This document shows, one piece after another, positions 1-64,000 of a DNA stretch of 64,000 nt. The notes under the pieces were generated by a model. It was not told the DNA's origin. It saw only the letters and a list, made by a program, of their open reading frames with translations, and ran no database searches. The DNA is from Desulfurococcales archaeon. Its GTDB lineage: Archaea > Thermoproteota > Thermoprotei_A > Sulfolobales > NBVN01. The DNA is taken from positions 226,928-290,927 of the forward strand of contig JAGDWD010000007.1 of NCBI GenBank assembly GCA_023255955.1, read 5' to 3'. A program made the position numbers and the translations under genes. Numbering within the stretch: position 1 is the stretch's first letter; each line of letters opens with the position of its first letter.

Positions 1-298
1 ACATAAAAATAGATATCACACAGAGATTAATTAGAACCTATCTCACGCTAGAAAGTGGTATCCGACTTAACCCACTACTTTAATTTACTGGGATTCACGT
101 TCCCCACGTTTCAAAACTAGTAGTTTTGGATAATTCAAAGCAGGAAATTAGTTCAGTAATGTCGTTTCAGTATTTTACAGTAAATGAGTATCTCAAGGCC
201 AGCCCAAATTCTTCTCTATGGTTAGCAAAGAAAGTAAATTCCAATCACATAATTCATTCTTATTTTTATCGGTTCTACATGACTTCTAGAGAAGTCTG

Positions 299-1624
299 AT
301 GGAAAGCTCAAAGAACATTAGGAAGCTAGCATTTAAAATCTCCTGGCCCATGATAGTAAGCGAGCTGACAGAGAGCCTATACTCTCTAACCGATACGTAC
401 TTCGTATCAAAACTCGGCACACACTCCCTAGCTGGTATCGGGGTCGCTTCATACGTAACTTGGCTGATCTTCGGGCTAACCTCAATATTCTCAGTCGGTG
501 CTCTCGTATTCATAGCTCAAGCTTATGGCGCTAAGGAACTTAAAAGAGCTAGAGTAGCTCTAGGTACCACAATACCAGTTACGATCCTGCTAACCCTCCC
601 AGTAGCTCTCGCAGTGTCTGCTAGATCTGATGCTTTTATCGCTTTAATTGCCGGGTCAGAAGAGCATGGTGTCATAACTGAGGGAGCTTCCTACCTCAGC
701 ATTAGAGCTCTCGGATTCCCGATAATGGCCGTAGCAATGTGTCTCGACGCCTCACTCAGAGCTGTAGGAGCCACGAAGTACTCAATGATATCCATAGTCT
801 TTAGCGCCCTTCTTAACGTGATCCTCGACCCGATCATGATTTTCGGGTTACTAGGATTCCCCAAGCTAGGCGTAGCAGGTGCTGCTCTAGCCACAGTAAT
901 ATCGTCAGCCTGTTTAATACCTCTCTCATTGACCTTTCTTAAAAGGCTCGACATTCTCCCAATAATAAGGCTTGATACCGAGATACTGCTAAAGATGCTC
1001 AGAGTAGGTGTCCCCGCAACTGCTGAGAGATTTATATTCTCTTTAGGAAACGGTGTCTATATAGCCATCATAGCTAGGTGCGGTCCATCAGCTATGGCAG
1101 CTCACCAAATCGGTGTTAGGATTGAGAGCGTCATATTCATGCCCGGCTTCGCGTTCTCAATTGCGGCGTCCACCTTAGTAGGTCAGTACATAGGTGCCGG
1201 CAACTTACCCGAAGGTAAGAAGGCCGGTTACGAAGTCGCGAAGCTTGCTTTAATCTATATGAGCTTACTAGGTGTTTTAGTAGCACTAGCATCGAGGTAC
1301 ATCGCGATGCCCTTCTCAACCAGTGAAGAGGTTCTAACTCTCGCGTCCATTTACCTAGTACTAGCAGGTCTTAGTGAACCTGGGCTAGCTCTAGCTATGA
1401 CCATAGGAGGAGCTGTTAGAGGTGCTGGAAACACCGTAGTTCCACTAATAATTAACTCCAGCTGCCTCTATTTAGTCAGGATAGTCCCATCGCTTGCTCT
1501 AGTTCGCTACATGAATGTCTTCGGTGCTTGGCTAGCGATGGCCATAGATGTGTATGTCAGGGGAGCTATAATGCTGTGGATCTATCAGACACATTACAGC
1601 GCCTTAGTCAGAAGACTAGTCTAA
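299..1624 (+). CDS. MATE family efflux transporter
   Basis: 441-aa polytopic ORF; N-term KLAFKISWPMIVSELTESLYSLTDTYFVSKLG typical of MATE/NorM-type transporters. Confidence 0.9.
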   Translation: MESSKNIRKLAFKISWPMIVSELTESLYSLTDTYFVSKLGTHSLAGIGVASYVTWLIFGLTSIFSVGALVFIAQAYGAKELKRARVALGTTIPVTILLTLPVALAVSARSDAFIALIAGSEEHGVITEGASYLSIRALGFPIMAVAMCLDASLRAVGATKYSMISIVFSALLNVILDPIMIFGLLGFPKLGVAGAALATVISSACLIPLSLTFLKRLDILPIIRLDTEILLKMLRVGVPATAERFIFSLGNGVYIAIIARCGPSAMAAHQIGVRIESVIFMPGFAFSIAASTLVGQYIGAGNLPEGKKAGYEVAKLALIYMSLLGVLVALASRYIAMPFSTSEEVLTLASIYLVLAGLSEPGLALAMTIGGAVRGAGNTVVPLIINSSCLYLVRIVPSLALVRYMNVFGAWLAMAIDVYVRGAIMLWIYQTHYSALVRRLV

Positions 1625-1751
1625 CGATAGCTTGATGACTTATTTTCCCAGAACTGAGGAGGTTAAGACTCAATAATAGTGTAGCTGTTAAGAGTAGCCT
1701 CTGAAAGCAGTCTTTGCCTGTAATATTAGCAACCAGCTAGAGTTAGTAGAG

Positions 1752-3587
1752 GTGAGGAGTATGTCAGAGAAGGCTCGGCTTAGGTCACCTATAGTAACGG
1801 TGTTGGGGCACGTAGATCACGGGAAAACAACGCTGTTAGATAAGATCAGGGGAACAGCTATAGTCAAAAAAGAACCTGGTGAGATGACTCAGCATGTTGG
1901 GGCCTCCTTCGTACCGCTCTCAGTCATTGAGGAGATGGTGAAACCCCTCAGAAAGATGTTCCCTATAAAGCTCACTATACCGGGCTTACTCTTCATCGAT
2001 ACCCCGGGGCATGAGATATTCGCGAATTTGAGGAAGAGAGGAGGTGCTGTAGCAGACTTCGCTATAGTTGTGGTAGACGTAGTCGAGGGGGTGATGCCGC
2101 AGACTGTGGAAAGCATTGAGATATTAATGAGTAGGAAGGTTCCTTTCCTGATTGCCGCTAATAAGATAGATAGGGTAGCTGGCTGGAAACCCGCTAACAC
2201 TCTCTCATTTACCGAATCAGCACGGTCGCAGAGTCCTAAAGTCCTCGAAGAGCTGGATAGACTTATCTACAGGCTCGCTGGGCAGCTCATGTCCATGAAC
2301 ATACCGTCCGAGCGCTTCGATAGGATAAAGGACTTCACGAAAGCCATAGCGATAGTGCCCGTATCTGCAAAGACAGGTGAGGGGATGGCAGAGCTACTCG
2401 CAGTACTTGCTGGGCTAGTGCAGAGGTATTTGGTGAAGAAAATAATGTATGTAGAAGGACCCGCAAAGGGCGTGGTACTCGAGGTCAAGGAGATCTCCGG
2501 CCTAGGCACCTGCATAGATGTGATCATATATGACGGCATCATAATGAAGGGGGACACCATCGTAGTTGGCGGCATACCCGAGCCTATAGTGACCCACGTT
2601 AGATCCCTTCTGATGCCTAGACCTCTCGAGGAGATAAGAGTCAGTGGTGCTGAGCTAGTACCAGTAGACGAGGTAGCAGCCGCAGCGGGGGTCAGGGTAG
2701 TCGCCCCAAACCTCGAGAACGTTGTTGCTGGCGCACCCCTCTACGTAGCTAAGAGTAAGGAGGAGATAGAGCAGCTAGTAGCTAAGGTTAGGGAGGAGGT
2801 AGGTTCCGTAAGGTTCTCCAAGAACATCAACGGCGTCATCGTTAAGGCAGACACCCTCGGAACTTTAGAGGCTCTAGTATCAACCCTCGAGCGTAGAGGT
2901 ATTCCAGTACGTCTAGCTGATGTAGGGCCCCTAACTAAGAGGGAGGTTCTGGAGGCCTCACTTGTTAGTAGGGAGGATAGGTACCTTGGTGTGGTGCTTC
3001 TCTTTAACGTAGGTATGCTCCCCGACGCTGAGGAGGTAGTAAGAGAAGAGAACGTGATGATATTTAGGGATAGGATAATGTATAGGTTGATTGAGGCATA
3101 CGAGAAGTGGGTAAAGGAGGAAAAATCTAAGGAGGCTGAAAGAGAGTTCTCCAAGCTGGTTCTCCCAGCTAAGGTGAAGGTCCTCCCAGGCTACGTCTTC
3201 AGAAGGAGTGACCCGGCCATAGTCGGTATCGAGGTTCTAGCCGGGATTCTGAGACCGGGAAACAAGATCATGAGAGGTGACGGTAGGACCCTCGGCGAGA
3301 TAATGCAGATACAGAGCATGGGTAAATCCGTAAGTGAAGCTAGAAAAGGAGATAGAGTAGCCATCTCAATACGTGGGAACGTTATGGTGGGTAGGCACTT
3401 CGATGAGGGAGACGTGCTCTACACGGAACCTAGCGAAAACGATTTAATAACCCTCATCGAGAAATTCCCGAACATGGTGACAGAGGACATAGCTGAGGCA
3501 GCGAAGGAGATAGCTGAGATACTTCTGAAGAAAGGGAGGATATCCGTCCATAAGGTCCTAACCCAGCTCTCGAGGTTGAAGAAATGA
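1752..3587 (+). CDS. infB: Archaeal translation initiation factor aIF2/IF5B (infB-like); true start may be the internal Met at ~1761
   Basis: IVTVLGHVDHGKTTLLDKIRGT P-loop, DTPGHE, NKID G motifs, C-terminal aIF5B-like domain. Confidence 0.97.
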   Translation: MRSMSEKARLRSPIVTVLGHVDHGKTTLLDKIRGTAIVKKEPGEMTQHVGASFVPLSVIEEMVKPLRKMFPIKLTIPGLLFIDTPGHEIFANLRKRGGAVADFAIVVVDVVEGVMPQTVESIEILMSRKVPFLIAANKIDRVAGWKPANTLSFTESARSQSPKVLEELDRLIYRLAGQLMSMNIPSERFDRIKDFTKAIAIVPVSAKTGEGMAELLAVLAGLVQRYLVKKIMYVEGPAKGVVLEVKEISGLGTCIDVIIYDGIIMKGDTIVVGGIPEPIVTHVRSLLMPRPLEEIRVSGAELVPVDEVAAAAGVRVVAPNLENVVAGAPLYVAKSKEEIEQLVAKVREEVGSVRFSKNINGVIVKADTLGTLEALVSTLERRGIPVRLADVGPLTKREVLEASLVSREDRYLGVVLLFNVGMLPDAEEVVREENVMIFRDRIMYRLIEAYEKWVKEEKSKEAEREFSKLVLPAKVKVLPGYVFRRSDPAIVGIEVLAGILRPGNKIMRGDGRTLGEIMQIQSMGKSVSEARKGDRVAISIRGNVMVGRHFDEGDVLYTEPSENDLITLIEKFPNMVTEDIAEAAKEIAEILLKKGRISVHKVLTQLSRLKK

Positions 3588-4336
3588 GGGCCGTCCTACT
3601 AGGCTTCGGAGGATGGATCTCGAACCCCACCTTCGGACACACATCCGTTTTAATAACAGATACGGATGACTCGGAGTATCTTCTACTGGATGCCGGTGAG
3701 GGCGTTTACAGAGACATGTGTGAGTGCGGGTACTGCTCCATCAGCAAGTTGAAAGCAGTAATTCTAACCCACCACCACGGGGATCATATGCTAGGATTAC
3801 CTACCTTAGTTCAGCACGCTAAGATAGCTAGAACGAAAATACGTGTACTGGGACTTGAGGTTACGTTAAGACACGCACTGGAGATACTGATAACTACAGG
3901 AATATCCAGCTACGACACACACGTTGAGCTCATCCCGGTGGAGCCAGGCAGTAGAATCAACTTGGGTCAGTTCTCGGTAGTTTTCGGGGAGTCGAGTCAT
4001 GTAGTACCTAGCGTAGCTGTTCGTGTTGAGGATGCGGATAGCGGAAAATGCTTAACGTACAGCGGTGACACAAGCTTCTCTGAGAACGTCGTCGAGTTAG
4101 CTAGGGGATGTGAGGTCTTGATCCATGAAGCCTCCTTCAATGACTCAGAAGACCTTGCTAGATCTCTCGGTCACTCGACCATATCTGACTGCCTAAAAGT
4201 CGCTAATCTAGCCGGTAACAGATTCGTGCTCCCAGTACATTTCGGTCTTGAAGTACCTAGATTGGATCCAACCTATAAATTAACTAGTGACTTAGCCGTC
4301 ATATTCCCAAGTAAGTGCCTGCAGCTAGAAATCTAG
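3584..4336 (+). CDS. MBL-fold metallohydrolase (RNase Z-like / beta-lactamase-like)
   Basis: LTHHHGDHMLGLP metal motif, YSGDTSFSENVVELARGCEVLIHEASF; overlaps infB stop. Confidence 0.85.
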   Translation: MRAVLLGFGGWISNPTFGHTSVLITDTDDSEYLLLDAGEGVYRDMCECGYCSISKLKAVILTHHHGDHMLGLPTLVQHAKIARTKIRVLGLEVTLRHALEILITTGISSYDTHVELIPVEPGSRINLGQFSVVFGESSHVVPSVAVRVEDADSGKCLTYSGDTSFSENVVELARGCEVLIHEASFNDSEDLARSLGHSTISDCLKVANLAGNRFVLPVHFGLEVPRLDPTYKLTSDLAVIFPSKCLQLEI

Positions 4337-4535
4337 GAGACCTTTAAATTTGTCTTTACATCGAACTCTAAGTCGGTGTAAATACTCTTAGTCGGGTAGG
4401 AGCTTACTTAATAGTTGGTTTTTGCGAGCCGTACCTTTACCTTGTAATAAAAGTTTATAATCTTACGATTTATATGTACTTTCGTGGGGTCGACCGCTGA
4501 GGAGGGCTGGCTCGGTAGTATTTCTAGTAGTTCTG

Positions 4536-5933
4536 ATGGTTGTGGCTGCTGTTGTTGCTGAAGTTGTTGTACCTAACCTCATACGTAGGGGTGTTGTTGT
4601 GGAGTTCTCTACGGTTTCGGGTTTCTTTGTTGATTGGGGTGGGATCTATGTTCAGGTAGCAGCTATTAACGCTGATACAGGTAGCTTAGTGAACCTCTTT
4701 GCTGGGTATTTGAAGGGGCCTGAGCTCTTCCTAGATTCGCAGGAACCTATCTTTAGGGGGGTTCTGGAGTCCTATAGCTACCTAGATAGGGGTACTCTCT
4801 CGACATGCTTACTTATCGATATATGGGTTCACCTAAGGAATGGTAGTATCCTCAGGGCAGAGCCCCCACGTTGTGTGGAGGTAAGACCATCAAAGGCGCT
4901 AAAGGAGCTAGTTAGAGCTAGGGTAACTCTAAACCCTGAGAGCATGGTTGAAGTACGTGTACCTCAGAGGGAAATACTAAAGAAACAAGAAACCTTAGCA
5001 CCTATCATGCCGCTTGAATACTTCTGCTATAGGTGGGAAAATGTTAGTGGGTATACCTATGTAACGGGCTGGGTAGACCTACCTATACTGATAGTCCATA
5101 ACGACGCATACTACTCTGGAGTAGTTTACTGGGGCATTTCACTAGGTATGTATAACGAGAGGGTTACCTTCAGAATATCTGTATCCTACGGGTTCGATAT
5201 ATTAGGGCGATTAGCGGAGGGGGAGAGTGTAGACCTTAAGATATACAGTACGGGCTGGTCTATAAGTGAGCAGTACTGGTTTAGTGCACTTGGCGACGTA
5301 CTTCCTCTGAGATATCAGTGGGCTTATATAAGAGCTAGGATAGCCCATATCCACCAAGTGGAGATGCTGTACCTTTTTTGTTCCGGGGATGGGATTTCAA
5401 CAGGTAATGAGAGGATCCTACAGTACGTATATGCTGTTAGTGTTTATGGGAACACCATCGTTGGTGGTGTAAGAGATGGGCCCCCACCGAGTGATCTCAT
5501 GGGGTGGCTCTTCGCTGGGACGAGGGAGGAGAAGCTAACCATTCCCGGAACCTCCCTAGAGGATGGGAAGCTCGATGTAGGTGAGAACATACCCTTCCCA
5601 CTAATATTTAGCTACTACGATACGTGTACTGCTGACTTCGAGGTAGGGATACCCGTCGGAGCTATAATAGCTACCCTACTCGGCATTACGGGACCTTACG
5701 CAGCGTTAATAGCCCCTCTATCCATATCTTTAGGGGCTGGGCAGTCCTCCTCGGTATTTGTAGTTGGCGGTCTACAGAACTATGGTGTAAGGCATGGTCA
5801 AGGTTTTAACGTCTATGAGGAGGTATATATGAGGGTAAGTAACTATAAGTACACTAAGGAGCAGTGCTTCCTATTCTTCTGCTCCAGATGTGAGTATAAC
5901 GTCCCGGTAGGAATATACTTCAGAACCTACTAA
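4536..5933 (+). CDS. Membrane-anchored secreted/surface protein of unknown function
   Basis: Long ORF with N-terminal hydrophobic segment and extracellular-type composition; start probably upstream (see findings). Confidence 0.6.
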   Translation: MVVAAVVAEVVVPNLIRRGVVVEFSTVSGFFVDWGGIYVQVAAINADTGSLVNLFAGYLKGPELFLDSQEPIFRGVLESYSYLDRGTLSTCLLIDIWVHLRNGSILRAEPPRCVEVRPSKALKELVRARVTLNPESMVEVRVPQREILKKQETLAPIMPLEYFCYRWENVSGYTYVTGWVDLPILIVHNDAYYSGVVYWGISLGMYNERVTFRISVSYGFDILGRLAEGESVDLKIYSTGWSISEQYWFSALGDVLPLRYQWAYIRARIAHIHQVEMLYLFCSGDGISTGNERILQYVYAVSVYGNTIVGGVRDGPPPSDLMGWLFAGTREEKLTIPGTSLEDGKLDVGENIPFPLIFSYYDTCTADFEVGIPVGAIIATLLGITGPYAALIAPLSISLGAGQSSSVFVVGGLQNYGVRHGQGFNVYEEVYMRVSNYKYTKEQCFLFFCSRCEYNVPVGIYFRTY

Positions 5934-5938
5934 ACGCT

Positions 5939-6058
5939 ATGATATCTCTTCCATGTCAGATTTCTCGAACCTTAAAGGCATGGAAAGTAGTTAGCTTTGT
6001 AGTGTTCGGTGTCTTAGTATTCTTACTAGCCAAAGGATGTCTAGAAGGAACTTTGTGA
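5939..6058 (+). CDS. Possible 39-aa single-TM small protein
   Basis: ATG ORF MISLPCQISRTLKAWKVVSFVVFGVLVFLLAKGCLEGTL* immediately after the 4536-5933 CDS; below the ORF-track length cutoff. Confidence 0.3.
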   Translation: MISLPCQISRTLKAWKVVSFVVFGVLVFLLAKGCLEGTL

Positions 6059-6111
6059 GGTAACATTGTGGACGATGTCTCTAGACCTTAGGGTAATCTA
6101 AAGTAACTTAT

Positions 6112-6693
6112 CTAGCTACGTAGTGCTCGGTACGTATATACCCATCTCTGGAGGGCTGTTACTCCGAGTATGAGTAAGAGTAGTGTGAGGACGTAGTTGG
6201 TGATGTGGGCACCTAGGAAGTGGTGGACTAGGAAGACCACTATGAAGCTGATGCTCCTGAACTCCCTAGTCATGAACCCGATCTCCTTAATACCTGTAAC
6301 ACCTAGGGACTCAGCTCTAGCTCTTATGTAGCTTACTGTGAGCGATAATACCGTGATCACGTAAACAAGTAGGAAGTCGCAGCCTAAGAAGTAGAATGCT
6401 GAAACGATGGCGGCATCACTTACCCTATCCACTACGGAGTCGAGGAAAGCCCCGCTCTTACTTGCTTCACCACGTAGCCTAGCTACCGACCCGTCTAGGG
6501 CATCCATAAGAAAAGAAATGGAGGCCAATACCCCAGCCAACAAGGAGTTCCTGGACGTCCAAGCTACTACTGGGGTAAGTATTGAGAAGATTAGCCCAGA
6601 TAACGTCAAGGTGTTCGGATTTACTGGGGCTACGTATCTAGCCACTCTCAGAGCTACGTCCCTCAACCTCTCTCTAAGGTAGGTTAACCCCAT
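6112..6693 (-). CDS. CDP-alcohol phosphatidyltransferase family (archaetidylinositol phosphate synthase-like)
   Basis: DALDGSVARLRGEASKSGAFLDSVVDR matches DGx2ARx8Gx3Dx3D. Confidence 0.92.
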   Translation of the reverse strand: MGLTYLRERLRDVALRVARYVAPVNPNTLTLSGLIFSILTPVVAWTSRNSLLAGVLASISFLMDALDGSVARLRGEASKSGAFLDSVVDRVSDAAIVSAFYFLGCDFLLVYVITVLSLTVSYIRARAESLGVTGIKEIGFMTREFRSISFIVVFLVHHFLGAHITNYVLTLLLLILGVTALQRWVYTYRALRS

Positions 6694-7104
6694 AGGTTAT
6701 CCAAACTCATATCCTGAGATAAAAGAAATCTAAACTACCTACCTGAGACACCGGAGGATTATTCAGCAAAGTTAAACTACATCACCTACTAAAGCATCAG
6801 ATCCCGGATTCCTCAACATCTAAGCTAGATGTGGTATCAGCATTTTTAAGCTAGATCCTTTATGGGTCGGTTCTTATCGTTTGTTATGTGGTGACTTGGT
6901 TGTTGAGTCTATACTCTGAGGACCCACTCAACATCCACTGATCAAAAACAGAACAGCCACTCAATGACTGTGACATTGCTGGGTAAATTGAGTGGGAATA
7001 CCTAGATGTGATAGATTGTACATATAAAGACCAGCAAGAATGAGCATCTAAACATTATACTTAATAGCTCTCTACACCCACAACTAAGGAGTGGACGAGC
7101 TGTA

Positions 7105-9117
7105 TTGAAAGCTATGAGAGCACCGCTTTGGTGGTGTCACACCTGCAACGTACCGCTGAGAGAGCCTCAATGCTCTAAATGCGGTGGTAGGGGGTCCGAA
7201 GTTATCTTAACAGACCCTGGCGATGTTAGGCCCGCTTTTGAGGGTGATCTCAGGTTCATATATGAGGCATTAGACTACGAGTTCAGTGATGCAGGTATCG
7301 GTAACTTACTGGGGATCGGGAGTATCGGTGTTTACCTCAACAAAGTCCCGTTCATCGATGACATGAAGGAGGTCATAGTCGGAGGTGTTGTCGTAGGGAG
7401 GCTGTACTTTGATATAGCCTCTATGAGGTGGCGCTGGCGACTCTCTGAAGCTTCGACGAGGATCCTAGTTGACTACGGTAGGATCAGCTACGTCGTCAGG
7501 GACGGGGTGAAACCATTGGAGATAGTGGGGCAGTGTGAAGTTGAGGGGGAGCAGATACCGGTGGTCGATCCGGGAGGGAGGTTAGTAGCCCTTGCTGTGT
7601 GCCGTAAAGGTGTCTATAGGGTTCAGAAGCTTTTTAGGAGGGAACTGAGGTACCCGACCTTAAGTCCTAGACCCACCCTAAAGGATCTCGCTAAGGCTAA
7701 CGAGTACCACATCAGGAGACTCACCTCAGTAGCTTCATCCAAGATCTACAGTATCTGGGAGAAGGTACGAAAACCGTTAGTTGCTTCATACTCAGGAGGT
7801 AAGGACTCACTCGTTTCACTGGACATCTGCCTAAGAGCCGGGTTTGAGCCGAGGTTACTGTTTAACGATACCGGTCTCGAGCTTCCGGAGACCTTAAGAA
7901 ACGTGGAGGAGGTCTCGAAAAGATACTCTCTAGTACTTGACTACGTAAGCTCCGGTGAGAGGTTCTGGGAGTCTCTGGGGACCTTCGGCCCACCAGCCAG
8001 GGACTATAGATGGTGTTGTAAGGTCGTGAAGCTAGCCGCTATCGCCAGGTACTACAGGGAAAACTACCGCGACGGTGCCCTAGTAATAATTGGGCAGAGA
8101 GCCTACGAATCCCTGAGTAGATTCCGCTCAGGTTACCTATGGAGGAATAAGTGGCTTCCCTCAGTCCTCAACCTCTCCCCGATCCAGCAATGGGATCAGC
8201 TTACTGAGTGGTTATACATCTTAGAGAACAAGCTCCCCTATAACTACCTCTACGAAGAAGGGTTTGACAGGCTTGGTTGCTACCTCTGCCCAGCAGCTAA
8301 CATAGCTGAATACTGCTTAATAGAGAAGCTCCACCCTGATTTATGGAGTAGGTGGTACTCTAAGCTCACTGAGTGGCAGAGAGTTGTAGGCCAGCCCTAT
8401 GAGTGGGTAAGATACCACTTGTGGAGATGGTTAAGAAAGGACTCACCAGGAAGGAGAAGAATCTACAGCTACCTAGGAATACCTGAAGTAATGGAGGGCA
8501 CCCCATCAGATAGAGAGTCACCACTTAGGGGTTCCCGCCTAGGCCTAACAGTTAAGTTCACTGATGGGTCGTACATCGTGGAGTCAGAGGGTTTAGACCT
8601 CGTTGAGCCGGTAATATCGCAGAGAACTACTATCGGACTAGTTAGGACGGTAAACAAGGAAGAAGGCGTAGTAGTACTTGAAGGTCCTGGTAAAGCAGGT
8701 GCTGGCAGGGTCTTACTAAGCAAGAATAAAGCTGTAGTGAGCGGTAAGGACTCGGAGGACCTAGCGTATGGCATCGTTAAGTTAGTTACTAGATGGTATA
8801 AGTGCACAGCATGCGGGAACTGTTCTTACTGGTGCCCTAACGGAGCGATAACCATATCTCAAGGCAGGCCCCTCACAGATCAGAGGAGGTGTAGCTCGTG
8901 TCGGGTTTGTTTAGAGGTCTGTCCACTAACCTCTGTATATGTTGATAGAGTGGAGAGATACAAGCTAGGCCATCTCTTTAGACCCAAAAAGAGATCTGAG
9001 ACACGGTTCGTCCTCGAGCTATACCGGGCTCTAGCAGCTAGGACTATGAGCTCACGTAAAGAAACATCAACGCAATACGAACTAGATGGACTTAAATTCT
9101 TTCTCGAACTCATCTAG
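7105..9117 (+). CDS. PAPS-reductase-family protein with N-terminal zinc ribbon and C-terminal ferredoxin (2x[4Fe-4S]) domain
   Basis: WWCHTCNVPLREPQCSKCGG; SYSGGKDSLVSLDI PP-loop; CTACGNCSYWCPNGAI...CSSCRVCLEVCP. Confidence 0.88.
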   Translation: MKAMRAPLWWCHTCNVPLREPQCSKCGGRGSEVILTDPGDVRPAFEGDLRFIYEALDYEFSDAGIGNLLGIGSIGVYLNKVPFIDDMKEVIVGGVVVGRLYFDIASMRWRWRLSEASTRILVDYGRISYVVRDGVKPLEIVGQCEVEGEQIPVVDPGGRLVALAVCRKGVYRVQKLFRRELRYPTLSPRPTLKDLAKANEYHIRRLTSVASSKIYSIWEKVRKPLVASYSGGKDSLVSLDICLRAGFEPRLLFNDTGLELPETLRNVEEVSKRYSLVLDYVSSGERFWESLGTFGPPARDYRWCCKVVKLAAIARYYRENYRDGALVIIGQRAYESLSRFRSGYLWRNKWLPSVLNLSPIQQWDQLTEWLYILENKLPYNYLYEEGFDRLGCYLCPAANIAEYCLIEKLHPDLWSRWYSKLTEWQRVVGQPYEWVRYHLWRWLRKDSPGRRRIYSYLGIPEVMEGTPSDRESPLRGSRLGLTVKFTDGSYIVESEGLDLVEPVISQRTTIGLVRTVNKEEGVVVLEGPGKAGAGRVLLSKNKAVVSGKDSEDLAYGIVKLVTRWYKCTACGNCSYWCPNGAITISQGRPLTDQRRCSSCRVCLEVCPLTSVYVDRVERYKLGHLFRPKKRSETRFVLELYRALAARTMSSRKETSTQYELDGLKFFLELI

Positions 9118-9459
9118 AGACATCCTAGATAGAGCAGCGAGCTCCTCTATGATCTCAGACGATACCTCCCCCAAATCCTTCATGACCACAAAGAACCTTC
9201 TATCGACTACGTTGCTATCTATCCACTCTATATCGTAGCTAACAATATACACATCGAGGTCTCCATAGTCAGAAAGCTCGGGCTTTATATCCGCAAGCTT
9301 CTCTCTAGTAACCACGAGATCGGACTTTTTAGGGTCCCACAACTCCAGAGCCCGCACCATCAAGCTTCTAACTACATCCTCAACACTACCCTCAACTACC
9401 TCCCTACCCTTCACCTCCCCGAGCTCTATCCGAGCAATGAGCACCCCCATAATCAACAC
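9082..9459 (-). CDS. Conserved crenarchaeal small protein (DUF2286-like)
   Basis: 125-aa ORF, family recognised by sequence style only. Confidence 0.5.
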   Translation of the reverse strand: MLIMGVLIARIELGEVKGREVVEGSVEDVVRSLMVRALELWDPKKSDLVVTREKLADIKPELSDYGDLDVYIVSYDIEWIDSNVVDRRFFVVMKDLGEVSSEIIEELAALSRMSLDEFEKEFKSI

Positions 9460-10256
9460 CTGAACTCCTTGATAGAACCACCAAGCTTAACAATCTCACT
9501 ACCTATCTTTTCACATATCTCCCTAACTAATCTACGAGCATCTCCAGGCGTTTGCGACGTTGTCGACACATATATCTCCAGTATCGGGCCAGCCACCTCA
9601 TGACCCTTAGGGTGGGATTTTATATATGTAGAACCATACTCCTCTGAGAATCTCCTCAGTATGGGAGCTGCTGCGGCCTCCGGAACGCCAACAATGACGA
9701 GAGAACCTTCAGCGAATTCGAGGTTTACGTGTCCTGCTACGATTTTCTCGACATAGTTCAACCACATCTCCTCCATCTCTCTGGGAACACCGGGAAGGCA
9801 GACCAGTACGGTTTTACCGTGAGTGATTAAAGCCCCGGGTGCTGTTCCAACAGGGTTGTATATGGCTTCAGCGCCCTCTGGGAGATAGGCCATTTTAAGT
9901 CTCTCTTTAGTTAGCTCTAATCTCCTCCCTGAGAGCCTCTCCTTCAGGATTTCGAGTGCTCTATCATTAAGTACGAGCGGTCTACCCAGAGCCTCTGCCA
10001 CAGCCTCTAACGTGATGTCATCGTATGTAGGACCTAGACCCCCCGAAGTTACTATTAGGTCTGGGCCGTACCTATCTATGACGTAACGAAGTACATCCGC
10101 TATCAGCTTCTTATCGTCAACTAGAGAGACTACTCCCTCCACCTTAAAGCCGATCTGGCTAAGCCTCCTACCTAAGAACGCTGCGTTAGTGTTTACTACT
10201 AGACCGCGAACTACTTCCGTACCGAGGGTAAATATCCACGCACGTCGCTCCTCCAT
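9453..10256 (-). CDS. Molybdopterin-binding / CinA N-terminal-like protein
   Basis: LGTEVVRGLVVNTNAAFLGRRLSQIGF...TSGGLGPTYDDITLEAVAEALGRPL. Confidence 0.88.
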   Translation of the reverse strand: MEERRAWIFTLGTEVVRGLVVNTNAAFLGRRLSQIGFKVEGVVSLVDDKKLIADVLRYVIDRYGPDLIVTSGGLGPTYDDITLEAVAEALGRPLVLNDRALEILKERLSGRRLELTKERLKMAYLPEGAEAIYNPVGTAPGALITHGKTVLVCLPGVPREMEEMWLNYVEKIVAGHVNLEFAEGSLVIVGVPEAAAAPILRRFSEEYGSTYIKSHPKGHEVAGPILEIYVSTTSQTPGDARRLVREICEKIGSEIVKLGGSIKEFRC

Positions 10257-10328
10257 GAACTCACCAGTTACTACCTGCTTAACAACTTTAACTACTTGCT
10301 ACTTGCTCCTCCAGGAGGTGTCAGGTTC

Positions 10329-11309
10329 CTATACCTCTATGATTGTTCTGAGACTATTGAGGACCTCAGCCCCATACTTCCTAACTAACACCATGTTCTC
10401 TATCCTAACACCGAACTTACCTGGGATGTACACACCCGGTTCTATAGTTACGACCATGCCTTCCCTGAGGACATCCTTAGATCCCTGAGCTATCCTAGGC
10501 TTCTCATGTACCTCTATACCTACCCCATGCCCGAGAGAGTGAATGAAGTACTTTCCGTAGCCAGACTTCCTAATGATGTCCCTTGCCTTCCCATCAACTT
10601 CCTCAGCAGATACACCATCCTTCACAAAGTCTATAGAGACAGCTACAGCCTCGGACACCACCTCTACAACCTTCTTCACCTCCCCTACGTTACCGACTAA
10701 AATGGTCCTAGTTAGGTCAGAGGAGTAGCTACTAACCTGAGCCCCCAAATCCATAACCGCAATATCATCCTTTCCTAGTGTTCTATCAGTTACAGTCGCG
10801 TGAGGGTACGCCGCGTTCGGCCCGAAAGCTACGATCGTCTCGAAAGCCAGTCCATCAGCTCCTTCAGACCTCATATGATACTCAACCAAGGCAGCTACAG
10901 CCTTCTCAGAGACCCCTGGCTTGAGCTCGTTCAACACCTTCTCAACGGATTCCTCAGTAATACGTAGTGCTTTCCTCATTAGCTCTACCTCCTCCTCGTG
11001 TTTTATTGCCCTAGCATCAGCTATTCTTTCCGAGAGGTCTAGGACGTTGGGACCCATTGTCTTCCTAATCTCATCAACTAACTTGTTGTAGGGATTGTCC
11101 ACGCCTACCTTCCTAGCACTGAGCTTCTTAAGGACCTCGGGGACGTATTCATGTGGAGGTTGGACTACGTTAAGCTCCATATCCGGTAGCTTATACGTAG
11201 CGTACGGAACAACAGTGAACTTCTCCAGTTTAATGTAGTCTAAAGCTCTCCAATAGTCTAGAGCCGGTACGAAAGCAGTCACAAACCCGTCTCTATCCAC
11301 AACGAGCAC
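10329..11309 (-). CDS. M24 family metallopeptidase (Xaa-Pro aminopeptidase/PepQ-like); N-terminus appears truncated in this ORF call
   Basis: SEKAVAALVEYHMRSEGADGLAFETIVAFGPNAAYPHA; HSLGHGVGIEVHEKP; TIEPGVY. In-frame sequence upstream (RLEKVLKIIKEADVDLLLITQPSNVVYLSGFPRSSG) looks like the missing N-term. Confidence 0.9.
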   Translation of the reverse strand: MLVVDRDGFVTAFVPALDYWRALDYIKLEKFTVVPYATYKLPDMELNVVQPPHEYVPEVLKKLSARKVGVDNPYNKLVDEIRKTMGPNVLDLSERIADARAIKHEEEVELMRKALRITEESVEKVLNELKPGVSEKAVAALVEYHMRSEGADGLAFETIVAFGPNAAYPHATVTDRTLGKDDIAVMDLGAQVSSYSSDLTRTILVGNVGEVKKVVEVVSEAVAVSIDFVKDGVSAEEVDGKARDIIRKSGYGKYFIHSLGHGVGIEVHEKPRIAQGSKDVLREGMVVTIEPGVYIPGKFGVRIENMVLVRKYGAEVLNSLRTIIEV

Positions 11310-11768
11310 CGTTCCGGAGGATCTCGGGAACCCGGAGAGGTATACAACGTTAGAGGGCTGTGTTATTAGCAGTAGATCGACATCCGCTTCCTTAATAATT
11401 TTAAGTACCTTCTCTAGTCTCCAGCTCGTAACATGTCACCATAGATTTCATAGCCTATAGCTATATATGCCTGTGAGACCTACATTAACCTTCCAGTCCT
11501 AAGAAATAAAATTCTCAATAGCGAGTCTGTACATCCTCGGATACTTACCCACATTAGTTTACGTTCACAATATTTAGAGGTTTCCGCATTACTCTACAGA
11601 GCTTTCGAGGTTCTGCGGGACGTGGGTAGTAGGTAAGTCTAATTGCATGAGATCCGCATCTACTGCCAACTTACCTAGGTCCGCAGCTTTACCCCCACAG
11701 CTCAGCGAGACAGGTAGAATGGGAGTTATAGACCCGTCCATAGCAAATAGCAAAGAAGCGGTCCGAGG

Positions 11769-11863
11769 TGGGCCCGCGGGGATTTGAACCCCGGACCACG
11801 GGGACTTCCGCCGTATGAGGTGGGACCCGAACCCCGCATTCTGCCAAGCTAAACTACGGGCCC
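11769..11863 (-). tRNA. tRNA-Pro (CGG) with a ~21-nt intron at position 37/38
   Basis: Acceptor GGGCCCG/CGGGCCC+A73; T-arm CGGGG-TTCAAAT-CCCCG; anticodon stem CGGGG/CCCCG, loop TTCGGG^T interrupted by TCCCACCTCATACGGCGGAAG. Confidence 0.88.
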
Positions 11864-12765
11864 TCCAGTAACTTCTTAGCTAGCCTGGTTTTTAAGCCTC
11901 TAATGGCTTCAGGTAGGATCTCCGGTTTCGAAAGTAAGTAGGTCCGGTCAAACTCCTCGAGTTCCTCTCTTATTCTATGCTGTAGTTCCTCTAGTAATGC
12001 TTCCTCCATTAGGTACTTCCTCCTATCAAGACGTTTTCTTATTCTCTCATTTTCTCTATCCTTCCTAGATACCACAGTTTTTATCGTTTCTATCAACTCC
12101 TGCAGGTTCTTCCTGTACAGTGCTGAGACCTTAACTACCGGTTTGTCCTTAACTAAAGATTTTACGTATCCATACATTAGTTCAGCCTCCGGGACATCTG
12201 CCTTATTCACTACGTAGATATCGCCCACCTCCATCATACCTGCTTTTATTACTTGAACCTCGTCTCCCAGGAAAGGCATTAACACTACCAGCACCAAGTC
12301 ACTCACCTTCAAGACACTAGTGTTAACCTGGCCAGCACCAGGTGTCTCAACTAGTATGTAGTCGTAGCCGGCAGCTTCCAAGACCTCTAGAGAGGTAATA
12401 GCTCTCAGAGGTAACGCGCGCTCGTCCTCAGCCCACACACTCCTAGCAAAAGCACTGTCAGGAATTTCAGGCATCCTAAGTCTATTACCTAGGACAGCCC
12501 CACCTGTGAGAGGTGAGAGCGGGTCAACTAGTAGAGCGGCAACTCTATGTCCTCCACTATTAAGTTCCCTGATCAGGCTCGAGATAATTGTTGATTTACC
12601 GACACCTTGAGGTCCTGTCACACCCACAACTACAGCCCTAGGCTCTCTAGGTAGACAATGAGATAGTTCTACGAGGACTTCTGAAGGGTTAGACTCAGCT
12701 AGAGAAAGAACTTTGGAAAGTGTAACCTTATTTCCAAGTTCCTCACAGGATCTCAGCGATATCAC
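11854..12765 (-). CDS. MeaB/ArgK-family GTPase (methylmalonyl-CoA mutase accessory-like)
   Basis: GVTGPQGVGKSTIISSLIREL...VDPLSPLTGGAVLGNRLRM...ETPGAGQ...VNKAD. Confidence 0.9.
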   Translation of the reverse strand: MISLRSCEELGNKVTLSKVLSLAESNPSEVLVELSHCLPREPRAVVVGVTGPQGVGKSTIISSLIRELNSGGHRVAALLVDPLSPLTGGAVLGNRLRMPEIPDSAFARSVWAEDERALPLRAITSLEVLEAAGYDYILVETPGAGQVNTSVLKVSDLVLVVLMPFLGDEVQVIKAGMMEVGDIYVVNKADVPEAELMYGYVKSLVKDKPVVKVSALYRKNLQELIETIKTVVSRKDRENERIRKRLDRRKYLMEEALLEELQHRIREELEEFDRTYLLSKPEILPEAIRGLKTRLAKKLLEGP

Positions 12766-12939
12766 CTAACCCCCAAGACCAGATAGCTCTTAGAACCTAA
12801 AAACACTGCCTTGTGGTTAATGTCTAAGCCCTAGTTATGAAGGAATGTATCTAGATGGGATGGTAAGATGGTCTACTACTACGAACCACCATCTAATCAG
12901 CAGAATATGAACACTGCTACTACCTAGGAAAATCCTAGC

Positions 12940-13770
12940 TCAGTACGTTACCTCTACTAGTAGAGCTATGAGGCTTACAGTAAGTATCCACGTCAGGGCT
13001 ACCACTAGGGATGTTGGTGGAGCTAGTACAGCCACTAGGGCTGAGGTTATAGCTGATCCTATGGCTAGAGCTAGGGCAACTCTTTTAAGAACTATCCTCG
13101 GGTGGCCGCTACGTGTTAACGACCTCAGCACCATAGCTACTAGGCTACCCCTATACTTAACATAGTCAGGTAGCTTATGGTAGACCTTAAGACCCTCATC
13201 GGTCAATCTATAGAAGACCCTCCTACCAGTTAATCTACCACCCCTTACAACCCTCTTTAAGAGCCTTAACTCATCCTCTACGTACGGCTTTAGGTAGTCT
13301 TCTAGTGTTGTAGGGCTTAACCTAGTTACGGAGGCTAGGGTACTTAACGGTAGTTCATAGCCTTTTGAAGTACCTAAAGCAACTAGGACATCGTAAAGGT
13401 ATGAGAACCTAAGTACATCCCTAGGTATATCCTGAGCAGCAGCCCTAGAGAGTGTAGTACCTGCTGAAGCCCTCCTAGAGCTACCTAGAACTGATAGTAG
13501 TGTTCCGTAAACCCTCCGGCCTTCCTCAGTAAGGCTCAGCTCACCCTCACCCTCGATTAGACCCTTCGCCCTCATCTTACGTAGCGAGTCTAGGATAGCC
13601 TTCCTCCTCTCACCAAGCACCTCCACAAGTCTATCAACAGAACACCTACCGAGGTAGCCTACCGAGAGTAAGATCCTGAGCTGAAGCCACCCCCTAGCAA
13701 AGTCTACAGCAGCGTCAACCTCCCTAAGCATAGACACAGAGTTCAGTAGCTCCACTAAATCCCCACTCAT
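12940..13770 (-). CDS. Membrane-bound winged-helix regulator, ArnR-like, divergent from archaellin
   Basis: Two N-terminal wHTH-like segments (VDRLVEVLGERRKAILDSLRKMRAKGLIEGEGELSLTEEG; LSTLASVTRLSPTTLEDYLKPY) and two C-terminal TM segments; start set to MSGDLVELL because the longer ORF overlaps archaellin. Confidence 0.7.
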   Translation of the reverse strand: MSGDLVELLNSVSMLREVDAAVDFARGWLQLRILLSVGYLGRCSVDRLVEVLGERRKAILDSLRKMRAKGLIEGEGELSLTEEGRRVYGTLLSVLGSSRRASAGTTLSRAAAQDIPRDVLRFSYLYDVLVALGTSKGYELPLSTLASVTRLSPTTLEDYLKPYVEDELRLLKRVVRGGRLTGRRVFYRLTDEGLKVYHKLPDYVKYRGSLVAMVLRSLTRSGHPRIVLKRVALALAIGSAITSALVAVLAPPTSLVVALTWILTVSLIALLVEVTY

Positions 13771-13903
13771 ACTCAGCAAGATAACTACAGCACCACAGCA
13801 AATAAGATTGAAGACCGCCAGCCCACAACCCCCGGGAACCCACACGTCGACCAGCGGTCGAAAACAACCCCAAAGGTTAAGAGGGGGGTGAGCGGTGTGA
13901 TCC

Positions 13904-14569
13904 GTGAGGTGCGTGCGTGTGAAGCCCAAGGTCAGGAGGACTAAGAGGGGTATAGTAGGTATAGAGGCGGCGATAGTCCTAATAGCCTTCGTACTAGTAG
14001 CAAGTGCTCTAGCATTCGTAGTACTAAACATGGGTATGTTCACAACACAGAAAACTAAGGAGGTAATAGCTAGGGCGTATGAAGAGTCGACGAGAGCCAT
14101 AGATATAGCTGGTAACGTAATAGCGAGTACTACCGGAACTAATAGTAATAGGCAGGTAGACCTCGTAGCCATACCAATAAAGCTAACAGCAGGCTCTAGA
14201 GCTATAGACCTAAATAAGACAGCAGTAGCAATAACCGTAATATTGCCTGATGGTACAGCCAAACACACCGATAACGGATACCTATATTCAAGTGGTACAA
14301 CCTTCACAAAAACCACCGACTTTGGTCAAATTACCGGTCTCAACGAGTTGCAGGCTACGTTCGTCTACGCGAGAACCGATGAGGAAACCCCCGATAACCT
14401 ACTAGAGTCTGGTGAGATAGTACTACTAGTCTTCAAGGCACCTACTGGGACAGGGCCCTACAGTAGGATCATAGTGGAGATTAAGCCACCTCAGGGTGCT
14501 ACTATAACTATTGAGAGGATTGTACCACCTAAGATTGATAGCGACTACGTAGACCTAGATATAGGGTAG
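13904..14569 (+). CDS. flaB/arlB: Archaellin
   Basis: Class III signal peptide RRTKRG^IVGIEAAIVLIAFVLVASALAFVVLNMG; heads fla cluster. Confidence 0.93.
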   Translation: MRCVRVKPKVRRTKRGIVGIEAAIVLIAFVLVASALAFVVLNMGMFTTQKTKEVIARAYEESTRAIDIAGNVIASTTGTNSNRQVDLVAIPIKLTAGSRAIDLNKTAVAITVILPDGTAKHTDNGYLYSSGTTFTKTTDFGQITGLNELQATFVYARTDEETPDNLLESGEIVLLVFKAPTGTGPYSRIIVEIKPPQGATITIERIVPPKIDSDYVDLDIG

Positions 14570-14607
14570 GCCTTATAAGGGTTTACCCAACCTCAGTAGG
14601 GGGTAAG

Positions 14608-15507
14608 ATGAGCCGGGTTTTTTACTTCAGGTCCTTCTCCCTGGGTGTGAGTAAGGAGGTCGCGGTAGTTATTCTAGCTTTCGTAGCTACTGCTGTAACC
14701 TACGGGTTCGTCCTCTACTCCTACACCTTTTTCTTCCGTACTCAGCCCTCTACCCAGTTCTCTGCTTACTCAGCCCACCTCCTCTACTACGGTAGCTGTG
14801 TGTGGAGGGTTGATATACCTATCTCAGTAAGTGGTGGCTCCATCAACCCAGCTCAGGTAGTTATTCAGTTTTCGGTGGGTGGATCCACGCTAACTCTAAA
14901 TGCTTCCACTACTAAGGTCTCCGCAGGTGGTAGGGTCTTCTATGGCTCTGTAGCTAGGTGGTTGAGCTCTAGTAGGGTCCTAGCTGAGGTTTATGGGAGT
15001 GGTGAGGGTATTGTCCTAGATCTCTTCGTATACATAGATCCTTCAGGTAGGTTAAACGTGGTTCTAGATGATGATTCTGACGGTGTCTTAGATGACCTTT
15101 TCCTACTGAAGTTCGTAGAGGGGGTGGGTAGTCAAGTATCTATAGATCTAGGTTCCAACATAGTTCTATCCACTAGTGGAGGTACTGTACTACCCCTAGA
15201 CTACCTAACGGTACTAGCATCAGCATCCAAGCCCGGAGCTGCTATTGAGGTAGTTAGTGTGGGCAGGTCCTACCTAATCCCGGTTCCAGAGATTCTAGCT
15301 AGTGTGAGGGTACCTACTCTAGTAGTGAGCACTGCGGAGGGGGTTGCGGGGGTCATCGCATCGGTAGTCCTTCCGAGGTGTGTGGTCCCGGAAGGCTCTC
15401 AGCTGCTGGTTAAGATCGTCGTGGACTCTAAGGTGGTTACTGAGTCAAGGATATCTGTACCCAGCACCGGAGGTAGGGTGGGGGCTGTAGTAGTACCACT
15501 AAGCTAG
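14608..15507 (+). CDS. Archaellum-cluster membrane/secreted protein of unknown function
   Basis: N-terminal TM (EVAVVILAFVATAVTYGFVLYSYTFFF), beta-rich remainder, position between archaellin and other fla genes. Confidence 0.55.
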   Translation: MSRVFYFRSFSLGVSKEVAVVILAFVATAVTYGFVLYSYTFFFRTQPSTQFSAYSAHLLYYGSCVWRVDIPISVSGGSINPAQVVIQFSVGGSTLTLNASTTKVSAGGRVFYGSVARWLSSSRVLAEVYGSGEGIVLDLFVYIDPSGRLNVVLDDDSDGVLDDLFLLKFVEGVGSQVSIDLGSNIVLSTSGGTVLPLDYLTVLASASKPGAAIEVVSVGRSYLIPVPEILASVRVPTLVVSTAEGVAGVIASVVLPRCVVPEGSQLLVKIVVDSKVVTESRISVPSTGGRVGAVVVPLS

Positions 15508-15530
15508 GGTGGGGGGCTACGTCTAGGAGG

Positions 15531-15752
15531 ATTAAGGCTGCGATAGCCCTATACATAGTACTCGGACTAGTACTCTCAGCTATTGGAGCCCTAGTTGCGT
15601 GGGTTTCAAATGCTGGTGCCATTCCTCAGTTTACTAGCCCCGCGCTTAGAGTTATACTACTAGCTCTAGGCCTAATACTACTGGTAGTAGGTTCACACAT
15701 AGCAGTAGCTGGGCTAGCTAGTCTAAGAGGTAGCCACTCATCAGGACATTAG
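15531..15752 (+). CDS. Small two-TM membrane protein (no canonical in-frame start)
   Basis: Open frame ...RRIKAAIALYIVLGLVLSAIGALVAWVSNAGAIPQFTSPALRVILLALGLILLVVGSHIAVAGLASLRGSHSSGH*; open from ~15487; a GTG at 15512 would be in frame if the adjacent G6 run were G5. Confidence 0.45.
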   Translation: MKAAIALYIVLGLVLSAIGALVAWVSNAGAIPQFTSPALRVILLALGLILLVVGSHIAVAGLASLRGSHSSGH

Positions 15753-15861
15753 GTCCTGAGAACTCAAGCTCAGCCGAGATACGTAACTATTGAGGTGATA
15801 TAACATTAGTGAAGCGTAAATATTAGTTCCACGCTCTATAATTAGTATGGCGGCGGAGTGA

Positions 15862-16635
15862 ATGAGGTGGTCCTGCAATTGTCTCCTATGCCGAGTGCTG
15901 GTCCACCCGGTATTACATAGACTTGGAACTACATCAGAGGGTCCTGCCCCACCCTCATCGGTAGTGGAAGAACCTCCTAGTGGAGGGATATCCCCAGTAG
16001 ACCAAGGAACTTTAGGTCCTATCTTAGGTCCTGCCCCACCTCAGCAGGCCCCACCCCCTGAAGAGGATATAGCTCGGAGAACTCCCGTAGAGGTTAAGAT
16101 ACCTCAGGAGTTCTTAGATAGATTTGAGAGCTTGGAGAGGGAAGTTAGTACCTTACATAAGGAGTTGCACACCCTCCGCGACAGCCTCACATCCTTAGCA
16201 GTAGAGCTTAAGGAGGTTGTAACAGAGCTAGGTAATCCATTCAATGTTATGCGGGAACCTTCAGGTAGTAATGGAGGTGATAAGAACGGTAACGGTGGTA
16301 GAGGTAGTAACGGAGGTCGGGGTAGCTCTAGGAGGACCCAGCCAAGCACCTTCCTAAATATCCTCAAGGTTCTCTACGAAATGCTTGAGGATGTAGGTAA
16401 GGAGCAGGCTCTGCTACTAGTTAGAGGTTACGTAGACGCTGGGGTAGTAGATGAGGAGGTTGGGGAGGTCCTAGCTAAGATGGTTGAGTTAGCTGATAAT
16501 ATGAGAAGGAGCGGGCTATCCTTAGAGAAGCAGCTACCCTATACCTACGCCTTATTTAAGGCCCTTAACCTAGGGAACAAGGACCTAGATGAGTACGTAC
16601 TAAGGGAGATGCTTAGGCGTGGGAAGCTTGGGTAG
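15862..16635 (+). CDS. Archaellum accessory protein, coiled-coil with C-terminal FlaD/E- or FlaX-like region
   Basis: Pro-rich N-term, coiled coil FLDRFESLEREVSTLHKELHTLRDSLTSLAVELKEV, C-term KQLPYTYALFKALNLGNKDLDEYVLREMLRRGKLG; synteny upstream of flaG. Confidence 0.6.
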   Translation: MRWSCNCLLCRVLVHPVLHRLGTTSEGPAPPSSVVEEPPSGGISPVDQGTLGPILGPAPPQQAPPPEEDIARRTPVEVKIPQEFLDRFESLEREVSTLHKELHTLRDSLTSLAVELKEVVTELGNPFNVMREPSGSNGGDKNGNGGRGSNGGRGSSRRTQPSTFLNILKVLYEMLEDVGKEQALLLVRGYVDAGVVDEEVGEVLAKMVELADNMRRSGLSLEKQLPYTYALFKALNLGNKDLDEYVLREMLRRGKLG

Positions 16636-17119
16636 GGGAGCTTCAAACGTAATAGCTGAAGCACTACTACTACTCGTTGGCATATCCTTAGCAGCATCCT
16701 TATCCTCAGTAGTACTATCTAGGGTATCTACTATTCAGAGTAGGTTCTCGGTAGCTGTATCAGAGCTCTCGCAGGCGATAGGTGAGAGACTTACTTACAT
16801 CTACGCTACCTACAGCCCCTCCGCAGGAGCTTTCGTAGTCTACCTGAAGAACGTAGGTAGTAACCCCATCTACCAGATAGATAGGTCAACACTTCTTTTC
16901 GGCAGCGGGGAGAGCCTGCAGTACCTACCTTACTGTAGCGACCAGAAAGTTAACTGCTGGAAGCTCGTAGAGTTCGGGGTAGCTAACGGTGTGGTAGAGC
17001 TTACTGAGACTGTAGCTATCTACATCTACAACTCAACTAGCATATCCCCACCCTACCGCTTTAAGCTAGTAACACCTAGAGGGTCATCAGTCGAAGCTAT
17101 CTTCACGATCTACGGGTAG
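16619..17119 (+). CDS. flaG/arlG: Archaellum stator protein FlaG-like
   Basis: NVIAEALLLLVGISLAASLSSVVLSRV N-terminal TM + beta domain; synteny. Confidence 0.8.
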   Translation: MGSLGRGASNVIAEALLLLVGISLAASLSSVVLSRVSTIQSRFSVAVSELSQAIGERLTYIYATYSPSAGAFVVYLKNVGSNPIYQIDRSTLLFGSGESLQYLPYCSDQKVNCWKLVEFGVANGVVELTETVAIYIYNSTSISPPYRFKLVTPRGSSVEAIFTIYG

Positions 17120-17127
17120 GTGATAGC

Positions 17128-17634
17128 TTGTCCACCGCGGCAGTTGCTACGGTAGCTACTATAGCTATAGCTATGATAGTAGTGCTAGCTACGGTAGCTA
17201 ACTTCGTGGTAACCTACGTAACTACGGTCAGTAAGATACTGGAGCTATCCAGGGAGTATAGGAGGTCCCTACCGATAATTACCGGAGCTAGCATAGAGGG
17301 CGGGCAGAGGGTACTATTCAACGTAACTAGCCTAGGTCCCGAGCCAGTGGTTATAGACTCTACGGCAACCCTACTAGTAGATTACCAGCCTGTAGAGGGC
17401 TCTGAACGTGTAGTGGAGGTACTTTCATACGGTGTGTCCTGGTATGTGAATGGCCTCTCCATTGGTAGTATAGTCTACCCCGTAGCTCCGGGGACGATTA
17501 TAGAGGTTAAACCGGGAGCTACTGCTAGGGCTGTAGCTGTTGTGAGTAGAGGTATAGCACCGAGCTCGGTAGTAGTTTTAGTCCTAGTAGATAGGTGGGG
17601 GGCGAGAGCGGAGTATGTCATTACATATACATAG
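17128..17634 (+). CDS. flaF/arlF: Archaellum stator protein FlaF-like
   Basis: N-terminal TM plus immunoglobulin-like beta domain; synteny G-F-H-I-J. Confidence 0.8.
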   Translation: MSTAAVATVATIAIAMIVVLATVANFVVTYVTTVSKILELSREYRRSLPIITGASIEGGQRVLFNVTSLGPEPVVIDSTATLLVDYQPVEGSERVVEVLSYGVSWYVNGLSIGSIVYPVAPGTIIEVKPGATARAVAVVSRGIAPSSVVVLVLVDRWGARAEYVITYT

Positions 17635-18337
17635 GCTAACAACTATAACTACAGGTAATGAGGAGCTGGACCTGAGGCTGGGAGGCGGTATACCGCACCC
17701 ATCTCTAATGCTTATCGAGGGAGAGAACGGTACTGGGAAGACAGCTCTATGTACCCAGTTCACTAAGGGCTACCTATTGGATGGGCTTAAAGTAATTTAC
17801 ATAACTACCGAGAATACCGTAAAGCACTTCCTAGAGCAGTCACGCAATATAAACCTAGATCTAACTGATTACTTCCTAAAGGGTCAGCTCACGGTACTCT
17901 CATCCAATATAAGGGGTGTTAAGTGGAGTAGTAGGAAAGCTAGGGAAGCTACTAGAGCCTTAGTAAGATTCATTGAAGCAAGGATCGGTAAGTACGATAC
18001 CTTCATCATAGACTCAATAAGCCAGATACTCCACTACATTGAAGATAAGGAGGTCCACACACTACTAACTAGCTTAAGGGGGGTCGTTAGGAGAGGAGCT
18101 ACTGTGATAGTGACTCTCCACCCGGAAATAGTCGAGGGAAGGATCGTTAAGGAGTTCGCAGCAGCTTCAGACGTCTACCTAAAGCTAGCCCTCGGAGAGA
18201 TCGGGGGTAGGTTAGTGAAGGTAGCTAACATCGTTAAGATCCGAGGGGCCCCTACCCTAGCTGAAACCAGCATAGCGTTCGACGTAGACCCAGCGTTCGG
18301 TATTAAGGTGGTGCCGCTGGCCTTAGCTAAGGTCTAG
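17615..18337 (+). CDS. flaH/arlH: Archaellum KaiC-like ATPase FlaH
   Basis: LRLGGGIPHPSLMLIEGENGTGKTALCTQFTKG; DTFIIDSISQ. Confidence 0.93.
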   Translation: MSLHIHRLTTITTGNEELDLRLGGGIPHPSLMLIEGENGTGKTALCTQFTKGYLLDGLKVIYITTENTVKHFLEQSRNINLDLTDYFLKGQLTVLSSNIRGVKWSSRKAREATRALVRFIEARIGKYDTFIIDSISQILHYIEDKEVHTLLTSLRGVVRRGATVIVTLHPEIVEGRIVKEFAAASDVYLKLALGEIGGRLVKVANIVKIRGAPTLAETSIAFDVDPAFGIKVVPLALAKV

Positions 18338-18347
18338 GGGGTGGGTT

Positions 18348-20108
18348 ATGGCTTTACCGAGGCAGTACCAAGCTACTCAAAGCACTACCGATTTAACTAC
18401 CTACCTCAGGGGGTACCCCTACCTAGCTAAGTATATTCAGCAGGTAGTTCCTGAAGTAGGGATGCCCCAGTTCCTCGGGCAGGAGGTTCCAGGTAGTTTA
18501 AGGAAGGTTGTTAAGGTTAACGTTATCTACACCGTTGATGATGGGATATTCATACACGTCTACACCCCTCCCCGCGGTACTGAATCTGGCTATAGGAAGT
18601 ACGCTATAGTAGAACCTCCAAGACCACCATCGGAGCTACTGAGAGCTATAGAAGAGAAGATAGCGGCAGTTCTCTCGGAGAGGGACGCGTCAACTAGCCT
18701 CTCAGATAGAAGGGAGATCCTGCTTAAGGCTTTGGGGAAGGTTGTTGAGGTAGTGGAAGCACCGGTAAATTATAGGGAGGTCCTAAGTAGAGGCTTAAAT
18801 AAGCTTAAAACAATCCCGATCTACTCTGCGGACTACAGGTACGTAGTCTACCACTTAGTGAGGGATAAGGCCGGTTTAGGGATGTTAGAGCCTCTACTTA
18901 AGGATAGGTATATAGAGGATATATACTGTAACGGAGTCGGCTACGTCTTCATAGTTCACAAGGTGTTCGGTCCTCTTGAGACGAGCTTGAGGTTCAGTAC
19001 GCAGGAAGAGCTCGATAAGTTCATCATAGAGTTAAGTGAGAGGATAGGTAAGCCTGTTAGTCACGCAAGACCCATAGTCGACGCTACCCTACCAGACGGT
19101 AGTAGAATAAACATAGTCTTCGGTGGTGACGTTAGCTTAAGGGGGAGTAGCTTTACTATCAGGAAGTTCAGTAAGATCCCTATGAGCGTAACCGAGATAG
19201 TGAACCTCGGAACTATGGATGAGTTCGTAGCTGCCTACCTGTGGATGCTCCTTCTAGAGGGTATGAGCGGGTTTGTAAGTGGTGAGACAGCCTCCGGTAA
19301 GACCACGACACTGAACGCTATAACAGTCTTCATAAGGCCCACAGCTAAGATAGTCTCAATAGAGGATACAGCCGAGATCCAGTTACCACACGAGAACTGG
19401 TTACGTGAGCTTACTAGGGATACTGGGAGTGTGGAGACCAGCGTCACTATGTTTGACCTACTCAAGGCGGCTCTTAGGCAGAGGCCTAACTACATAATAG
19501 TTGGTGAGATAAGGGGGGCTGAGGGTAACGTAGCTTTCCAGGCCATGCAGACAGGCCACCCAGTTCTTTCCACTTTCCACGCAGCTAGCGTTGAGAGGCT
19601 CGTCCAGAGGTTAACCTCACCACCGATTAATGTACCTATTACACACATCGATAACCTGAACTTCGTAGTAATCCAAAGTGCTGTATATAGGGAAGGAGTG
19701 CTTATGAGGAGGGTGATAAGTGTTAACGAGATAGTAGGCTACGACCCTAAGGCTAAGTCAGTTATCTACGTACCCATATACACCTGGGACCCCTCTAAGG
19801 ATAGGTTTACCTTTAGAGGTAGGGGTACGAGCTACCTACTCGAAGAAAAGATAGCTGTAGCTAGGGGTATATCCAGGAGAGATATGGGGTTAGTATATGA
19901 TGAGCTCAACCTTAGGGCTAAGATAATTAGGAGCCTAGTTGAGAAGAAGGTCTTCAACTACTACGATGTGTTCAGGGTTATTGTAAGGATCTACCACCTA
20001 GTTGACGCGAAGGCTAAGGCCTCCTCTAAGGAGGAAACCCCCTACGCTGTGATAGAGGCTCTCGAAGAGGCTCTTAACAGGATAGGACGGGGCGATCTCC
20101 TTAAGTAG
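18348..20108 (+). CDS. flaI/arlI: Archaellum motor ATPase FlaI
   Basis: GFVSGETASGKTTTLNA; SIEDTAEIQLPHENW; RQRPNYIIVGEIRGAEGNVAFQAMQTGHPVLSTFHA. Confidence 0.96.
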   Translation: MALPRQYQATQSTTDLTTYLRGYPYLAKYIQQVVPEVGMPQFLGQEVPGSLRKVVKVNVIYTVDDGIFIHVYTPPRGTESGYRKYAIVEPPRPPSELLRAIEEKIAAVLSERDASTSLSDRREILLKALGKVVEVVEAPVNYREVLSRGLNKLKTIPIYSADYRYVVYHLVRDKAGLGMLEPLLKDRYIEDIYCNGVGYVFIVHKVFGPLETSLRFSTQEELDKFIIELSERIGKPVSHARPIVDATLPDGSRINIVFGGDVSLRGSSFTIRKFSKIPMSVTEIVNLGTMDEFVAAYLWMLLLEGMSGFVSGETASGKTTTLNAITVFIRPTAKIVSIEDTAEIQLPHENWLRELTRDTGSVETSVTMFDLLKAALRQRPNYIIVGEIRGAEGNVAFQAMQTGHPVLSTFHAASVERLVQRLTSPPINVPITHIDNLNFVVIQSAVYREGVLMRRVISVNEIVGYDPKAKSVIYVPIYTWDPSKDRFTFRGRGTSYLLEEKIAVARGISRRDMGLVYDELNLRAKIIRSLVEKKVFNYYDVFRVIVRIYHLVDAKAKASSKEETPYAVIEALEEALNRIGRGDLLK

Positions 20109-20119
20109 CTAGTACCTGG

Positions 20120-21754
20120 ATGATCATGTTGCCGAGGAGGTTAGCTGACCCCTACTTCCTGGTTTCACTAGCTCTAGCGGTAGCTGTGGTAGCTTACTTC
20201 AGGGAGATTACCTACGCACCCCTACTTCTTGTGCCGGTAGCCGTAGGCTTAATACGTATAGTACTACCCTTCTTAAGGAGTAGGTTAAGGGTAGCTATAG
20301 TTGATCTAGACCTACTCTTTCTACTTCTCCACATGTTTGCGGTCTCCACAGGTAAGCCCCCACGTAAGAGGTTATTTCAGCTGAACTGCGTTGTAGGTGA
20401 CTACAGAGACTACAGCAGGGCTTTAAGCAGGATAGCTAACCTAGCAGTTGACTGGGGCTACGGGTTCGTTACAGCTATTAGGTACGTAGCTAGGGAGGTT
20501 AAGAATAGAGCATTCGGAGATTTCCTACTGAGGTTTAGTGAGGTTCTTAGAACCGGGGAGGACCCAACACTATTCCTTGAGACAGAGTTCGCAGCATTTA
20601 GGAGGAACTATCAGTCCCAGTACTACAGGGCTATAGACATTATGAGGATAGTGCTAGGGCTACATACGACCGTCATAAGTGCCGCAGCATTCATACTGAC
20701 AGTTATGAGCGTCCTCTTAATGTTCACCGGAGGTGACATAAACATATACTTCGTAACTTTAGTAAGCTCAGTTACTCTTGTAGCTATGTTTACCATAGTA
20801 ATATACTTAGCAGTACCCAAGGAGTGGATAGTACCTAAAGCTAAGCCGAGGCCAGGGCATATATATGGAAGATATAACAGGGCTCTAGCTGTAAGCATAC
20901 CACTAGCTATGATACTTGGCTACCTAGCATATAGAGAGCTAGGAGGTTTCGAATGGTCTTTAATGGTAGTTGGCGGGGTTCTACTACTACCTGGACTAGC
21001 TGCTAGGAGTATAGAAGGTAGGGTAAGGAAGCTTGAGTCCTTCTACACTATATTCGTACGTAGCCTCGGCATGACGTACGCTGTAATCCAGAACTACCCC
21101 AAGACATTTAACTCCTTACTTATGAGTGATTTCGGGCCGCTGACAAAGCCTCTAGCACGTGTGTACTCTAGGGTAAGTAACGGGATAGACCCTAGGATAG
21201 CTTGGAGGTTCTTCATCTACGATACGTGGAGCGACCTAGTAGCTAGGTCTACGAATATATTCTCAGATACTGTTGACGTAGGGGGCAATACTAGGGTTGT
21301 TGGTGCTACACTAAGTGACTTAATTACTAGGATAAACGACCTCAGAAACCTTAGGGAGAGAACTGCGAGGACGTTTGAGGCTACTACATACATAATGCAG
21401 GCCTTAGTCTCAGCTATAGCCATAGCTATTATAGAGATAGTAAGACTCTTCTCAGACTATGTTAAGGTTCTCGCGTCAGGCTTAGAGGTAGCAGAGCTAT
21501 ACGGGCTACCGATGCTGTACATACCACCTGAATCCATAGCACTAATGACTAACCTTACAATAGTCTTCCTAGCTATCCTAACGATAGCTAATGCTGTAAC
21601 CATTAAGGTAGCCTATGGAGGTATCCCAGAGACCCTTTGGCAGCAGATTTCCCTCCTACTTGTAATTACTAGTGGAGCTGTAGTTGGGATTAAGATGATG
21701 ATTAACATCATCTTTAGTGGACTGCTTATACCTCCTATACCAGTCCCAGCATAG
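20120..21754 (+). CDS. flaJ/arlJ: Archaellum platform protein FlaJ
   Basis: Polytopic T2SF-type protein immediately after FlaI. Confidence 0.93.
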   Translation: MIMLPRRLADPYFLVSLALAVAVVAYFREITYAPLLLVPVAVGLIRIVLPFLRSRLRVAIVDLDLLFLLLHMFAVSTGKPPRKRLFQLNCVVGDYRDYSRALSRIANLAVDWGYGFVTAIRYVAREVKNRAFGDFLLRFSEVLRTGEDPTLFLETEFAAFRRNYQSQYYRAIDIMRIVLGLHTTVISAAAFILTVMSVLLMFTGGDINIYFVTLVSSVTLVAMFTIVIYLAVPKEWIVPKAKPRPGHIYGRYNRALAVSIPLAMILGYLAYRELGGFEWSLMVVGGVLLLPGLAARSIEGRVRKLESFYTIFVRSLGMTYAVIQNYPKTFNSLLMSDFGPLTKPLARVYSRVSNGIDPRIAWRFFIYDTWSDLVARSTNIFSDTVDVGGNTRVVGATLSDLITRINDLRNLRERTARTFEATTYIMQALVSAIAIAIIEIVRLFSDYVKVLASGLEVAELYGLPMLYIPPESIALMTNLTIVFLAILTIANAVTIKVAYGGIPETLWQQISLLLVITSGAVVGIKMMINIIFSGLLIPPIPVPA

Positions 21755-22023
21755 GTACCTACAGCATCGCATATCTAAGCTACGTATATATCCGCATAGT
21801 ACTAGGTGAAGTACTGAAAATTATATCTACCCGCTCTTATTAGGTGAGAGCACGTAGATTACCTGGGTGATGGGCTATTCGGAGATGCTGCCCTAAGCTA
21901 TCTATCTACATAGTAGTAGCTCTATTAATTCTATATAACACCTCCCTAGCCTACACCCAAAGCCCCTCCGAGTTCCCACCACAAGTAGTTAAGAGATCTA
22001 TAACGTGGACGGATCAAGGGCAG

Positions 22024-24255
22024 TTGTGGATACTTGACGTCACTCTAAGCTCTTCCATGCCTTGGTACATCGGTAGTATAGCAAGTATCTCAGTTGCCGT
22101 AACTTCTAAGGTAGTACCTTCAGGAAAGCAGCTAAATCTAGTCCTCCGGGTGGTAAGTGCTGAAGGTACTGAACTAGCTTCTAAGTTCTTGGGGGTTATC
22201 TCGGAGGTTTCACAGGAAATTCGTGGGGACCTCCAGCTAGTTATTTCTCCACTTAACTACAATGCTAGTACGGGCACAACCTCTAGGCATAACTTAAGGG
22301 TGGTCCTGGAGGGTTATATAGGTAGTAGAGTATTCAACACTGTTATGGACTTCCCGGTGCTGATAACCTCACCGAGTTCTAGGATAAGCCTCAGCTTAAG
22401 CATCAACGGGAGGCCTGACTACAACTACGTTGTCGAGTCAATAGCTAGGGTCAATATAAGCATACTACTGAGGAATACCGGTATGTCTTACATAGATAGC
22501 GTGCTTCTCACACTCTACATGAATGGCACGCTAGTAGATAGAGTATACATCGGTAAGGTAGGGCCTCTAGAGCTTAGGGAGCTCCCCATATCTCTACTCA
22601 ACTACTTTAGGGCAGGGATTTACTACATACGTGTTGTAGCAACATACTACCTACAGGAGGGGGTAGTAGAGGAAGTCACAGCTCTCGGATTGCTAGAGGT
22701 GGTTAAACCCTCGAGTGTGGTTCTAACAGTAGATAGGTCAGTAGTTGTGGAGGGTACTCAAGTAACGTTCTCAGGCACCATCACACCTCCACCTAAAGCT
22801 GGGCAGATAGTCCTTGAGAAGCTCGTGGAGGGTCTATGGGTTAGTGTAGGGGTAGCCTCGATAGACCCTCAGGGATCCTTCAGCTTCAGGTGGGTGGCTG
22901 AGGACGTACCTATAGACCGAGACTATGTTGTTCATACCTTCAGGGTCAGGGTTCCCCTATCACTAGTAGGTGGTGTTGCCAGTCTCTACAGCTCTAACGT
23001 GGTTGTACAGGTCTTTTCTTTGAAGACCGCGGCTAAGTTCATTACGGATATTTCCCTAGATGTAGTACCGGATACCGTGATTAGCGGGTCGGGAGCATCC
23101 TTCTACGTAAGGTTACGCCCTCAGATACCTCTATGCGTCCCCGTTAAGTTAGCCTATAGAGACCCAGTGCTCTATGAGTGGGCTGAGTTAGGTGAGGTAG
23201 TAGTATGTGGAGGTGAGGGAGTTGGTGAGCTGACCATTAGATTGCCTCCTGGGAAGTACCCAGTAAAGGCAGGAATCTACTCGAAGCTCGATAGGGTTGA
23301 GAGCTTACCTAAGGTTCTTACAGTAGTAGCTGCACCTAAATTACTAGTAGAAGCTAGGAAAACACTCTTCTACGGGGAGAATCTAGAGGTTAAGGTAGTA
23401 GTTGAACCAGCACCTGATACTGTTATTCAAGGACAGCTAACCGCGCTAATTAATGGTTCTCAACTTCTCTCTAGGGAGTTCTCTATTAAGGATGGATACG
23501 CCACCGTTAGTCTTGGAAAGGTGACTACCGTAGGCGTGATAAACATCACAGTAAGCACCTCAGTTTACGGTACCGCTCTACGTAACTCAACCTTGGTAAG
23601 TGTAGTAAGGCCATCTATAGCCATATCCCCAACTACAGCTACAGTAGAGGTAGGTACACAGATCAGCTTTACTATAGCTATATCTCCTGGACGTGTCTAC
23701 CCGGTTAAGGTTACGGTACTACAGAACTCCGCGGTTATTAGCTCACACAGTGTTGAGACGGATGAACTTGGGGTAGCTAAGCTTACGATCAGCTCCCCAG
23801 CTAAGCCCGGTAAGTACACTGTAGTAGCCGAACTTCAGGACACGCAGATATCCACTTCAGCAGTTCTTAACGTTATAGAGGTAGTCAGATCACTAAGTCT
23901 AGAACTGCTGAATAAAACTGTAGAGCCTTCAGCTACTGCCGTAGCTAGGATATCCGTACACCCACCACCGGTAACTCCAGTACAGGTAGTTCTGTTAATT
24001 CAGGTTAATGGTAGGTGGGAGCCTGTAGCCTACGGTATTATAGCTGGTAGTGAGAGTACGCTGAGGTTCCAAGCTCCCAGCACTGAAGGTAGGTACAATA
24101 TCAAAGCTAGTATTGAGGGAGCTCAGATCGAGAGTAATGTAGATACTCTGCAGGTCTCCACGCGGCTACTCATTGCTCAGGAGTACCTCTACACTCTAGT
24201 AGCTCTTGCGGTGGCAGTAGGTGGAATCATTCTACTAATCGGTAGGAGGAGATGA
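22024..24255 (+). CDS. Large surface protein with tandem Ig-like domains and C-terminal TM anchor
   Basis: Repeated beta-domain motifs (VEGTQVTFSGTITPPPKAGQ; VEVGTQISFTIAISPGRVYPVKV; VEPSATAVARISVHPPPVTPVQV), C-term LLIAQEYLYTLVALAVAVGGIILLIGRRR; in-frame upstream signal peptide KLSIYIVVALLILYNTSLAYTQ. Confidence 0.75.
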   Translation: MWILDVTLSSSMPWYIGSIASISVAVTSKVVPSGKQLNLVLRVVSAEGTELASKFLGVISEVSQEIRGDLQLVISPLNYNASTGTTSRHNLRVVLEGYIGSRVFNTVMDFPVLITSPSSRISLSLSINGRPDYNYVVESIARVNISILLRNTGMSYIDSVLLTLYMNGTLVDRVYIGKVGPLELRELPISLLNYFRAGIYYIRVVATYYLQEGVVEEVTALGLLEVVKPSSVVLTVDRSVVVEGTQVTFSGTITPPPKAGQIVLEKLVEGLWVSVGVASIDPQGSFSFRWVAEDVPIDRDYVVHTFRVRVPLSLVGGVASLYSSNVVVQVFSLKTAAKFITDISLDVVPDTVISGSGASFYVRLRPQIPLCVPVKLAYRDPVLYEWAELGEVVVCGGEGVGELTIRLPPGKYPVKAGIYSKLDRVESLPKVLTVVAAPKLLVEARKTLFYGENLEVKVVVEPAPDTVIQGQLTALINGSQLLSREFSIKDGYATVSLGKVTTVGVINITVSTSVYGTALRNSTLVSVVRPSIAISPTTATVEVGTQISFTIAISPGRVYPVKVTVLQNSAVISSHSVETDELGVAKLTISSPAKPGKYTVVAELQDTQISTSAVLNVIEVVRSLSLELLNKTVEPSATAVARISVHPPPVTPVQVVLLIQVNGRWEPVAYGIIAGSESTLRFQAPSTEGRYNIKASIEGAQIESNVDTLQVSTRLLIAQEYLYTLVALAVAVGGIILLIGRRR

Positions 24256-24716
24256 TAGCTCTCCAAGCTGTAGAACCGGCTGAAGCAACTCAGCTAATTA
24301 ACCTACTACAAGTCCTTATAGCAATAGCGATACTTCTCGCAGTGGCCATAGTAGCTATCTCCCTACTTACAACACCGAGAGCTACTAGAAGCGTTGAGCC
24401 TACCGAATTACCAGGAGTTCAGGCCTCCGAGGAAGAGACCGGGGCTAGACCTACCTCCACACTTGTAGATAAATATGAAGTTGAGGTACTGAGGTATCTA
24501 AGTAGGTTCGAAGCCGCGGACCTTCAAGACCTACTAAGTCAGCTACCGGATAGTAGGGAGTATATAGCGGCAGCTATTTCAAGGTTAGCTGAGTCCGGAA
24601 TGGTAGAGGTATCGAGCGGGGTTGCAGTACTTACGGAGCACGGTAAGAGGATCCTCGAGCTACTAAGGGAGAAGCAGTGGTTAAAAGATCTTGAGCGGTC
24701 AAAGGAGCAGCCTTAG
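24252..24716 (+). CDS. N-terminally membrane-tethered winged-helix protein
   Basis: TM LLQVLIAIAILLAVAIVAISLL followed by linker and wHTH (KYEVEVLRYLSRFEAADLQDLLSQLPDSREYIAAAISRLAESGMVEVSSGVAVLTEHG); ATGA overlap with preceding CDS. Confidence 0.7.
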   Translation: MIALQAVEPAEATQLINLLQVLIAIAILLAVAIVAISLLTTPRATRSVEPTELPGVQASEEETGARPTSTLVDKYEVEVLRYLSRFEAADLQDLLSQLPDSREYIAAAISRLAESGMVEVSSGVAVLTEHGKRILELLREKQWLKDLERSKEQP

Positions 24717-24963
24717 GAAGATGCCTAAGAGTAGGGGTAGACCTATATCGAGGGTTTACAAATTACTATATTAAGCTGAGCTACTCTAGTTTATTAGCTG
24801 CTGTAGCAGTTACAGAGTACTGAGGATCTGGCTTTTCATCATTCCTCAAGCGCTGAGCTCTAGTACTTAAACCTGAACTTTATTCTATATGTCTAGAATG
24901 TATCACAGTCTCAATCACCTAGATGTAGCTTCAAATAACCATCTAGTAATGAGGAGATAGGAA

Positions 24964-26031
24964 CTAAAAAAGATATTTGTCGAGTACCTCGTTTGATACC
25001 GGAACGTACTTGAGGCCTGACCCTGTGAGGGGGACTATAATCCTACCGCTCATTTCCTTAGAGACGTACTTTGCTGCCGCATAGACTGCCGCACTACTTG
25101 GCTCAACCGGTACTCCAATAGAGTAGAGCTCTTTGAGGGACTCACCGATTGCTTCATCACCTACAACCACAACGTAGGGTGATACCTTAGATGCTCTTTC
25201 AACTATTTGTTTAATTCTGGGCACTATTGTCAGCCTCAGTGCGTCAGCTAATAAGCTTCTATCGGTGTCACCACAACCTATGTTAACCGTCTTCAAGTAT
25301 TTGCTGAGCTTCGAGTACCCGCACGCCTCTACCGGGATTATGGTGGGGATGGAATCGATGAGCCCTATCTTAACGAGCTCCTCAAAGCCCTTATAGAGCC
25401 CCAGGAATAACGTGCCGGCAGCTACTGGAGCAACTAGAGCATCGAACTTCACGCCTGAAGTAACGAGTTCTAGGGCTATGTCCTTAATTCCCTCGATAAA
25501 TAGTGGCTCCACTACATGACCTACGTAAACACCCTCTTTATCTTCCAAGGCCTTTCTATGTGCTTCATCCCTACTTCTAGCTGTCTCTAGAGTAGCTCCA
25601 AACGCCTTTATCAGCCTAAGCTTCCCTTGAGGGGCGTCCGCGGGAGCGTAGATCTTTACCTTCAGGCCAGCTCTAGCCGCATAAGCTGCTGTAGCTATAC
25701 CGGCATTTCCTGATGAGTCCTCTATGATCGTAGTCCATCCAGCCATGAGAGCTCTCGAGACGGTCATAGCAGCACCTCTATCTTTAAAGGACCCCGTAGG
25801 GTTCAGGAACTCGAGTTTGAGGAGGAAGTTTCTGTACTCGATTAGCGGTGTCCTCCCCTCACCGAGGGTCACCTTCTTGAGGTTCCCCGGGATCAGGCTC
25901 TTAACGCCGGCCTTAACTATAGATTCGAGGTCTGTGGAGAGGAATAGGGGTTCCCCGCATTTAGGGCATACGTGGTGGTTACTTTTAACATCAACTGTGA
26001 CTCCACACTTAGGGCATTCAAGCATGTTCAT
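24964..26031 (-). CDS. thrC: Threonine synthase-like PLP enzyme
   Basis: N-terminal zinc ribbon; LEFLNPTGSFKDRGAAMTVSRA; SSGNAGIATAAYAARAG. Confidence 0.88.
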   Translation of the reverse strand: MNMLECPKCGVTVDVKSNHHVCPKCGEPLFLSTDLESIVKAGVKSLIPGNLKKVTLGEGRTPLIEYRNFLLKLEFLNPTGSFKDRGAAMTVSRALMAGWTTIIEDSSGNAGIATAAYAARAGLKVKIYAPADAPQGKLRLIKAFGATLETARSRDEAHRKALEDKEGVYVGHVVEPLFIEGIKDIALELVTSGVKFDALVAPVAAGTLFLGLYKGFEELVKIGLIDSIPTIIPVEACGYSKLSKYLKTVNIGCGDTDRSLLADALRLTIVPRIKQIVERASKVSPYVVVVGDEAIGESLKELYSIGVPVEPSSAAVYAAAKYVSKEMSGRIIVPLTGSGLKYVPVSNEVLDKYLF

Positions 26032-26061
26032 ACGCTACCCAACTGCGTGGTTTCTGTAAAA

Positions 26062-26070
26062 GCTTTTAAA
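26062..26070 (+). promoter_or_regulatory. TATA box for ribosomal protein P1/L12
   Basis: gcttttaaa ~35-40 nt before ATG 26104. Confidence 0.6.
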
Positions 26071-26103
26071 GTAGTAACCTAAGACTCTGGGGGTAAGAGC
26101 AAC

Positions 26104-26436
26104 ATGGAGTACATATACGCCTCACTACTCCTTCACTCAGCTGGGAAGGAAATAAGTGAGGAGTCCTTAAAGAAGGTACTCGAAGCCGCGGGAATAGCTG
26201 TCGATGAGGTGAGGGTTAAGATGGTTGTTGCCGCACTGAAGGAGGTTAACATAGGTGACATAATACGTCAAGCAACAACTCTAGCACCAGCAGTCCCTGC
26301 TCAACCAGCAGCAGCCACATCCCTAGCACCAACACAAGCAGGAGCTAAACCTTCTGAAGAGAAGAAAGAGGAGGAGGAAAAGAAGGAGGTCTCAGAAGAG
26401 GAGATCGCGGAGGGTATCTCAGCCCTCTTTGGCTGA
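26104..26436 (+). CDS. rpl12: Ribosomal protein P1/L12 (archaeal)
   Basis: [31 protein letters not shown]...[26 protein letters not shown]. Confidence 0.97.
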
Positions 26437-26447
26437 GCTGGCGGTAG

Positions 26448-26945
26448 GTGTTGCTGGACAGTAAAGATAAAGCTATACTGGCTTTACTTTCTGAAAACGC
26501 TAGAGCTACTATTACCTCAATAGCTAGCATCATAAAGATCTCAGACGTAGCAACAAAAAAGAGACTCCAGAAACTAGAAAAGGAGAAGGTAATACTCGGC
26601 TATAGAGTTATTGTAGACCCTAGTCAGGTAGGCTACGAAGCTATAGCTATCATCGGAATTAACACAGAGCCAGGAAAGGTAGTGGAGATAGCTGAGATAG
26701 TAGCTAATAGACCCGACACAACGTTCGTAGCTATAACTACCGGAGACCATGAAGTTCTAGCAGAGGTGTGGGCTAAAGACACTAAAGACCTGCTACGTAA
26801 GATTAAGGAGATTGAGGGGCTTAGCGGGGTTAAGGAGGTTTTCCCGGCCATACTAGTTAAAGTAGTGAAACACCGTACCTCACTACCCGAAGAGTTTATA
26901 AGAGAGAACCTAAGAGAATACGAATCCGACACTAAGAAGGAATAA
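26448..26945 (+). CDS. Lrp/AsnC family transcriptional regulator
   Basis: LDSKDKAILALLSENARATITSIASIIKISDVATKKRLQKLEKEKVILGYRVIVDP. Confidence 0.93.
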   Translation: MLLDSKDKAILALLSENARATITSIASIIKISDVATKKRLQKLEKEKVILGYRVIVDPSQVGYEAIAIIGINTEPGKVVEIAEIVANRPDTTFVAITTGDHEVLAEVWAKDTKDLLRKIKEIEGLSGVKEVFPAILVKVVKHRTSLPEEFIRENLREYESDTKKE

Positions 26946-27204
26946 ATAGGATCGTTTCGACTCAAGCATTACTAATGTTTAGCTCCACCTCATCAAGATC
27001 GTTACGAGCTCTTCTAGCCTAAAATAGAAAACTTCTGGCTATCTATATATAACCCAAGTTACGGATGTTAAAGAATTCGTAAACTCTCATGAAATAAGTT
27101 TTCGACAAGTTCTTCAACGTCATAGTTAATTTTCTTTTATTGTCTGTCGTGTTAATAGTTTAAAGATGTTGGTCTAGCGCTATTATTGGCTCTGACTAGA
27201 GGCT

Positions 27205-28008
27205 TTGGGTAGTAGCTTGAAGATCAGACCACTGAAAATAATTAAGTTAGGTGGTTCAGTAATTACTGTTAAGGAAATTCGTTGGTCTATCAGAAGAGAG
27301 GTCTTGTTAAGGCTCCTCAGGGAGCTAGGTACCTACCGGGAGGAGTTCCCAGAGAACCAGGTTGTTTTAATACATGGTGGTGGGAGCTTCGGCCACCCTC
27401 TAGTTAAGGACTGTGTCTCCAGGTACGGTAAGATCACTGAGAGTTGCTATATATCAACAGCAGACTCTATGGACACTCTGAATGCTATAGTTAGGAAGTA
27501 CTCTATTAATGTAGCTAGAATACCAGCTATTTCCATACCCCCGAGAACTATATGCTCTATATCCTCGGGTAGCCCGCGTTGTAGACTAGATCCTGTAGTT
27601 GCGGCTTTAGAGAGGGGGTTCACACCAATACTGTATGGAGATGTAGTAACATCCGATAGGGGTTTCGAGGTTCTCTCAGGTGATACTCTAGCTTGGTACA
27701 TAGCTAGAGATTTAGGGGCCCTCGAGATACTCTTCGTTACTGATGTTGACGGCTTGTACGAAAGGGACCCTAAGTTAGATCCTAACGCACAGAAAATTAC
27801 GGAGGCATTAGTGGATGAGGTAATCAACTATGTCGCAGCTAGTTCTTCTACCGTCGATGTTACCGGTGGAATGATGAAGAAATTGATTGAGGGAAAGCTC
27901 CTAGGAGTTCGCGGAATCAAGGTGAAAATCGTTGGCGGGTTCATAGAGGGCAATCTTTATAGTGCCCTTAAATCAGATAACTTCGTGGGTTCGATAGTAT
28001 GGTACTAG
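27205..28008 (+). CDS. ipk: Isopentenyl phosphate kinase
   Basis: IIKLGGSVIT; VVLIHGGGSFGHPLVKD; VTDVDGLYERDPK; VDVTGGMMKKL. Confidence 0.93.
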   Translation: MGSSLKIRPLKIIKLGGSVITVKEIRWSIRREVLLRLLRELGTYREEFPENQVVLIHGGGSFGHPLVKDCVSRYGKITESCYISTADSMDTLNAIVRKYSINVARIPAISIPPRTICSISSGSPRCRLDPVVAALERGFTPILYGDVVTSDRGFEVLSGDTLAWYIARDLGALEILFVTDVDGLYERDPKLDPNAQKITEALVDEVINYVAASSSTVDVTGGMMKKLIEGKLLGVRGIKVKIVGGFIEGNLYSALKSDNFVGSIVWY

Positions 28009-29081
28009 GAGAAGCTGAAAGAACCTCCAGGAGAAAAATAGAGCATATCGAGATAGTACTTAACAAGCCTGTTGAAGGTCCTCAAACAACCTGGTTCGAG
28101 TATGTCTTCCTACCAACACGTGCTCTACCTAAGGTGGACCCCGAGAAGATATCCACAGCTGTCAACTTCCTAGGGAAAACCATGGGGGCACCACTGATAA
28201 TAGAGGCTATGACTGGGGGTGCCCCAGGTACTGAACTCATTAATAGGTCCCTAGCTGAAGTAGCTTGCCAGCTCGATATAGGGATGGGACTAGGTAGTCA
28301 GAGAGCAGCTCTCGAGTCTAGAGAGTTAGCACACACTTATAGAGTCGCTAGGGATGTCTGTCCTGATCTGGTACTACTGGGGAACATAGGCATAGCTGAG
28401 CTAATAAAATACGGTGTCAGCGTGTTGGAGTCCTTAACCTCTATTGTTGAAGTAGATGGCATTGCCGTCCACCTCAACTACTTCCAGGAGGTGGTCCAGC
28501 CTGAGGGAGCTCTAGGCTTCTCTAGAGGGCTCGAAGCGATTTCTAAGGCTGTAGATGTCAGTCCCGTACCTATAATAGTAAAGGAGGTGGGATTCGGGAT
28601 CAGTAAGGAGTTCGCTGAGGAACTTTACAGCATCGGTGTTAAGTACGTAGATATTGCTGGTGCTGGTGGAACTAACTGGGCTCTCGTAGAGCTCTACAGA
28701 GCTGCCTCTGCTGGTAACATCATCAAGCAAAACATTGCTGACGGAATTAAGGAGGTAGGTATACCCACAGCAGCATCTATAGCAGAGGTCCGCAACGTCT
28801 CAGATGAGCTATTCATAATTGGAAGCGGGGGGATAAGAACGCCGTATGATGCGGTAAAAGCATTGAGATTAGGGGCTAATATAGTAGGGATGGCTAGACC
28901 TGTACTGTTAGCTTACTCAAGGAACACGCTCAGGGAGTTCTTGGAGGCCTTCATCCTCGGATTCAAAGCTATACTAGCATCTCTGGGAGTTATTACTGTA
29001 AGTGACATCGTAAAAAGCCCGGTAGTGGTTGTTGGTTTACTAAAGGAGTGGCTTGACCTAAGAGGGATAAAAATACACTAA
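27999..29081 (+). CDS. fni: Type 2 isopentenyl-diphosphate delta-isomerase
   Basis: APLIIEAMTGGAPGTELINRSLAEVA; GMGLGSQRAALE; VDIAGAGGTNWALVE; overlaps ipk. Confidence 0.95.
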   Translation: MVLGEAERTSRRKIEHIEIVLNKPVEGPQTTWFEYVFLPTRALPKVDPEKISTAVNFLGKTMGAPLIIEAMTGGAPGTELINRSLAEVACQLDIGMGLGSQRAALESRELAHTYRVARDVCPDLVLLGNIGIAELIKYGVSVLESLTSIVEVDGIAVHLNYFQEVVQPEGALGFSRGLEAISKAVDVSPVPIIVKEVGFGISKEFAEELYSIGVKYVDIAGAGGTNWALVELYRAASAGNIIKQNIADGIKEVGIPTAASIAEVRNVSDELFIIGSGGIRTPYDAVKALRLGANIVGMARPVLLAYSRNTLREFLEAFILGFKAILASLGVITVSDIVKSPVVVVGLLKEWLDLRGIKIH

Positions 29082-29176
29082 CCTCTACGGAGAGAGGGAG
29101 GGCCCTGTAGAATGATTGGGTGATATAAGGTAAAGGATTTCTTAAGAGGCTGATATTAACTGCGGAAGTATAAGCT

Positions 29177-29854
29177 GTGCTGGTGGTGGAGTTGAGTGAG
29201 GTTTACAGTACTCTCCCACCTAAATATGTCGAGTCTCTGGTCTACATAGATCTAGTCGACATATTGACTGCCTACCGGAGAGTATCTAGGCTCTCCACTA
29301 TCGGTAACATTATAGGTGTCCGCGATACATCTCTAAGTAAGTACATCAATGGCAAGCTCAGACCTAGATCCGCCAGGAGCTTGGCCATGATAAAGACTCT
29401 GATCGATATGAACTTAGTAAAGAACGCTGTCTCGGAGTACCTACGTGATAGGAGCTTAATCGAGCTACTGACAGACATTCCGTTCACAAAGCTCATAGCC
29501 TTATCTATCATGGAGAGGTTGGTAAAGCTATTTCACGGTAGCCGTGTAGAGACAGTAATAGCCTCTAGCGAAGCCCTCTTAATAGCTTCGCACATATCGC
29601 ACAGATTGAGGTCCTCTCTAATTAATTTACACACAGTCCGTGGTAGCTCAAAAGTTAGGAATCTAGGTAATACAGCAGTAATCTTAGTGATAGCGGATGA
29701 CGAGATAATTAAGCAGCTGGTTAAGGTTAAGACTGAAGGTAGGAGAACTACTGTGAAATATATATTCCTAGTTATTTATTCAAAGGAGGTGGACATATTG
29801 GCATCCATCTTCCCCAACACTACCGTAGAATACCTTGTCGGTACCCTACCCTAG
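29177..29854 (+). CDS. HTH DNA-binding protein with degenerate phosphoribosyltransferase-like domain (tentative)
   Basis: HTH-like IIGVRDTSLSKYINGKLRPRSARSLAMIKTL; downstream alpha/beta domain VETVIASSEALLIASHISHRL. Confidence 0.4.
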   Translation: MLVVELSEVYSTLPPKYVESLVYIDLVDILTAYRRVSRLSTIGNIIGVRDTSLSKYINGKLRPRSARSLAMIKTLIDMNLVKNAVSEYLRDRSLIELLTDIPFTKLIALSIMERLVKLFHGSRVETVIASSEALLIASHISHRLRSSLINLHTVRGSSKVRNLGNTAVILVIADDEIIKQLVKVKTEGRRTTVKYIFLVIYSKEVDILASIFPNTTVEYLVGTLP

Positions 29855-29859
29855 ATTTC

Positions 29860-30055
29860 CCGTTTGTCCCTAGATGCTTGTTGATGCGGGTTTATGTTTG
29901 TTTATTGTGTCTAGGGACTTCCACCTCGTCCACAGGGTTTTCCCTATCCCTGTGGGTCGTGGGTGGTGTTCGTCCCGAACGGCATGCGGGACACATCTAG
30001 GTCTAGTCCTGAGAGGCTTGGAGCGTTGCTCCCATCACCTCCCAGGGCTCTGAAG
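29860..30055 (-). ncRNA. IS605-type right-end / TnpB guide-RNA (omega/reRNA)-like region, copy 1
   Basis: Homologous by eye to 55350-55545; stems CCACAGGG/CCCTGTGG, GTTCG/CGAAC, GTCCCTAGA/TCTAGGGAC, GGAGC/GCTCC; overlaps and follows the tnpB 3' end. Confidence 0.65.
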
Positions 30056-30260
30056 AGTAGGTTCCAGCAAGCAACTACATCTCTATGCCATAGCTCACCA
30101 CCAACACTACACCTACCAATACGGGAGCTGTTACTGTAAACGATGTGTGTCTTGTGTACTGGGCATACCTTAGATGTGTTCTTAGGGTCTACGTAGATTA
30201 CGGGTACACCAAACTCCCTAGCTTTCTCCTCAATAGCTAGCTGAATACCTCTAAAACACG
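29944..30260 (-). pseudogene. tnpB: Decayed tnpB (IS605 OrfB), C-terminal zinc-finger/RuvC-III fragment only
   Basis: Minus-strand translation RGIQLAIEEKAREFGVPVIYVDPKNTSKVCPVHKTHIVYSNSSRIGRCSVGGELWHRDVVACWNLLFRALGGDGSNAPSLSGLDLDVSRMPFGTNTTHDPQG*; in-frame TAA just upstream at the fusion point. Confidence 0.9.
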
Positions 30261-30523
30261 CTTAGTAGCTAATACCAAAGCCCCACACAAACCTCCCCAA
30301 AAACACCAACTACAAAACATAAAACAAAACCCTATAAATCCAACAAACACCAACCAAAAAAAATAAAACAGCCCCGAGCTATTTCACATGAAAATTCTCT
30401 CGCTATCTTCGACAACAAGAAGTTGATTAGTTACCCTAGGAGAATTCAAAGCAGGCTTACGTCTTCCTCAGCAACTCCTGATGTAGTCTAGTCCTTTTAA
30501 AGAATACTACATCACATAGCATT

Positions 30524-30853
30524 TTGGATGGCTCCATGGCCGTAAATGTAGTTATCGGTGTTAGTAATGACGAGGTCTCGGAGGATCTTGTGAGACTAGC
30601 ATGGGAAGCAGCTCAGAGGATTTTCAGGAAGTACAGTCTGGAGGTCTACGTCATCCCGGTGACTGTAACCACTAGGTTCCCGTATATCTCGATAAACGGT
30701 ATTAGAGTTGTAGTTAGGAGTCCGCCAAGCGTTGAAGAGCTTGAGGATCTGATACTATCTATAGCTATTTACGTCGACAACAATGAGGAGGAAGCTGAGT
30801 TATTAGGATTGTTGGAGGATCCGACGATGGCTGACGCCGTCTTCTCATACTAG
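30524..30853 (+). CDS. Hypothetical small protein
   Basis: 109-aa ORF with plausible composition. Confidence 0.45.
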   Translation: MDGSMAVNVVIGVSNDEVSEDLVRLAWEAAQRIFRKYSLEVYVIPVTVTTRFPYISINGIRVVVRSPPSVEELEDLILSIAIYVDNNEEEAELLGLLEDPTMADAVFSY

Positions 30854-30856
30854 TGT

Positions 30857-31750
30857 TCAGCAGATATCACATACAGATATATCTGTCCACGTACCGTATC
30901 TTCCAGCTAGAGTCACAGCATGTTCACTCAGTACCTTAGATACCTCTTCCGTGCTTCCCGAAAATGTAAAGTACTTAATTAGATATGATCTCAGCATTTT
31001 TATGCCGCCCTCAATTACTTTAAGTCTCTTAAGCTCCGATATGGTCCTGTCAATTAGTTCAGCTCTTAGAGTATCTCTTGTAAGTGGGATAAACGCATAT
31101 ATCTGATTACCTAGCGATGACCTACCGTAGCTGACTACATAACTGGTTAGGTACCCTCTGTGACCTACGAATATCTTGGCGTATTCTTTAAGCCTTGACT
31201 CAGCTACTACTAAAACAGCGTGTGCTGATCTATAACTCAGATAGCTCCTCAGCTCATGTAGCCCGGCTTTACCTAGGAAGTAGTCTAGCGGTAGGGTATT
31301 GACGAGCTCTCCATACTCTACGTCGCAATGATATGTTCTCAAAATCTTGGAGTCTAGGTCGATCCTTGAAATTGGTGAGAATATCTTAGAAGTCTTAACT
31401 CTCCTCAGAAGCTCTCTGAAGTATTCACAGAACGGTCTCTTCGGTATCAAAACCTTCCCGTTAAACCACAGTACTGACTTTGTAATAGTCTCACCGAACT
31501 TCTTCTCCAGCTCCTTCTCGGGACCTTCCACAATAAAGTCAACGTCGACATCCACCAAGGAGTCATTGAGGAGTTGCTGGCAGCACGTCCTTGGGAGAAA
31601 CATAGGTATCCTGTCGACACAGAGGGAGCCTAAGCTCCACCCATAGAGGTCGCTCCCACCTTCCCAGATATCTACTACTAGATCCTCACTTCCTGCGAGC
31701 AGGTTTGTCGTTAGTGAATTGCCTAAGAAGACTCTCCTCACTTTCTTCAC
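30857..31750 (-). CDS. Hypothetical protein, weakly reminiscent of a flavin amine-oxidoreductase/UGM-type C-terminal domain
   Basis: Segment HCDVEYGELVNTLPLDYFL resembles the substrate-domain motif in that superfamily; no dinucleotide-binding GxGxxG seen. Confidence 0.35.
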   Translation of the reverse strand: MKKVRRVFLGNSLTTNLLAGSEDLVVDIWEGGSDLYGWSLGSLCVDRIPMFLPRTCCQQLLNDSLVDVDVDFIVEGPEKELEKKFGETITKSVLWFNGKVLIPKRPFCEYFRELLRRVKTSKIFSPISRIDLDSKILRTYHCDVEYGELVNTLPLDYFLGKAGLHELRSYLSYRSAHAVLVVAESRLKEYAKIFVGHRGYLTSYVVSYGRSSLGNQIYAFIPLTRDTLRAELIDRTISELKRLKVIEGGIKMLRSYLIKYFTFSGSTEEVSKVLSEHAVTLAGRYGTWTDISVCDIC

Positions 31751-32024
31751 TTGCCTCCCTAGCTACAGGCACTTTCATCTTCTTATACTTTTTCGTGTGC
31801 CAGTGGGTTCTCATATGGTTTATTAGGTCTTCAATAGATACGAAGAGAGCTGAGTCTGTTACCGGCATATTACCTTCACGCCCCTCTGGACAGAGATCTT
31901 CGATACTTATCGAGCTGCAGAGGGGGCAGAGTATGAGTGAGGTACTTAGATCAACACAGGTTACGACAGCAATACCGTGAGACTTAAACTCCTTCCTAAC
32001 CCAGCGAGGTTCCCAGTAGCTCAC
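31686..32024 (-). CDS. Small zinc-binding protein (CPLC...C2H2-like)
   Basis: LILCPLCSSISIEDLCPEGRE...LINHMRTHWHTKK. Confidence 0.5.
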   Translation of the reverse strand: MSYWEPRWVRKEFKSHGIAVVTCVDLSTSLILCPLCSSISIEDLCPEGREGNMPVTDSALFVSIEDLINHMRTHWHTKKYKKMKVPVAREASEESEESLLRQFTNDKPARRK

Positions 32025-32233
32025 TGACCAGAACCTCGAGAACTCTTGAGCTTACTGATTATGACCTCCAGTTCTCCCGCATCGACATTGAAGCCCATAC
32101 TCTTCAGTTTGAATATAACAGCTAGTCGCAGTATATCGCTACGGCATTCCCCTATACCTAACCTCACTAAGCTATCTATGAACTCTATGATATCCTCAGG
32201 TAACCTAACGGAGATTAAAGAGCTGCTGGTCAT
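32021..32233 (-). CDS. Ribbon-helix-helix (CopG/Arc-type) DNA-binding protein
   Basis: LISVRLPEDIIEFIDSLVRLGIGECRSDILRLAVIFKL; ATGA overlap with next gene. Confidence 0.8.
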   Translation of the reverse strand: MTSSSLISVRLPEDIIEFIDSLVRLGIGECRSDILRLAVIFKLKSMGFNVDAGELEVIISKLKSSRGSGQ

Positions 32234-32395
32234 AGTCCCCGAAATATTTTAAGTCGGTAAATTTATAGTTTATAGTCACACCTCAATGAAATCAGCTGTC
32301 TACTGGAGTATATAGGGCTCACTATAAGTTCACAGTTAAGGTTAAGTAAGCACATAACTCCCAGCAAATTTACTTCAGCATATTAGAGCACATTT

Positions 32396-33481
32396 ATGTC
32401 TTACTGGCAACCAGTAGTTGGTGCTTTAGCTGTGTCTAGATCTAAAGTACAGGTTCTAGTCAACGGGTACGGAGTTATAGGTAAGAGAGTCGCTGATGCC
32501 GTGCTACGGCAGCCCGATATGAAGCTAGTTGGGATAGCTGACGTAGTAGCAGATTGGAGGATCAAGTTAGCAGCAGCTAAGGGGTTCCCAATATATGCCT
32601 CAATCCCTGAAAAGGAGGATGAGATGAGGAAGAAAGGCCTCAAAGTAGAGGGAACTATGGTGGATCTCCTGAAGAACGGTCTAGTTGATGTCGTCGTGGA
32701 CTGCGCCCCCGCTAAGATAGGGGCTAGAAATAAGGAGGTTTACGAGAAGTACGGTGTTAAAGCTATTTTCCAGGGAGGTGAGAAGCACGAGGTTGCTGGG
32801 GTTTCCTTCGTCGCCCAGAGAAACTATCATGAAGCACTTGGAAAGCAGTATGTTAGGGTCGTTAGTTGCAATACCACCGCTATATGTAGAGTTGTCGGGG
32901 CTCTACATGAGAAGATAGGCGTAAAGAAAGCTCGCGTAGTCGTATTTAGAAGGGCTGTCGACGTCTGGGAGTCTAGTAGAACCGGGATCATGAACACAGC
33001 CGTCCCCGAGCTTCAAGTACCTTCCCATCATGGACCGGATGCTCGTACGGTGATAAAGGATCTCGACATAGTGACTATGGCAGCTAAAGGAAGTCATAAC
33101 CTCTATCATCTGCATATGGCTATGGTAGAGGTAAAGGAGAAAGTCACTCGGGAGGACATATTGGAGATACTAGATAAGGAGCCGAGAGTGATCTTTGTAA
33201 GTGGGGAGGACGGTATTGACGGGTTAAACACTATATTTGAACTCTCCAGAGACCTCGGTAGACCTCGAGGAGATCTCTATGAGATCCCCGTCTGGAGGGA
33301 TGGTGTTTCCGTGTCTCCGGATGGTACGGAAATATATATGATTTGGGCTACACCTAACGAATCCAACGTGATCCCGGAGAACATAGATGCTATAAGGGCT
33401 ATAACTGAGCTAGAGAAAGATGCGAAGGCCTCCATATCTAAAACAGATGAGTATCTAGGCGTTATCAAAAGAGTGTATTGA
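32396..33481 (+). CDS. gap: Archaeal glyceraldehyde-3-phosphate dehydrogenase
   Basis: VQVLVNGYGVIGKRVADAV; VVSCNTTAICRV catalytic Cys. Confidence 0.96.
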   Translation: MSYWQPVVGALAVSRSKVQVLVNGYGVIGKRVADAVLRQPDMKLVGIADVVADWRIKLAAAKGFPIYASIPEKEDEMRKKGLKVEGTMVDLLKNGLVDVVVDCAPAKIGARNKEVYEKYGVKAIFQGGEKHEVAGVSFVAQRNYHEALGKQYVRVVSCNTTAICRVVGALHEKIGVKKARVVVFRRAVDVWESSRTGIMNTAVPELQVPSHHGPDARTVIKDLDIVTMAAKGSHNLYHLHMAMVEVKEKVTREDILEILDKEPRVIFVSGEDGIDGLNTIFELSRDLGRPRGDLYEIPVWRDGVSVSPDGTEIYMIWATPNESNVIPENIDAIRAITELEKDAKASISKTDEYLGVIKRVY

Positions 33482-33532
33482 AAATTAATCTTAGGTACTA
33501 CTTTATAAAGAGAAACAGAGAAGCTTTGTTTC

Positions 33533-34090
33533 CTATTGTTTTTCTATCTGGGCAGCAGCAAGTAAGTTACCTGTCTCCAGATCTACTATCGACAATGTAA
33601 GATCCCGGCAGTCGATTCTCGCATACGTAGAAGTACTAGCAAGATAGCCTGCTAGGGATCCAGGGTTCACTATATAACTGGAGCAGACCTTATTTAACCG
33701 GTACACATGTGTATGTCCGTAGAGGATAACATCGTAACTTCCTCCGCAGGCTAAGCCCTCAACGATTTTCTCGGTAAGTTCCCGGTTTTTAAAACCGTGT
33801 AGCATTAATACCTTCAGCCCGCAGAGCTCTGCTTCTTCGGGTTGCTCACTCAACTCCGCAGATACCTTACTGAGAAGTAGTACATCTCCGTCGTTGTTCC
33901 CTAGTATGAGCTTAAATTTAAAAGTAGAGGGCATGTTCTCGACGAGAGCTCTTAAAGTGAATGGAGACACCACATCACCTAGATGGATCACATACCCGGT
34001 TCTGGACTCAGACTTTAGGATATCAACGAACTTCATGACTTTATCTAATCTATCATGGGTATCCGACACTACAAATACTAACATCACCAA
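33533..34090 (-). CDS. MJ0936/YfcE-type metallophosphoesterase
   Basis: FVVSDTHDRLDKV; HLGDVV; LGNNDGD; LMLHGFK; YGHTHV. Confidence 0.9.
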   Translation of the reverse strand: MVMLVFVVSDTHDRLDKVMKFVDILKSESRTGYVIHLGDVVSPFTLRALVENMPSTFKFKLILGNNDGDVLLLSKVSAELSEQPEEAELCGLKVLMLHGFKNRELTEKIVEGLACGGSYDVILYGHTHVYRLNKVCSSYIVNPGSLAGYLASTSTYARIDCRDLTLSIVDLETGNLLAAAQIEKQ

Positions 34091-34396
34091 TCACCGGTAA
34101 CATAGATGTATCATAGCTAATTAACGATAAACACATTTATGCCGTGTTTCCGGTACAGACATGAATAACAACTTCATCACGTAAATAGTTCTTTAAATAG
34201 TCAAACCTAAGAACCTCAACACGACGTCTAATAACCGACTTTTTCCCTAGCCTTAAAGGATGAAATACCCGATTGCGAACTCAACGACTAAAACATTCCT
34301 TAGAAGCACATACAGTCAGTTAAGTACATGATTTTAGTGTGCGAGTAGAGCTCAAGGTTATATCCTCGACCTACTTACTAGTAATGGGTAATAAAG

Positions 34397-36169
34397 TTGA
34401 GAGTTGATGAAATAGCTAGCTTAATCAAGAGGTTAGTTTCAGTACCTAGGTACTCTCTAGTTGGTCTAACTAGGAGCGGGTACCTAGTTTTCGGATCCAC
34501 CCAGGAGGGAACCTACAAACTATACGTCCTAGATCCCAGGACGGGCTCCATCAGTAGTCTTGTAGATGAGCCTGTTTACACTATCTCACGAACTTCTAGA
34601 GAATCTGACGTAGTTGTATACACCGTCGATGTTAGTAGAGGGTATGAGAAAGTCTCGGTATTCGGTAAGGATCTGAGGTCAGGCAACAACTTCTGCCTTT
34701 CAGAGGACGTGGAGCCTCACAGAATCGTAGGCTTTAGTTATGATGGTGTGAGAATTGCTTGGTCTGCTTCTATTGGTACGAGAGCCTTCATATTGATGTC
34801 TGATGTTCTGAGTCGTAAGGTAGAGACAGTAGCTGAGATTAAGGGTAGGGAACACGTATCAGACGTTAATGAGAGGTACATAGCTGGCTCAGGACATTTG
34901 AAGGGGGATCCTTTCACGGAGGAGCTCTTCATCGTGGATATTAGAACTCGGGAGATGAAGGTCTTTACGCCTAGAGAGGGTAGTGTGAATAGGCATCCCA
35001 GACTTCACGGATCTAAAATACTCTTCGAGAGTAACTTCGAGGACTTAGATACGTTTAAGCTCTACGTTTATGATATAGAGAGCGGTGAGCTCTCGAAGGT
35101 TAGGATGTTGTATGACGACCTCACGAAGTTCGGTCCCGTAGAGTACGTGGATTTTGGATGGCTCCCTGATGGGAGGATATGGGCTATAGGTAAAAAGAAG
35201 GGTAGGTCGAAGCTCTTCATAGATGGCTTAGAGGTGAAGACTCCTGAGGGTATGGTCGTCAACGCGGAGGTAGCTGACGATTACGCCTACGTAACATATA
35301 CCTCAATGCGGGAACCTCCAAGAGTGTTGCGTGTAGATCTCAGAACATCGAGTGCTCAGGTTTTAGTAGGTGCGGAGCCTCCGAAAGATGTGGTAGAGTC
35401 CTTAGCGGAGGTTATATTCACGGAGGTTGTGTCTGGAGATGGCATTAAAGTTCCTACCTACGCCTTAGTTAGCTCGAAAAGCCCTAGGCCTGGTCCAACC
35501 ATAGTGTACCCGCATGGAGGGCCCTGGGCTGAGGTTTCCGACTCTTGGTCACCTATGCTACTCCTACTAACCGCTCTAGGCTACCACGTGGTAGCTCCCA
35601 ACTTTAGGGGCTCTACAGGCTACGGCGAGAAATTCAGGAAGCTGGATCTTGGGGATCCAGGTGGGGGAGACCTTATGGACGTTATCTATGCGACTAAGTG
35701 GGCTATTGAGTCGGGCATAGCTGATAGAGAGAGGATCGCTATCTTTGGCTACAGTTATGGAGGGTACATGAGCTTCATGGCCATGGTCAAGTATCCCGAT
35801 ATGTGGAGGTGTGGAGTAGCTGGTGCCGGTGTGACGGACTGGGTAGAGGACTATGAGCTGGCGGATGCTTTCTTCAAGAGGTATGATGAGATATTATTCG
35901 CTGGTAAGAAGGAACTGTTCGTTGAGAGGTCACCCATAACCTACATAAACAATATGAGATCCCCGATATGTATAGTACACCCACAAAACGACTCTAGATG
36001 CCCGCTGAAACCGATAATGAAGTTTGCCTACAGATTGATGGAACTTGGGAAAACATTCGAACTCTATGTTATATCTGACATAGGACACGCACTTCAGCTA
36101 GATGTGAACGCTATGGTGAAATACCTACTATATTCCACACTATTCCTAGAGAAGTACCTACGTCAGTAG
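34397..36169 (+). CDS. S9 family (acylaminoacyl/prolyl oligo-) peptidase
   Basis: FGYSYGGYMSFMAMVKYPDMW; HPQNDSRCPLKP; DIGHALQ. Confidence 0.92.
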   Translation: MRVDEIASLIKRLVSVPRYSLVGLTRSGYLVFGSTQEGTYKLYVLDPRTGSISSLVDEPVYTISRTSRESDVVVYTVDVSRGYEKVSVFGKDLRSGNNFCLSEDVEPHRIVGFSYDGVRIAWSASIGTRAFILMSDVLSRKVETVAEIKGREHVSDVNERYIAGSGHLKGDPFTEELFIVDIRTREMKVFTPREGSVNRHPRLHGSKILFESNFEDLDTFKLYVYDIESGELSKVRMLYDDLTKFGPVEYVDFGWLPDGRIWAIGKKKGRSKLFIDGLEVKTPEGMVVNAEVADDYAYVTYTSMREPPRVLRVDLRTSSAQVLVGAEPPKDVVESLAEVIFTEVVSGDGIKVPTYALVSSKSPRPGPTIVYPHGGPWAEVSDSWSPMLLLLTALGYHVVAPNFRGSTGYGEKFRKLDLGDPGGGDLMDVIYATKWAIESGIADRERIAIFGYSYGGYMSFMAMVKYPDMWRCGVAGAGVTDWVEDYELADAFFKRYDEILFAGKKELFVERSPITYINNMRSPICIVHPQNDSRCPLKPIMKFAYRLMELGKTFELYVISDIGHALQLDVNAMVKYLLYSTLFLEKYLRQ

Positions 36170-36288
36170 CCGAGGAAAGAAACTTAGGAGATTCCGGTGG
36201 ACCCAGCTCAGCCGAATCTCCCGAAATGGAATAGGCTTAGCTGTTTTAAAACAAGTTTATCATTGAGAGAGTAAGTAGGATGTGAAGG

Positions 36289-36693
36289 ATGTCTGAGAAC
36301 GTTATAGAGTCATTGAAGTACCTTGTGGTGAAGGTGCTGGCTGGGGATATAGTAACCCTACACGCACTCAAGGAGTATCTAGTAGATGGTGAGTCCCCCT
36401 CAGTTCTCAGCCATAAATATAAGGTAGGTAAGTTCAAGCTTAGGGGCTATATTCAGAGAGTGACAGAGAAAGCCGGTAACTATAGAGTAGCACAGTACAT
36501 CTTGAGGACTACCTACGATAGTCTAAGCAAGCTAGCGCCTATAGTAGTTAAGGTCTCCGGTGGGTACTACTGCACAGTATGTGAGAAGATTATAACTATG
36601 AATCCTGAAAGGCATGTAAGGTTAGAGCATAGAGACCTAGTAAATAGGATAGTGATGGAGTGTTTGAGGCTAGCTAAGAGGAGTAAATCCTAA
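36289..36693 (+). CDS. Small HTH plus C2H2-like zinc-finger protein
   Basis: GESPSVLSHKYKVGKFKLRGYIQRV; CTVCEKIITMNPERHVRLEH. Confidence 0.5.
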   Translation: MSENVIESLKYLVVKVLAGDIVTLHALKEYLVDGESPSVLSHKYKVGKFKLRGYIQRVTEKAGNYRVAQYILRTTYDSLSKLAPIVVKVSGGYYCTVCEKIITMNPERHVRLEHRDLVNRIVMECLRLAKRSKS

Positions 36694-36707
36694 GGTGGGA
36701 TCCCTCG

Positions 36708-37391
36708 ATGCTGGATTTCTTCGGATTAGCACAGGATTATCCCACGAAGAGGAGGATCCTACTGGAGAGGGTCAGGAGGGTAATTACGGCATGCAGGAAG
36801 CGGGAGGAGTGTACCCTGAAGCTGTTTAAGGTTCTCTTGGACTTCATCGAGAAGGATCCTGAAGAGAACCTCAAGATCGTTGCTAGCATAGTGGGTTCTC
36901 TCCCCTCAGACTATACTGAGAGCATCATGAGGTTGGTGGAGGCTTTAAACAGTGAGAGTAGAGCTCTGAATCAACTCGAAGTAGGGGAAGACAACCTGAA
37001 CAAAGTACTCAGCGGAAGTGTTTCATGTGTCGACCTTGAGAACGTCTCCTACTTACTTGAAGAAACTAAGGACTTCATGGTTGTAGCCCTTGCTCTGGCA
37101 ATACTGGAAAAAGCTGGAGAGCTAAAAGAAGACTGTGGGAAGACCCTCGCTCGAAGCGTGTTATCTCTCATAAGAACCCTCTACGAGAGAGGCTACGGTG
37201 ATTTAGCGGCATCCATACTTAAAAAGTATTCCGTCAAGATATTTATCCATAAACTCGGGGAGGAGATAAAAGGCGTTAAGATAGCAATAGGAAGTAACAC
37301 GGTAGTAGATTTAACGGACGTAATGAGCCTTATATACCAAGACATCAGCGCTATAATAGAGCTGGGAAATTCAAGTAGTAGGACCTCGTGA
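36708..37391 (+). CDS. Helical hypothetical protein
   Basis: 227-aa ORF, HEAT/alpha-solenoid-like composition. Confidence 0.45.
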   Translation: MLDFFGLAQDYPTKRRILLERVRRVITACRKREECTLKLFKVLLDFIEKDPEENLKIVASIVGSLPSDYTESIMRLVEALNSESRALNQLEVGEDNLNKVLSGSVSCVDLENVSYLLEETKDFMVVALALAILEKAGELKEDCGKTLARSVLSLIRTLYERGYGDLAASILKKYSVKIFIHKLGEEIKGVKIAIGSNTVVDLTDVMSLIYQDISAIIELGNSSSRTS

Positions 37392-37581
37392 TAGATCTAC
37401 TCAATAATCTAAGTAAGGCAGTAAGTTGTGGCTGAGAGCCCTGCTAAAGGCCGGGGAAGGTCAGATAGTCAATACTACTTAGTCTTAGATACTAAGGCCG
37501 GTCTAGCCCGTAGAGGACTGAGATATGACGCAAGAAAATAACTGGTGGTGGATGAAAAATACCTGTTTTGTTTTGATGATG

Positions 37582-38760
37582 CTACTTGAGGAGCCTTACA
37601 ACGGCTACTGAAGCTAGTAACATTAATGCTACTACTATCAGACTTATCTGCAACGTATTAGCTATGTCAGAGACTCTGCGGGCCAGGTCCTCCTGAGCCT
37701 GTGACAGCTTAGCTACGTTCTCGTCCAGGGTCTTTACCTTACTAGCTAAGTCTCCTAAGGCTGTCTCGGTCGAGCTCTTGGTCGCGTCAGCTAGGGACTT
37801 AATGGCTTGGTCTACACTTGTAGCGAGTGCTGATATGCTTGCGTCCACCTTCTTGGTGTAGTCCTGAAGTTGTGTAGCTACTGCCGCGATCGCGTCCATA
37901 GAGGCCTTGGAGCTCTTCTCAATAGCTCCCTCCAGGTCCTTAACGCTCGTAGCTAGGCTCTTAGATAACTCCTCTACCGACTTAATCGTCTGTGCTAGTG
38001 ATGTATCTAATGATGCAACCTTACTCTCCAGAGATCCGTACCTCACGGCTAGAGCGCTAACTACTTTAGCCTGGAGCGTTGCTAGTGAAGCAGTAGCAGC
38101 CTTATACATCTCCAGTGCCTCATCTACTTCACCGTAAATCTCGAGTCTTTCGGTAGCATCACCTATCAAGGTCTCTATGGCTGAAAGCTCCTTAGTGAAC
38201 CCAGAGACATCTACTCCAAGTGCTGAAGCAAGAGTTATAATAGCACGTACTTGACCTAATGCTACTAAGGCCTCAGCTCTAGTAGCATCTACTGGTCTGT
38301 GATCAGCTATGCTGAGGTCTATGGTCCTAGTGAAGGTGAAGTCCTTACCAGCAGCTCTACCAACTATCTCAATTTTGAGTGTTCCCTTACCTGTATATGC
38401 GGACTCAGGTATGAATACCCTTGCTATGAGGAGATATGCTACAGTGTAATCTACACCACCTATAGTGACGGTCGTAGGTGTGTAAAGTGCTACTAAGGAC
38501 ATGGGAATGGTCATGGATAAGCCTGCGGTAAGAGTGGCATCAGCCTTGCTTATGGTGGGACTCGGAGTATCCTCACCGGTATACACGTACGCTACTACCT
38601 CAACCCACTGGTAGCCCCTGTAGACGGTTGTTCTGCTTACGTCAAGCTTTATGATGCCTATAGGTTGCTGAGCAATCGTTACCGCTGGTGATAACGTAGC
38701 AAACGCTAGTACCGCTAAAGCTAGGTAGGCTAGGTACTTGTATTTCAAGATTTCCACCAA
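37582..38760 (-). CDS. Secreted beta-domain + long coiled-coil + C-terminal TM protein (SlaB-like S-layer stalk architecture)
   Basis: Signal peptide LAYLALAVLAFATLSPAVTIAQ; heptad-rich 200+ aa region; C-term ISLIVVALMLLASVAVVRLLK. Confidence 0.55.
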   Translation of the reverse strand: MVEILKYKYLAYLALAVLAFATLSPAVTIAQQPIGIIKLDVSRTTVYRGYQWVEVVAYVYTGEDTPSPTISKADATLTAGLSMTIPMSLVALYTPTTVTIGGVDYTVAYLLIARVFIPESAYTGKGTLKIEIVGRAAGKDFTFTRTIDLSIADHRPVDATRAEALVALGQVRAIITLASALGVDVSGFTKELSAIETLIGDATERLEIYGEVDEALEMYKAATASLATLQAKVVSALAVRYGSLESKVASLDTSLAQTIKSVEELSKSLATSVKDLEGAIEKSSKASMDAIAAVATQLQDYTKKVDASISALATSVDQAIKSLADATKSSTETALGDLASKVKTLDENVAKLSQAQEDLARRVSDIANTLQISLIVVALMLLASVAVVRLLK

Positions 38761-38934
38761 TAGTACCTCTAGCTAAAGTTTATAAGTTTTTCGTGAAGAG
38801 CAACTAACCACGTTAGCTTCGGAAGGAGTTACCCGACATATTAACTGAGGAAGGACTACAAGAAAGAGAAAGTCTAGCCACGAGGAGTAGGAGCTAATCC
38901 ACACCTGAAACGCCTCAATTTCTAAGACCTAAAA

Positions 38935-38943
38935 GCTTTAAAG
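38935..38943 (+). promoter_or_regulatory. TATA box for tRNA-Val
   Basis: gctttaaag ~25-30 nt before tRNA 5' end. Confidence 0.6.
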
Positions 38944-38966
38944 TTAGAGTAGATTATTGGTTTTCG

Positions 38967-39041
38967 GGGCCCGTCGTCTAGCCTGGTTAGGACGCCGCCC
39001 TCACACGGCGGAGGTCCGGGGTTCGAGTCCCCGCGGGCCCA
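38967..39041 (+). tRNA. tRNA-Val (CAC), no intron
   Basis: GGGCCCG/CGGGCCCA acceptor; CCGCC-CTCACAC-GGCGG anticodon arm; CGGGG-TTCGAGT-CCCCG T arm. Confidence 0.95.
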
Positions 39042-39292
39042 CTCCCCAACTGCTTAGGAAGCTCCTTCGGTGTTTCCCGACATTATAAATCACAGTCCAG
39101 CCAGCTTTAACGGGTTTCTCAGTTATATCCTCATTTTCTTCCTCAATTCAGGTTTAACTAGTTATGAATATTTCTAGGGATAATGACAGCCGGGAAACGC
39201 TCTCATTATTATCTAAGCGTGAGGCCCACGGAGCAATTGCTAGGGACATAAACAGCTATTAAAGTCGGAAACAAAATATTCTTGGTATAAGT

Positions 39293-40093
39293 ATGCGTGT
39301 TAAAAGTCTTCTCAGTGTTAGGTATCCGACTCTTACTCGCGATTCTCTAGTAACTCGTGCTAGGTCTTTAATGCGTGACCTGGGCTTAAGGATGATCCCG
39401 GTAGTTGAGGAAGGTAGAGTAGTTGGTGTAGTCACAAGAGAAAACGTTCTTTCAGTAACCTCAACTAGGTCTAATGTTCTAGTAGGTCACGTTATGGACG
39501 TACCTAGGGTTGTGTTTGAGCTTAACGAGGATCTCTGGACGGCACTTAAGATCATGTTAGAGCTGGACGAGTGGTACGTACCTGTGGTTTCAGCTGAGGG
39601 GAAGTATGAAGGTGTTCTTGAGATAGATAGCTTCATAAGGAGTGCCCTAGCAGAGTTCTCAGAGACTCAGAGCCTCGGTCCTCTCGGGGACTATATGACT
39701 ACAAACGTCGAGTACGTGACTCCAGACGATAATATCACCAAGCTCTGGAGGAAGATGGTGAAGACAAAGTATGCTGGTTTCCCGGTAGTTCAAGGCAGGG
39801 ATATGAAGGTAGTAGGGATCATAACCCAACACGATCTCCTTAAGAAAGGCTATACGAGGATAGAGCTCGAATCGGAATCCGGCCCCAGATCCTCAATAAA
39901 GGTGAAGGAAGCTATGACCACCCCAGCTATCACCGCGATCATGTCTGAGGATATGTATAAGGTAGCCGAGATCATGGCTAAAAACAACATAGGGAGAATT
40001 CCGGTAGTGGACCAGCGGGGAGGTTTAGTGGGGATCGTTGATAGGAGTGATGTATGTAGAGCCTACATGAAGGCTAGATCGGTGAGAGAATGA
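39293..40093 (+). CDS. Multi-CBS-domain protein
   Basis: Four CBS-like motifs (e.g. RIPVVDQRGGLVGIVDRSDV). Confidence 0.9.
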   Translation: MRVKSLLSVRYPTLTRDSLVTRARSLMRDLGLRMIPVVEEGRVVGVVTRENVLSVTSTRSNVLVGHVMDVPRVVFELNEDLWTALKIMLELDEWYVPVVSAEGKYEGVLEIDSFIRSALAEFSETQSLGPLGDYMTTNVEYVTPDDNITKLWRKMVKTKYAGFPVVQGRDMKVVGIITQHDLLKKGYTRIELESESGPRSSIKVKEAMTTPAITAIMSEDMYKVAEIMAKNNIGRIPVVDQRGGLVGIVDRSDVCRAYMKARSVRE

Positions 40094-41016
40094 AGTTGCC
40101 GAACCCCCGGAGAATATATGAGAGAGCTAGGTGGCTGAGAAGCGATGGGAAGCCTAACTTTAGGGCAGTAATACATGAAAGAGAGCCGGAGTTGAGATCC
40201 CTCATAATACCGAAAGTACCTGTAGCTTCCCCGCAGACCCCTCTACTTAAGTGTCTAGAGGAAATGCATAGCCAGAGCTTTAGAGCTACGGTCATAGTTA
40301 AAGCAGGGGAGGTAGCAGGTCTCCTAACATTTCACGACGTTGCCGACTATATCGGTGGTGGCAGTAGGTTCAGAATAGTAGTTGAGAGGTATGGGGGCAA
40401 CATCTATAAAGTCTTCTCTATACCGTCTCAGGAACTTATGAGTAGGAATGTTGTGTACGTAAAGGTCAGCGACACCCTAGAAAAGGTGCTGGAGCTCATG
40501 GTTTCCCAGGGGTTTGGATTAATACCTGTCCTAGATCCTAGCGGAGGATTAGCTGGTGTCGTAACTGAGGGGAGTATAGTCAAGGCATTTTCCGGTAGAA
40601 TCGGAAAGAAACCCGTCAGCGAGGTCATGACTAAAACCGTGATTACAGCTATTGAAGACTCAACACTACACGAGATTTTCAGGCTCATGGTCTCTATGGG
40701 TGTTAGGAGAATACCACTATTAAGTAAAGATAATAGGTTAACGGGAGTAATTACTTGGCGAGGTTTGGTGGATCTCATAGGATCTCACAAGATATTCGAG
40801 CTTGTTAGTAGCGGGTTAGTACAAGACCTCCTCAAGCTCAGGGCTGTAGATTTCGTGGATAGTGAGGTACTAATAGTAGAGCCTACGACCCCTCTCGAGG
40901 TGCTGATCAGAGACATGTTTGAGAAAAACCTGGACTACGCTATAGTTGTTGAGGATGAGACTCTCAGGGGTATAGTTACCGAGAGAGATATTATGTACTC
41001 TATCCTAACATCATAG
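40090..41016 (+). CDS. Multi-CBS-domain protein
   Basis: CBS motifs GLIPVLDPSGGLAGVVTEGSIV, RIPLLSKDNRLTGVITWRGLV; ATGA overlap with previous gene. Confidence 0.88.
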   Translation: MKLPNPRRIYERARWLRSDGKPNFRAVIHEREPELRSLIIPKVPVASPQTPLLKCLEEMHSQSFRATVIVKAGEVAGLLTFHDVADYIGGGSRFRIVVERYGGNIYKVFSIPSQELMSRNVVYVKVSDTLEKVLELMVSQGFGLIPVLDPSGGLAGVVTEGSIVKAFSGRIGKKPVSEVMTKTVITAIEDSTLHEIFRLMVSMGVRRIPLLSKDNRLTGVITWRGLVDLIGSHKIFELVSSGLVQDLLKLRAVDFVDSEVLIVEPTTPLEVLIRDMFEKNLDYAIVVEDETLRGIVTERDIMYSILTS

Positions 41017-41018
41017 AG

Positions 41019-41879
41019 GTGACCACTGTGAGGATTAAAGTAGAGCACTACATGAGCCATCCCGTGGTAGCAGCACATCCTATGGATAATCTAGCTAGGA
41101 TTAGGAACTTAATGCTTAGGTTTAAGGTAGGGCATATAGTGATATCATCTGATGATAAACCGCAGGGAATGATTAGTAGAAGCGATTTTGTGAAGTTAAT
41201 GTATAATAGGAAGTGGTCGTATAAGCCGCTGACTGAGATTCATGCTCAAGACATCATGTCGAAACCGGTTTATGCTGTACTTCCATCAAGGAGTGTTACC
41301 TATGCTGCTAGGAGGATGCTCGAGAAGGGTATAGGTTCCCTAGTCGTAGTCAAGGACGCGGCTTCTATGAGTATAGCTGGTATAACAACTAGAACTGACC
41401 TGCTTAGAGCTTTCGTAGAGAACTATTCAGGTCTGTTCAAAGTAGAGGATTATGTTGAGAAGGACGTACCTACGTGTAGCCCGGAGCACTCAATCTTCTA
41501 TGCGGTAGAGAAGATAGTTTTAGGGCAGCCGGTAGTAGTTGTCGATAGAGGTAGGGTCGTAGGGATCGTTAGTAGGAGGGACCTAGCGTTCCTAAGTACC
41601 TTCTTCACAACCTTTAAGAAACCGTTAAGGGTGAAGGGAATATCCCCGAGGGGGGTGGAATCAGTTATAAAGGTGTATCCAGCAGTTATGGTCTCAGAGA
41701 TCATGGACACTGACATAGCTTTTGTAAGGCCGGGCGAGGATCTAGCTACAGCTGCTCAGATAATGATTAGAAGTGGGGTGGACGTAACTCCAGTAGTTAA
41801 CGAGAACGACGAGCTTGTGGGGGTAGTCACTAAACAAACCATACTTAAAGCTCTTAAAGACTCGGCCTCAAAGAAATAA
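41019..41879 (+). CDS. Multi-CBS-domain protein
   Basis: CBS motifs SLVVVKDAASMSIAGITTRTDLL, DVTPVVNENDELVGVVTKQTIL. Confidence 0.9.
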   Translation: MTTVRIKVEHYMSHPVVAAHPMDNLARIRNLMLRFKVGHIVISSDDKPQGMISRSDFVKLMYNRKWSYKPLTEIHAQDIMSKPVYAVLPSRSVTYAARRMLEKGIGSLVVVKDAASMSIAGITTRTDLLRAFVENYSGLFKVEDYVEKDVPTCSPEHSIFYAVEKIVLGQPVVVVDRGRVVGIVSRRDLAFLSTFFTTFKKPLRVKGISPRGVESVIKVYPAVMVSEIMDTDIAFVRPGEDLATAAQIMIRSGVDVTPVVNENDELVGVVTKQTILKALKDSASKK

Positions 41880-41887
41880 CACATGAA

Positions 41888-42976
41888 ATGCGAGATGCTA
41901 TGAAGCCAAGACTCGACAAGCCCTGGGTTCGTACTGCGAAATTCTGGGAGAAATTAGGTGATAATAAGGTTAAGTGCCATCTCTGCTATAAAAGGTGTCC
42001 AATAGCTGAGGGAGGCTTTGGAGCATGTGGTGTTAGGTACAACGAGAAGGGAGTTCTCTATACACTGGTTTACGGCCTACTAACAGCAGCTAACATAGAC
42101 CCGATAGAAAAGAAGCCGCTAACTCATTTCCATCCAGGTTCAGCCGTATTCTCCATATCTACTGCGGGCTGTAACTTCATGTGCGCCTTCTGCCAGAACT
42201 GGACTCTATCGCAGTCTAGGAGAGAGGAAATATTTGGTGAGTATATAGACCCGGAAGAGCTGGTAGCTCTAGCTAAAAAAGCTAGGAGTGACGGTATAAG
42301 CTATACCTACAACGAACCAACAATATTCTACGAATATATGTATGATGTAGCGAGAACAGCAAAGAGAGAGGGTTTATTCAACACTATGGTAACCAACGGT
42401 TATATGACGGTTGAGGCTCTCGACGAGCTAGCAGGCTACATGGACGCGGCGACAGTGGACTTTAAGGGAGGAGGTAGTAAGGAATTCTACCGTAAGTACA
42501 TGGGTGTTCCAGACCCGGAACCGATATTTGGGACGTTACTCGAAATGAAGAGGAAAGGTATCTTCGTAGAGATAACTAACCTAGTCGTTCCTAGATATGG
42601 AGAGGACTTAGATCATATTAGGAAACTAGCACGATGGGTAGCTGAAAACCTCGGTACTGAGACACCCTTCCACCTCTTGAGGTTCTACCCCCATTATAAG
42701 ATGAGCTATCTACCGCCCACAGACATTAAAACACTTGAGCGGCTAGCCCAGATAGCACAGGGAGAGGGCCTGAAACATGTTTACATAGGGAACATACCTG
42801 GACATAAGCTCGAACATACCTACTGCCCAGGATGCGGCGCTCTGGTAGTAAGAAGGTACGGCTTCTACATTATCGAGTGGAACTTAAAACCCGGGAACAT
42901 CTGCCCGAAATGTGGCTATAAACTGAACATAGTTGGTGAATACAGAGGTGGCAGTAGATCTTTCGACTTCTTCTAG
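41888..42976 (+). CDS. amrS: AmmeMemoRadiSam-system radical SAM enzyme (AmrS)
   Basis: CHLCYKRCPIAEGGFGACGVR; STAGCNFMCAFCQNW (CxxxCxxC); SYTYNEPTIFYEY. Confidence 0.93.
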   Translation: MRDAMKPRLDKPWVRTAKFWEKLGDNKVKCHLCYKRCPIAEGGFGACGVRYNEKGVLYTLVYGLLTAANIDPIEKKPLTHFHPGSAVFSISTAGCNFMCAFCQNWTLSQSRREEIFGEYIDPEELVALAKKARSDGISYTYNEPTIFYEYMYDVARTAKREGLFNTMVTNGYMTVEALDELAGYMDAATVDFKGGGSKEFYRKYMGVPDPEPIFGTLLEMKRKGIFVEITNLVVPRYGEDLDHIRKLARWVAENLGTETPFHLLRFYPHYKMSYLPPTDIKTLERLAQIAQGEGLKHVYIGNIPGHKLEHTYCPGCGALVVRRYGFYIIEWNLKPGNICPKCGYKLNIVGEYRGGSRSFDFF

Positions 42977-43277
42977 ACGAGATTGATGTGACTACTATTT
43001 AACGTAGCTTATACAATAAGTTTATACTTATAGCAGTACACATTTAGAATAGTCCTACTACTTAATACTACACATCTTCACCATCCGTAAGTAACCTACG
43101 ATTCTATCTTTGAAACACTTCCTTAATATCGTTCGTAGAGCTTATCGAGAATTAGCAAAACACGACTCACATAGAGTTTCAAGGGTTTTAGGACAAATTA
43201 AATGCTAAATATTGTTTAAATTGTTTAATCTGTAACTTATTTTTAATATTTCAACTGTCTATTTCTGGAGTTACAGT

Positions 43278-43985
43278 ATGGTAAGTCCCAGCCAAATAAT
43301 TGAGAGGGCTAGGTCTGAGGGGAGACGTAAGCTACTTGAACATGAGGCCTTCATGCTGTGTGAACTCTATAACATGCCGGTAGCTAGCTATGGTTTAGCT
43401 ACTAGTGAGGAGGAGGCAGTTAGGATAGCTGAGAGGATAGGGTTCCCAGTAGTATTGAAGGTAGTTAGCCCAGACATAAGCCACAAGACTGATGTAGGTG
43501 GTGTTATACTCAATGTTAAGAGCCCGGAAGAGGTTGTGAGATCCTATAGACTCATATTAGATAACGTACGCTCTAGAGCCCCTGGGAGTAGGGTCAGCGG
43601 TATCTTAGTACAGAAAATGGCGAGTCCGGATCTTGAGGTAATAGTCGGTAGTGTGAGGGATAAGGTCTTCGGACCGGTAATAATGTTCGGCTTAGGAGGA
43701 GTATTCGTCGAGGTACTCAAGGACGTAAGTTTTCGAGTCACCCCACTAACCGAGCAGGACGTAGACGACATGATTAGAGAGATAAAAGGATATAAGGTAC
43801 TTGAGGGCTACAGAGGATTCCCACCTAGAGACATAGAAGCACTTAAGAGAGTTATCCTAGGTCTAGCTAAGATGGTCAGCGAACTCGATGAGTTAGAGGA
43901 GGTAGATCTTAACCCTATATTCCTCTATCCTCTCGAGAAAGGAGCTTTAATAGTTGACGCTCGAGTTATCCTAGGTGAGAAGTAG
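43278..43985 (+). CDS. acdB: ADP-forming acetyl/acyl-CoA synthetase beta subunit (ATP-grasp)
   Basis: FPVVLKVVSPDISHKTDVGGV; MFGLGGVFVEVLKDVSFRVTPL; EEVDLNPIFLYP. Confidence 0.93.
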   Translation: MVSPSQIIERARSEGRRKLLEHEAFMLCELYNMPVASYGLATSEEEAVRIAERIGFPVVLKVVSPDISHKTDVGGVILNVKSPEEVVRSYRLILDNVRSRAPGSRVSGILVQKMASPDLEVIVGSVRDKVFGPVIMFGLGGVFVEVLKDVSFRVTPLTEQDVDDMIREIKGYKVLEGYRGFPPRDIEALKRVILGLAKMVSELDELEEVDLNPIFLYPLEKGALIVDARVILGEK

Positions 43986-45376
43986 TGAGCTCCCTCAAGG
44001 ACCTGTTCAACCCAAGTGGTATAGCTGTAGTCGGCGCGTCCAAGGACCCGACTAAGATAGGGCATCTAGTACTGAGAAACATAGTGGAGTACGGATTCAA
44101 AGGGAGGGTCTACCCAGTAAACCCGACAGCAACAGAGATACTGGGCTTAAAGTCCTACCCAGCAGTCTCAACCATATCAGATAAAGTTGACGTGATCGTG
44201 GTATCAGTACCCAACGTCAAGGTCCTGGATGTTATAGATGATGCGGGGAAGGCAGGAGTTAAGCACGCTGTAGTCATCACCTCAGGTTTTAAGGAGATAG
44301 GTAACGTAGAACTTGAGAACGAGTTAGTTCAGAGAGCTAGGAAGTACGGTATGAGAGTTCTAGGTCCTAACATCTTCGGTTACGTCTACACACCGGTAAG
44401 GCTTAACGCGACCTTCGGCCCCAGAGACGTCATACCCGGTAACGTCGCCTTCATAACCCAGAGCGGTGCTTTAGGAATAGCACTGATGGGTTCAACGATA
44501 CAGGAGGGGATCGGTATATCAGCTATTGTGAGTGTAGGTAATAAGGCAGATATAGACGATGCCGACCTACTCGAATTCTTCGATGAGGATCCTAACACCT
44601 CGGTTGTCCTGATATACATGGAGGGCGTAAATAACGGTAGGAGATTCGTTGAAGTAGCCTCCAAGATTTCTATGAGGAAACCGGTAATCGTGATTAAGTC
44701 CGGGAGGACGGAAGCTGGAGCTAGAGCAGCCGCGAGCCACACGGGTAGCCTAGCAGGTAACATACTCATATATGAGACAGCCTTCAGACAGAGCGGTGTT
44801 CTCTCAGTTAAGAGCGTTGAGGAGGCTTTCGACTTCGTGAAGACTCTGTCCTGGAACCCTGTACCTACTGGCGATAGGGTCGTAGTGATAACGAACGGTG
44901 GTGGTGCGGGTGTCCAGGCAAGCGACACTCTAGCAGATGACGGTATATTCCTGGAGAAACCTCCGCAGGATTTCGTAGAGGAGCTGAGGAAGGTCCTCCC
45001 ACCATTCGCCTCCCTAGCAAATCCAGTAGACCTGACCGGTATGGCACCCGAAGACTGGTACTACATGTCGGTCAAGCTAGCTCTTCAGAACCCCCAGATA
45101 GATGCGATATTAGTACTATACTGCCACACCGCGCTCACTAGCCCGATCGGTGTAGCTAAGGCTGTAGCTAGAGCAATAGAGGAGACTAAGATAAGCAAAC
45201 CTATATCGGTAGCGATGATTGGGGGTCCGGATGCGTATGAAGCTATGAGGTACCTTACAACCCTAAGAATACCTGCCTACCCGACCCCTGAAAGAGCAGC
45301 ACACGCCTTAGCAGCACTGCTCAAATACAGAAAAGGTAGGGAGTACCTAGTAAAGAGGATCTCCAAAAAGCAGTAA
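43985..45376 (+). CDS. acdA: ADP-forming acetyl/acyl-CoA synthetase alpha subunit
   Basis: LFNPSGIAVVGASKDPTKIGH; FITQSGALGIALM; SHTGSLAGN. Confidence 0.94.
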   Translation: MSSLKDLFNPSGIAVVGASKDPTKIGHLVLRNIVEYGFKGRVYPVNPTATEILGLKSYPAVSTISDKVDVIVVSVPNVKVLDVIDDAGKAGVKHAVVITSGFKEIGNVELENELVQRARKYGMRVLGPNIFGYVYTPVRLNATFGPRDVIPGNVAFITQSGALGIALMGSTIQEGIGISAIVSVGNKADIDDADLLEFFDEDPNTSVVLIYMEGVNNGRRFVEVASKISMRKPVIVIKSGRTEAGARAAASHTGSLAGNILIYETAFRQSGVLSVKSVEEAFDFVKTLSWNPVPTGDRVVVITNGGGAGVQASDTLADDGIFLEKPPQDFVEELRKVLPPFASLANPVDLTGMAPEDWYYMSVKLALQNPQIDAILVLYCHTALTSPIGVAKAVARAIEETKISKPISVAMIGGPDAYEAMRYLTTLRIPAYPTPERAAHALAALLKYRKGREYLVKRISKKQ

Positions 45377-45377
45377 C

Positions 45378-45944
45378 TCAATTGAAGTATAACTCCTTAT
45401 TTATTAGAGGTATTAGAGCCATCATAGTAGCATAATAGGTTAAGTCCTCCCTATTTACAGCAGATCGTGTCAATATCCTCACAAGTCCTCCCTTACTCCC
45501 CACATCTGTAGTACCAAAATACTTGTCTACTACTTCCTCCAACTCCCTTGCTCCACCTAATACAAGTTCTCTCACGAAGATGTCGGGAACCGAGAACGAT
45601 GGTGATAGCCCGAACGACTCTGAGCCGTCTCTAGATACTACGTAGACTACCTGGACATCAAAAAATCTTCCTTCGACTACGTATAGCCCAGCTTCTATCC
45701 CGATACCCATATCGCAGTCAGTACCGGCCTTCACAGCTTCGACAGCTCTTCGCCTAGCTCCTTCAATAGCTATGTGGAGACCCATAGGCTGGGGTGGGAT
45801 GGCCGTGCTCACCTTAAAAGAAGCTACATCTACATTCTCAAAGACAGATCTAAGGGCCCTTAACACCCCAGTTATCTTACTAGGATTCGTAGTGCCGAGA
45901 CACACTCTCACAGTAACACGCCCTAAGCAGATTTCCTCGAACAC
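45378..45944 (-). CDS. Inosine/xanthosine triphosphatase-like (DUF84/YjjX family)
   Basis: VCLGTTNPSKITGVLRAL...MGIGIEAGLYVVEGRFFDVQ. Confidence 0.88.
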   Translation of the reverse strand: MFEEICLGRVTVRVCLGTTNPSKITGVLRALRSVFENVDVASFKVSTAIPPQPMGLHIAIEGARRRAVEAVKAGTDCDMGIGIEAGLYVVEGRFFDVQVVYVVSRDGSESFGLSPSFSVPDIFVRELVLGGARELEEVVDKYFGTTDVGSKGGLVRILTRSAVNREDLTYYATMMALIPLINKELYFN

Positions 45945-46027
45945 ATTAAAGTGCAGGTAATGCGGGTTTCACTAGAGTTTCACTAAAGTTTCTTGCGGGT
46001 TTTTAATATAGCCTAACCTCCTAACGC

Positions 46028-48019
46028 TTGGTGCTGACAATGAGGGAGCGATATACCGTCAAATACGCGGTCATACTACTACTCATACTACTCACTACCC
46101 CACTCACCTTGGCTAGACCTACCAAAGCATATGAAACCCGGGAACTCACTATAGTAGCCGTAAGCTCCCTACCTAATGGTAGCTACGTCGGTGTCACAGC
46201 TAAGCTGAGTGTGGGGGTCTCATGCCCCGGTAGCGGCAGAGTATATGTCGAGACACTTCCCCTCAGTCAAATAGATCTACAAGCATCTACTAGGGTAGCT
46301 GCCATAGTGGCAAGTAAGGTAGCAGGGATTAAGCTCACCTCGTGCGACTTCTTTGCTTCGATAAGAGCGGATGTCCCGATAGTGGGTGGGCCCAGCGCTA
46401 GTGCCGCAACAGCTGTAGCATTCGCAGCAGCTCTTCTCCACCTACCGCTCAGGGATGATGTAGTGATGACGGGGATGATTCTACCTGATGGGAGTGTAGG
46501 TCCGGTAGGAGGACTGAGAGCTAAACTCGAGGCAGCTGCCAGTGTCGGCGCAAAGGTGTTCCTCGTTCCATATGGGCAAACAATGTACGTCGAGAGAGTT
46601 GTGGTTCCGCAAACTGTGGGGCCTATCACCATTTATACGACAAAGACTGTAACTATAGACCTAGTTGATTACGGGAAGAGGTTGGGGGTTGAGGTACTAC
46701 CGGTTACGACGGTATATGAAGCACTTAACGTTTATACAGGGGGTCTCTACAAGGTACCTAACGTCTCCGCAGTAGGTTCCCCGGAACATTATCTAGGTTC
46801 ACAGCTAGAAAAGCAGGTAGCTAACTGGATAGAAACCCTCAGGGATTATGTAACGTCAGCAGTATCTCAAGGTGATAGTATTAAGGCTAACGTACTCAAC
46901 TCTCTAAGTAGGATTACGAGATTATATGTGGAGGACCTACTGAAGGATATTGAGGGTAGCATCAAGAACCTAACTAGTCTTGCTGATGCTCAAGCCTCGA
47001 GGGGACTCATGTATTCAGCGTCCACATCCTACTTTCAGGCACTAGTTTACGCTCTATGGAGGCTGTATCTACTTAAAGGAGTTAGCGACCCGCAGGCATT
47101 AACTAGTGTGAGAACCGATTTAGAAGGTAGGGTCTTCATGATGCTTGACTTCGCTAGAAGCAGATATAGTGACCTGTCACTGATATGCCTTCAAGATCTT
47201 GATGTAGTGATAGCAGTAACTACCAGAGCTTACGAGGCTTTAATATATCTAAACGCATCTAAGACTGAGACTTATGTGGATAGATCGTCTTACTATCTTG
47301 CTCTAGCTAGCTCTAGAGTCATCACAGCAGAGCTCTGGAAGTCCCTCCTAAACATATCACAGAACCCTGGCTATGTATGTTGCTACCTAGATCGAAGGCA
47401 GGTGGAGGACTTAGAGCTAGCTCTAGAGGATTTAATCTACAACATCTACACCTACATAATATCGTTCAAGGGCCAGGTAGAGATCCCGGCAGACTCGTTC
47501 AACGCCATGATTACGAGGATGGACATCATGAGGAGCTCCCCATCGTTTATTGACAGGCTATCACTTGGGGTTGACGCGCTAGCATACGGGTATGCAACCC
47601 TGGTTATGATGTTCTCACAAGATATTGCGAGCTCTGTTACCAGCCTTAATAGAAGTGTCAGCATAGAGCTAGCATCACTCAGTGAGTGTATGCCGATTAG
47701 CCTGTTACTGTATATGGAGCTGATAACATCTCAGGAGGATTTACCGAAAATATATACTCTAGCTAGAGTAGCAGCACTACTATCTCTCTATACCAGCCCA
47801 GCTCAAGGAAGCATGTCGGCTACAAGCTCTACTACCGAGCCCAGCAACATAAGTAGTACGCAAACCCCTAGCACCGTAACGACAACCTTCTTCAAGACAG
47901 TAACAGTGGTAGGAGGACCTGGAACCTTAGAAAAGGCGTCAACAACTTACTTCATTATGGGGCTAGTACTAGGAGTTATTCTAGCACTGATAATCGCTGT
48001 TGCCGCTAAGAAGAAATAA
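46028..48019 (+). CDS. Secreted/membrane Lon-like (S16) protease without AAA domain
   Basis: Signal peptide; VGGPSASAATAVAFAAALL (Ser) and GPVGGLRAKLEAAASVGAKVFLVP (Lys); C-terminal TM. Confidence 0.85.
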   Translation: MVLTMRERYTVKYAVILLLILLTTPLTLARPTKAYETRELTIVAVSSLPNGSYVGVTAKLSVGVSCPGSGRVYVETLPLSQIDLQASTRVAAIVASKVAGIKLTSCDFFASIRADVPIVGGPSASAATAVAFAAALLHLPLRDDVVMTGMILPDGSVGPVGGLRAKLEAAASVGAKVFLVPYGQTMYVERVVVPQTVGPITIYTTKTVTIDLVDYGKRLGVEVLPVTTVYEALNVYTGGLYKVPNVSAVGSPEHYLGSQLEKQVANWIETLRDYVTSAVSQGDSIKANVLNSLSRITRLYVEDLLKDIEGSIKNLTSLADAQASRGLMYSASTSYFQALVYALWRLYLLKGVSDPQALTSVRTDLEGRVFMMLDFARSRYSDLSLICLQDLDVVIAVTTRAYEALIYLNASKTETYVDRSSYYLALASSRVITAELWKSLLNISQNPGYVCCYLDRRQVEDLELALEDLIYNIYTYIISFKGQVEIPADSFNAMITRMDIMRSSPSFIDRLSLGVDALAYGYATLVMMFSQDIASSVTSLNRSVSIELASLSECMPISLLLYMELITSQEDLPKIYTLARVAALLSLYTSPAQGSMSATSSTTEPSNISSTQTPSTVTTTFFKTVTVVGGPGTLEKASTTYFIMGLVLGVILALIIAVAAKKK

Positions 48020-48368
48020 TGTGTGTTAGGAGTATGTGTTGTTAAGTGTTTAGTTAAGAGGGTAACCTAAAGATGTGCCATATTAAGGATTTTGTGTCTA
48101 TATCAGCATAGGGAATTATTCTGCTGCCTATTACTGAAACAATTAAGAAGCTTTGTATGCTTATGTGTAGCCTTTAGGTTTATGGGGAGTGTCTTCAACA
48201 GTCTCTATGTAGCTATTTAAAAGTAGGGAGTTTAATTGACGATGTGTTTTGAGGTTTAGTTTATATGTAGAGATTTGCGATATGCTCCTATTAGACTACC
48301 ACTACAACTCGAGATCGTTAATAAAAGACCATAAAATATTCTAAACAGCCATTCCTGGGCGGACTACG

Positions 48369-49382
48369 GTGTTGCTACTTGAGAGGTTTGCTAAGCTACT
48401 TGCTTGGTGTCGGCCCGGTGTACTGATAGTTACCCACAGAAATGCGGACGTGGATGCCGTAGCAGCTGCTTTCACGTTAAACTATGTGCTGAGGTCTTAT
48501 GGTGAGGGAGTATCCGACATCTGTGTACCTGAGGGGGTCGATCTTGCTAGCAAGAAGATCCTCTCAGCATTAGGCTTTAGCGTTCCTAAATCCGGTAAGT
48601 GTGTTGGTAAGAGAATAGTACTCATCGATGTTTCTACTCTTGCTCAAGTAGAAGATGTTGAGTTCTCTGAGTGTTCTGTAGTCGATCACCACGTTGTTAA
48701 CTCAGTGGTTGAGGTCTGTGGCTTAGCTGTATACGACCCTAAAGCTGGGGCTACTTCAGCGCTTATCGCTGAGGCTTTAATGAACCTCGGGTTTACTGTC
48801 CCTAGAGCATACGCTACTCTCCTATTAGCTGGCATAATGTTCGATACTAGGTTCCTGAGAATAGCTAGCTCCAGGCTTCTGAGGGTAGTCAGCTGGTTAC
48901 TCGATGTTGGTGGGGATCTAGAGGAGGTAAGTAGGCTCCTCACGCACCAGGAGATCCCATACTCGGAGAGGATCGCTAAACTTAAGAGCCTCTCCAGGAT
49001 GGGGATATACGTAGTGGGGGAGGATAACATTCTCACAATGACCTGTGTTGGGGCCTACGAAGCGTCGTCTCTTAGAGTAGCTCTCGACGCTGGTTCCGAT
49101 ATAGCTATTGCTGTAGCACCACGAGAGGACTCTGCTCGAGTAGTTATCCGTGTAAGTAGCCGGCTCTTACAGGAGTTTAAAACCCCGGTTGCTGCTGAGC
49201 TAGCTAGATACCTAGGTGAGAATCTGGGAGGTAGTGGTGGAGGTCATGAAGCTGCTGCCGGGGTCGTAATACCTTTGATAAGTATTAGGAGTCTAGAGGA
49301 CGCGGTATTCCAATTCTTCCGGTTACGTGGTTATAAGGTTCGTGCCCTAGATAGAGGTAGATGGATGGAGGAGTGTACCTAG
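48369..49382 (+). CDS. DHH/DHHA1 phosphoesterase
   Basis: THRNADVDAVAA; VVDHHVVN; GSGGGHEAAAG. Confidence 0.9.
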   Translation: MLLLERFAKLLAWCRPGVLIVTHRNADVDAVAAAFTLNYVLRSYGEGVSDICVPEGVDLASKKILSALGFSVPKSGKCVGKRIVLIDVSTLAQVEDVEFSECSVVDHHVVNSVVEVCGLAVYDPKAGATSALIAEALMNLGFTVPRAYATLLLAGIMFDTRFLRIASSRLLRVVSWLLDVGGDLEEVSRLLTHQEIPYSERIAKLKSLSRMGIYVVGEDNILTMTCVGAYEASSLRVALDAGSDIAIAVAPREDSARVVIRVSSRLLQEFKTPVAAELARYLGENLGGSGGGHEAAAGVVIPLISIRSLEDAVFQFFRLRGYKVRALDRGRWMEECT

Positions 49383-50078
49383 ATGGTTAAGATATACGTT
49401 GACAATAGGGAACGAGAATCTGAGGTACCTAAATACCTATCCGAGATGGGCGTGGTCGTTATATTCAAGCAGCTTGAGGTAGGTGACTACATACTAGCTG
49501 AGAGAGTCGTAGCCGAGAGGAAAAGTGTGAGCGACCTGGTGAGGTCGGTCTTCGACGGCAGGTTCTTTGATCAGCTGTCCAGGCTGGCAGAGCGCTCAGA
49601 GAGGTTCTTTCTCTTAGTCGAGGGAGATATAGATAGAGTAAAGTTTGTGACATCCAACTACAGAGCAGTCCTCTCAGCACTCTACTTCTCCTCTATTGTG
49701 AGTAGGGTACCGGTAGTGTTCACCGAGGGACCCAGACACAGCGCTGAGCTACTTAAGTACCTAGCATCAAAGTTTCAGGAATCCCCATTCATGTTGAGGA
49801 CTACTAAGGTCTCAAGGAGTAAACCCAAGGATGCGTCACTCAGTGAGTGGCAGCTCTTCGTGGTCTCGTCCCTACCGGGAGTAGGGGTGAAGACGGCTGA
49901 GAGGTTACTCAGGAAGTTTGGTAGTGTTAAAGGAGTGTTTAACGCCTCTCTAGCTGAGTTAGCAAGTGTGGAGGGGATCTCCGAAGAAAAGGCGAGCCTC
50001 ATATTTAGAGTAATTAATGAGTTGTACACCAAAAAACGCCGGTCAGGGGATCTGAGTAACTACACAAAGAAGAGTTGA
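49383..50078 (+). CDS. xpf: XPF-family structure-specific endonuclease
   Basis: IYVDNRERESEVPKYL; VVAERKSVSDLVRSVFDGR (ERKxxxD); C-terminal HhH LPGVGVKTAERLL. Confidence 0.95.
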   Translation: MVKIYVDNRERESEVPKYLSEMGVVVIFKQLEVGDYILAERVVAERKSVSDLVRSVFDGRFFDQLSRLAERSERFFLLVEGDIDRVKFVTSNYRAVLSALYFSSIVSRVPVVFTEGPRHSAELLKYLASKFQESPFMLRTTKVSRSKPKDASLSEWQLFVVSSLPGVGVKTAERLLRKFGSVKGVFNASLAELASVEGISEEKASLIFRVINELYTKKRRSGDLSNYTKKS

Positions 50079-50105
50079 TCCTAAAATCCCGTGTTTGGGG
50101 AGGAC

Positions 50106-51023
50106 TCATATAGAAGGATAGAGAAGGTGCTCAAGCCTAACGTACTTCTTCGGTATCTCAGCTCTCACACCCTTCATCGGGTCAACGACCTGATTTATCC
50201 TTAAGTCAACAACTAAACTAGCAAGCATGTAAGCCTCCTCAAAACCTAGGCTTAGAGCCCTCATTAGAACAGATACGGCTTCTTCAGAAGCTCTATAGGC
50301 TGCTGTGTCTAGGTCTTCCCCGAATGCTATTATAGAGAACCTGTCTCCAAACTCAACGATCGGGTATTTAGGTCTCTTACCCTTTATCAGCTCAACTCTA
50401 ACACGTACCTCACCGGGAGTCTCAGCAGCCGCTACACATAGCTCACCATCAGCTTGAACCACATGGAGATCGCCGAGAGCCAGTAAAGCACCCTCAACAA
50501 ATACAGGTAGGTAGACCCTACTCCCAGTGGTCACTAGCGCTACATCCATGTTACCACCATGGTAGCCGGAGGTTCCAGTCGGGAACTCACCATCACTTGG
50601 AGCGACACCTATGACCCCGATCATAGGTCTCACCTCAATCTCTACCTTCCCAAAGCGGACCTTCCCTCCAGCTACCTCAAGAACTTTCACTGTCGGTCTG
50701 AATTCCTTATCAGGAAGAGCTCCGAACCCCGGGGCAACCATTATCACAGCTTTGTCCGAGACCTTTATTTCCTCTATCTCAACGAGTAAGGTGTCTCCGG
50801 GACTTGCTCCCTCAACATATAATGGTCCTGTAGCTGGATTTACCTTACTCCAGTCTATGGATTCGAGGGTGACTGATTCGTCCACTATCTGCCCGCCAAA
50901 AGCGTCTATAGTCTCGAAGATCACTACCTCCCCTGGGGTAGCTCTATACTTAGGTACGTAACGCTTGGAGAAGCTGTAGATTATGTAGTCCCTAGGCAAC
51001 CTAACTACCAAGTTAAGCACCAA
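50106..51023 (-). CDS. Acetamidase/formamidase family protein
   Basis: PATGPLYVEGASPGDTLLVEIEEI; GDLHVVQADGELC. Confidence 0.9.
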   Translation of the reverse strand: MVLNLVVRLPRDYIIYSFSKRYVPKYRATPGEVVIFETIDAFGGQIVDESVTLESIDWSKVNPATGPLYVEGASPGDTLLVEIEEIKVSDKAVIMVAPGFGALPDKEFRPTVKVLEVAGGKVRFGKVEIEVRPMIGVIGVAPSDGEFPTGTSGYHGGNMDVALVTTGSRVYLPVFVEGALLALGDLHVVQADGELCVAAAETPGEVRVRVELIKGKRPKYPIVEFGDRFSIIAFGEDLDTAAYRASEEAVSVLMRALSLGFEEAYMLASLVVDLRINQVVDPMKGVRAEIPKKYVRLEHLLYPSI

Positions 51024-51037
51024 CTACTCAAATAGGG

Positions 51038-52288
51038 TTAGAGATATAAAGAATTCCCACCCTGCTTGATCTTCTTAATAGAGCCTAGGAGGTCAGCACC
51101 CCCGTATTTAGCCCATATGTAGCAGGCACCTTCTTGGGACACCATACAAGGACCATAAGGTCTTTCCGGCCTACATCCTTTCATGAACATAGGGCATTGG
51201 CTAGGTTTTGCTATACCTAGCACTACCTCACTACACCGACAAGATGGTGGTAGCTCCGCCTCAAGGGTTCGACCGGCTGACGTGAGGACGTAGTCTTCTG
51301 GCCCAGGAGGTCTGAGTCCGTACTGGTAGTATGCGTCTAGCTCCCTATACCTATCCCTTAACATGAGGCCACTCCTTGGTACATATCCTATACCTCTCCA
51401 AGCAGCATCCACCTCCTCGAATACGGAGTTCACGTAATTCTTTGCTGTTGGGTTACCATCCCACTTCACAGCACGTCTGTACTCGACGTAGAGCCCGGGC
51501 TTTCTTTCTAGGATCATCCTAAGTATTTCCGCGATCGAGATGAGGACATCTATACCTTCAAACCCCGAAACTACAGTCGCAATGCCGAACTCTCTAGGGA
51601 GAAACTCCCAGACCGAAGCTCCGGTAACTACCGATACATGACCAGGAGCTATCACGCCCCTTATAGGTAGGAGTCCTCGCTCCCTGTAAAGCTTGATTGT
51701 GTACCTCATGATTGGTGGGGTGAGCCTGAGCACGCTGAGGAGTTTCAAGTTCTTAGGTACCTTACCCTCGAATATGGGTATAGCGTACGAGGGGGCTGTC
51801 GTCTCAAAGCCTATACCTAGGAAAATAGACTCTCTTCCATCGTTTTTAGAGTCCCTAACAGCGTCGTAGAAGCTGTACACAATCCGAACATCAGCACCTA
51901 TAGCCTTCGCTTCAGCTAGGTTTCTAGGGCTTTTGAGGGATGTTGAGGGAACCCTAAAAGCATCCCCGAACGTGTAGACTCTAACACCCTCTAGAGATAA
52001 CCTCACAATCTGCTCTATAATCTTCCCTGGGGTCACGCACACTGGGCATCCAGGACCTGCTACTAGGTCTATGCCGTCAGGCACTAAAGCTCTTATACCG
52101 TACCTTACAGTGGTCCACTCATGGGTCCCGCAGAAATTCATTATCTTTATCGGCATCTCCTCGAAGGACTTGATCCTGCTGTAGTAAGACTCAATAAGTT
52201 TTACTATAGTCGGGGCTATAGTAGAGCCGAACCTCTGCACTAACGCACTAACCTTCTCACCAGCTTTCTCGGTCTCAGACACCACCAC
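51038..52288 (-). CDS. hypD: Hydrogenase maturation protein HypD
   Basis: NFCGTHEWTTVRYGIRALVPDGIDLVAGPGCPVCVTP; GFETTAPSYA; C-terminal Cys cluster. Confidence 0.95.
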   Translation of the reverse strand: MVVSETEKAGEKVSALVQRFGSTIAPTIVKLIESYYSRIKSFEEMPIKIMNFCGTHEWTTVRYGIRALVPDGIDLVAGPGCPVCVTPGKIIEQIVRLSLEGVRVYTFGDAFRVPSTSLKSPRNLAEAKAIGADVRIVYSFYDAVRDSKNDGRESIFLGIGFETTAPSYAIPIFEGKVPKNLKLLSVLRLTPPIMRYTIKLYRERGLLPIRGVIAPGHVSVVTGASVWEFLPREFGIATVVSGFEGIDVLISIAEILRMILERKPGLYVEYRRAVKWDGNPTAKNYVNSVFEEVDAAWRGIGYVPRSGLMLRDRYRELDAYYQYGLRPPGPEDYVLTSAGRTLEAELPPSCRCSEVVLGIAKPSQCPMFMKGCRPERPYGPCMVSQEGACYIWAKYGGADLLGSIKKIKQGGNSLYL

Positions 52289-52444
52289 ACAACTCCTTTT
52301 TCTCTATCCTTAGCCAGAGTTTAAGCTCTAGTAGGGAGCTATGAGATTCTTAACGCGGTAATACGGTAATACCGTTACACAGAAGTTACGGTCTTTCCTT
52401 GATTAAGCTGACGTAGGAGCGTTGATATATGATTTGACTCAGCT

Positions 52445-52882
52445 ATGATCTGGGCCAACTTAGAAGAGAAACTGATATCCTTACTTAAGGAGGTCCTAGG
52501 ACAGTTGGGTATGGAGGTCTACGCAAACGTATTTATAGGTAACATAGAACTTGATCTAGTTGCCATAGAGAGAGCTAGCACTAGACCGATAGTCCACGTT
52601 GTTGAGGTCAAGTCTAGACCTAAAAGCAAGCTAATCTACCAAATCCTAGATAGAGTAAAACTCTCTGATTACATATATGCCGCGTTACCAGCTAAGCACT
52701 ATCCGTACCTAAACCAGCTCCCCGAAGTTGCTGGGCTTCTCATAGTGGATGCTGAGAGGCAGGCAATCTACGAGATAAGAAAAGCTAGGTATATAGGTAA
52801 CGGATGGAGGTTACTAGAACTACTCGGGTCTCGCCCTCTACGGGGAACCGTGAGCAGTCATGTAAATATCCAGACAGGGTGA
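52445..52882 (+). CDS. PD-(D/E)XK nuclease-like protein
   Basis: NIELDLVAIERASTRPIVHVVEVKSR (D...ExK). Confidence 0.6.
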   Translation: MIWANLEEKLISLLKEVLGQLGMEVYANVFIGNIELDLVAIERASTRPIVHVVEVKSRPKSKLIYQILDRVKLSDYIYAALPAKHYPYLNQLPEVAGLLIVDAERQAIYEIRKARYIGNGWRLLELLGSRPLRGTVSSHVNIQTG

Positions 52883-52970
52883 TCCCAAGCAGGAGGGGTT
52901 ACCTCCGCTTAGGATCACCGCGTCCAGATATCTACATGACTGCTCCAGCTCCCCGTAGAGGCTGGCGCCC
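52826..52970. repeat. Large inverted repeat / ~145-nt hairpin
   Basis: 52836-52890 pairs with 52907-52960: CTCTACGGGGAACCGTGAGCAGTCATGTAAATATCCAGACAGGGTGATCCCAAGC vs reverse complement of right arm CTCTACGGGGAGCTGGAGCAGTCATGTAGATATCTGGACGCGGTGATCCTAAGC; apex GGAGG-ggtta-CCTCC; weaker pairing outward. Confidence 0.92.
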
Positions 52971-53329
52971 CCACTAAGTATCTAGCAGTAGACCTTAATC
53001 TAGCTTTCTACGTATAATATGCTTAGAACGTTAATTCAGGTATTATGTGTCTGTGGAAAAAATTGTTTATAGTTTATTGATTATTCACTGATCCTTCTTT
53101 TATATGTTCTTCCAGCTTATAACTATGACTCACTGTTTATCCTAGAAATTATTACTTAGCTAACACCTCAGTAATCAATGCGGCTTACAGCTGCAAAAGA
53201 GATCTACTCAGATGAGACAGGTTAGCTCACCAATCACTTGTGCTGGTTCATCACGCCAATATATAGTGTTCTAGTTAGTATTTAGGTAGTTAATCCCAGT
53301 GTTTACTTCCTAGCTGAAGTATTTTGTGG

Positions 53330-53893
53330 TTAGAGCTCTTCGGACACTACAAGCTTAGTGACTAAGCTCTTCAATACATTCCGGGCTTCCTCAGATATGG
53401 ATGCGGTTTCAAGGGCTGTTTCGATTCTTTCCTTAGTGGATTCCACTATATCTAGTACTGAGGTATAGCCCTTATTGAGGTATCGTATTCCCTGGAGTAG
53501 GGTAGCTATGTTATCACATAGCTTCACTACTAGTGATTCGAGGGACTTACCCTCGTTAAGCTCCTTCAATAAATCTGAGTAGTTCGTTATTTCTAACTCC
53601 CGTATGGCTTCCTCCTCCAGCTGAGTTGAGTTAGCCATAGAGCTCTTAACTTTCTTAACTATGTCACCTGTCACACTCTCCAGTATATCATGAAGTAACG
53701 CCATCCTCATAACTCTCAATGTGTCAACCTGTATTCCAGCTTCATTGAGCTTGTCAGCTACAAGCATGGAGAGGAAAACCACCTCAAATGTGTGGGAACC
53801 GACCGTCTCTGAGTCTGATGGCGGGATACCCCGCAACATCCAGCCAGTTCTAGCTAGGTTCTTCACCCTCATAGCTGAACCGTACTTAACCAA
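53330..53893 (-). CDS. HD-domain phosphohydrolase (YfbR/nucleotidase-like)
   Basis: SHTFEVVFLSMLVAD...RMALLHDILESVTGDI. Confidence 0.88.
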   Translation of the reverse strand: MVKYGSAMRVKNLARTGWMLRGIPPSDSETVGSHTFEVVFLSMLVADKLNEAGIQVDTLRVMRMALLHDILESVTGDIVKKVKSSMANSTQLEEEAIRELEITNYSDLLKELNEGKSLESLVVKLCDNIATLLQGIRYLNKGYTSVLDIVESTKERIETALETASISEEARNVLKSLVTKLVVSEEL

Positions 53894-54060
53894 GTGTCCC
53901 CTATATGCAAGTTACGGTAGTCAGATATATGTTAAAGCGGTTCTAACATGCTAATATTGTTGCTATCTCCTATGTTCAAAACAAAACATGCTTATACACT
54001 AGACAGGACTATCTAAACAGCTTTTAAACTGATACTGAAAGAATATAGTGAGGTATAGCT

Positions 54061-55323
54061 ATGAGCGGTAAAGTTAGCTATTTACAATGGATGTTACAGG
54101 TTCTCAAGAACTCTGTCGAGCTTGGTGGGTTCCCGGAGGAGGTCTACCACATACTCAGTAAACCCGAAAGAGTTCTAATGGTCAGCATACCGGTAAGGAT
54201 GGATAATGGGAAGATAGTGGTGTTTGAAGGCTATAGGGTCCAGCATAACAGTGCTCTAGGGCCCTACAAGGGAGGTATAAGGTTCCATCCTGAGGTAGAC
54301 CTCGAGACAGACATGGCTCTAGCTCTTGGGATGACCCTAAAGAACTCACTAAATGGCTTACCCTACGGCGGAGGTAAGGGTGCTGTAAAGGTAGATCCCA
54401 AGAAGCTGTCTCAGACCGAGCTGGAGAGACTGAGTAGGGGATACGCTAGAGCTATCGCACCGTTAATAGGGGACCTAGAAGACATTCCTGCTCCTGACGT
54501 CGGGACCAACCCGCAGATAATGGCCTGGATGGTTGATGAGTACAGCAAACTCAAAGGACGTAACGTACCTGGAGTCTTCACAGCGAAGCCTCCTGAGCTA
54601 TGGGGTAACCCTGTGAGGCTGTACTCCACAGGCTTCGGGACAGCCGTCGCGGCTAAGGTCGCAGCAGAGAAGTATCTAGGAAGATTTGAAGGGCTGACTG
54701 TATCAGTTCACGGCTTCGGGAATGTGGGTCAGTACGCTGCCTACTATGCTGCTAAGTGGGGAGCTAAGGTCGTTGCTGTGAGCGACACGTCGGGAACTGT
54801 CTACGATCCTAACGGAATAGACGTCGAGCTTGCTATGAAGGTGAAGGAAAGCACTGGGAAGGTCATTAACTACCCGAGAGGTGAGAAGCTTGACCCAGAC
54901 GCCTCCCTCTACGTAGACTGCGACGTGCTCATGCCTTCTGCTATAGAAAACGTTATTAGAGCGGACAACGTCCACAAGGTCAAGGCTAAGGTCATTTCTG
55001 AGGGAGCTAACGGTCCGACTACCCCGGAGGCGGAGAAGGTACTCTACGAGAGAGGAGCCGTCATAGTCCCCGACATAGCTGCTAACGCAGGCGGTGTCGT
55101 AATGTCCTACCTAGAGTGGGTAGAGAACCTTCAGTGGTACTGGTGGAGCGAGGAGGAGACACTCAGCAGGATTAAGACGTTAATGGAGAACAACATCAAG
55201 AGGCTGATAGCGAAGTACGAGTCCTTGAGGTCAGAGAAAGGACCCGTAACAATGAGAAACGCAGCGTTCGTACTGGCCGTAGAAAGAGTATATAAAGCCA
55301 TGAAGCTCAGAGGCTGGATCTAA
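54061..55323 (+). CDS. gdhA: Glutamate dehydrogenase
   Basis: [50 protein letters not shown]. Confidence 0.97.
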
Positions 55324-55349
55324 CCAGTAAATAATTTTTGTTCTATATT

Positions 55350-55545
55350 CCGTTTGTCCCTAGATGCTCGTTGATATGGGTTTATGTTCGTTCATTACAT
55401 TTAGGGACTTCCACCTTGCCCACAGGGATCTACTTATCCCTGTGGAGTCATGGGTGGCGTTCGTCCCGAACGGCACGCGGGACACATCTACGTACAGCCC
55501 TACGGGGCTTGGAGCGTTGCTCCCATCACCCCGCAGAGCTTACAC
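55350..55545 (-). ncRNA. Orphan TnpB guide-RNA (omega/reRNA)-like element, copy 2, no tnpB
   Basis: Near-ungapped homology to 29860-30055 with conserved stems; no zinc-finger/RuvC coding region attached. Confidence 0.6.
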
Positions 55546-55577
55546 TCCTCCAGCAATTAAAATACCCTATACGACCC

Positions 55578-55589
55578 TAATAAACTTTT
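55578..55589 (-). promoter_or_regulatory. Candidate TATA box driving the orphan element on the minus strand
   Basis: Minus-strand AAAAGTTTATTA; predicted TSS ~25 nt downstream (~55553), close to the start of homology. Confidence 0.45.
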
Positions 55590-55720
55590 CTGCCCGCCTT
55601 CTATTCTATTAATATGACGAAAACACGGCTCTAGGGCCATCAAACACTGTCACACTCAGACCTTCAGCTTAGCCATAAGCTTTTTTGCCTAGCTTAATTA
55701 GTTAATCCGAGGTTGAGAAC

Positions 55721-57160
55721 TTGATAGATGAGGTACTACTGGAGAAGATTGTTGATATAGCTAGAAATCAAGGAGCTACCTACGCTGAGGCTAGATTTCA
55801 GGAGGATATCAGTGAATCCTTAATTATGAGGAATGGTAGGGTATTAGGAGTAAATACAACTGTCTCTAGGGGTATTGGTGTAAGGGTCTTAGTTGGCGGG
55901 GCCCTAGGATTTGCCGCTACAAATCGCCTAGACCAGGAGTCTCTAATCTCGACAGTATCTGAAGCTGTTTCCAGGGCACGTGCTATATCGTCACTAATGA
56001 AATCCTCTATAGAGCTTGATGAGTCTAGAGTTGGTAGAGCTAGCTACGAGGTCGTCCCCAAGGTGAAGCTCGAGGACTACGGTGTGGAGGATAGGATAGG
56101 CTTAGGTAAAGAGATCTACTCAGCTGTTGGAGGGTCATTAAGACAGGCAAAGCTACCAGTACTTACGTTCGGTATTGACACCCATATCCAAAGGAAGGTA
56201 GTTGTGAATAGTGATGGGGCTCTAGTAAGGTCAGCAATACCGAGGATCTACGTATGGGTAAACTTTGTTGAGAGTATCCCGGAGAAGGGGACGATACAGA
56301 GACGCGTAGATTTCGGGGCCTCTGGCGGTATTGAGTGGTTAAAGGAGTGGAGGGTGGTTGATGAGGTAGTTGAGGAGGCGAAGAACCTTGAAAACGTGTT
56401 AGCTAGTGGTGTTGAGCCCCCGCGCGAGGAGGTAGACGTAATTGTGGGGTCTGAGATAGTGGGGCTCATAGTGCACGAATCTGCTGGGCATCCTATGGAG
56501 GCTGATAGAATACTTGGTAGGGAAGCCGCACAAGCTGGGGAGTCATACGTCAAGCCGGAGATGATTGGGAGGTATTCTGTAGGCAATAAATACGCTACAG
56601 TCATAGAGGACCCGACCGTACCCGGTGGTTACGGATTCTACCTCTACGACGATGAGGGTGTTCCAGCAAGACCTCGCTACCTCTATAAAGAGGGGTTGAT
56701 TTACGAGCCTCTACACAATAGACATACAGCGAAGATCTTCGGAACCTCCAGTAACGGGGCAGCGAGAGCTATGACATATGCGAGGGAACCTATAATTAGG
56801 ATGAGCAATACTTACTTCAAGCCAGGTGATATGAGCTTCGACGAGCTGCTGGAGGACATAAAGCTCGGGGTGTATATGAAGTCATACATGGAGTGGAATA
56901 TAGATGACATAAGGTGGAACCAGAGATATGTAGGGCTCGAAAGCTATCTCATAGTAAACGGAGAGATAACGAAGCCCGTTAGAAACCCTGTCCTGGAGGT
57001 AACTACTGGCGGCTTCTACAGTAGAATTTCCGGGGTTGGTAAAGTGCTTAGGTTCTACCCAGGGACGTGTGGTAAGGGTGAGCCATCCCAAGGTGTTCCT
57101 GTGTGGTATGGTGGACCCGATATTAAGCTATCAAAAATTAAGGTTGGTGTTGCGCTATGA
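55721..57160 (+). CDS. tldD: TldD family metalloprotease
   Basis: IVGLIVHESAGHPMEADRILGRE (HExxxH). Confidence 0.95.
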   Translation: MIDEVLLEKIVDIARNQGATYAEARFQEDISESLIMRNGRVLGVNTTVSRGIGVRVLVGGALGFAATNRLDQESLISTVSEAVSRARAISSLMKSSIELDESRVGRASYEVVPKVKLEDYGVEDRIGLGKEIYSAVGGSLRQAKLPVLTFGIDTHIQRKVVVNSDGALVRSAIPRIYVWVNFVESIPEKGTIQRRVDFGASGGIEWLKEWRVVDEVVEEAKNLENVLASGVEPPREEVDVIVGSEIVGLIVHESAGHPMEADRILGREAAQAGESYVKPEMIGRYSVGNKYATVIEDPTVPGGYGFYLYDDEGVPARPRYLYKEGLIYEPLHNRHTAKIFGTSSNGAARAMTYAREPIIRMSNTYFKPGDMSFDELLEDIKLGVYMKSYMEWNIDDIRWNQRYVGLESYLIVNGEITKPVRNPVLEVTTGGFYSRISGVGKVLRFYPGTCGKGEPSQGVPVWYGGPDIKLSKIKVGVAL

Positions 57161-58485
57161 GCTATGAGGAGTTTACTAGAAAAATCATCTCGGAGTTGAA
57201 AGATAAGTTCGAGAACATAGCTGTTAGAGTAGTTGATAGAAACTCGATGATGTTGAAGATATGGAATAACCAGCCTGGAGTACTTCAAACATGGAGGGAT
57301 ATCCAGGTCTCACTACTCCTAAGTAAGCAGAAACGTGTTGCGGTTCTAGAGCTTCGGGCCAGCTCCCCAGATGAGTTACTTGCTGTTGCTAGGAGGGTTG
57401 GTGACCTAATGCCTAAAGTTGAGGAGTCTGAGCTTCCTATAGAGTTACCTGAGCCCGGGAAACCGGCCCCACTTGAGGGCGGATACGACAAGAAGGTATT
57501 GGAGTACTCTTCGGATCCGAAGCTCTTAGTGGAGGCTATGGTAAGCTCTGCCCTCAGTGCCGGTGCTGAGAGAACAGCCGGTACTTTAGAGTTGGAAGAA
57601 GTAAGTACTACCATCGCTACCAGCAAAGGTTTTGAAGGTACCTACAAGAAAACCGGGGTTGTGGCCCACCTAAGGTCTTTCAAGGATGATGTGAGTAGTC
57701 ACTGGGCGTGGGGATCTACCGCTGTGGACGTCAAGAAGTTGGAGGAGGTTGGTGCCAAGTCAGCGAGCTTCCTCTCCCTCGCAAAGTCGAAGACCTCCTT
57801 CGAGCCGGGCAAGTACGATGTGATACTCTCACCTTTAGTTGCTGGAAATCTGTTGAACTATGTTGCCTCAATGTCTTCGGGGATGTCGGTTCTACTCGGT
57901 ATGTCCTTCCTATCTAGGAGGAAGGTGGGGGAGGTCGTAGCCTCCGAGGTATTCACACTGGTTGATGCCCCTAGAGACACCTCACTACCAGGTCTAGCAC
58001 CATTCGACGATGAAGGTGTGGAGACGTACAACAAACCCATCATCAACCGAGGTAAGTTCGTCTCACTAATCCACAACACAGCTACCGGCAAGGTATTCAA
58101 CGCTAAGAGTACCGGTAATGCAGGCTGGATCAACCCCAGACCATGGAACCTCATTGTAGAACCGGGTATCAGCTCTTTCGACAAGATGGTCTCAGAGATG
58201 AGGAGAGGATACTTCATCCTAAATAACTGGTACACAAGACTTCAGAACTATGTAGAAGGCCAGTTCTCAACTGTAGCGAGGGACCTAGTCCTAGAGATTA
58301 GAGATGGGAGTATAGTAGGTTATGTTGATAGAGTTAGAATTGCTGAGAGATTCGAAAACCTACTCAAATCTGTAAAAGAGCTTAGCAAGGAGGTCTACGA
58401 CATAACCTGGTGGGAAGTTAGAATACCGACGAGAGCACCCTACATCCTAGCTGAGAACATTAATCTCACAAAACCCTCCATATAG
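57157..58485 (+). CDS. pmbA: TldE/PmbA family protein
   Basis: Partner of TldD, overlapping start; FEPGKYDVILSPLVAGNLLNYVASMSSG. Confidence 0.92.
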   Translation: MSYEEFTRKIISELKDKFENIAVRVVDRNSMMLKIWNNQPGVLQTWRDIQVSLLLSKQKRVAVLELRASSPDELLAVARRVGDLMPKVEESELPIELPEPGKPAPLEGGYDKKVLEYSSDPKLLVEAMVSSALSAGAERTAGTLELEEVSTTIATSKGFEGTYKKTGVVAHLRSFKDDVSSHWAWGSTAVDVKKLEEVGAKSASFLSLAKSKTSFEPGKYDVILSPLVAGNLLNYVASMSSGMSVLLGMSFLSRRKVGEVVASEVFTLVDAPRDTSLPGLAPFDDEGVETYNKPIINRGKFVSLIHNTATGKVFNAKSTGNAGWINPRPWNLIVEPGISSFDKMVSEMRRGYFILNNWYTRLQNYVEGQFSTVARDLVLEIRDGSIVGYVDRVRIAERFENLLKSVKELSKEVYDITWWEVRIPTRAPYILAENINLTKPSI

Positions 58486-58843
58486 TTCTAGCCCAAAGTA
58501 AATCACTTCGCCTCATAATTCCACTATTTTTAATTATCTCCCAGATTACTTTGAAGTTAGTCGTCGAAAATCAGGCCTTTATTTACATTTGCGGTGGGGA
58601 GCACACCGAGAGTGTGTCCACCGAATGAAGGTAGCTATTGGCTAGGATAGAGGAGAGGTGTTCAAGATTCGAAGGTTAAATAAGGTGTTCAGTACTGGTC
58701 TGATGAGAGTGTAGGGTAGGCTGATTAAAATATATCTTCGAGCCTGTATGGGATAGAGGTAGTAGGCCTGAGAGTGAGCATGATTAGATCCCCGTGGATT
58801 GGGATGCAGCTGCGAACGGCCCTTAAGGACTTGGGGGTCTGTT

Positions 58844-59488
58844 ATGGAGGTTAAGATAAGGTTGAGGTGTGGTAGTCAGGAGCTGTGTAGCGAGTTAGCT
58901 GAGTTCATAACTAAGCGTAGGGGGGTTCGCTCGTCGAGGATCATATATGAAGTGAGGGGTGATATTCTGGAGGTCTCGGTGTTCGGTTCTCCTTACGATG
59001 TCCTAAATACGAAGAGGGCTATTATGGCGTCGTACGGGGAGTGGCGTAGATTGAAGGAATTTGAGTTAGGTGGTTCGAGGCGCCTGGCTCTCACTACGTT
59101 GATGTCCCACGTAGGCGGTCCCATAATTCCGGACGTTCTACTACTTATTTTAAGGTATAGGGGTTATGATGCTGAGATAAGGAGCGGTGTTCTCGAAACA
59201 AATGCTCCAGCAGACGAGGTCTTCAACATCGCTCAGGACGTCTCTAGTAAGCTGAAGGAGGTATCGAAGATGTTCCCTAAAGCTACACGTAGTTTACGAG
59301 CTCTCCTAGTAGCTCTAGCAGTGCTTGGCTACGATATTGAGGGTTCTCTAGATACTTTGAAGCGTATGGGCCTCGTTGAGGAAAACCATAAGCTTAAGGT
59401 GACTGCTGAGTGGACCAGCTTATTAGTTAAGCTACGTATCCTAGATCTAGGTGGAGAAGGAGTTGAAACTGGAGATCAAGAAGGTTGA
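58844..59488 (+). CDS. Conserved crenarchaeal protein (DUF2067-like)
   Basis: Within ORF 58799-59488; likely start at GTG/ATG near 58841-58844 (MEVKIRLRCGS); upstream of rpoL. Confidence 0.5.
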   Translation: MEVKIRLRCGSQELCSELAEFITKRRGVRSSRIIYEVRGDILEVSVFGSPYDVLNTKRAIMASYGEWRRLKEFELGGSRRLALTTLMSHVGGPIIPDVLLLILRYRGYDAEIRSGVLETNAPADEVFNIAQDVSSKLKEVSKMFPKATRSLRALLVALAVLGYDIEGSLDTLKRMGLVEENHKLKVTAEWTSLLVKLRILDLGGEGVETGDQEG

Positions 59489-59744
59489 CGATAAGGAACT
59501 GATAATAAAGGTCTTCGGGGAAACCCACACACTAGGCAACCTACTAGCGAAGTCAGCCCTCAGACACCCAAACGTTAAGTTAGCAGCTTACAGCATAGAG
59601 CACCCACTAGAGGAAGCGTTCGTGTTGAGGATAGTTACTGACGGATCTAAACCGGCTAGTGAGGTACTGATGGAGGTGGTTGAGGGCCTCGTAAAGCTGA
59701 GTGATGAGATAGTGCGGGAGTTTAAGTCGGTACTAGAGAAGTAG
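59451..59744 (+). CDS. rpoL: RNA polymerase subunit L
   Basis: FGETHTLGNLLAKSALRHPNVKLAAYSIEHPLEEAFVLRI. Confidence 0.95.
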   Translation: MEKELKLEIKKVDDKELIIKVFGETHTLGNLLAKSALRHPNVKLAAYSIEHPLEEAFVLRIVTDGSKPASEVLMEVVEGLVKLSDEIVREFKSVLEK

Positions 59745-59764
59745 CTTAAACCTGACTTAGGATA

Positions 59765-60109
59765 ATGGATCACCCTGGGGAGGTGAAAAGGAAGCTGAGT
59801 CGAGGAAGGAGGCAGTTAGCTAGGATAGCGAAGAAGGAGTCTAGGGTAGCTCTAGCCAAGAAATCTCCGCAGCTGGGCCTGATCTTCGTCTTCGTTCTGA
59901 GGGGTGTTAGAGGGCTTGAAAAGGCTTTCGTAGTTGAGGGTGAGGAGGAGGTACTGAAGATACTTGAGAAGTTCTCAGCTACGTATCTTGAAGTAGAGCA
60001 GTTAGGAAACTCAATCAACTCCCTCCCTCAATCACTTAGAGGTACTGTCACTACATACGCTGACCTCCTAGAACGCTTATCTAGTGAGATATCCTCACTA
60101 GTAGGATAG
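59765..60109 (+). CDS. Conserved hypothetical protein between rpoL and tfs
   Basis: Basic N-term, alpha/beta domain; operon position. Confidence 0.55.
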   Translation: MDHPGEVKRKLSRGRRQLARIAKKESRVALAKKSPQLGLIFVFVLRGVRGLEKAFVVEGEEEVLKILEKFSATYLEVEQLGNSINSLPQSLRGTVTTYADLLERLSSEISSLVG

Positions 60110-60454
60110 GTGGGTAAGATGGAGTTTTGCCCTAAGTGCGGGTCCCTGATGCTCCCAAAGAAGGAGGGAAATAGGACTGTCCTCGTATGCCCTAAGTGCG
60201 GGCACGTAGCTCAAGCAAAGACTGAGTATAGACACGCTCAAGCAGTTACTCGTGAGAAGGAGAAGAGGAAGATAGTAATTATGGATGAGAGCTCCGAGAA
60301 GGTGGGCCTATTAGTAGCAAAGGGTGTTAAATGTCCTAAGTGCGGGAATGAGGAAGCCTACTATGAGATACTCCAGACACGGCGAGCTGACGAGCCTCCA
60401 ACAAGAATATACAAGTGCACTAGATGTGGATATGTCTGGAGGGAGTATGAATAA
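60110..60454 (+). CDS. tfs: Transcription factor S (TFIIS-like)
   Basis: FCPKCGSLMLPKKEGNRTVLVCPKCGH...CPKCGNEEAYYEILQTRRADEPPTRIYKCTRCGYVWREYE. Confidence 0.97.
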   Translation: MGKMEFCPKCGSLMLPKKEGNRTVLVCPKCGHVAQAKTEYRHAQAVTREKEKRKIVIMDESSEKVGLLVAKGVKCPKCGNEEAYYEILQTRRADEPPTRIYKCTRCGYVWREYE

Positions 60455-60628
60455 TCTTCTCCGACTCTGAGGAGTAAGGTATTTAGAAACGAAGTACAGG
60501 TCTCAATTCCAGCAACACACATAGGTGGAAACACAAACATATCCCTACATTTAACTTAACTACTGTGAGTGAAGTACCAGTAAAAATCCATTATAGCTCT
60601 AAGGCAGGATGATGTAGGTTACTAAGAT

Positions 60629-61852
60629 TCAGCTCCAGTTAAAGAATTTCTTTGCTGACTCGGTCAAAGCCTTGATAGCTGGGAGTTCCTCCCCGGCTAG
60701 CGCCATCAGCAATGCCCCACCTCCAGTTGATATGTGCATCTTCTCCTTACTGACATCACCCAATAGAGCGCCGAGGTGGCCGCCACCAATTATTAGGAAG
60801 GCATCACTCCTCAATGCTGATGAGATTAGAGCTTCAGATCCTGATCTAAACCTGGGGTCTTCGAGGTATCCGGCGGGACCTCTCATTACTATGAGCTTGG
60901 AATCCTTCATGAGCTCGGAGTACATATGTATGGTGTACGTACCTATGTCCATGGGTCTACCGGTTATGTTGCTGGCAGGACACTCATCTACGGTGTCGTC
61001 GTTTTTCAGGACTACGTAGTCTAGCGGGACATCTATTGGGGCGCCACTCAGTAGGATTCTGCGGGCCCTCGGTACGAGACTCAAAAGACCCCTCTCTTCT
61101 AGAACCCTCAGAACGTGCTCTGACACTATACCACCACGAGCTGCGTGAAAGACGAGGGCTACTAGTCCAGTAGTCAATATCCTATCAGCTAATCTATTCT
61201 TTATTAGGTTCTCAATGATCTTCAACGTATCTGAGACCTTAGCACCACCTAGAACGAAGACCCTGGGCCTGTAGTCAGCGTCCAGTATCTTCCTCAAAGC
61301 ATCGACCTCCTTCCTCATGAGGTGCCCGATGACGGATCTTAGAACAAGTGGAAACCCCACTATTGATGGCTGCGACCTGTGTGCTGTAGCGAAAGCATCG
61401 AAAACAAAGAGGTTGAAGTGTTGTGCTAGTCTCCTAACTAGGAAGCTCCTAGCGTGGACATCGGGAGGTGCCTCAATGAGTTCCTCAGAAACGAATCGGA
61501 CATTATCTAGGAGTAGTACCTCACCCTGCTTCAACTTCTTTATCTCATCTATAGCCGTAGGACCCATGACATCCTCAACAAACTTCACCTCCCGGCCTAG
61601 ATACCTTGAGAGAACCTCACTATGGGGTTTAAGCTGGGTAAAGCCGTCCTCGCCCGGTCTACCCTGGTGGGATATTAAGACAACAGCACATTCCCTCTCT
61701 AGTAGAGCTTCTATTGTTGGTACATGAGCCTTAATCCTAGAATCATCAAGTATGTTACCTTCAGCATCAAGCGGTACATTAAAATCTACCCTCACAAGAA
61801 CTTTCATCCCCCTAGGATCTACGTCTTCTATAGTTGGAAGCCTTGGAAGCAC
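60629..61852 (-). CDS. pgk: Phosphoglycerate kinase
   Basis: VLVRVDFNVPLDAEGNILDDSRIKAHVPTI; VFVLGGAKVSDTLKII; STGGGALLMALAG. Confidence 0.97.
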   Translation of the reverse strand: MLPRLPTIEDVDPRGMKVLVRVDFNVPLDAEGNILDDSRIKAHVPTIEALLERECAVVLISHQGRPGEDGFTQLKPHSEVLSRYLGREVKFVEDVMGPTAIDEIKKLKQGEVLLLDNVRFVSEELIEAPPDVHARSFLVRRLAQHFNLFVFDAFATAHRSQPSIVGFPLVLRSVIGHLMRKEVDALRKILDADYRPRVFVLGGAKVSDTLKIIENLIKNRLADRILTTGLVALVFHAARGGIVSEHVLRVLEERGLLSLVPRARRILLSGAPIDVPLDYVVLKNDDTVDECPASNITGRPMDIGTYTIHMYSELMKDSKLIVMRGPAGYLEDPRFRSGSEALISSALRSDAFLIIGGGHLGALLGDVSKEKMHISTGGGALLMALAGEELPAIKALTESAKKFFNWS

Positions 61853-62194
61853 GGTCTCACCTGAAGATCTCCAAAGGCTTTACTTGTCCCTCACTTAAAT
61901 ATCTTCAACAAGGAAACCAGCATATAGCGAAGAATCGTTCCATTGATAGTTACTAGAAATAACGTTCACAGTTTTCAGTTCCTATTTAAGTGGTGAGAGC
62001 GACTCAATAGCCATCTACAACTTCACAAGAGTACCTAACCTCTCTAGGTGAAGTAGAAGTCTCTAGACGCGATGAGTAAACACGAACCAGCAGAGATGAG
62101 CATCTAGGGGTGGGTGGGACTTATGTAAAACAATATATTTCTGGATATTTCTGGCGATAGGTTAAGGTTTTGCCTCACAGAAAATCTCTGAAAG

Positions 62195-62204
62195 CTTTAT
62201 ATAC
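62195..62204 (+). promoter_or_regulatory. TATA box for the oligopeptide-binding protein gene
   Basis: ctttatatac ~33-42 nt before ATG 62237. Confidence 0.65.
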
Positions 62205-62236
62205 CCTTACACCTTTGAGTATATTGGGAGTAAGTT

Positions 62237-64000
62237 ATGCGGTACCTGGCGGTGGGTCTAGTAACTGTACTGTTAGTAGTAATGATACTAGCTGGAGTAA
62301 CCCCACTAATAGAGGCTCAAACCACATCAGAACAGTATAGATATGGTCCCTACATCGATAAGATAACATACCCCGTAATAAAGGACTACAACGTGAGGCT
62401 ACTAGCTTTCGAAGCTGGTGAGCTATCCCTATTCGGCCCTCTACCAGCACACCTAGAGAGGGTCAGACAGAACAGACCGGATGCTCATATAGTGTTCACT
62501 GTGGGTATAAACTCTCTTGGATCCCTACACTTCAATATACAGAACTGGCCCGTAAAGTACTACGAGTTGAGAGCCGCTCTAGCCCACCTATGGAATAGGG
62601 ATAAGATAATTGCTGAGTCCCCTCTGAGAGGTCTAGCAGTTAAGTGTACTACGCTAGTCCCACCAACACACGGTGCTTGGGTAAACTGGGATGCTGACTT
62701 TGAGAAGCTCTACCCGTACAACCCTGAGAAGGCTAAGGAGCTGTTATCTAAGGTATTCACTCCATGTACAGGCCCGGACGGTAAGCCCGCCTGGTGCGAT
62801 CCGAGAGAGGGAGGTAAGGTAGTCGAGATAGAGATATTATCACTACCTGAAGCAACCTCACCAACATACTGGTGGATAGCTCAGTACATCAAAGCAGAGG
62901 CAGAGGCTATAGGTCTTAGAGTAACGATTAAGCCTGTAAGTAGCAGAGAACTGGACGCAGCGACATCAGCAGGTACGGCCCAGGCGTGGATCATCGGCTG
63001 GTCATTCGGTAGGTTCCCGACGTTCATGTACTACTTCTTCCACTCAAGTGAGATAAGGCCTGGAGGGTGGAACGAGTGGAGGGTCAACGACTCAAGGCTT
63101 GACAAGATATTGGACACATTCTACTTCACTAAGAGTATGGAGGAAGCTAAGCAGAGCGGCTACCGAGCTCAGGAAATATTGGTCAAGGAGATAATACCCT
63201 GGATACCTACCTACACCAGCATAGGTATCACAGCACTTGATGGAGCTCTCGATAGGGACTCACTGATACTTGCCTACGCACCACCTCTGAAGGACCCAGT
63301 AGGCTTCTCAGGCTTCTGGTGGCAGAGCATCAGGTATAAGGACAAGAAGTTCGGTGGTGTCTTAAAGTACTATCACACAGTCGACCTAACTACGTACCAC
63401 CCAGCTACCTACCTGTGGGCTAGCGAGGCTGACGCTATATTCAGGGTATATCAGGCTATCATGTTCACGAGGCCGGAGGACATATACGCGGAACCTAGAA
63501 TACCACTATTCTTGAAGGAATTCCGCATAGATGAGGTAGAGTATCAGGGTAAGAAAGCCTACAGGTTCACGATAACCCTCTTCAGCGGTGCTAGATGGCA
63601 GGACGGTGTCGAGATAACGGCTGAGGACTACGCATACACTGTAATGAAGTTCGGTAAGGAGTTGAAGACCAGGAGATATTATGGGCCGGACGTAAAGAGA
63701 ATAATAGACATCAAGGTGCTGAATAAGACGACTCTAGAGATATACTTCTCAGACTATGGATGGGTAGATCCATACGGATACACAGAGTACGTCATACTTC
63801 CGAAGCATATATATGAGAGAATGGCCAACCCGCTAGACGACCCATCAACACTACCACACCCAACAATACCTGGACTAACAGCAATGATAGGGAACGGACC
63901 ATTCATGCTAGCTAAGACCAGGGAGATAGCCTACGCTGAGCTCGTTTGGAACCCGTGGTACTTCTGGAGGCATCCTGATAGGACTGTTCAGTTTGCGTCT
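62237..64000 (+). CDS. ABC-transporter family 5 (peptide/oligosaccharide) substrate-binding protein, truncated by window end
   Basis: Continuous open frame MRYLAVGLVTVLLVVMILAGVTPLIEAQTTSEQYRYGPYIDKITYPVIKDYNVRLLAFEAGELSLFGPLPAHLERV... to base 64000; absent from ORF track because no stop is reached. Confidence 0.9.
   Translation, partial: MRYLAVGLVTVLLVVMILAGVTPLIEAQTTSEQYRYGPYIDKITYPVIKDYNVRLLAFEAGELSLFGPLPAHLERVRQNRPDAHIVFTVGINSLGSLHFNIQNWPVKYYELRAALAHLWNRDKIIAESPLRGLAVKCTTLVPPTHGAWVNWDADFEKLYPYNPEKAKELLSKVFTPCTGPDGKPAWCDPREGGKVVEIEILSLPEATSPTYWWIAQYIKAEAEAIGLRVTIKPVSSRELDAATSAGTAQAWIIGWSFGRFPTFMYYFFHSSEIRPGGWNEWRVNDSRLDKILDTFYFTKSMEEAKQSGYRAQEILVKEIIPWIPTYTSIGITALDGALDRDSLILAYAPPLKDPVGFSGFWWQSIRYKDKKFGGVLKYYHTVDLTTYHPATYLWASEADAIFRVYQAIMFTRPEDIYAEPRIPLFLKEFRIDEVEYQGKKAYRFTITLFSGARWQDGVEITAEDYAYTVMKFGKELKTRRYYGPDVKRIIDIKVLNKTTLEIYFSDYGWVDPYGYTEYVILPKHIYERMANPLDDPSTLPHPTIPGLTAMIGNGPFMLAKTREIAYAELVWNPWYFWRHPDRTVQFAS

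Follow-up and report, generated by a model that had tools for sequence, protein, structure and literature searches.

A giant hairpin RNA gene with a bulge-helix-bulge base, predicted beside a PD-(D/E)XK nuclease gene in a Desulfurococcales archaeon

A giant hairpin at positions 52826-52970 of a 64,000-nucleotide stretch of DNA from a Desulfurococcales archaeon (the whole stretch is called the window here) is predicted to be a non-coding RNA gene on the minus strand. It carries a bulge-helix-bulge (BHB) motif at its base and adjoins the gene of a PD-(D/E)XK nuclease. The prediction is based on the inverted repeat, its folding and homologous elements in 19 other genomes. It is considered highly probable that a minus-strand non-coding RNA with a functional BHB exists, and likely that this RNA is excised and circular. 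As the overall explanation we favor, with reasonable confidence, a module in which the BHB-processed RNA works with the neighboring nuclease. A functional partnership of the RNA with the nuclease is fairly probable, and a role specifically as an inhibitor or antitoxin-like element is possible, if rather doubtful.

The hairpin and the strand of its RNA

The hairpin is the sole inverted repeat of such size in the 64-kb window. In a folding scan of the window, the lowest-energy 150-nt stretch by far was 52831-52980 (-111 kcal/mol), the next unrelated stretch reaching -72. The giant near-perfect hairpin of the preliminary description was borne out when 52780-53020 was folded against shuffles, with a minimum free energy (MFE) of -118.3 (z -9.4) on the plus strand and -138.4 kcal/mol (z -13.5) on the minus strand, and with 0 of 200 shuffles as low as the real hairpin on either strand. 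Read on the minus strand, the inner stem (52836-52960) has 59 paired columns, comprising 51 Watson-Crick pairs, seven G-U pairs and one mismatch; two 1-nt bulges were counted where one had been described, and the arm sequences differ between species. The apical hairpin GGAGG-UAACC-CCUCC (52892-52906, minus strand) is the counterpart, in alignments A2, A3 and A5, of the apex AGGGU(G)AUAAAGCCCU conserved in relatives. The stop codon of the nuclease gene (52880-52882) lies within the left arm, as previously noticed. A search of Rfam over 52000-54200 gave no match above the gathering threshold and only a sub-threshold miRNA model, and the hairpins of relatives likewise gave just sub-threshold miRNA-type matches, which are expected of any long hairpin. 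The next most stable folds of the window are located at 55351-55560 and 29851-30060.

Pair types, promoter and base geometry agree on the minus strand and point to an RNA distinct from the nuclease message, which would overlap the end of the nuclease gene in antisense. On this strand, which is also that of the BHB, the non-Watson-Crick transition pairs of the window hairpin are all G-U and none A-C (7:0), in an alignment that scored G-U equal to A-C and thus favored neither strand. The earlier remark that the mismatches are G-U pairable on one strand was correct, the strand being the one opposite the nuclease gene. Across 20 genomes, G-U outnumbers A-C on the RNA strand by 128:41 (p 1e-11, an optimistic value since sites were treated as independent); by locus the bias is strong in most, weak in G010 (10:10) and G009 (13:6) and reversed in G013 (2:5). 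A promoter-like block, ATATTATACGTAGAAAGCTAGATTA, is found at 52996-53019 (minus strand), where relatives of the same genus keep ATATTACG..AG-AAAGATATAC and the window species has a degenerate form. TATA-like boxes lie about 30-37 nt ahead of the central helix of the BHB in most loci, and the transcript should therefore start a few nucleotides ahead of the structure; the degenerate box of the window species counts against the favored explanation. Of the earlier suggestion that a structured RNA is processed from the nuclease transcript, the structured RNA is retained, whereas its source is probably the opposite strand, with a promoter-like upstream region of its own.

Bulge-helix-bulge base, arms and apex

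On the minus strand the RNA ends read GGG-CGCC-AGC-[CUCUAC...GUAGAG]-GGCG-AGA-CCC. Judged from this pairing, the base of the hairpin is a canonical BHB of 3 nt / 4 bp / 3 nt, the substrate type of the archaeal tRNA-splicing endonuclease. The outer helix is formed by GGG (52968-52970) and CCC (52826-52828) and covaries in relatives (GAGG/CCUC, UUGGG/CCCAA), the central 4-bp helix by CGCC (52964-52967) and GGCG (52832-52835), and the 3-nt bulges are AGC (52961-52963) and AGA (52829-52831), all on the minus strand. The limits 52826 and 52970 given in the preliminary description are indeed the ends of the short outer helix; the two 3-nt bulges inside them had been missed. The polarity of the splicing endonuclease places a bulge on the 3' side of each central-helix strand, and the cut position within the bulge is established biochemistry. 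By this rule, one cut is predicted after the second nucleotide of AGC and the other in AGA, and the excised, probably circularized RNA would span 52830-52961 (minus strand), a computed length of 132 nt.

The same base recurs in relatives. A 3 nt/4 bp/3 nt arrangement with the polarity of the endonuclease, including the 3-nt bulge 3' of the central helix, was found in 20 of 20 loci and the mirror polarity in 0 of 20, and the reverse complement of the hairpin base shows the mirror polarity. Shuffled flanks gave the BHB geometry in 2%, in either polarity, a contrast that is somewhat generous because the register was chosen on the data. Pairing of the central helix is complete across the 20 genomes (100% of cells); its first pair occurs as CG, GU, UA, AU and GC, with changes on both sides in 10 of 20 sequences. 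The covariation score of the whole base is 0.63, compared with 0.20 when shuffled and at most 0.22 when slid. The inner helix is paired in 92% of cells over the 20 loci. The outer helix, 3 bp long in the window, is paired in 74% of cells and is short or poor in several relatives, which speaks against the main explanation; cutting there would therefore need an enzyme of relaxed specificity. The genome itself holds two EndA-family (PF01974) genes, which we infer to form a heteromeric enzyme. EndA is reported to cleave BHBs outside tRNA, the products being circularized (PMC7714728; PMC12558985), and the heterodimeric EndA of the TACK group takes a broader range of BHBs (PMC7714728).

The bulges, the central helix and the apical loop persist among relatives, whereas the arms of 42-72 pairs change almost completely yet remain paired. 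Lengths predicted for the excised RNA are 129-146 nt in this genus, 97-128 nt in three related genera and 131-160 nt in a second family of the order, whose stems come close to perfect DNA palindromes across about 45-50 bp. Between G146 and G147 (L073, L074), the nuclease genes of which are 97% identical in DNA, clustered changes in one arm are compensated in the other. This pattern looks like template switching between the arms, as far as can be read from the sequences. Arm covariation may therefore be partly mutational, and selection alone is not to be read from the arms, a point that also weighs against the main explanation. The bulges differ from the arms in this respect, since copying from arm to arm would erase them and yet they persist. 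The apex is conserved across the two families and the arms are not: it is AGGGUGAUAAAGCCCU with small variation in the second family, similar in G004, G013 and G014, and GGAGGUAACCCCUCC or a longer RUGACCCCGGGUAAG form in this genus. A conserved base and apex joined by free arms suggest a putative processing site, ruler and recognition site. In addition, the element lends itself to studying how long, perfect hairpins can evolve arm by arm in nature and stay paired.

The nuclease and its linkage to the hairpin

The nuclease gene (52445-52882, plus strand) encodes 145 aa with E7, D37 and E54-x-K56 conserved, according to homologue alignment and a structure model, and E35, D37, E54, K56, Q66 and R70 are invariant in 21 homologues. 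The AlphaFold model has a pLDDT of 87, with values below 50 in the tail (residues 130-145); the last 16 residues, whose codons lie in or next to the hairpin, are predicted to be disordered. The best Foldseek neighbors are 3dnx and the XisH proteins 2okf and 2inb (E 1e-5 to 1e-4), and the modeled core fold, together with an acidic residue and an (E/D)xK motif, places the protein in the PD-(D/E)XK nuclease superfamily. By sequence, its weak matches are UPF0102 and NERD nucleases, the score against Pfam UPF0102 (PF02021) being 19.2 bits, below the cut-off of 23.6; UPF0102 is usually linked to resolvases. No sequence match was found to the XisH family or to solved structures, no match to ToxN/CptN/TenpN-like endoribonucleases in Pfam, NCBIfam and PADLOC, and no relatives in plasmid, phage and viral collections; outside the order, a phylum-wide sample yielded weak hits alone. 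The dN/dS ratio is 0.09-0.19 in three pairs of relatives, indicating purifying selection, and a fourth pair is saturated.

The hairpin adjoins this same nuclease in 20 genomes of hot-spring archaea from two families of the order and lies within about 0.5 kb of it in 20 of 21 bona fide homologues. Three arrangements occur, downstream convergent (n=6), upstream on the same strand (n=3) and upstream divergent (n=11). The nuclease is present in six of seven same-genus genomes, and in all six the hairpin occupies the opposite strand at the 3' end of the nuclease gene. In G004, G013 and G014, which represent three further genera of the family, the hairpin is upstream on the nuclease strand, and in the second family (nine of G139-G149, together with G154 and G155) it is upstream and divergent. 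The remaining bona fide homologue, in G150 (L080), has no hairpin nearby, which counts against the main explanation and makes this genome a natural test case for the independence of the two genes. The same-genus genome without the nuclease, G006, has no RNA hit either, and in G142 and G144, from a second-family genus, neither the RNA nor a bona fide nuclease was hit. Among the loci of more distant PD-(D/E)XK proteins, 0 of 15 carry such a hairpin (one stable region was inspected).

Two covariance models, R1 from the six same-genus RNAs and R2 from the second-family RNAs, link the hairpins of the two families. R1 matches second-family hairpins within nuclease loci with E down to 1e-14; R2 matches the window RNA at 4.5e-5 and those of G004, G013 and G014 at 4.5e-7 to 0.003, with the G008, G009 and G010 members not reported. 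Across 214 genomes of the order, the models found no convincing member away from the nuclease, under strict filters by which divergent members could be missed, and no more than one confident locus per genome, the antisense strand of the locus itself aside. In its own genome (a 1.64-Mb, 13-contig assembly, 97% complete) the hairpin is likewise single, so that the dispersed copies sought on the earlier idea of a fold-back mobile element replacing the nuclease C-terminus did not appear. That idea is further disfavored by the three arrangements in 20 genomes and by a nuclease fold that ends before the hairpin. The recurrence in 20 genomes also excludes the assembly or chimeric-read artefact considered at first; and where homologues lacking the repeat, with no other copies, had been envisaged as the mark of a random inverted duplication, the opposite was found, homologues carrying the hairpin.

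Several candidate members and partners were set aside. In three genomes from another family (L037, L038, L039), R1 matched by its apex alone (E 0.01-0.06) within an apparent 23S rRNA hairpin, GGUCUGGAGGUAAACCCUCUGGACC, probably by chance. An R2 match in G061 (L115, C15:27465-27620) is a giant hairpin beside ribosomal-protein genes in another family of the order, without a recognizable BHB. The hairpin was not found in phage collections, and the hairpin end pattern had 96 chance matches in viral contigs; of 80 that were folded, two GC-rich segments fell below -75 kcal/mol, neither with a long continuous stem. A wHTH-like protein of 134-147 aa (assigned by eye, with no Pfam match) is encoded divergently from the nuclease in G005, G008, G009 and G010 (L029:4399-4803, L053, L054, L060). 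It was rejected as a third member, being located elsewhere in the genome of the window (L059) and present in nuclease-free genomes.

Proposed function, alternatives and known systems

It is the shared position that suggests a partnership of the RNA and the nuclease. We favor a module whose excised rod would restrain or direct the nuclease, because the RNA changes side and strand yet stays adjacent, and because the nuclease-free genus member is also without the RNA. In such a module, a promoter about 27 nt upstream would start transcription just ahead of the outer helix. Pairing and covariation show that the RNA folds as a long rod, which has a conserved apical loop at one end and a canonical BHB at its base. 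The host splicing endonuclease would then cut both bulges and the ends would be ligated into a stable circular rod of about 130 nt, with which the motif and the two EndA paralogues are consistent. As the gene association suggests, the rod and the neighboring PD-(D/E)XK nuclease may form one module, and the RNA may bind the nuclease via its conserved apex and rod and restrain or direct the enzyme like an RNA antitoxin or cofactor. We tentatively propose a new two-component archaeal system, in which a dedicated RNA rod, circular and double-stranded, would hold or direct the nuclease once the tRNA-splicing machinery has freed it from its own small gene, with a probable function in defence or one like that of toxin-antitoxin pairs.

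The alternatives differ in kind: on physical grounds a DNA cruciform comes first, on evolutionary grounds a BHB intron served by a homing nuclease, and the simplest is that the linkage is historical. If the element acted as DNA, its palindrome would extrude as a cruciform that the adjacent resolvase-like nuclease recognizes or cuts, for autoregulation or at an origin or recombination site. The near-perfect palindromes of about 45-50 bp in the second family fit such a role, as do arms that appear to convert each other and a nuclease that weakly matches UPF0102 and NERD and has a fold like that of small PD-(D/E)XK proteins. Nevertheless, a cruciform has no reason to keep two 3-nt bulges whose place and polarity are constant across 20 of 20 genomes, and it accounts neither for the 128:41 excess of G-U over A-C on one strand nor for a TATA-like box at a set distance, and we regard it as improbable. 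Similarly improbable is a removable BHB intron flanked by exons, for which the nuclease might act as homing enzyme if the intron is mobile. The boundary is that of a canonical intron, and archaeal rRNA BHB introns are established carriers of homing nucleases. Precedents outside rRNA and tRNA genes include BHB introns in a 5' UTR and in cbf5 mRNA (PMC7714728). However, no exon product can be recognized: the site has no minus-strand ORF of at least 60 aa and no tRNA, 52000-54200 gave no above-threshold Rfam match, the predicted start lies only a few nucleotides ahead of the BHB, and the 3' flank continues into the nuclease gene in the antisense direction. Moreover, the nuclease lies outside the supposed intron in 20 of 20 loci, with one copy per genome.

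A strong bidirectional terminator, or an antisense brake where the nuclease gene ends, would suit the overlap with the nuclease 3' end in this genus. This reading has a very small probability and is mostly refuted by the position of the element in relatives, as in other genera and in the second family it precedes the nuclease gene, either on that gene's strand or on the opposite one. There is also no T-run, and we agree with the preliminary description that the length far exceeds that of an archaeal terminator. The two genes may otherwise be neighbors by common descent only, with independent functions. Each has a narrow distribution, with inheritance mostly inside the two families, and some flanking genes are conserved as well. 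This explanation seems unlikely to us, though less so than the foregoing three: the linkage outlasted at least two changes in the side and relative orientation of the RNA, the wider gene context beyond the pair differs between G005, G008 and others, and no RNA was hit in the genus member that lacks the nuclease.

Comparison with known systems separates the familiar parts of the proposed RNA-nuclease module from the new ones. To our knowledge, the substrates of the splicing endonuclease known so far are tRNAs, rRNAs, a permuted SRP RNA and two mRNA introns. With archaeal BHB introns and circular RNAs (tRNA introns, pre-16S/23S circles, cbf5, the HVO_1309 5' UTR) the element has in common the 3 nt-4 bp-3 nt motif in endonuclease polarity and, as predicted here in a host with two EndA genes, excision and circularization. 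Unlike them, it has no exon gene, and its excised part is a rod of 42-72 pairs that has a conserved apex and goes with a nuclease gene. The circularly permuted SRP RNA of Thermoproteus is a stand-alone non-coding RNA reported to be functional through circularization (PMC4731332). It is alike in standing alone and in its circularization, which is only predicted for the hairpin; in contrast, the hairpin is a single uninterrupted stem without SRP domains or an Rfam match and is not tied to SRP genes. The type III toxin-antitoxin systems (ToxIN, CptIN, TenpIN) also set a small nuclease gene beside a structured RNA gene and serve as a working analogy for RNA control. Here, however, the fold is PD-(D/E)XK and not ToxN, the RNA is a single hairpin with no tandem repeats, its side and strand vary, a BHB processing signal is present, and inhibition is proposed by analogy only. 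With UPF0102/YraN, the XisH proteins (2okf, 2inb) and 3dnx the nuclease shares the fold and the E-D-ExK motif, whereas it is below the Pfam UPF0102 cut-off and has no XisH match; no partner RNA of these proteins is known to us. Thus the BHB is an already known processing signal, whereas the free-standing gene for a BHB-bounded giant rod and its PD-(D/E)XK nuclease partner appear to be new, no match having been found. No description of the nuclease-hairpin RNA pair was found in Rfam or the open-access literature, and an earlier account elsewhere is possible. If the reading is true, a stand-alone gene for a BHB-bounded rod RNA would be a new substrate class and would give intron-processing enzymes a role outside gene splicing, and the conserved nuclease linkage would make the pair a concrete protein-RNA module that may serve in defence or genome stability.

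Finally, a promoter motif, GGTAATACGGTAATACC, which contains the palindrome GGTATTACC, precedes the nuclease gene at 52357-52373, and similar motifs are found near the RNA promoters, the nuclease promoters or both in relatives. As a motif specific to the RNA-nuclease pair it was rejected, as it occurs upstream of varied genes genome-wide. The genome has 15 copies of GGTATTACC, mostly intergenic, compared with 5 for the reversed control, and the palindrome is possibly a regulon box. Its copies include C11:25669-25695 and 12 further ones, and precede TFIIB-like, Thy1, Fer4, metallo-beta-lactamase, SSF transporter and other genes.

Follow-up and report, generated by a model that had tools for sequence, protein, structure and literature searches.

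The segment from 55352 to 55593, on the minus strand of the 64,000-nucleotide stretch analysed here (the window), is by its sequence a complete 242-nt non-autonomous element of the IS607 family with GG at either side. We consider it most probable, at roughly two chances in three, that this element is a mobile guide-RNA gene bearing its own putative promoter and served in trans by the TnpA and TnpB of a relative. Sequence comparisons suggest that about 40 such protein-less mini-elements depend on the nuclease and the transposase of a full-size relative.

The element beside gdhA and its copies

The left end of the element, GCAGAAAAGTTTATTAGGGTCGTATAGGGTATTTTAATTG, lies at 55593 and its right end, ACAAAC, at 55352, both as in the other bounded copies of the genome. 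This left end can be aligned with that of an intact IS607 element elsewhere in the genome, and therefore the promoter-like box found there belongs to the element's own left end. Immediately after the left end come the final ~59 codons of tnpB, then the omegaRNA and, last, the right end. The tnpB tail of 59 codons is an open frame lacking a start, and as it is all that is left of the protein genes, the element encodes neither TnpA nor TnpB and is non-autonomous. The putative crossover dinucleotides are the GG at 55594-55595 on the left (GG in 35/35 bounded copies) and the GG at 55350-55351 on the right (GG in 32 of the 35, AG in 3). By analogy with ISXfa1 (PMC10711439), the right-flanking base would be assigned to the RNA scaffold.

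A search of the genome (1.64 Mb, 13 contigs) with a 209-nt BLAST query gave 39 matches, mostly near full length and with 75-91% identity, and a covariance model of the RNA, R1, gave 49; 32 of the copies are TnpB-less elements. Only nine matches to the TnpB domain PF07282 were found in the same genome, four of them in open frames of more than 350 aa, so the element beside gdhA belongs to a family of many copies, most of which have no tnpB. The first-pass annotation had called it an orphan guide-RNA locus; it is indeed of the omegaRNA type and separated from tnpB, but far from single. All 35 bounded copies start directly after GG and end in ACAAAC (ACAAAT in one), and a crossover at GG is the signature of IS607 elements (PMC10711439). 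When the bounded copies were lined up, the flank positions past the GG held little information, and a search of the left flanks for a TAM gave nothing informative beyond the GG.

A second copy within the window lies at 29862-30372 on the minus strand. The segment at 29860-30049 matches the gdhA-side copy as had been reported (191 nt, 84.8% identity, one gap, E 7.6e-57 within the window). This copy had been taken for a decayed tnpB; instead it is an internally deleted IS607 derivative of 511 nt, with its own left end, a C-terminal tnpB remnant longer than that of the gdhA-side element, and an omegaRNA. The frame difference between the two had also been read the wrong way round, since the 1-nt deletion is in the 29862 copy and the gdhA-side element keeps its tail open. 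In a tree of omegaRNAs the latter falls, with support 0.99, into the genome's second IS607 subfamily, and its left end resembles the first subfamily, and the element may thus be a chimera of the two. R1 also has a weak match at 61926-62115 on the plus strand (E 1.3e-11); this copy of the RNA has no canonical right end and is probably a decayed element. Degenerate similarity to the element was also seen at 11533-11715 on the minus strand (nhmmer E 1.2e-9), adjoining a tRNA gene at 11769-11863.

One intact autonomous copy (L037) is found on contig C2, which is not the contig of the window. It encodes a serine-recombinase TnpA recognised as NF033518 transpos_IS607 with 239.7 bits (cut-off 110), and the element beside gdhA shares its ends with this element. 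The TnpB of L037 has 435 aa and an intact RuvC triad, D191, E279 and D365, invariant in 12 homologues. A phmmer search of PDB with this TnpB alone gave no match, and a TnpB profile gave weak matches to Cas12f and TnpB. Contig ends hold parts of one or more additional autonomous copies. An intact TnpB-like protein, on whose presence the earlier reading hinged, is therefore encoded in the genome, and the supply of guide RNA in trans is plausible on sequence grounds. The same genome has two IS605-type elements, each with a Y1 TnpA and a 424-aa TnpB (C9:6733-8240 and C12:353205-354712); these transposases and their TnpBs were set aside because they belong to a different family.

One mini-element of 241 nt (L038:4001-4241) splits a gene similar to members of the aspartoacylase/succinylglutamate desuccinylase family. 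One half of the gene lies on either side of the element, and removing the element together with one GG nearly restores the reading frame. The frame is, however, shifted by one additional G within a GGGG run, and the site therefore does no more than suggest precise excision.

Structure and constraint of the omegaRNA

The omegaRNA scaffold, to which R1 aligns over its full length (1-201), runs from 55352 to 55553 on the minus strand and scores 215.7 bits, with the sequence itself being part of the R1 training set. All three of the stems named in the first-pass annotation are present on this strand. The hairpin GGAGC-AAC-GCTCC at 55511-55523 caps helix 1; the hairpin GTCCCG..CGGGAC at 55463-55483 (55463-55468 pairing with 55478-55483) carries the strongest compensatory changes, A-U to U-A and G-C to C-G; and the hairpin CCACAGGGAT..ATCCCTGTGG occupies 55420-55445 (55420-55429 with 55436-55445). 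The terminal stem of the right end, helix 6 (55356-55408), is formed by 55398-55408 pairing with 55356-55366. The predicted fold has a free energy of -87.3 kcal/mol (z = -6.1).

The conservation of the stems, proposed earlier from two copies, is borne out by compensatory changes across the genome. RNAalifold applied to 35 copies gave 38 pairs, 11 of them with changes on both sides; 97.4% of the cells were paired, against 28-48% when the partners were slid, and none of 500 shuffles reached either this percentage or the covariation score. With the TnpB-less copies only (31 distinct sequences) the results were again 97.4% of cells paired, against 38-48% when slid, and 11 two-sided pairs, and none of 300 shuffles was as good on any measure. 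Mini-elements of two related genomes, G008 and G005, gave similar folds de novo, as did autonomous copies from named archaea. When either type A copies (the elements of 255 to 316 nt) or the G008 copies were taken alone, the number of two-sided pairs was not above that of the shuffles; the paired percentage and the paired cells were above. Mutual information recovered the known pairs plus one extension, and no clear pseudoknot of the kind present in ISXfa1 and ISDra2.

The tnpB tail is broken by frameshifts or stops in 28 of the 32 TnpB-less copies. Because the fold is kept where these tails are broken, it is the RNA and not the protein that is under preservation. Among 25 type A copies the substitution identity is equal in the left end and in the omegaRNA (0.865 and 0.867), and gaps make up 14% of the left end versus 0.8% of the omegaRNA. 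The structure may nevertheless be maintained in the transposing source copies alone, rather than in each copy. Two copies (L042:4001-4197 and L043:3982-4178, at C12:390404 and C6:9309) have an identical omegaRNA in which hairpin 3 mixes both stem variants, which suggests gene conversion between copies. Rfam gave no match to 55300-55650 up to E 10; at gathering thresholds its only matches in the whole window are two tRNAs.

Promoter-like box, guide and relatives

The box AAAAGTTTATTA reported earlier is found on the minus strand and stands before the RNA, as had been proposed; it is not outside the element, since the element reaches 55593 and its 5' end is a real left end. The TATA-like box in this left end, GAAAAGTTTATTAGGG at 55575-55590 on the minus strand, scores 10.8 bits against a matrix derived from upstream regions of the same genome, by which random 100-nt stretches reach 8.7 bits at 95% and 11.7 bits at 99%. 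Many of the type A boxes score 12-14 bits with the same matrix. Most type A copies, for example L036:3001-3294, have an extra segment of ~55 nt between the left end and the omegaRNA that bears a strong TATA-like box, GTTAAGCTTATTAACT; the segment is missing in L056 and L044, and a source for it was not found.

In most type A copies the box stands ~30 nt before helix 1 in spite of the varying length of the elements. Among 21 aligned copies from relatives, it is mostly 30-31 nt before helix 1 in the mini-elements of G005 and G030, and 31-35 nt, where found, in those of G008. In the element beside gdhA the distance is ~40-45 nt, farther than the 30 nt of type A, and in a few copies the box is lost. 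No TATA-like box precedes helix 1 in copies with tnpB upstream. Since archaeal start sites lie ~25 nt past the box, the predicted transcript would have its first nucleotide at the 5' edge of the RNA or shortly ahead of it. Full-size copies in relatives have the same box in their left end before tnpA, indicating that the promoter would be inherited from tnpA, at least outside type A. The box beside gdhA likely corresponds to the tnpA promoter of the autonomous element.

The guide predicted from the anatomy of the element, AATATAGAACAAAAATTATT, is the host sequence just past the GG (55330-55349, minus strand), at the 3' end of gdhA and antisense to it. With up to 3 mismatches allowed, the genome contains only this one match to it. 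For the guides of other copies, 25 near matches were found in the 0.34 Mb examined, none of them preceded by GG.

R1 matches occur in 22 of the 31 genomes of the family (36 matches in G005 and 38 in G008) and in 112 of the 197 genomes of the order. In other archaea most of 61 related TnpB loci, mainly from Desulfurococcales and other Thermoproteota, have an R1 match at the 3' end of tnpB. In the omegaRNA tree the mini-elements of G008 cluster with the autonomous copy of G008, and part of those of G005 with the autonomous copy of G005. This grouping by genome favours separate origins, and from these sequences the mini-elements of related genomes were apparently formed separately. Gene conversion could instead explain why mini and full-size copies group together within a genome. 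The omegaRNA is also present in three genomes (G020, G010 and G028), one of them 98% complete, in which a cognate TnpB was not detected; these RNAs may be relics or may be served by another TnpB. At the site beside gdhA, four congeners read directly have gdhA adjoining tldD with no element between them, and a fifth, G008, has a longer spacer in which the element is absent; tldD of G005 lay outside the stretch read.

Perhaps promoter-bearing mini-elements of this kind are mobile guide-RNA genes that arose repeatedly in Thermoproteota, with the omegaRNA's 5' edge fused in each lineage to the promoter of that lineage's own IS607 left end. They would exploit TnpA and TnpB in trans and each copy would supply its own retention guide, with one nuclease serving dozens of them per genome. 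We regard this broader proposal as evenly balanced.

Proposed mechanism, alternatives and known systems

The element beside gdhA is a miniature derivative of an archaeal IS607 transposon that lost tnpA and nearly all of tnpB and kept both ends, a promoter-like box in the left end and a complete guide RNA. The box would drive a short transcript from near the 5' edge of helix 1, past the right end and into host DNA, so that the guide of each copy would be its own flank. TnpB from the intact element on another contig would load the RNA of the mini-element, and TnpA acting in trans would excise the mini-element by a GG x GG crossover. The resealed site would then present a GG next to the sequence matching the guide, TnpB would cut there, and the element would be restored by repair from a chromosome that had kept it. 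Transcription, loading by TnpB, cutting and copy-back repair we infer by analogy with ISXfa1 and other TnpBs (PMC10711439, PMC10278001).

An alternative explanation is that the element is inert or merely mobile: TnpA would move this internal-deletion derivative in trans, and its omegaRNA would be no more than passive right-end DNA. The two ends that TnpA needs are present, the site is free of the element in congeners, and some genomes have copies and no detectable cognate TnpB, all of which would fit. However, ~200 nt remain essentially indel-free in copies with a broken protein frame, compensatory changes occur in helices 150-200 nt from the end, and the spacing of the TATA-like box to helix 1 is kept in three lineages. 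Passive DNA predicts none of these, which counts against this explanation, and we consider it possible but rather unlikely. Very unlikely, in our judgement, is that the stems are conserved as a DNA site which TnpA recognises at the right end, and not as part of an RNA. The terminal stem does adjoin the right end and is nearly invariant, but IS607 moves as a double-stranded circle with the crossover at GG (PMC10711439), the helices with compensatory changes stand well away from the end, in the region of the tnpB 3' end that omegaRNAs occupy, and the TATA-like box tracks the first helix.

The first-pass annotation had also raised a domesticated RNA-guided regulator of gdhA, or of some other target, with the flank as guide. 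This reading has in its favour the antisense position of the guide at the gdhA 3' end. The lack of a second genome match for the guide argues against a regulator, and a search of 0.34 Mb found no second target preceded by GG for the guides of other copies. Moreover, the element belongs to a multicopy mobile family, the insertion is absent in congeners, and the full-length cognate TnpB is by its sequence not nuclease-dead, the three catalytic residues being kept. We therefore regard a regulator as extremely improbable. Stand-alone omegaRNA loci of OMEGA systems and TldR offer a parallel, in that a guide RNA is separated from, or works with, a TnpB-like protein. TldR combines a nuclease-dead protein with promoter-matching guides, neither of which was seen for the element beside gdhA.

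The mobile guide-RNA gene that we favour also resembles IS607 transposons (ISXfa1; NF033518 TnpA), with which it shares the GG x GG crossover and a right-end guide RNA. Those transposons have a serine-recombinase TnpA with TnpB downstream, whereas our element encodes neither and would depend on a full-size relative. The omegaRNA or reRNA of IS607 elements (ISXfa1, PMC10711439; RAGATH-18, PMC11061315) is likewise a structured right-end RNA with its guide in the flank, and in a bacterial survey of RAGATH-18, 64% of the RNAs were next to an IS607 TnpB and 36% were not (PMC11061315). The scaffold described here overlaps the coding end of tnpB, whereas the RAGATH-18 reRNA is described as independent of coding sequence; unlike the RAGATH-18 and ISXfa1 RNAs, it has been re-joined to a promoter-like left end. 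It showed no membership of RAGATH-18, with no match to any Rfam family up to E 10. Staphylothermus marinus has 14 MITEs of ~260 nt whose sequence resembles the region upstream of IS607-family ORFs (PMC2678158). Compared by description, these resemble our elements in size, copy number, the similar kind of archaeon and the link to IS607-family ORFs, but they are described as inverted-repeat MITEs and a guide RNA is not mentioned (PMC2678158).

IS607 elements, TnpB guide RNAs and archaeal MITEs are thus each already known. In the literature searched, whose coverage left out most subscription papers, we found no description of omegaRNA-bearing mini-elements, nor of the combination reported here, in which numerous mini-elements from several lineages lack TnpB and combine a promoter-like box with a guide RNA showing compensatory changes. 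Provided that these RNAs are transcribed and taken up by the nuclease, TnpB in these archaea would be a public good, one gene serving some 40 distinct guides, and non-autonomous elements would gain the retention advantage ascribed to TnpB. This would explain why such tiny elements retain a 200-nt RNA, and would provide a natural case of a single nuclease with many guides scattered over the chromosome and no array. This RNA family, which is absent from Rfam, offers dozens of natural variants per genome and would be useful for mapping what TnpB needs in its guide RNA.
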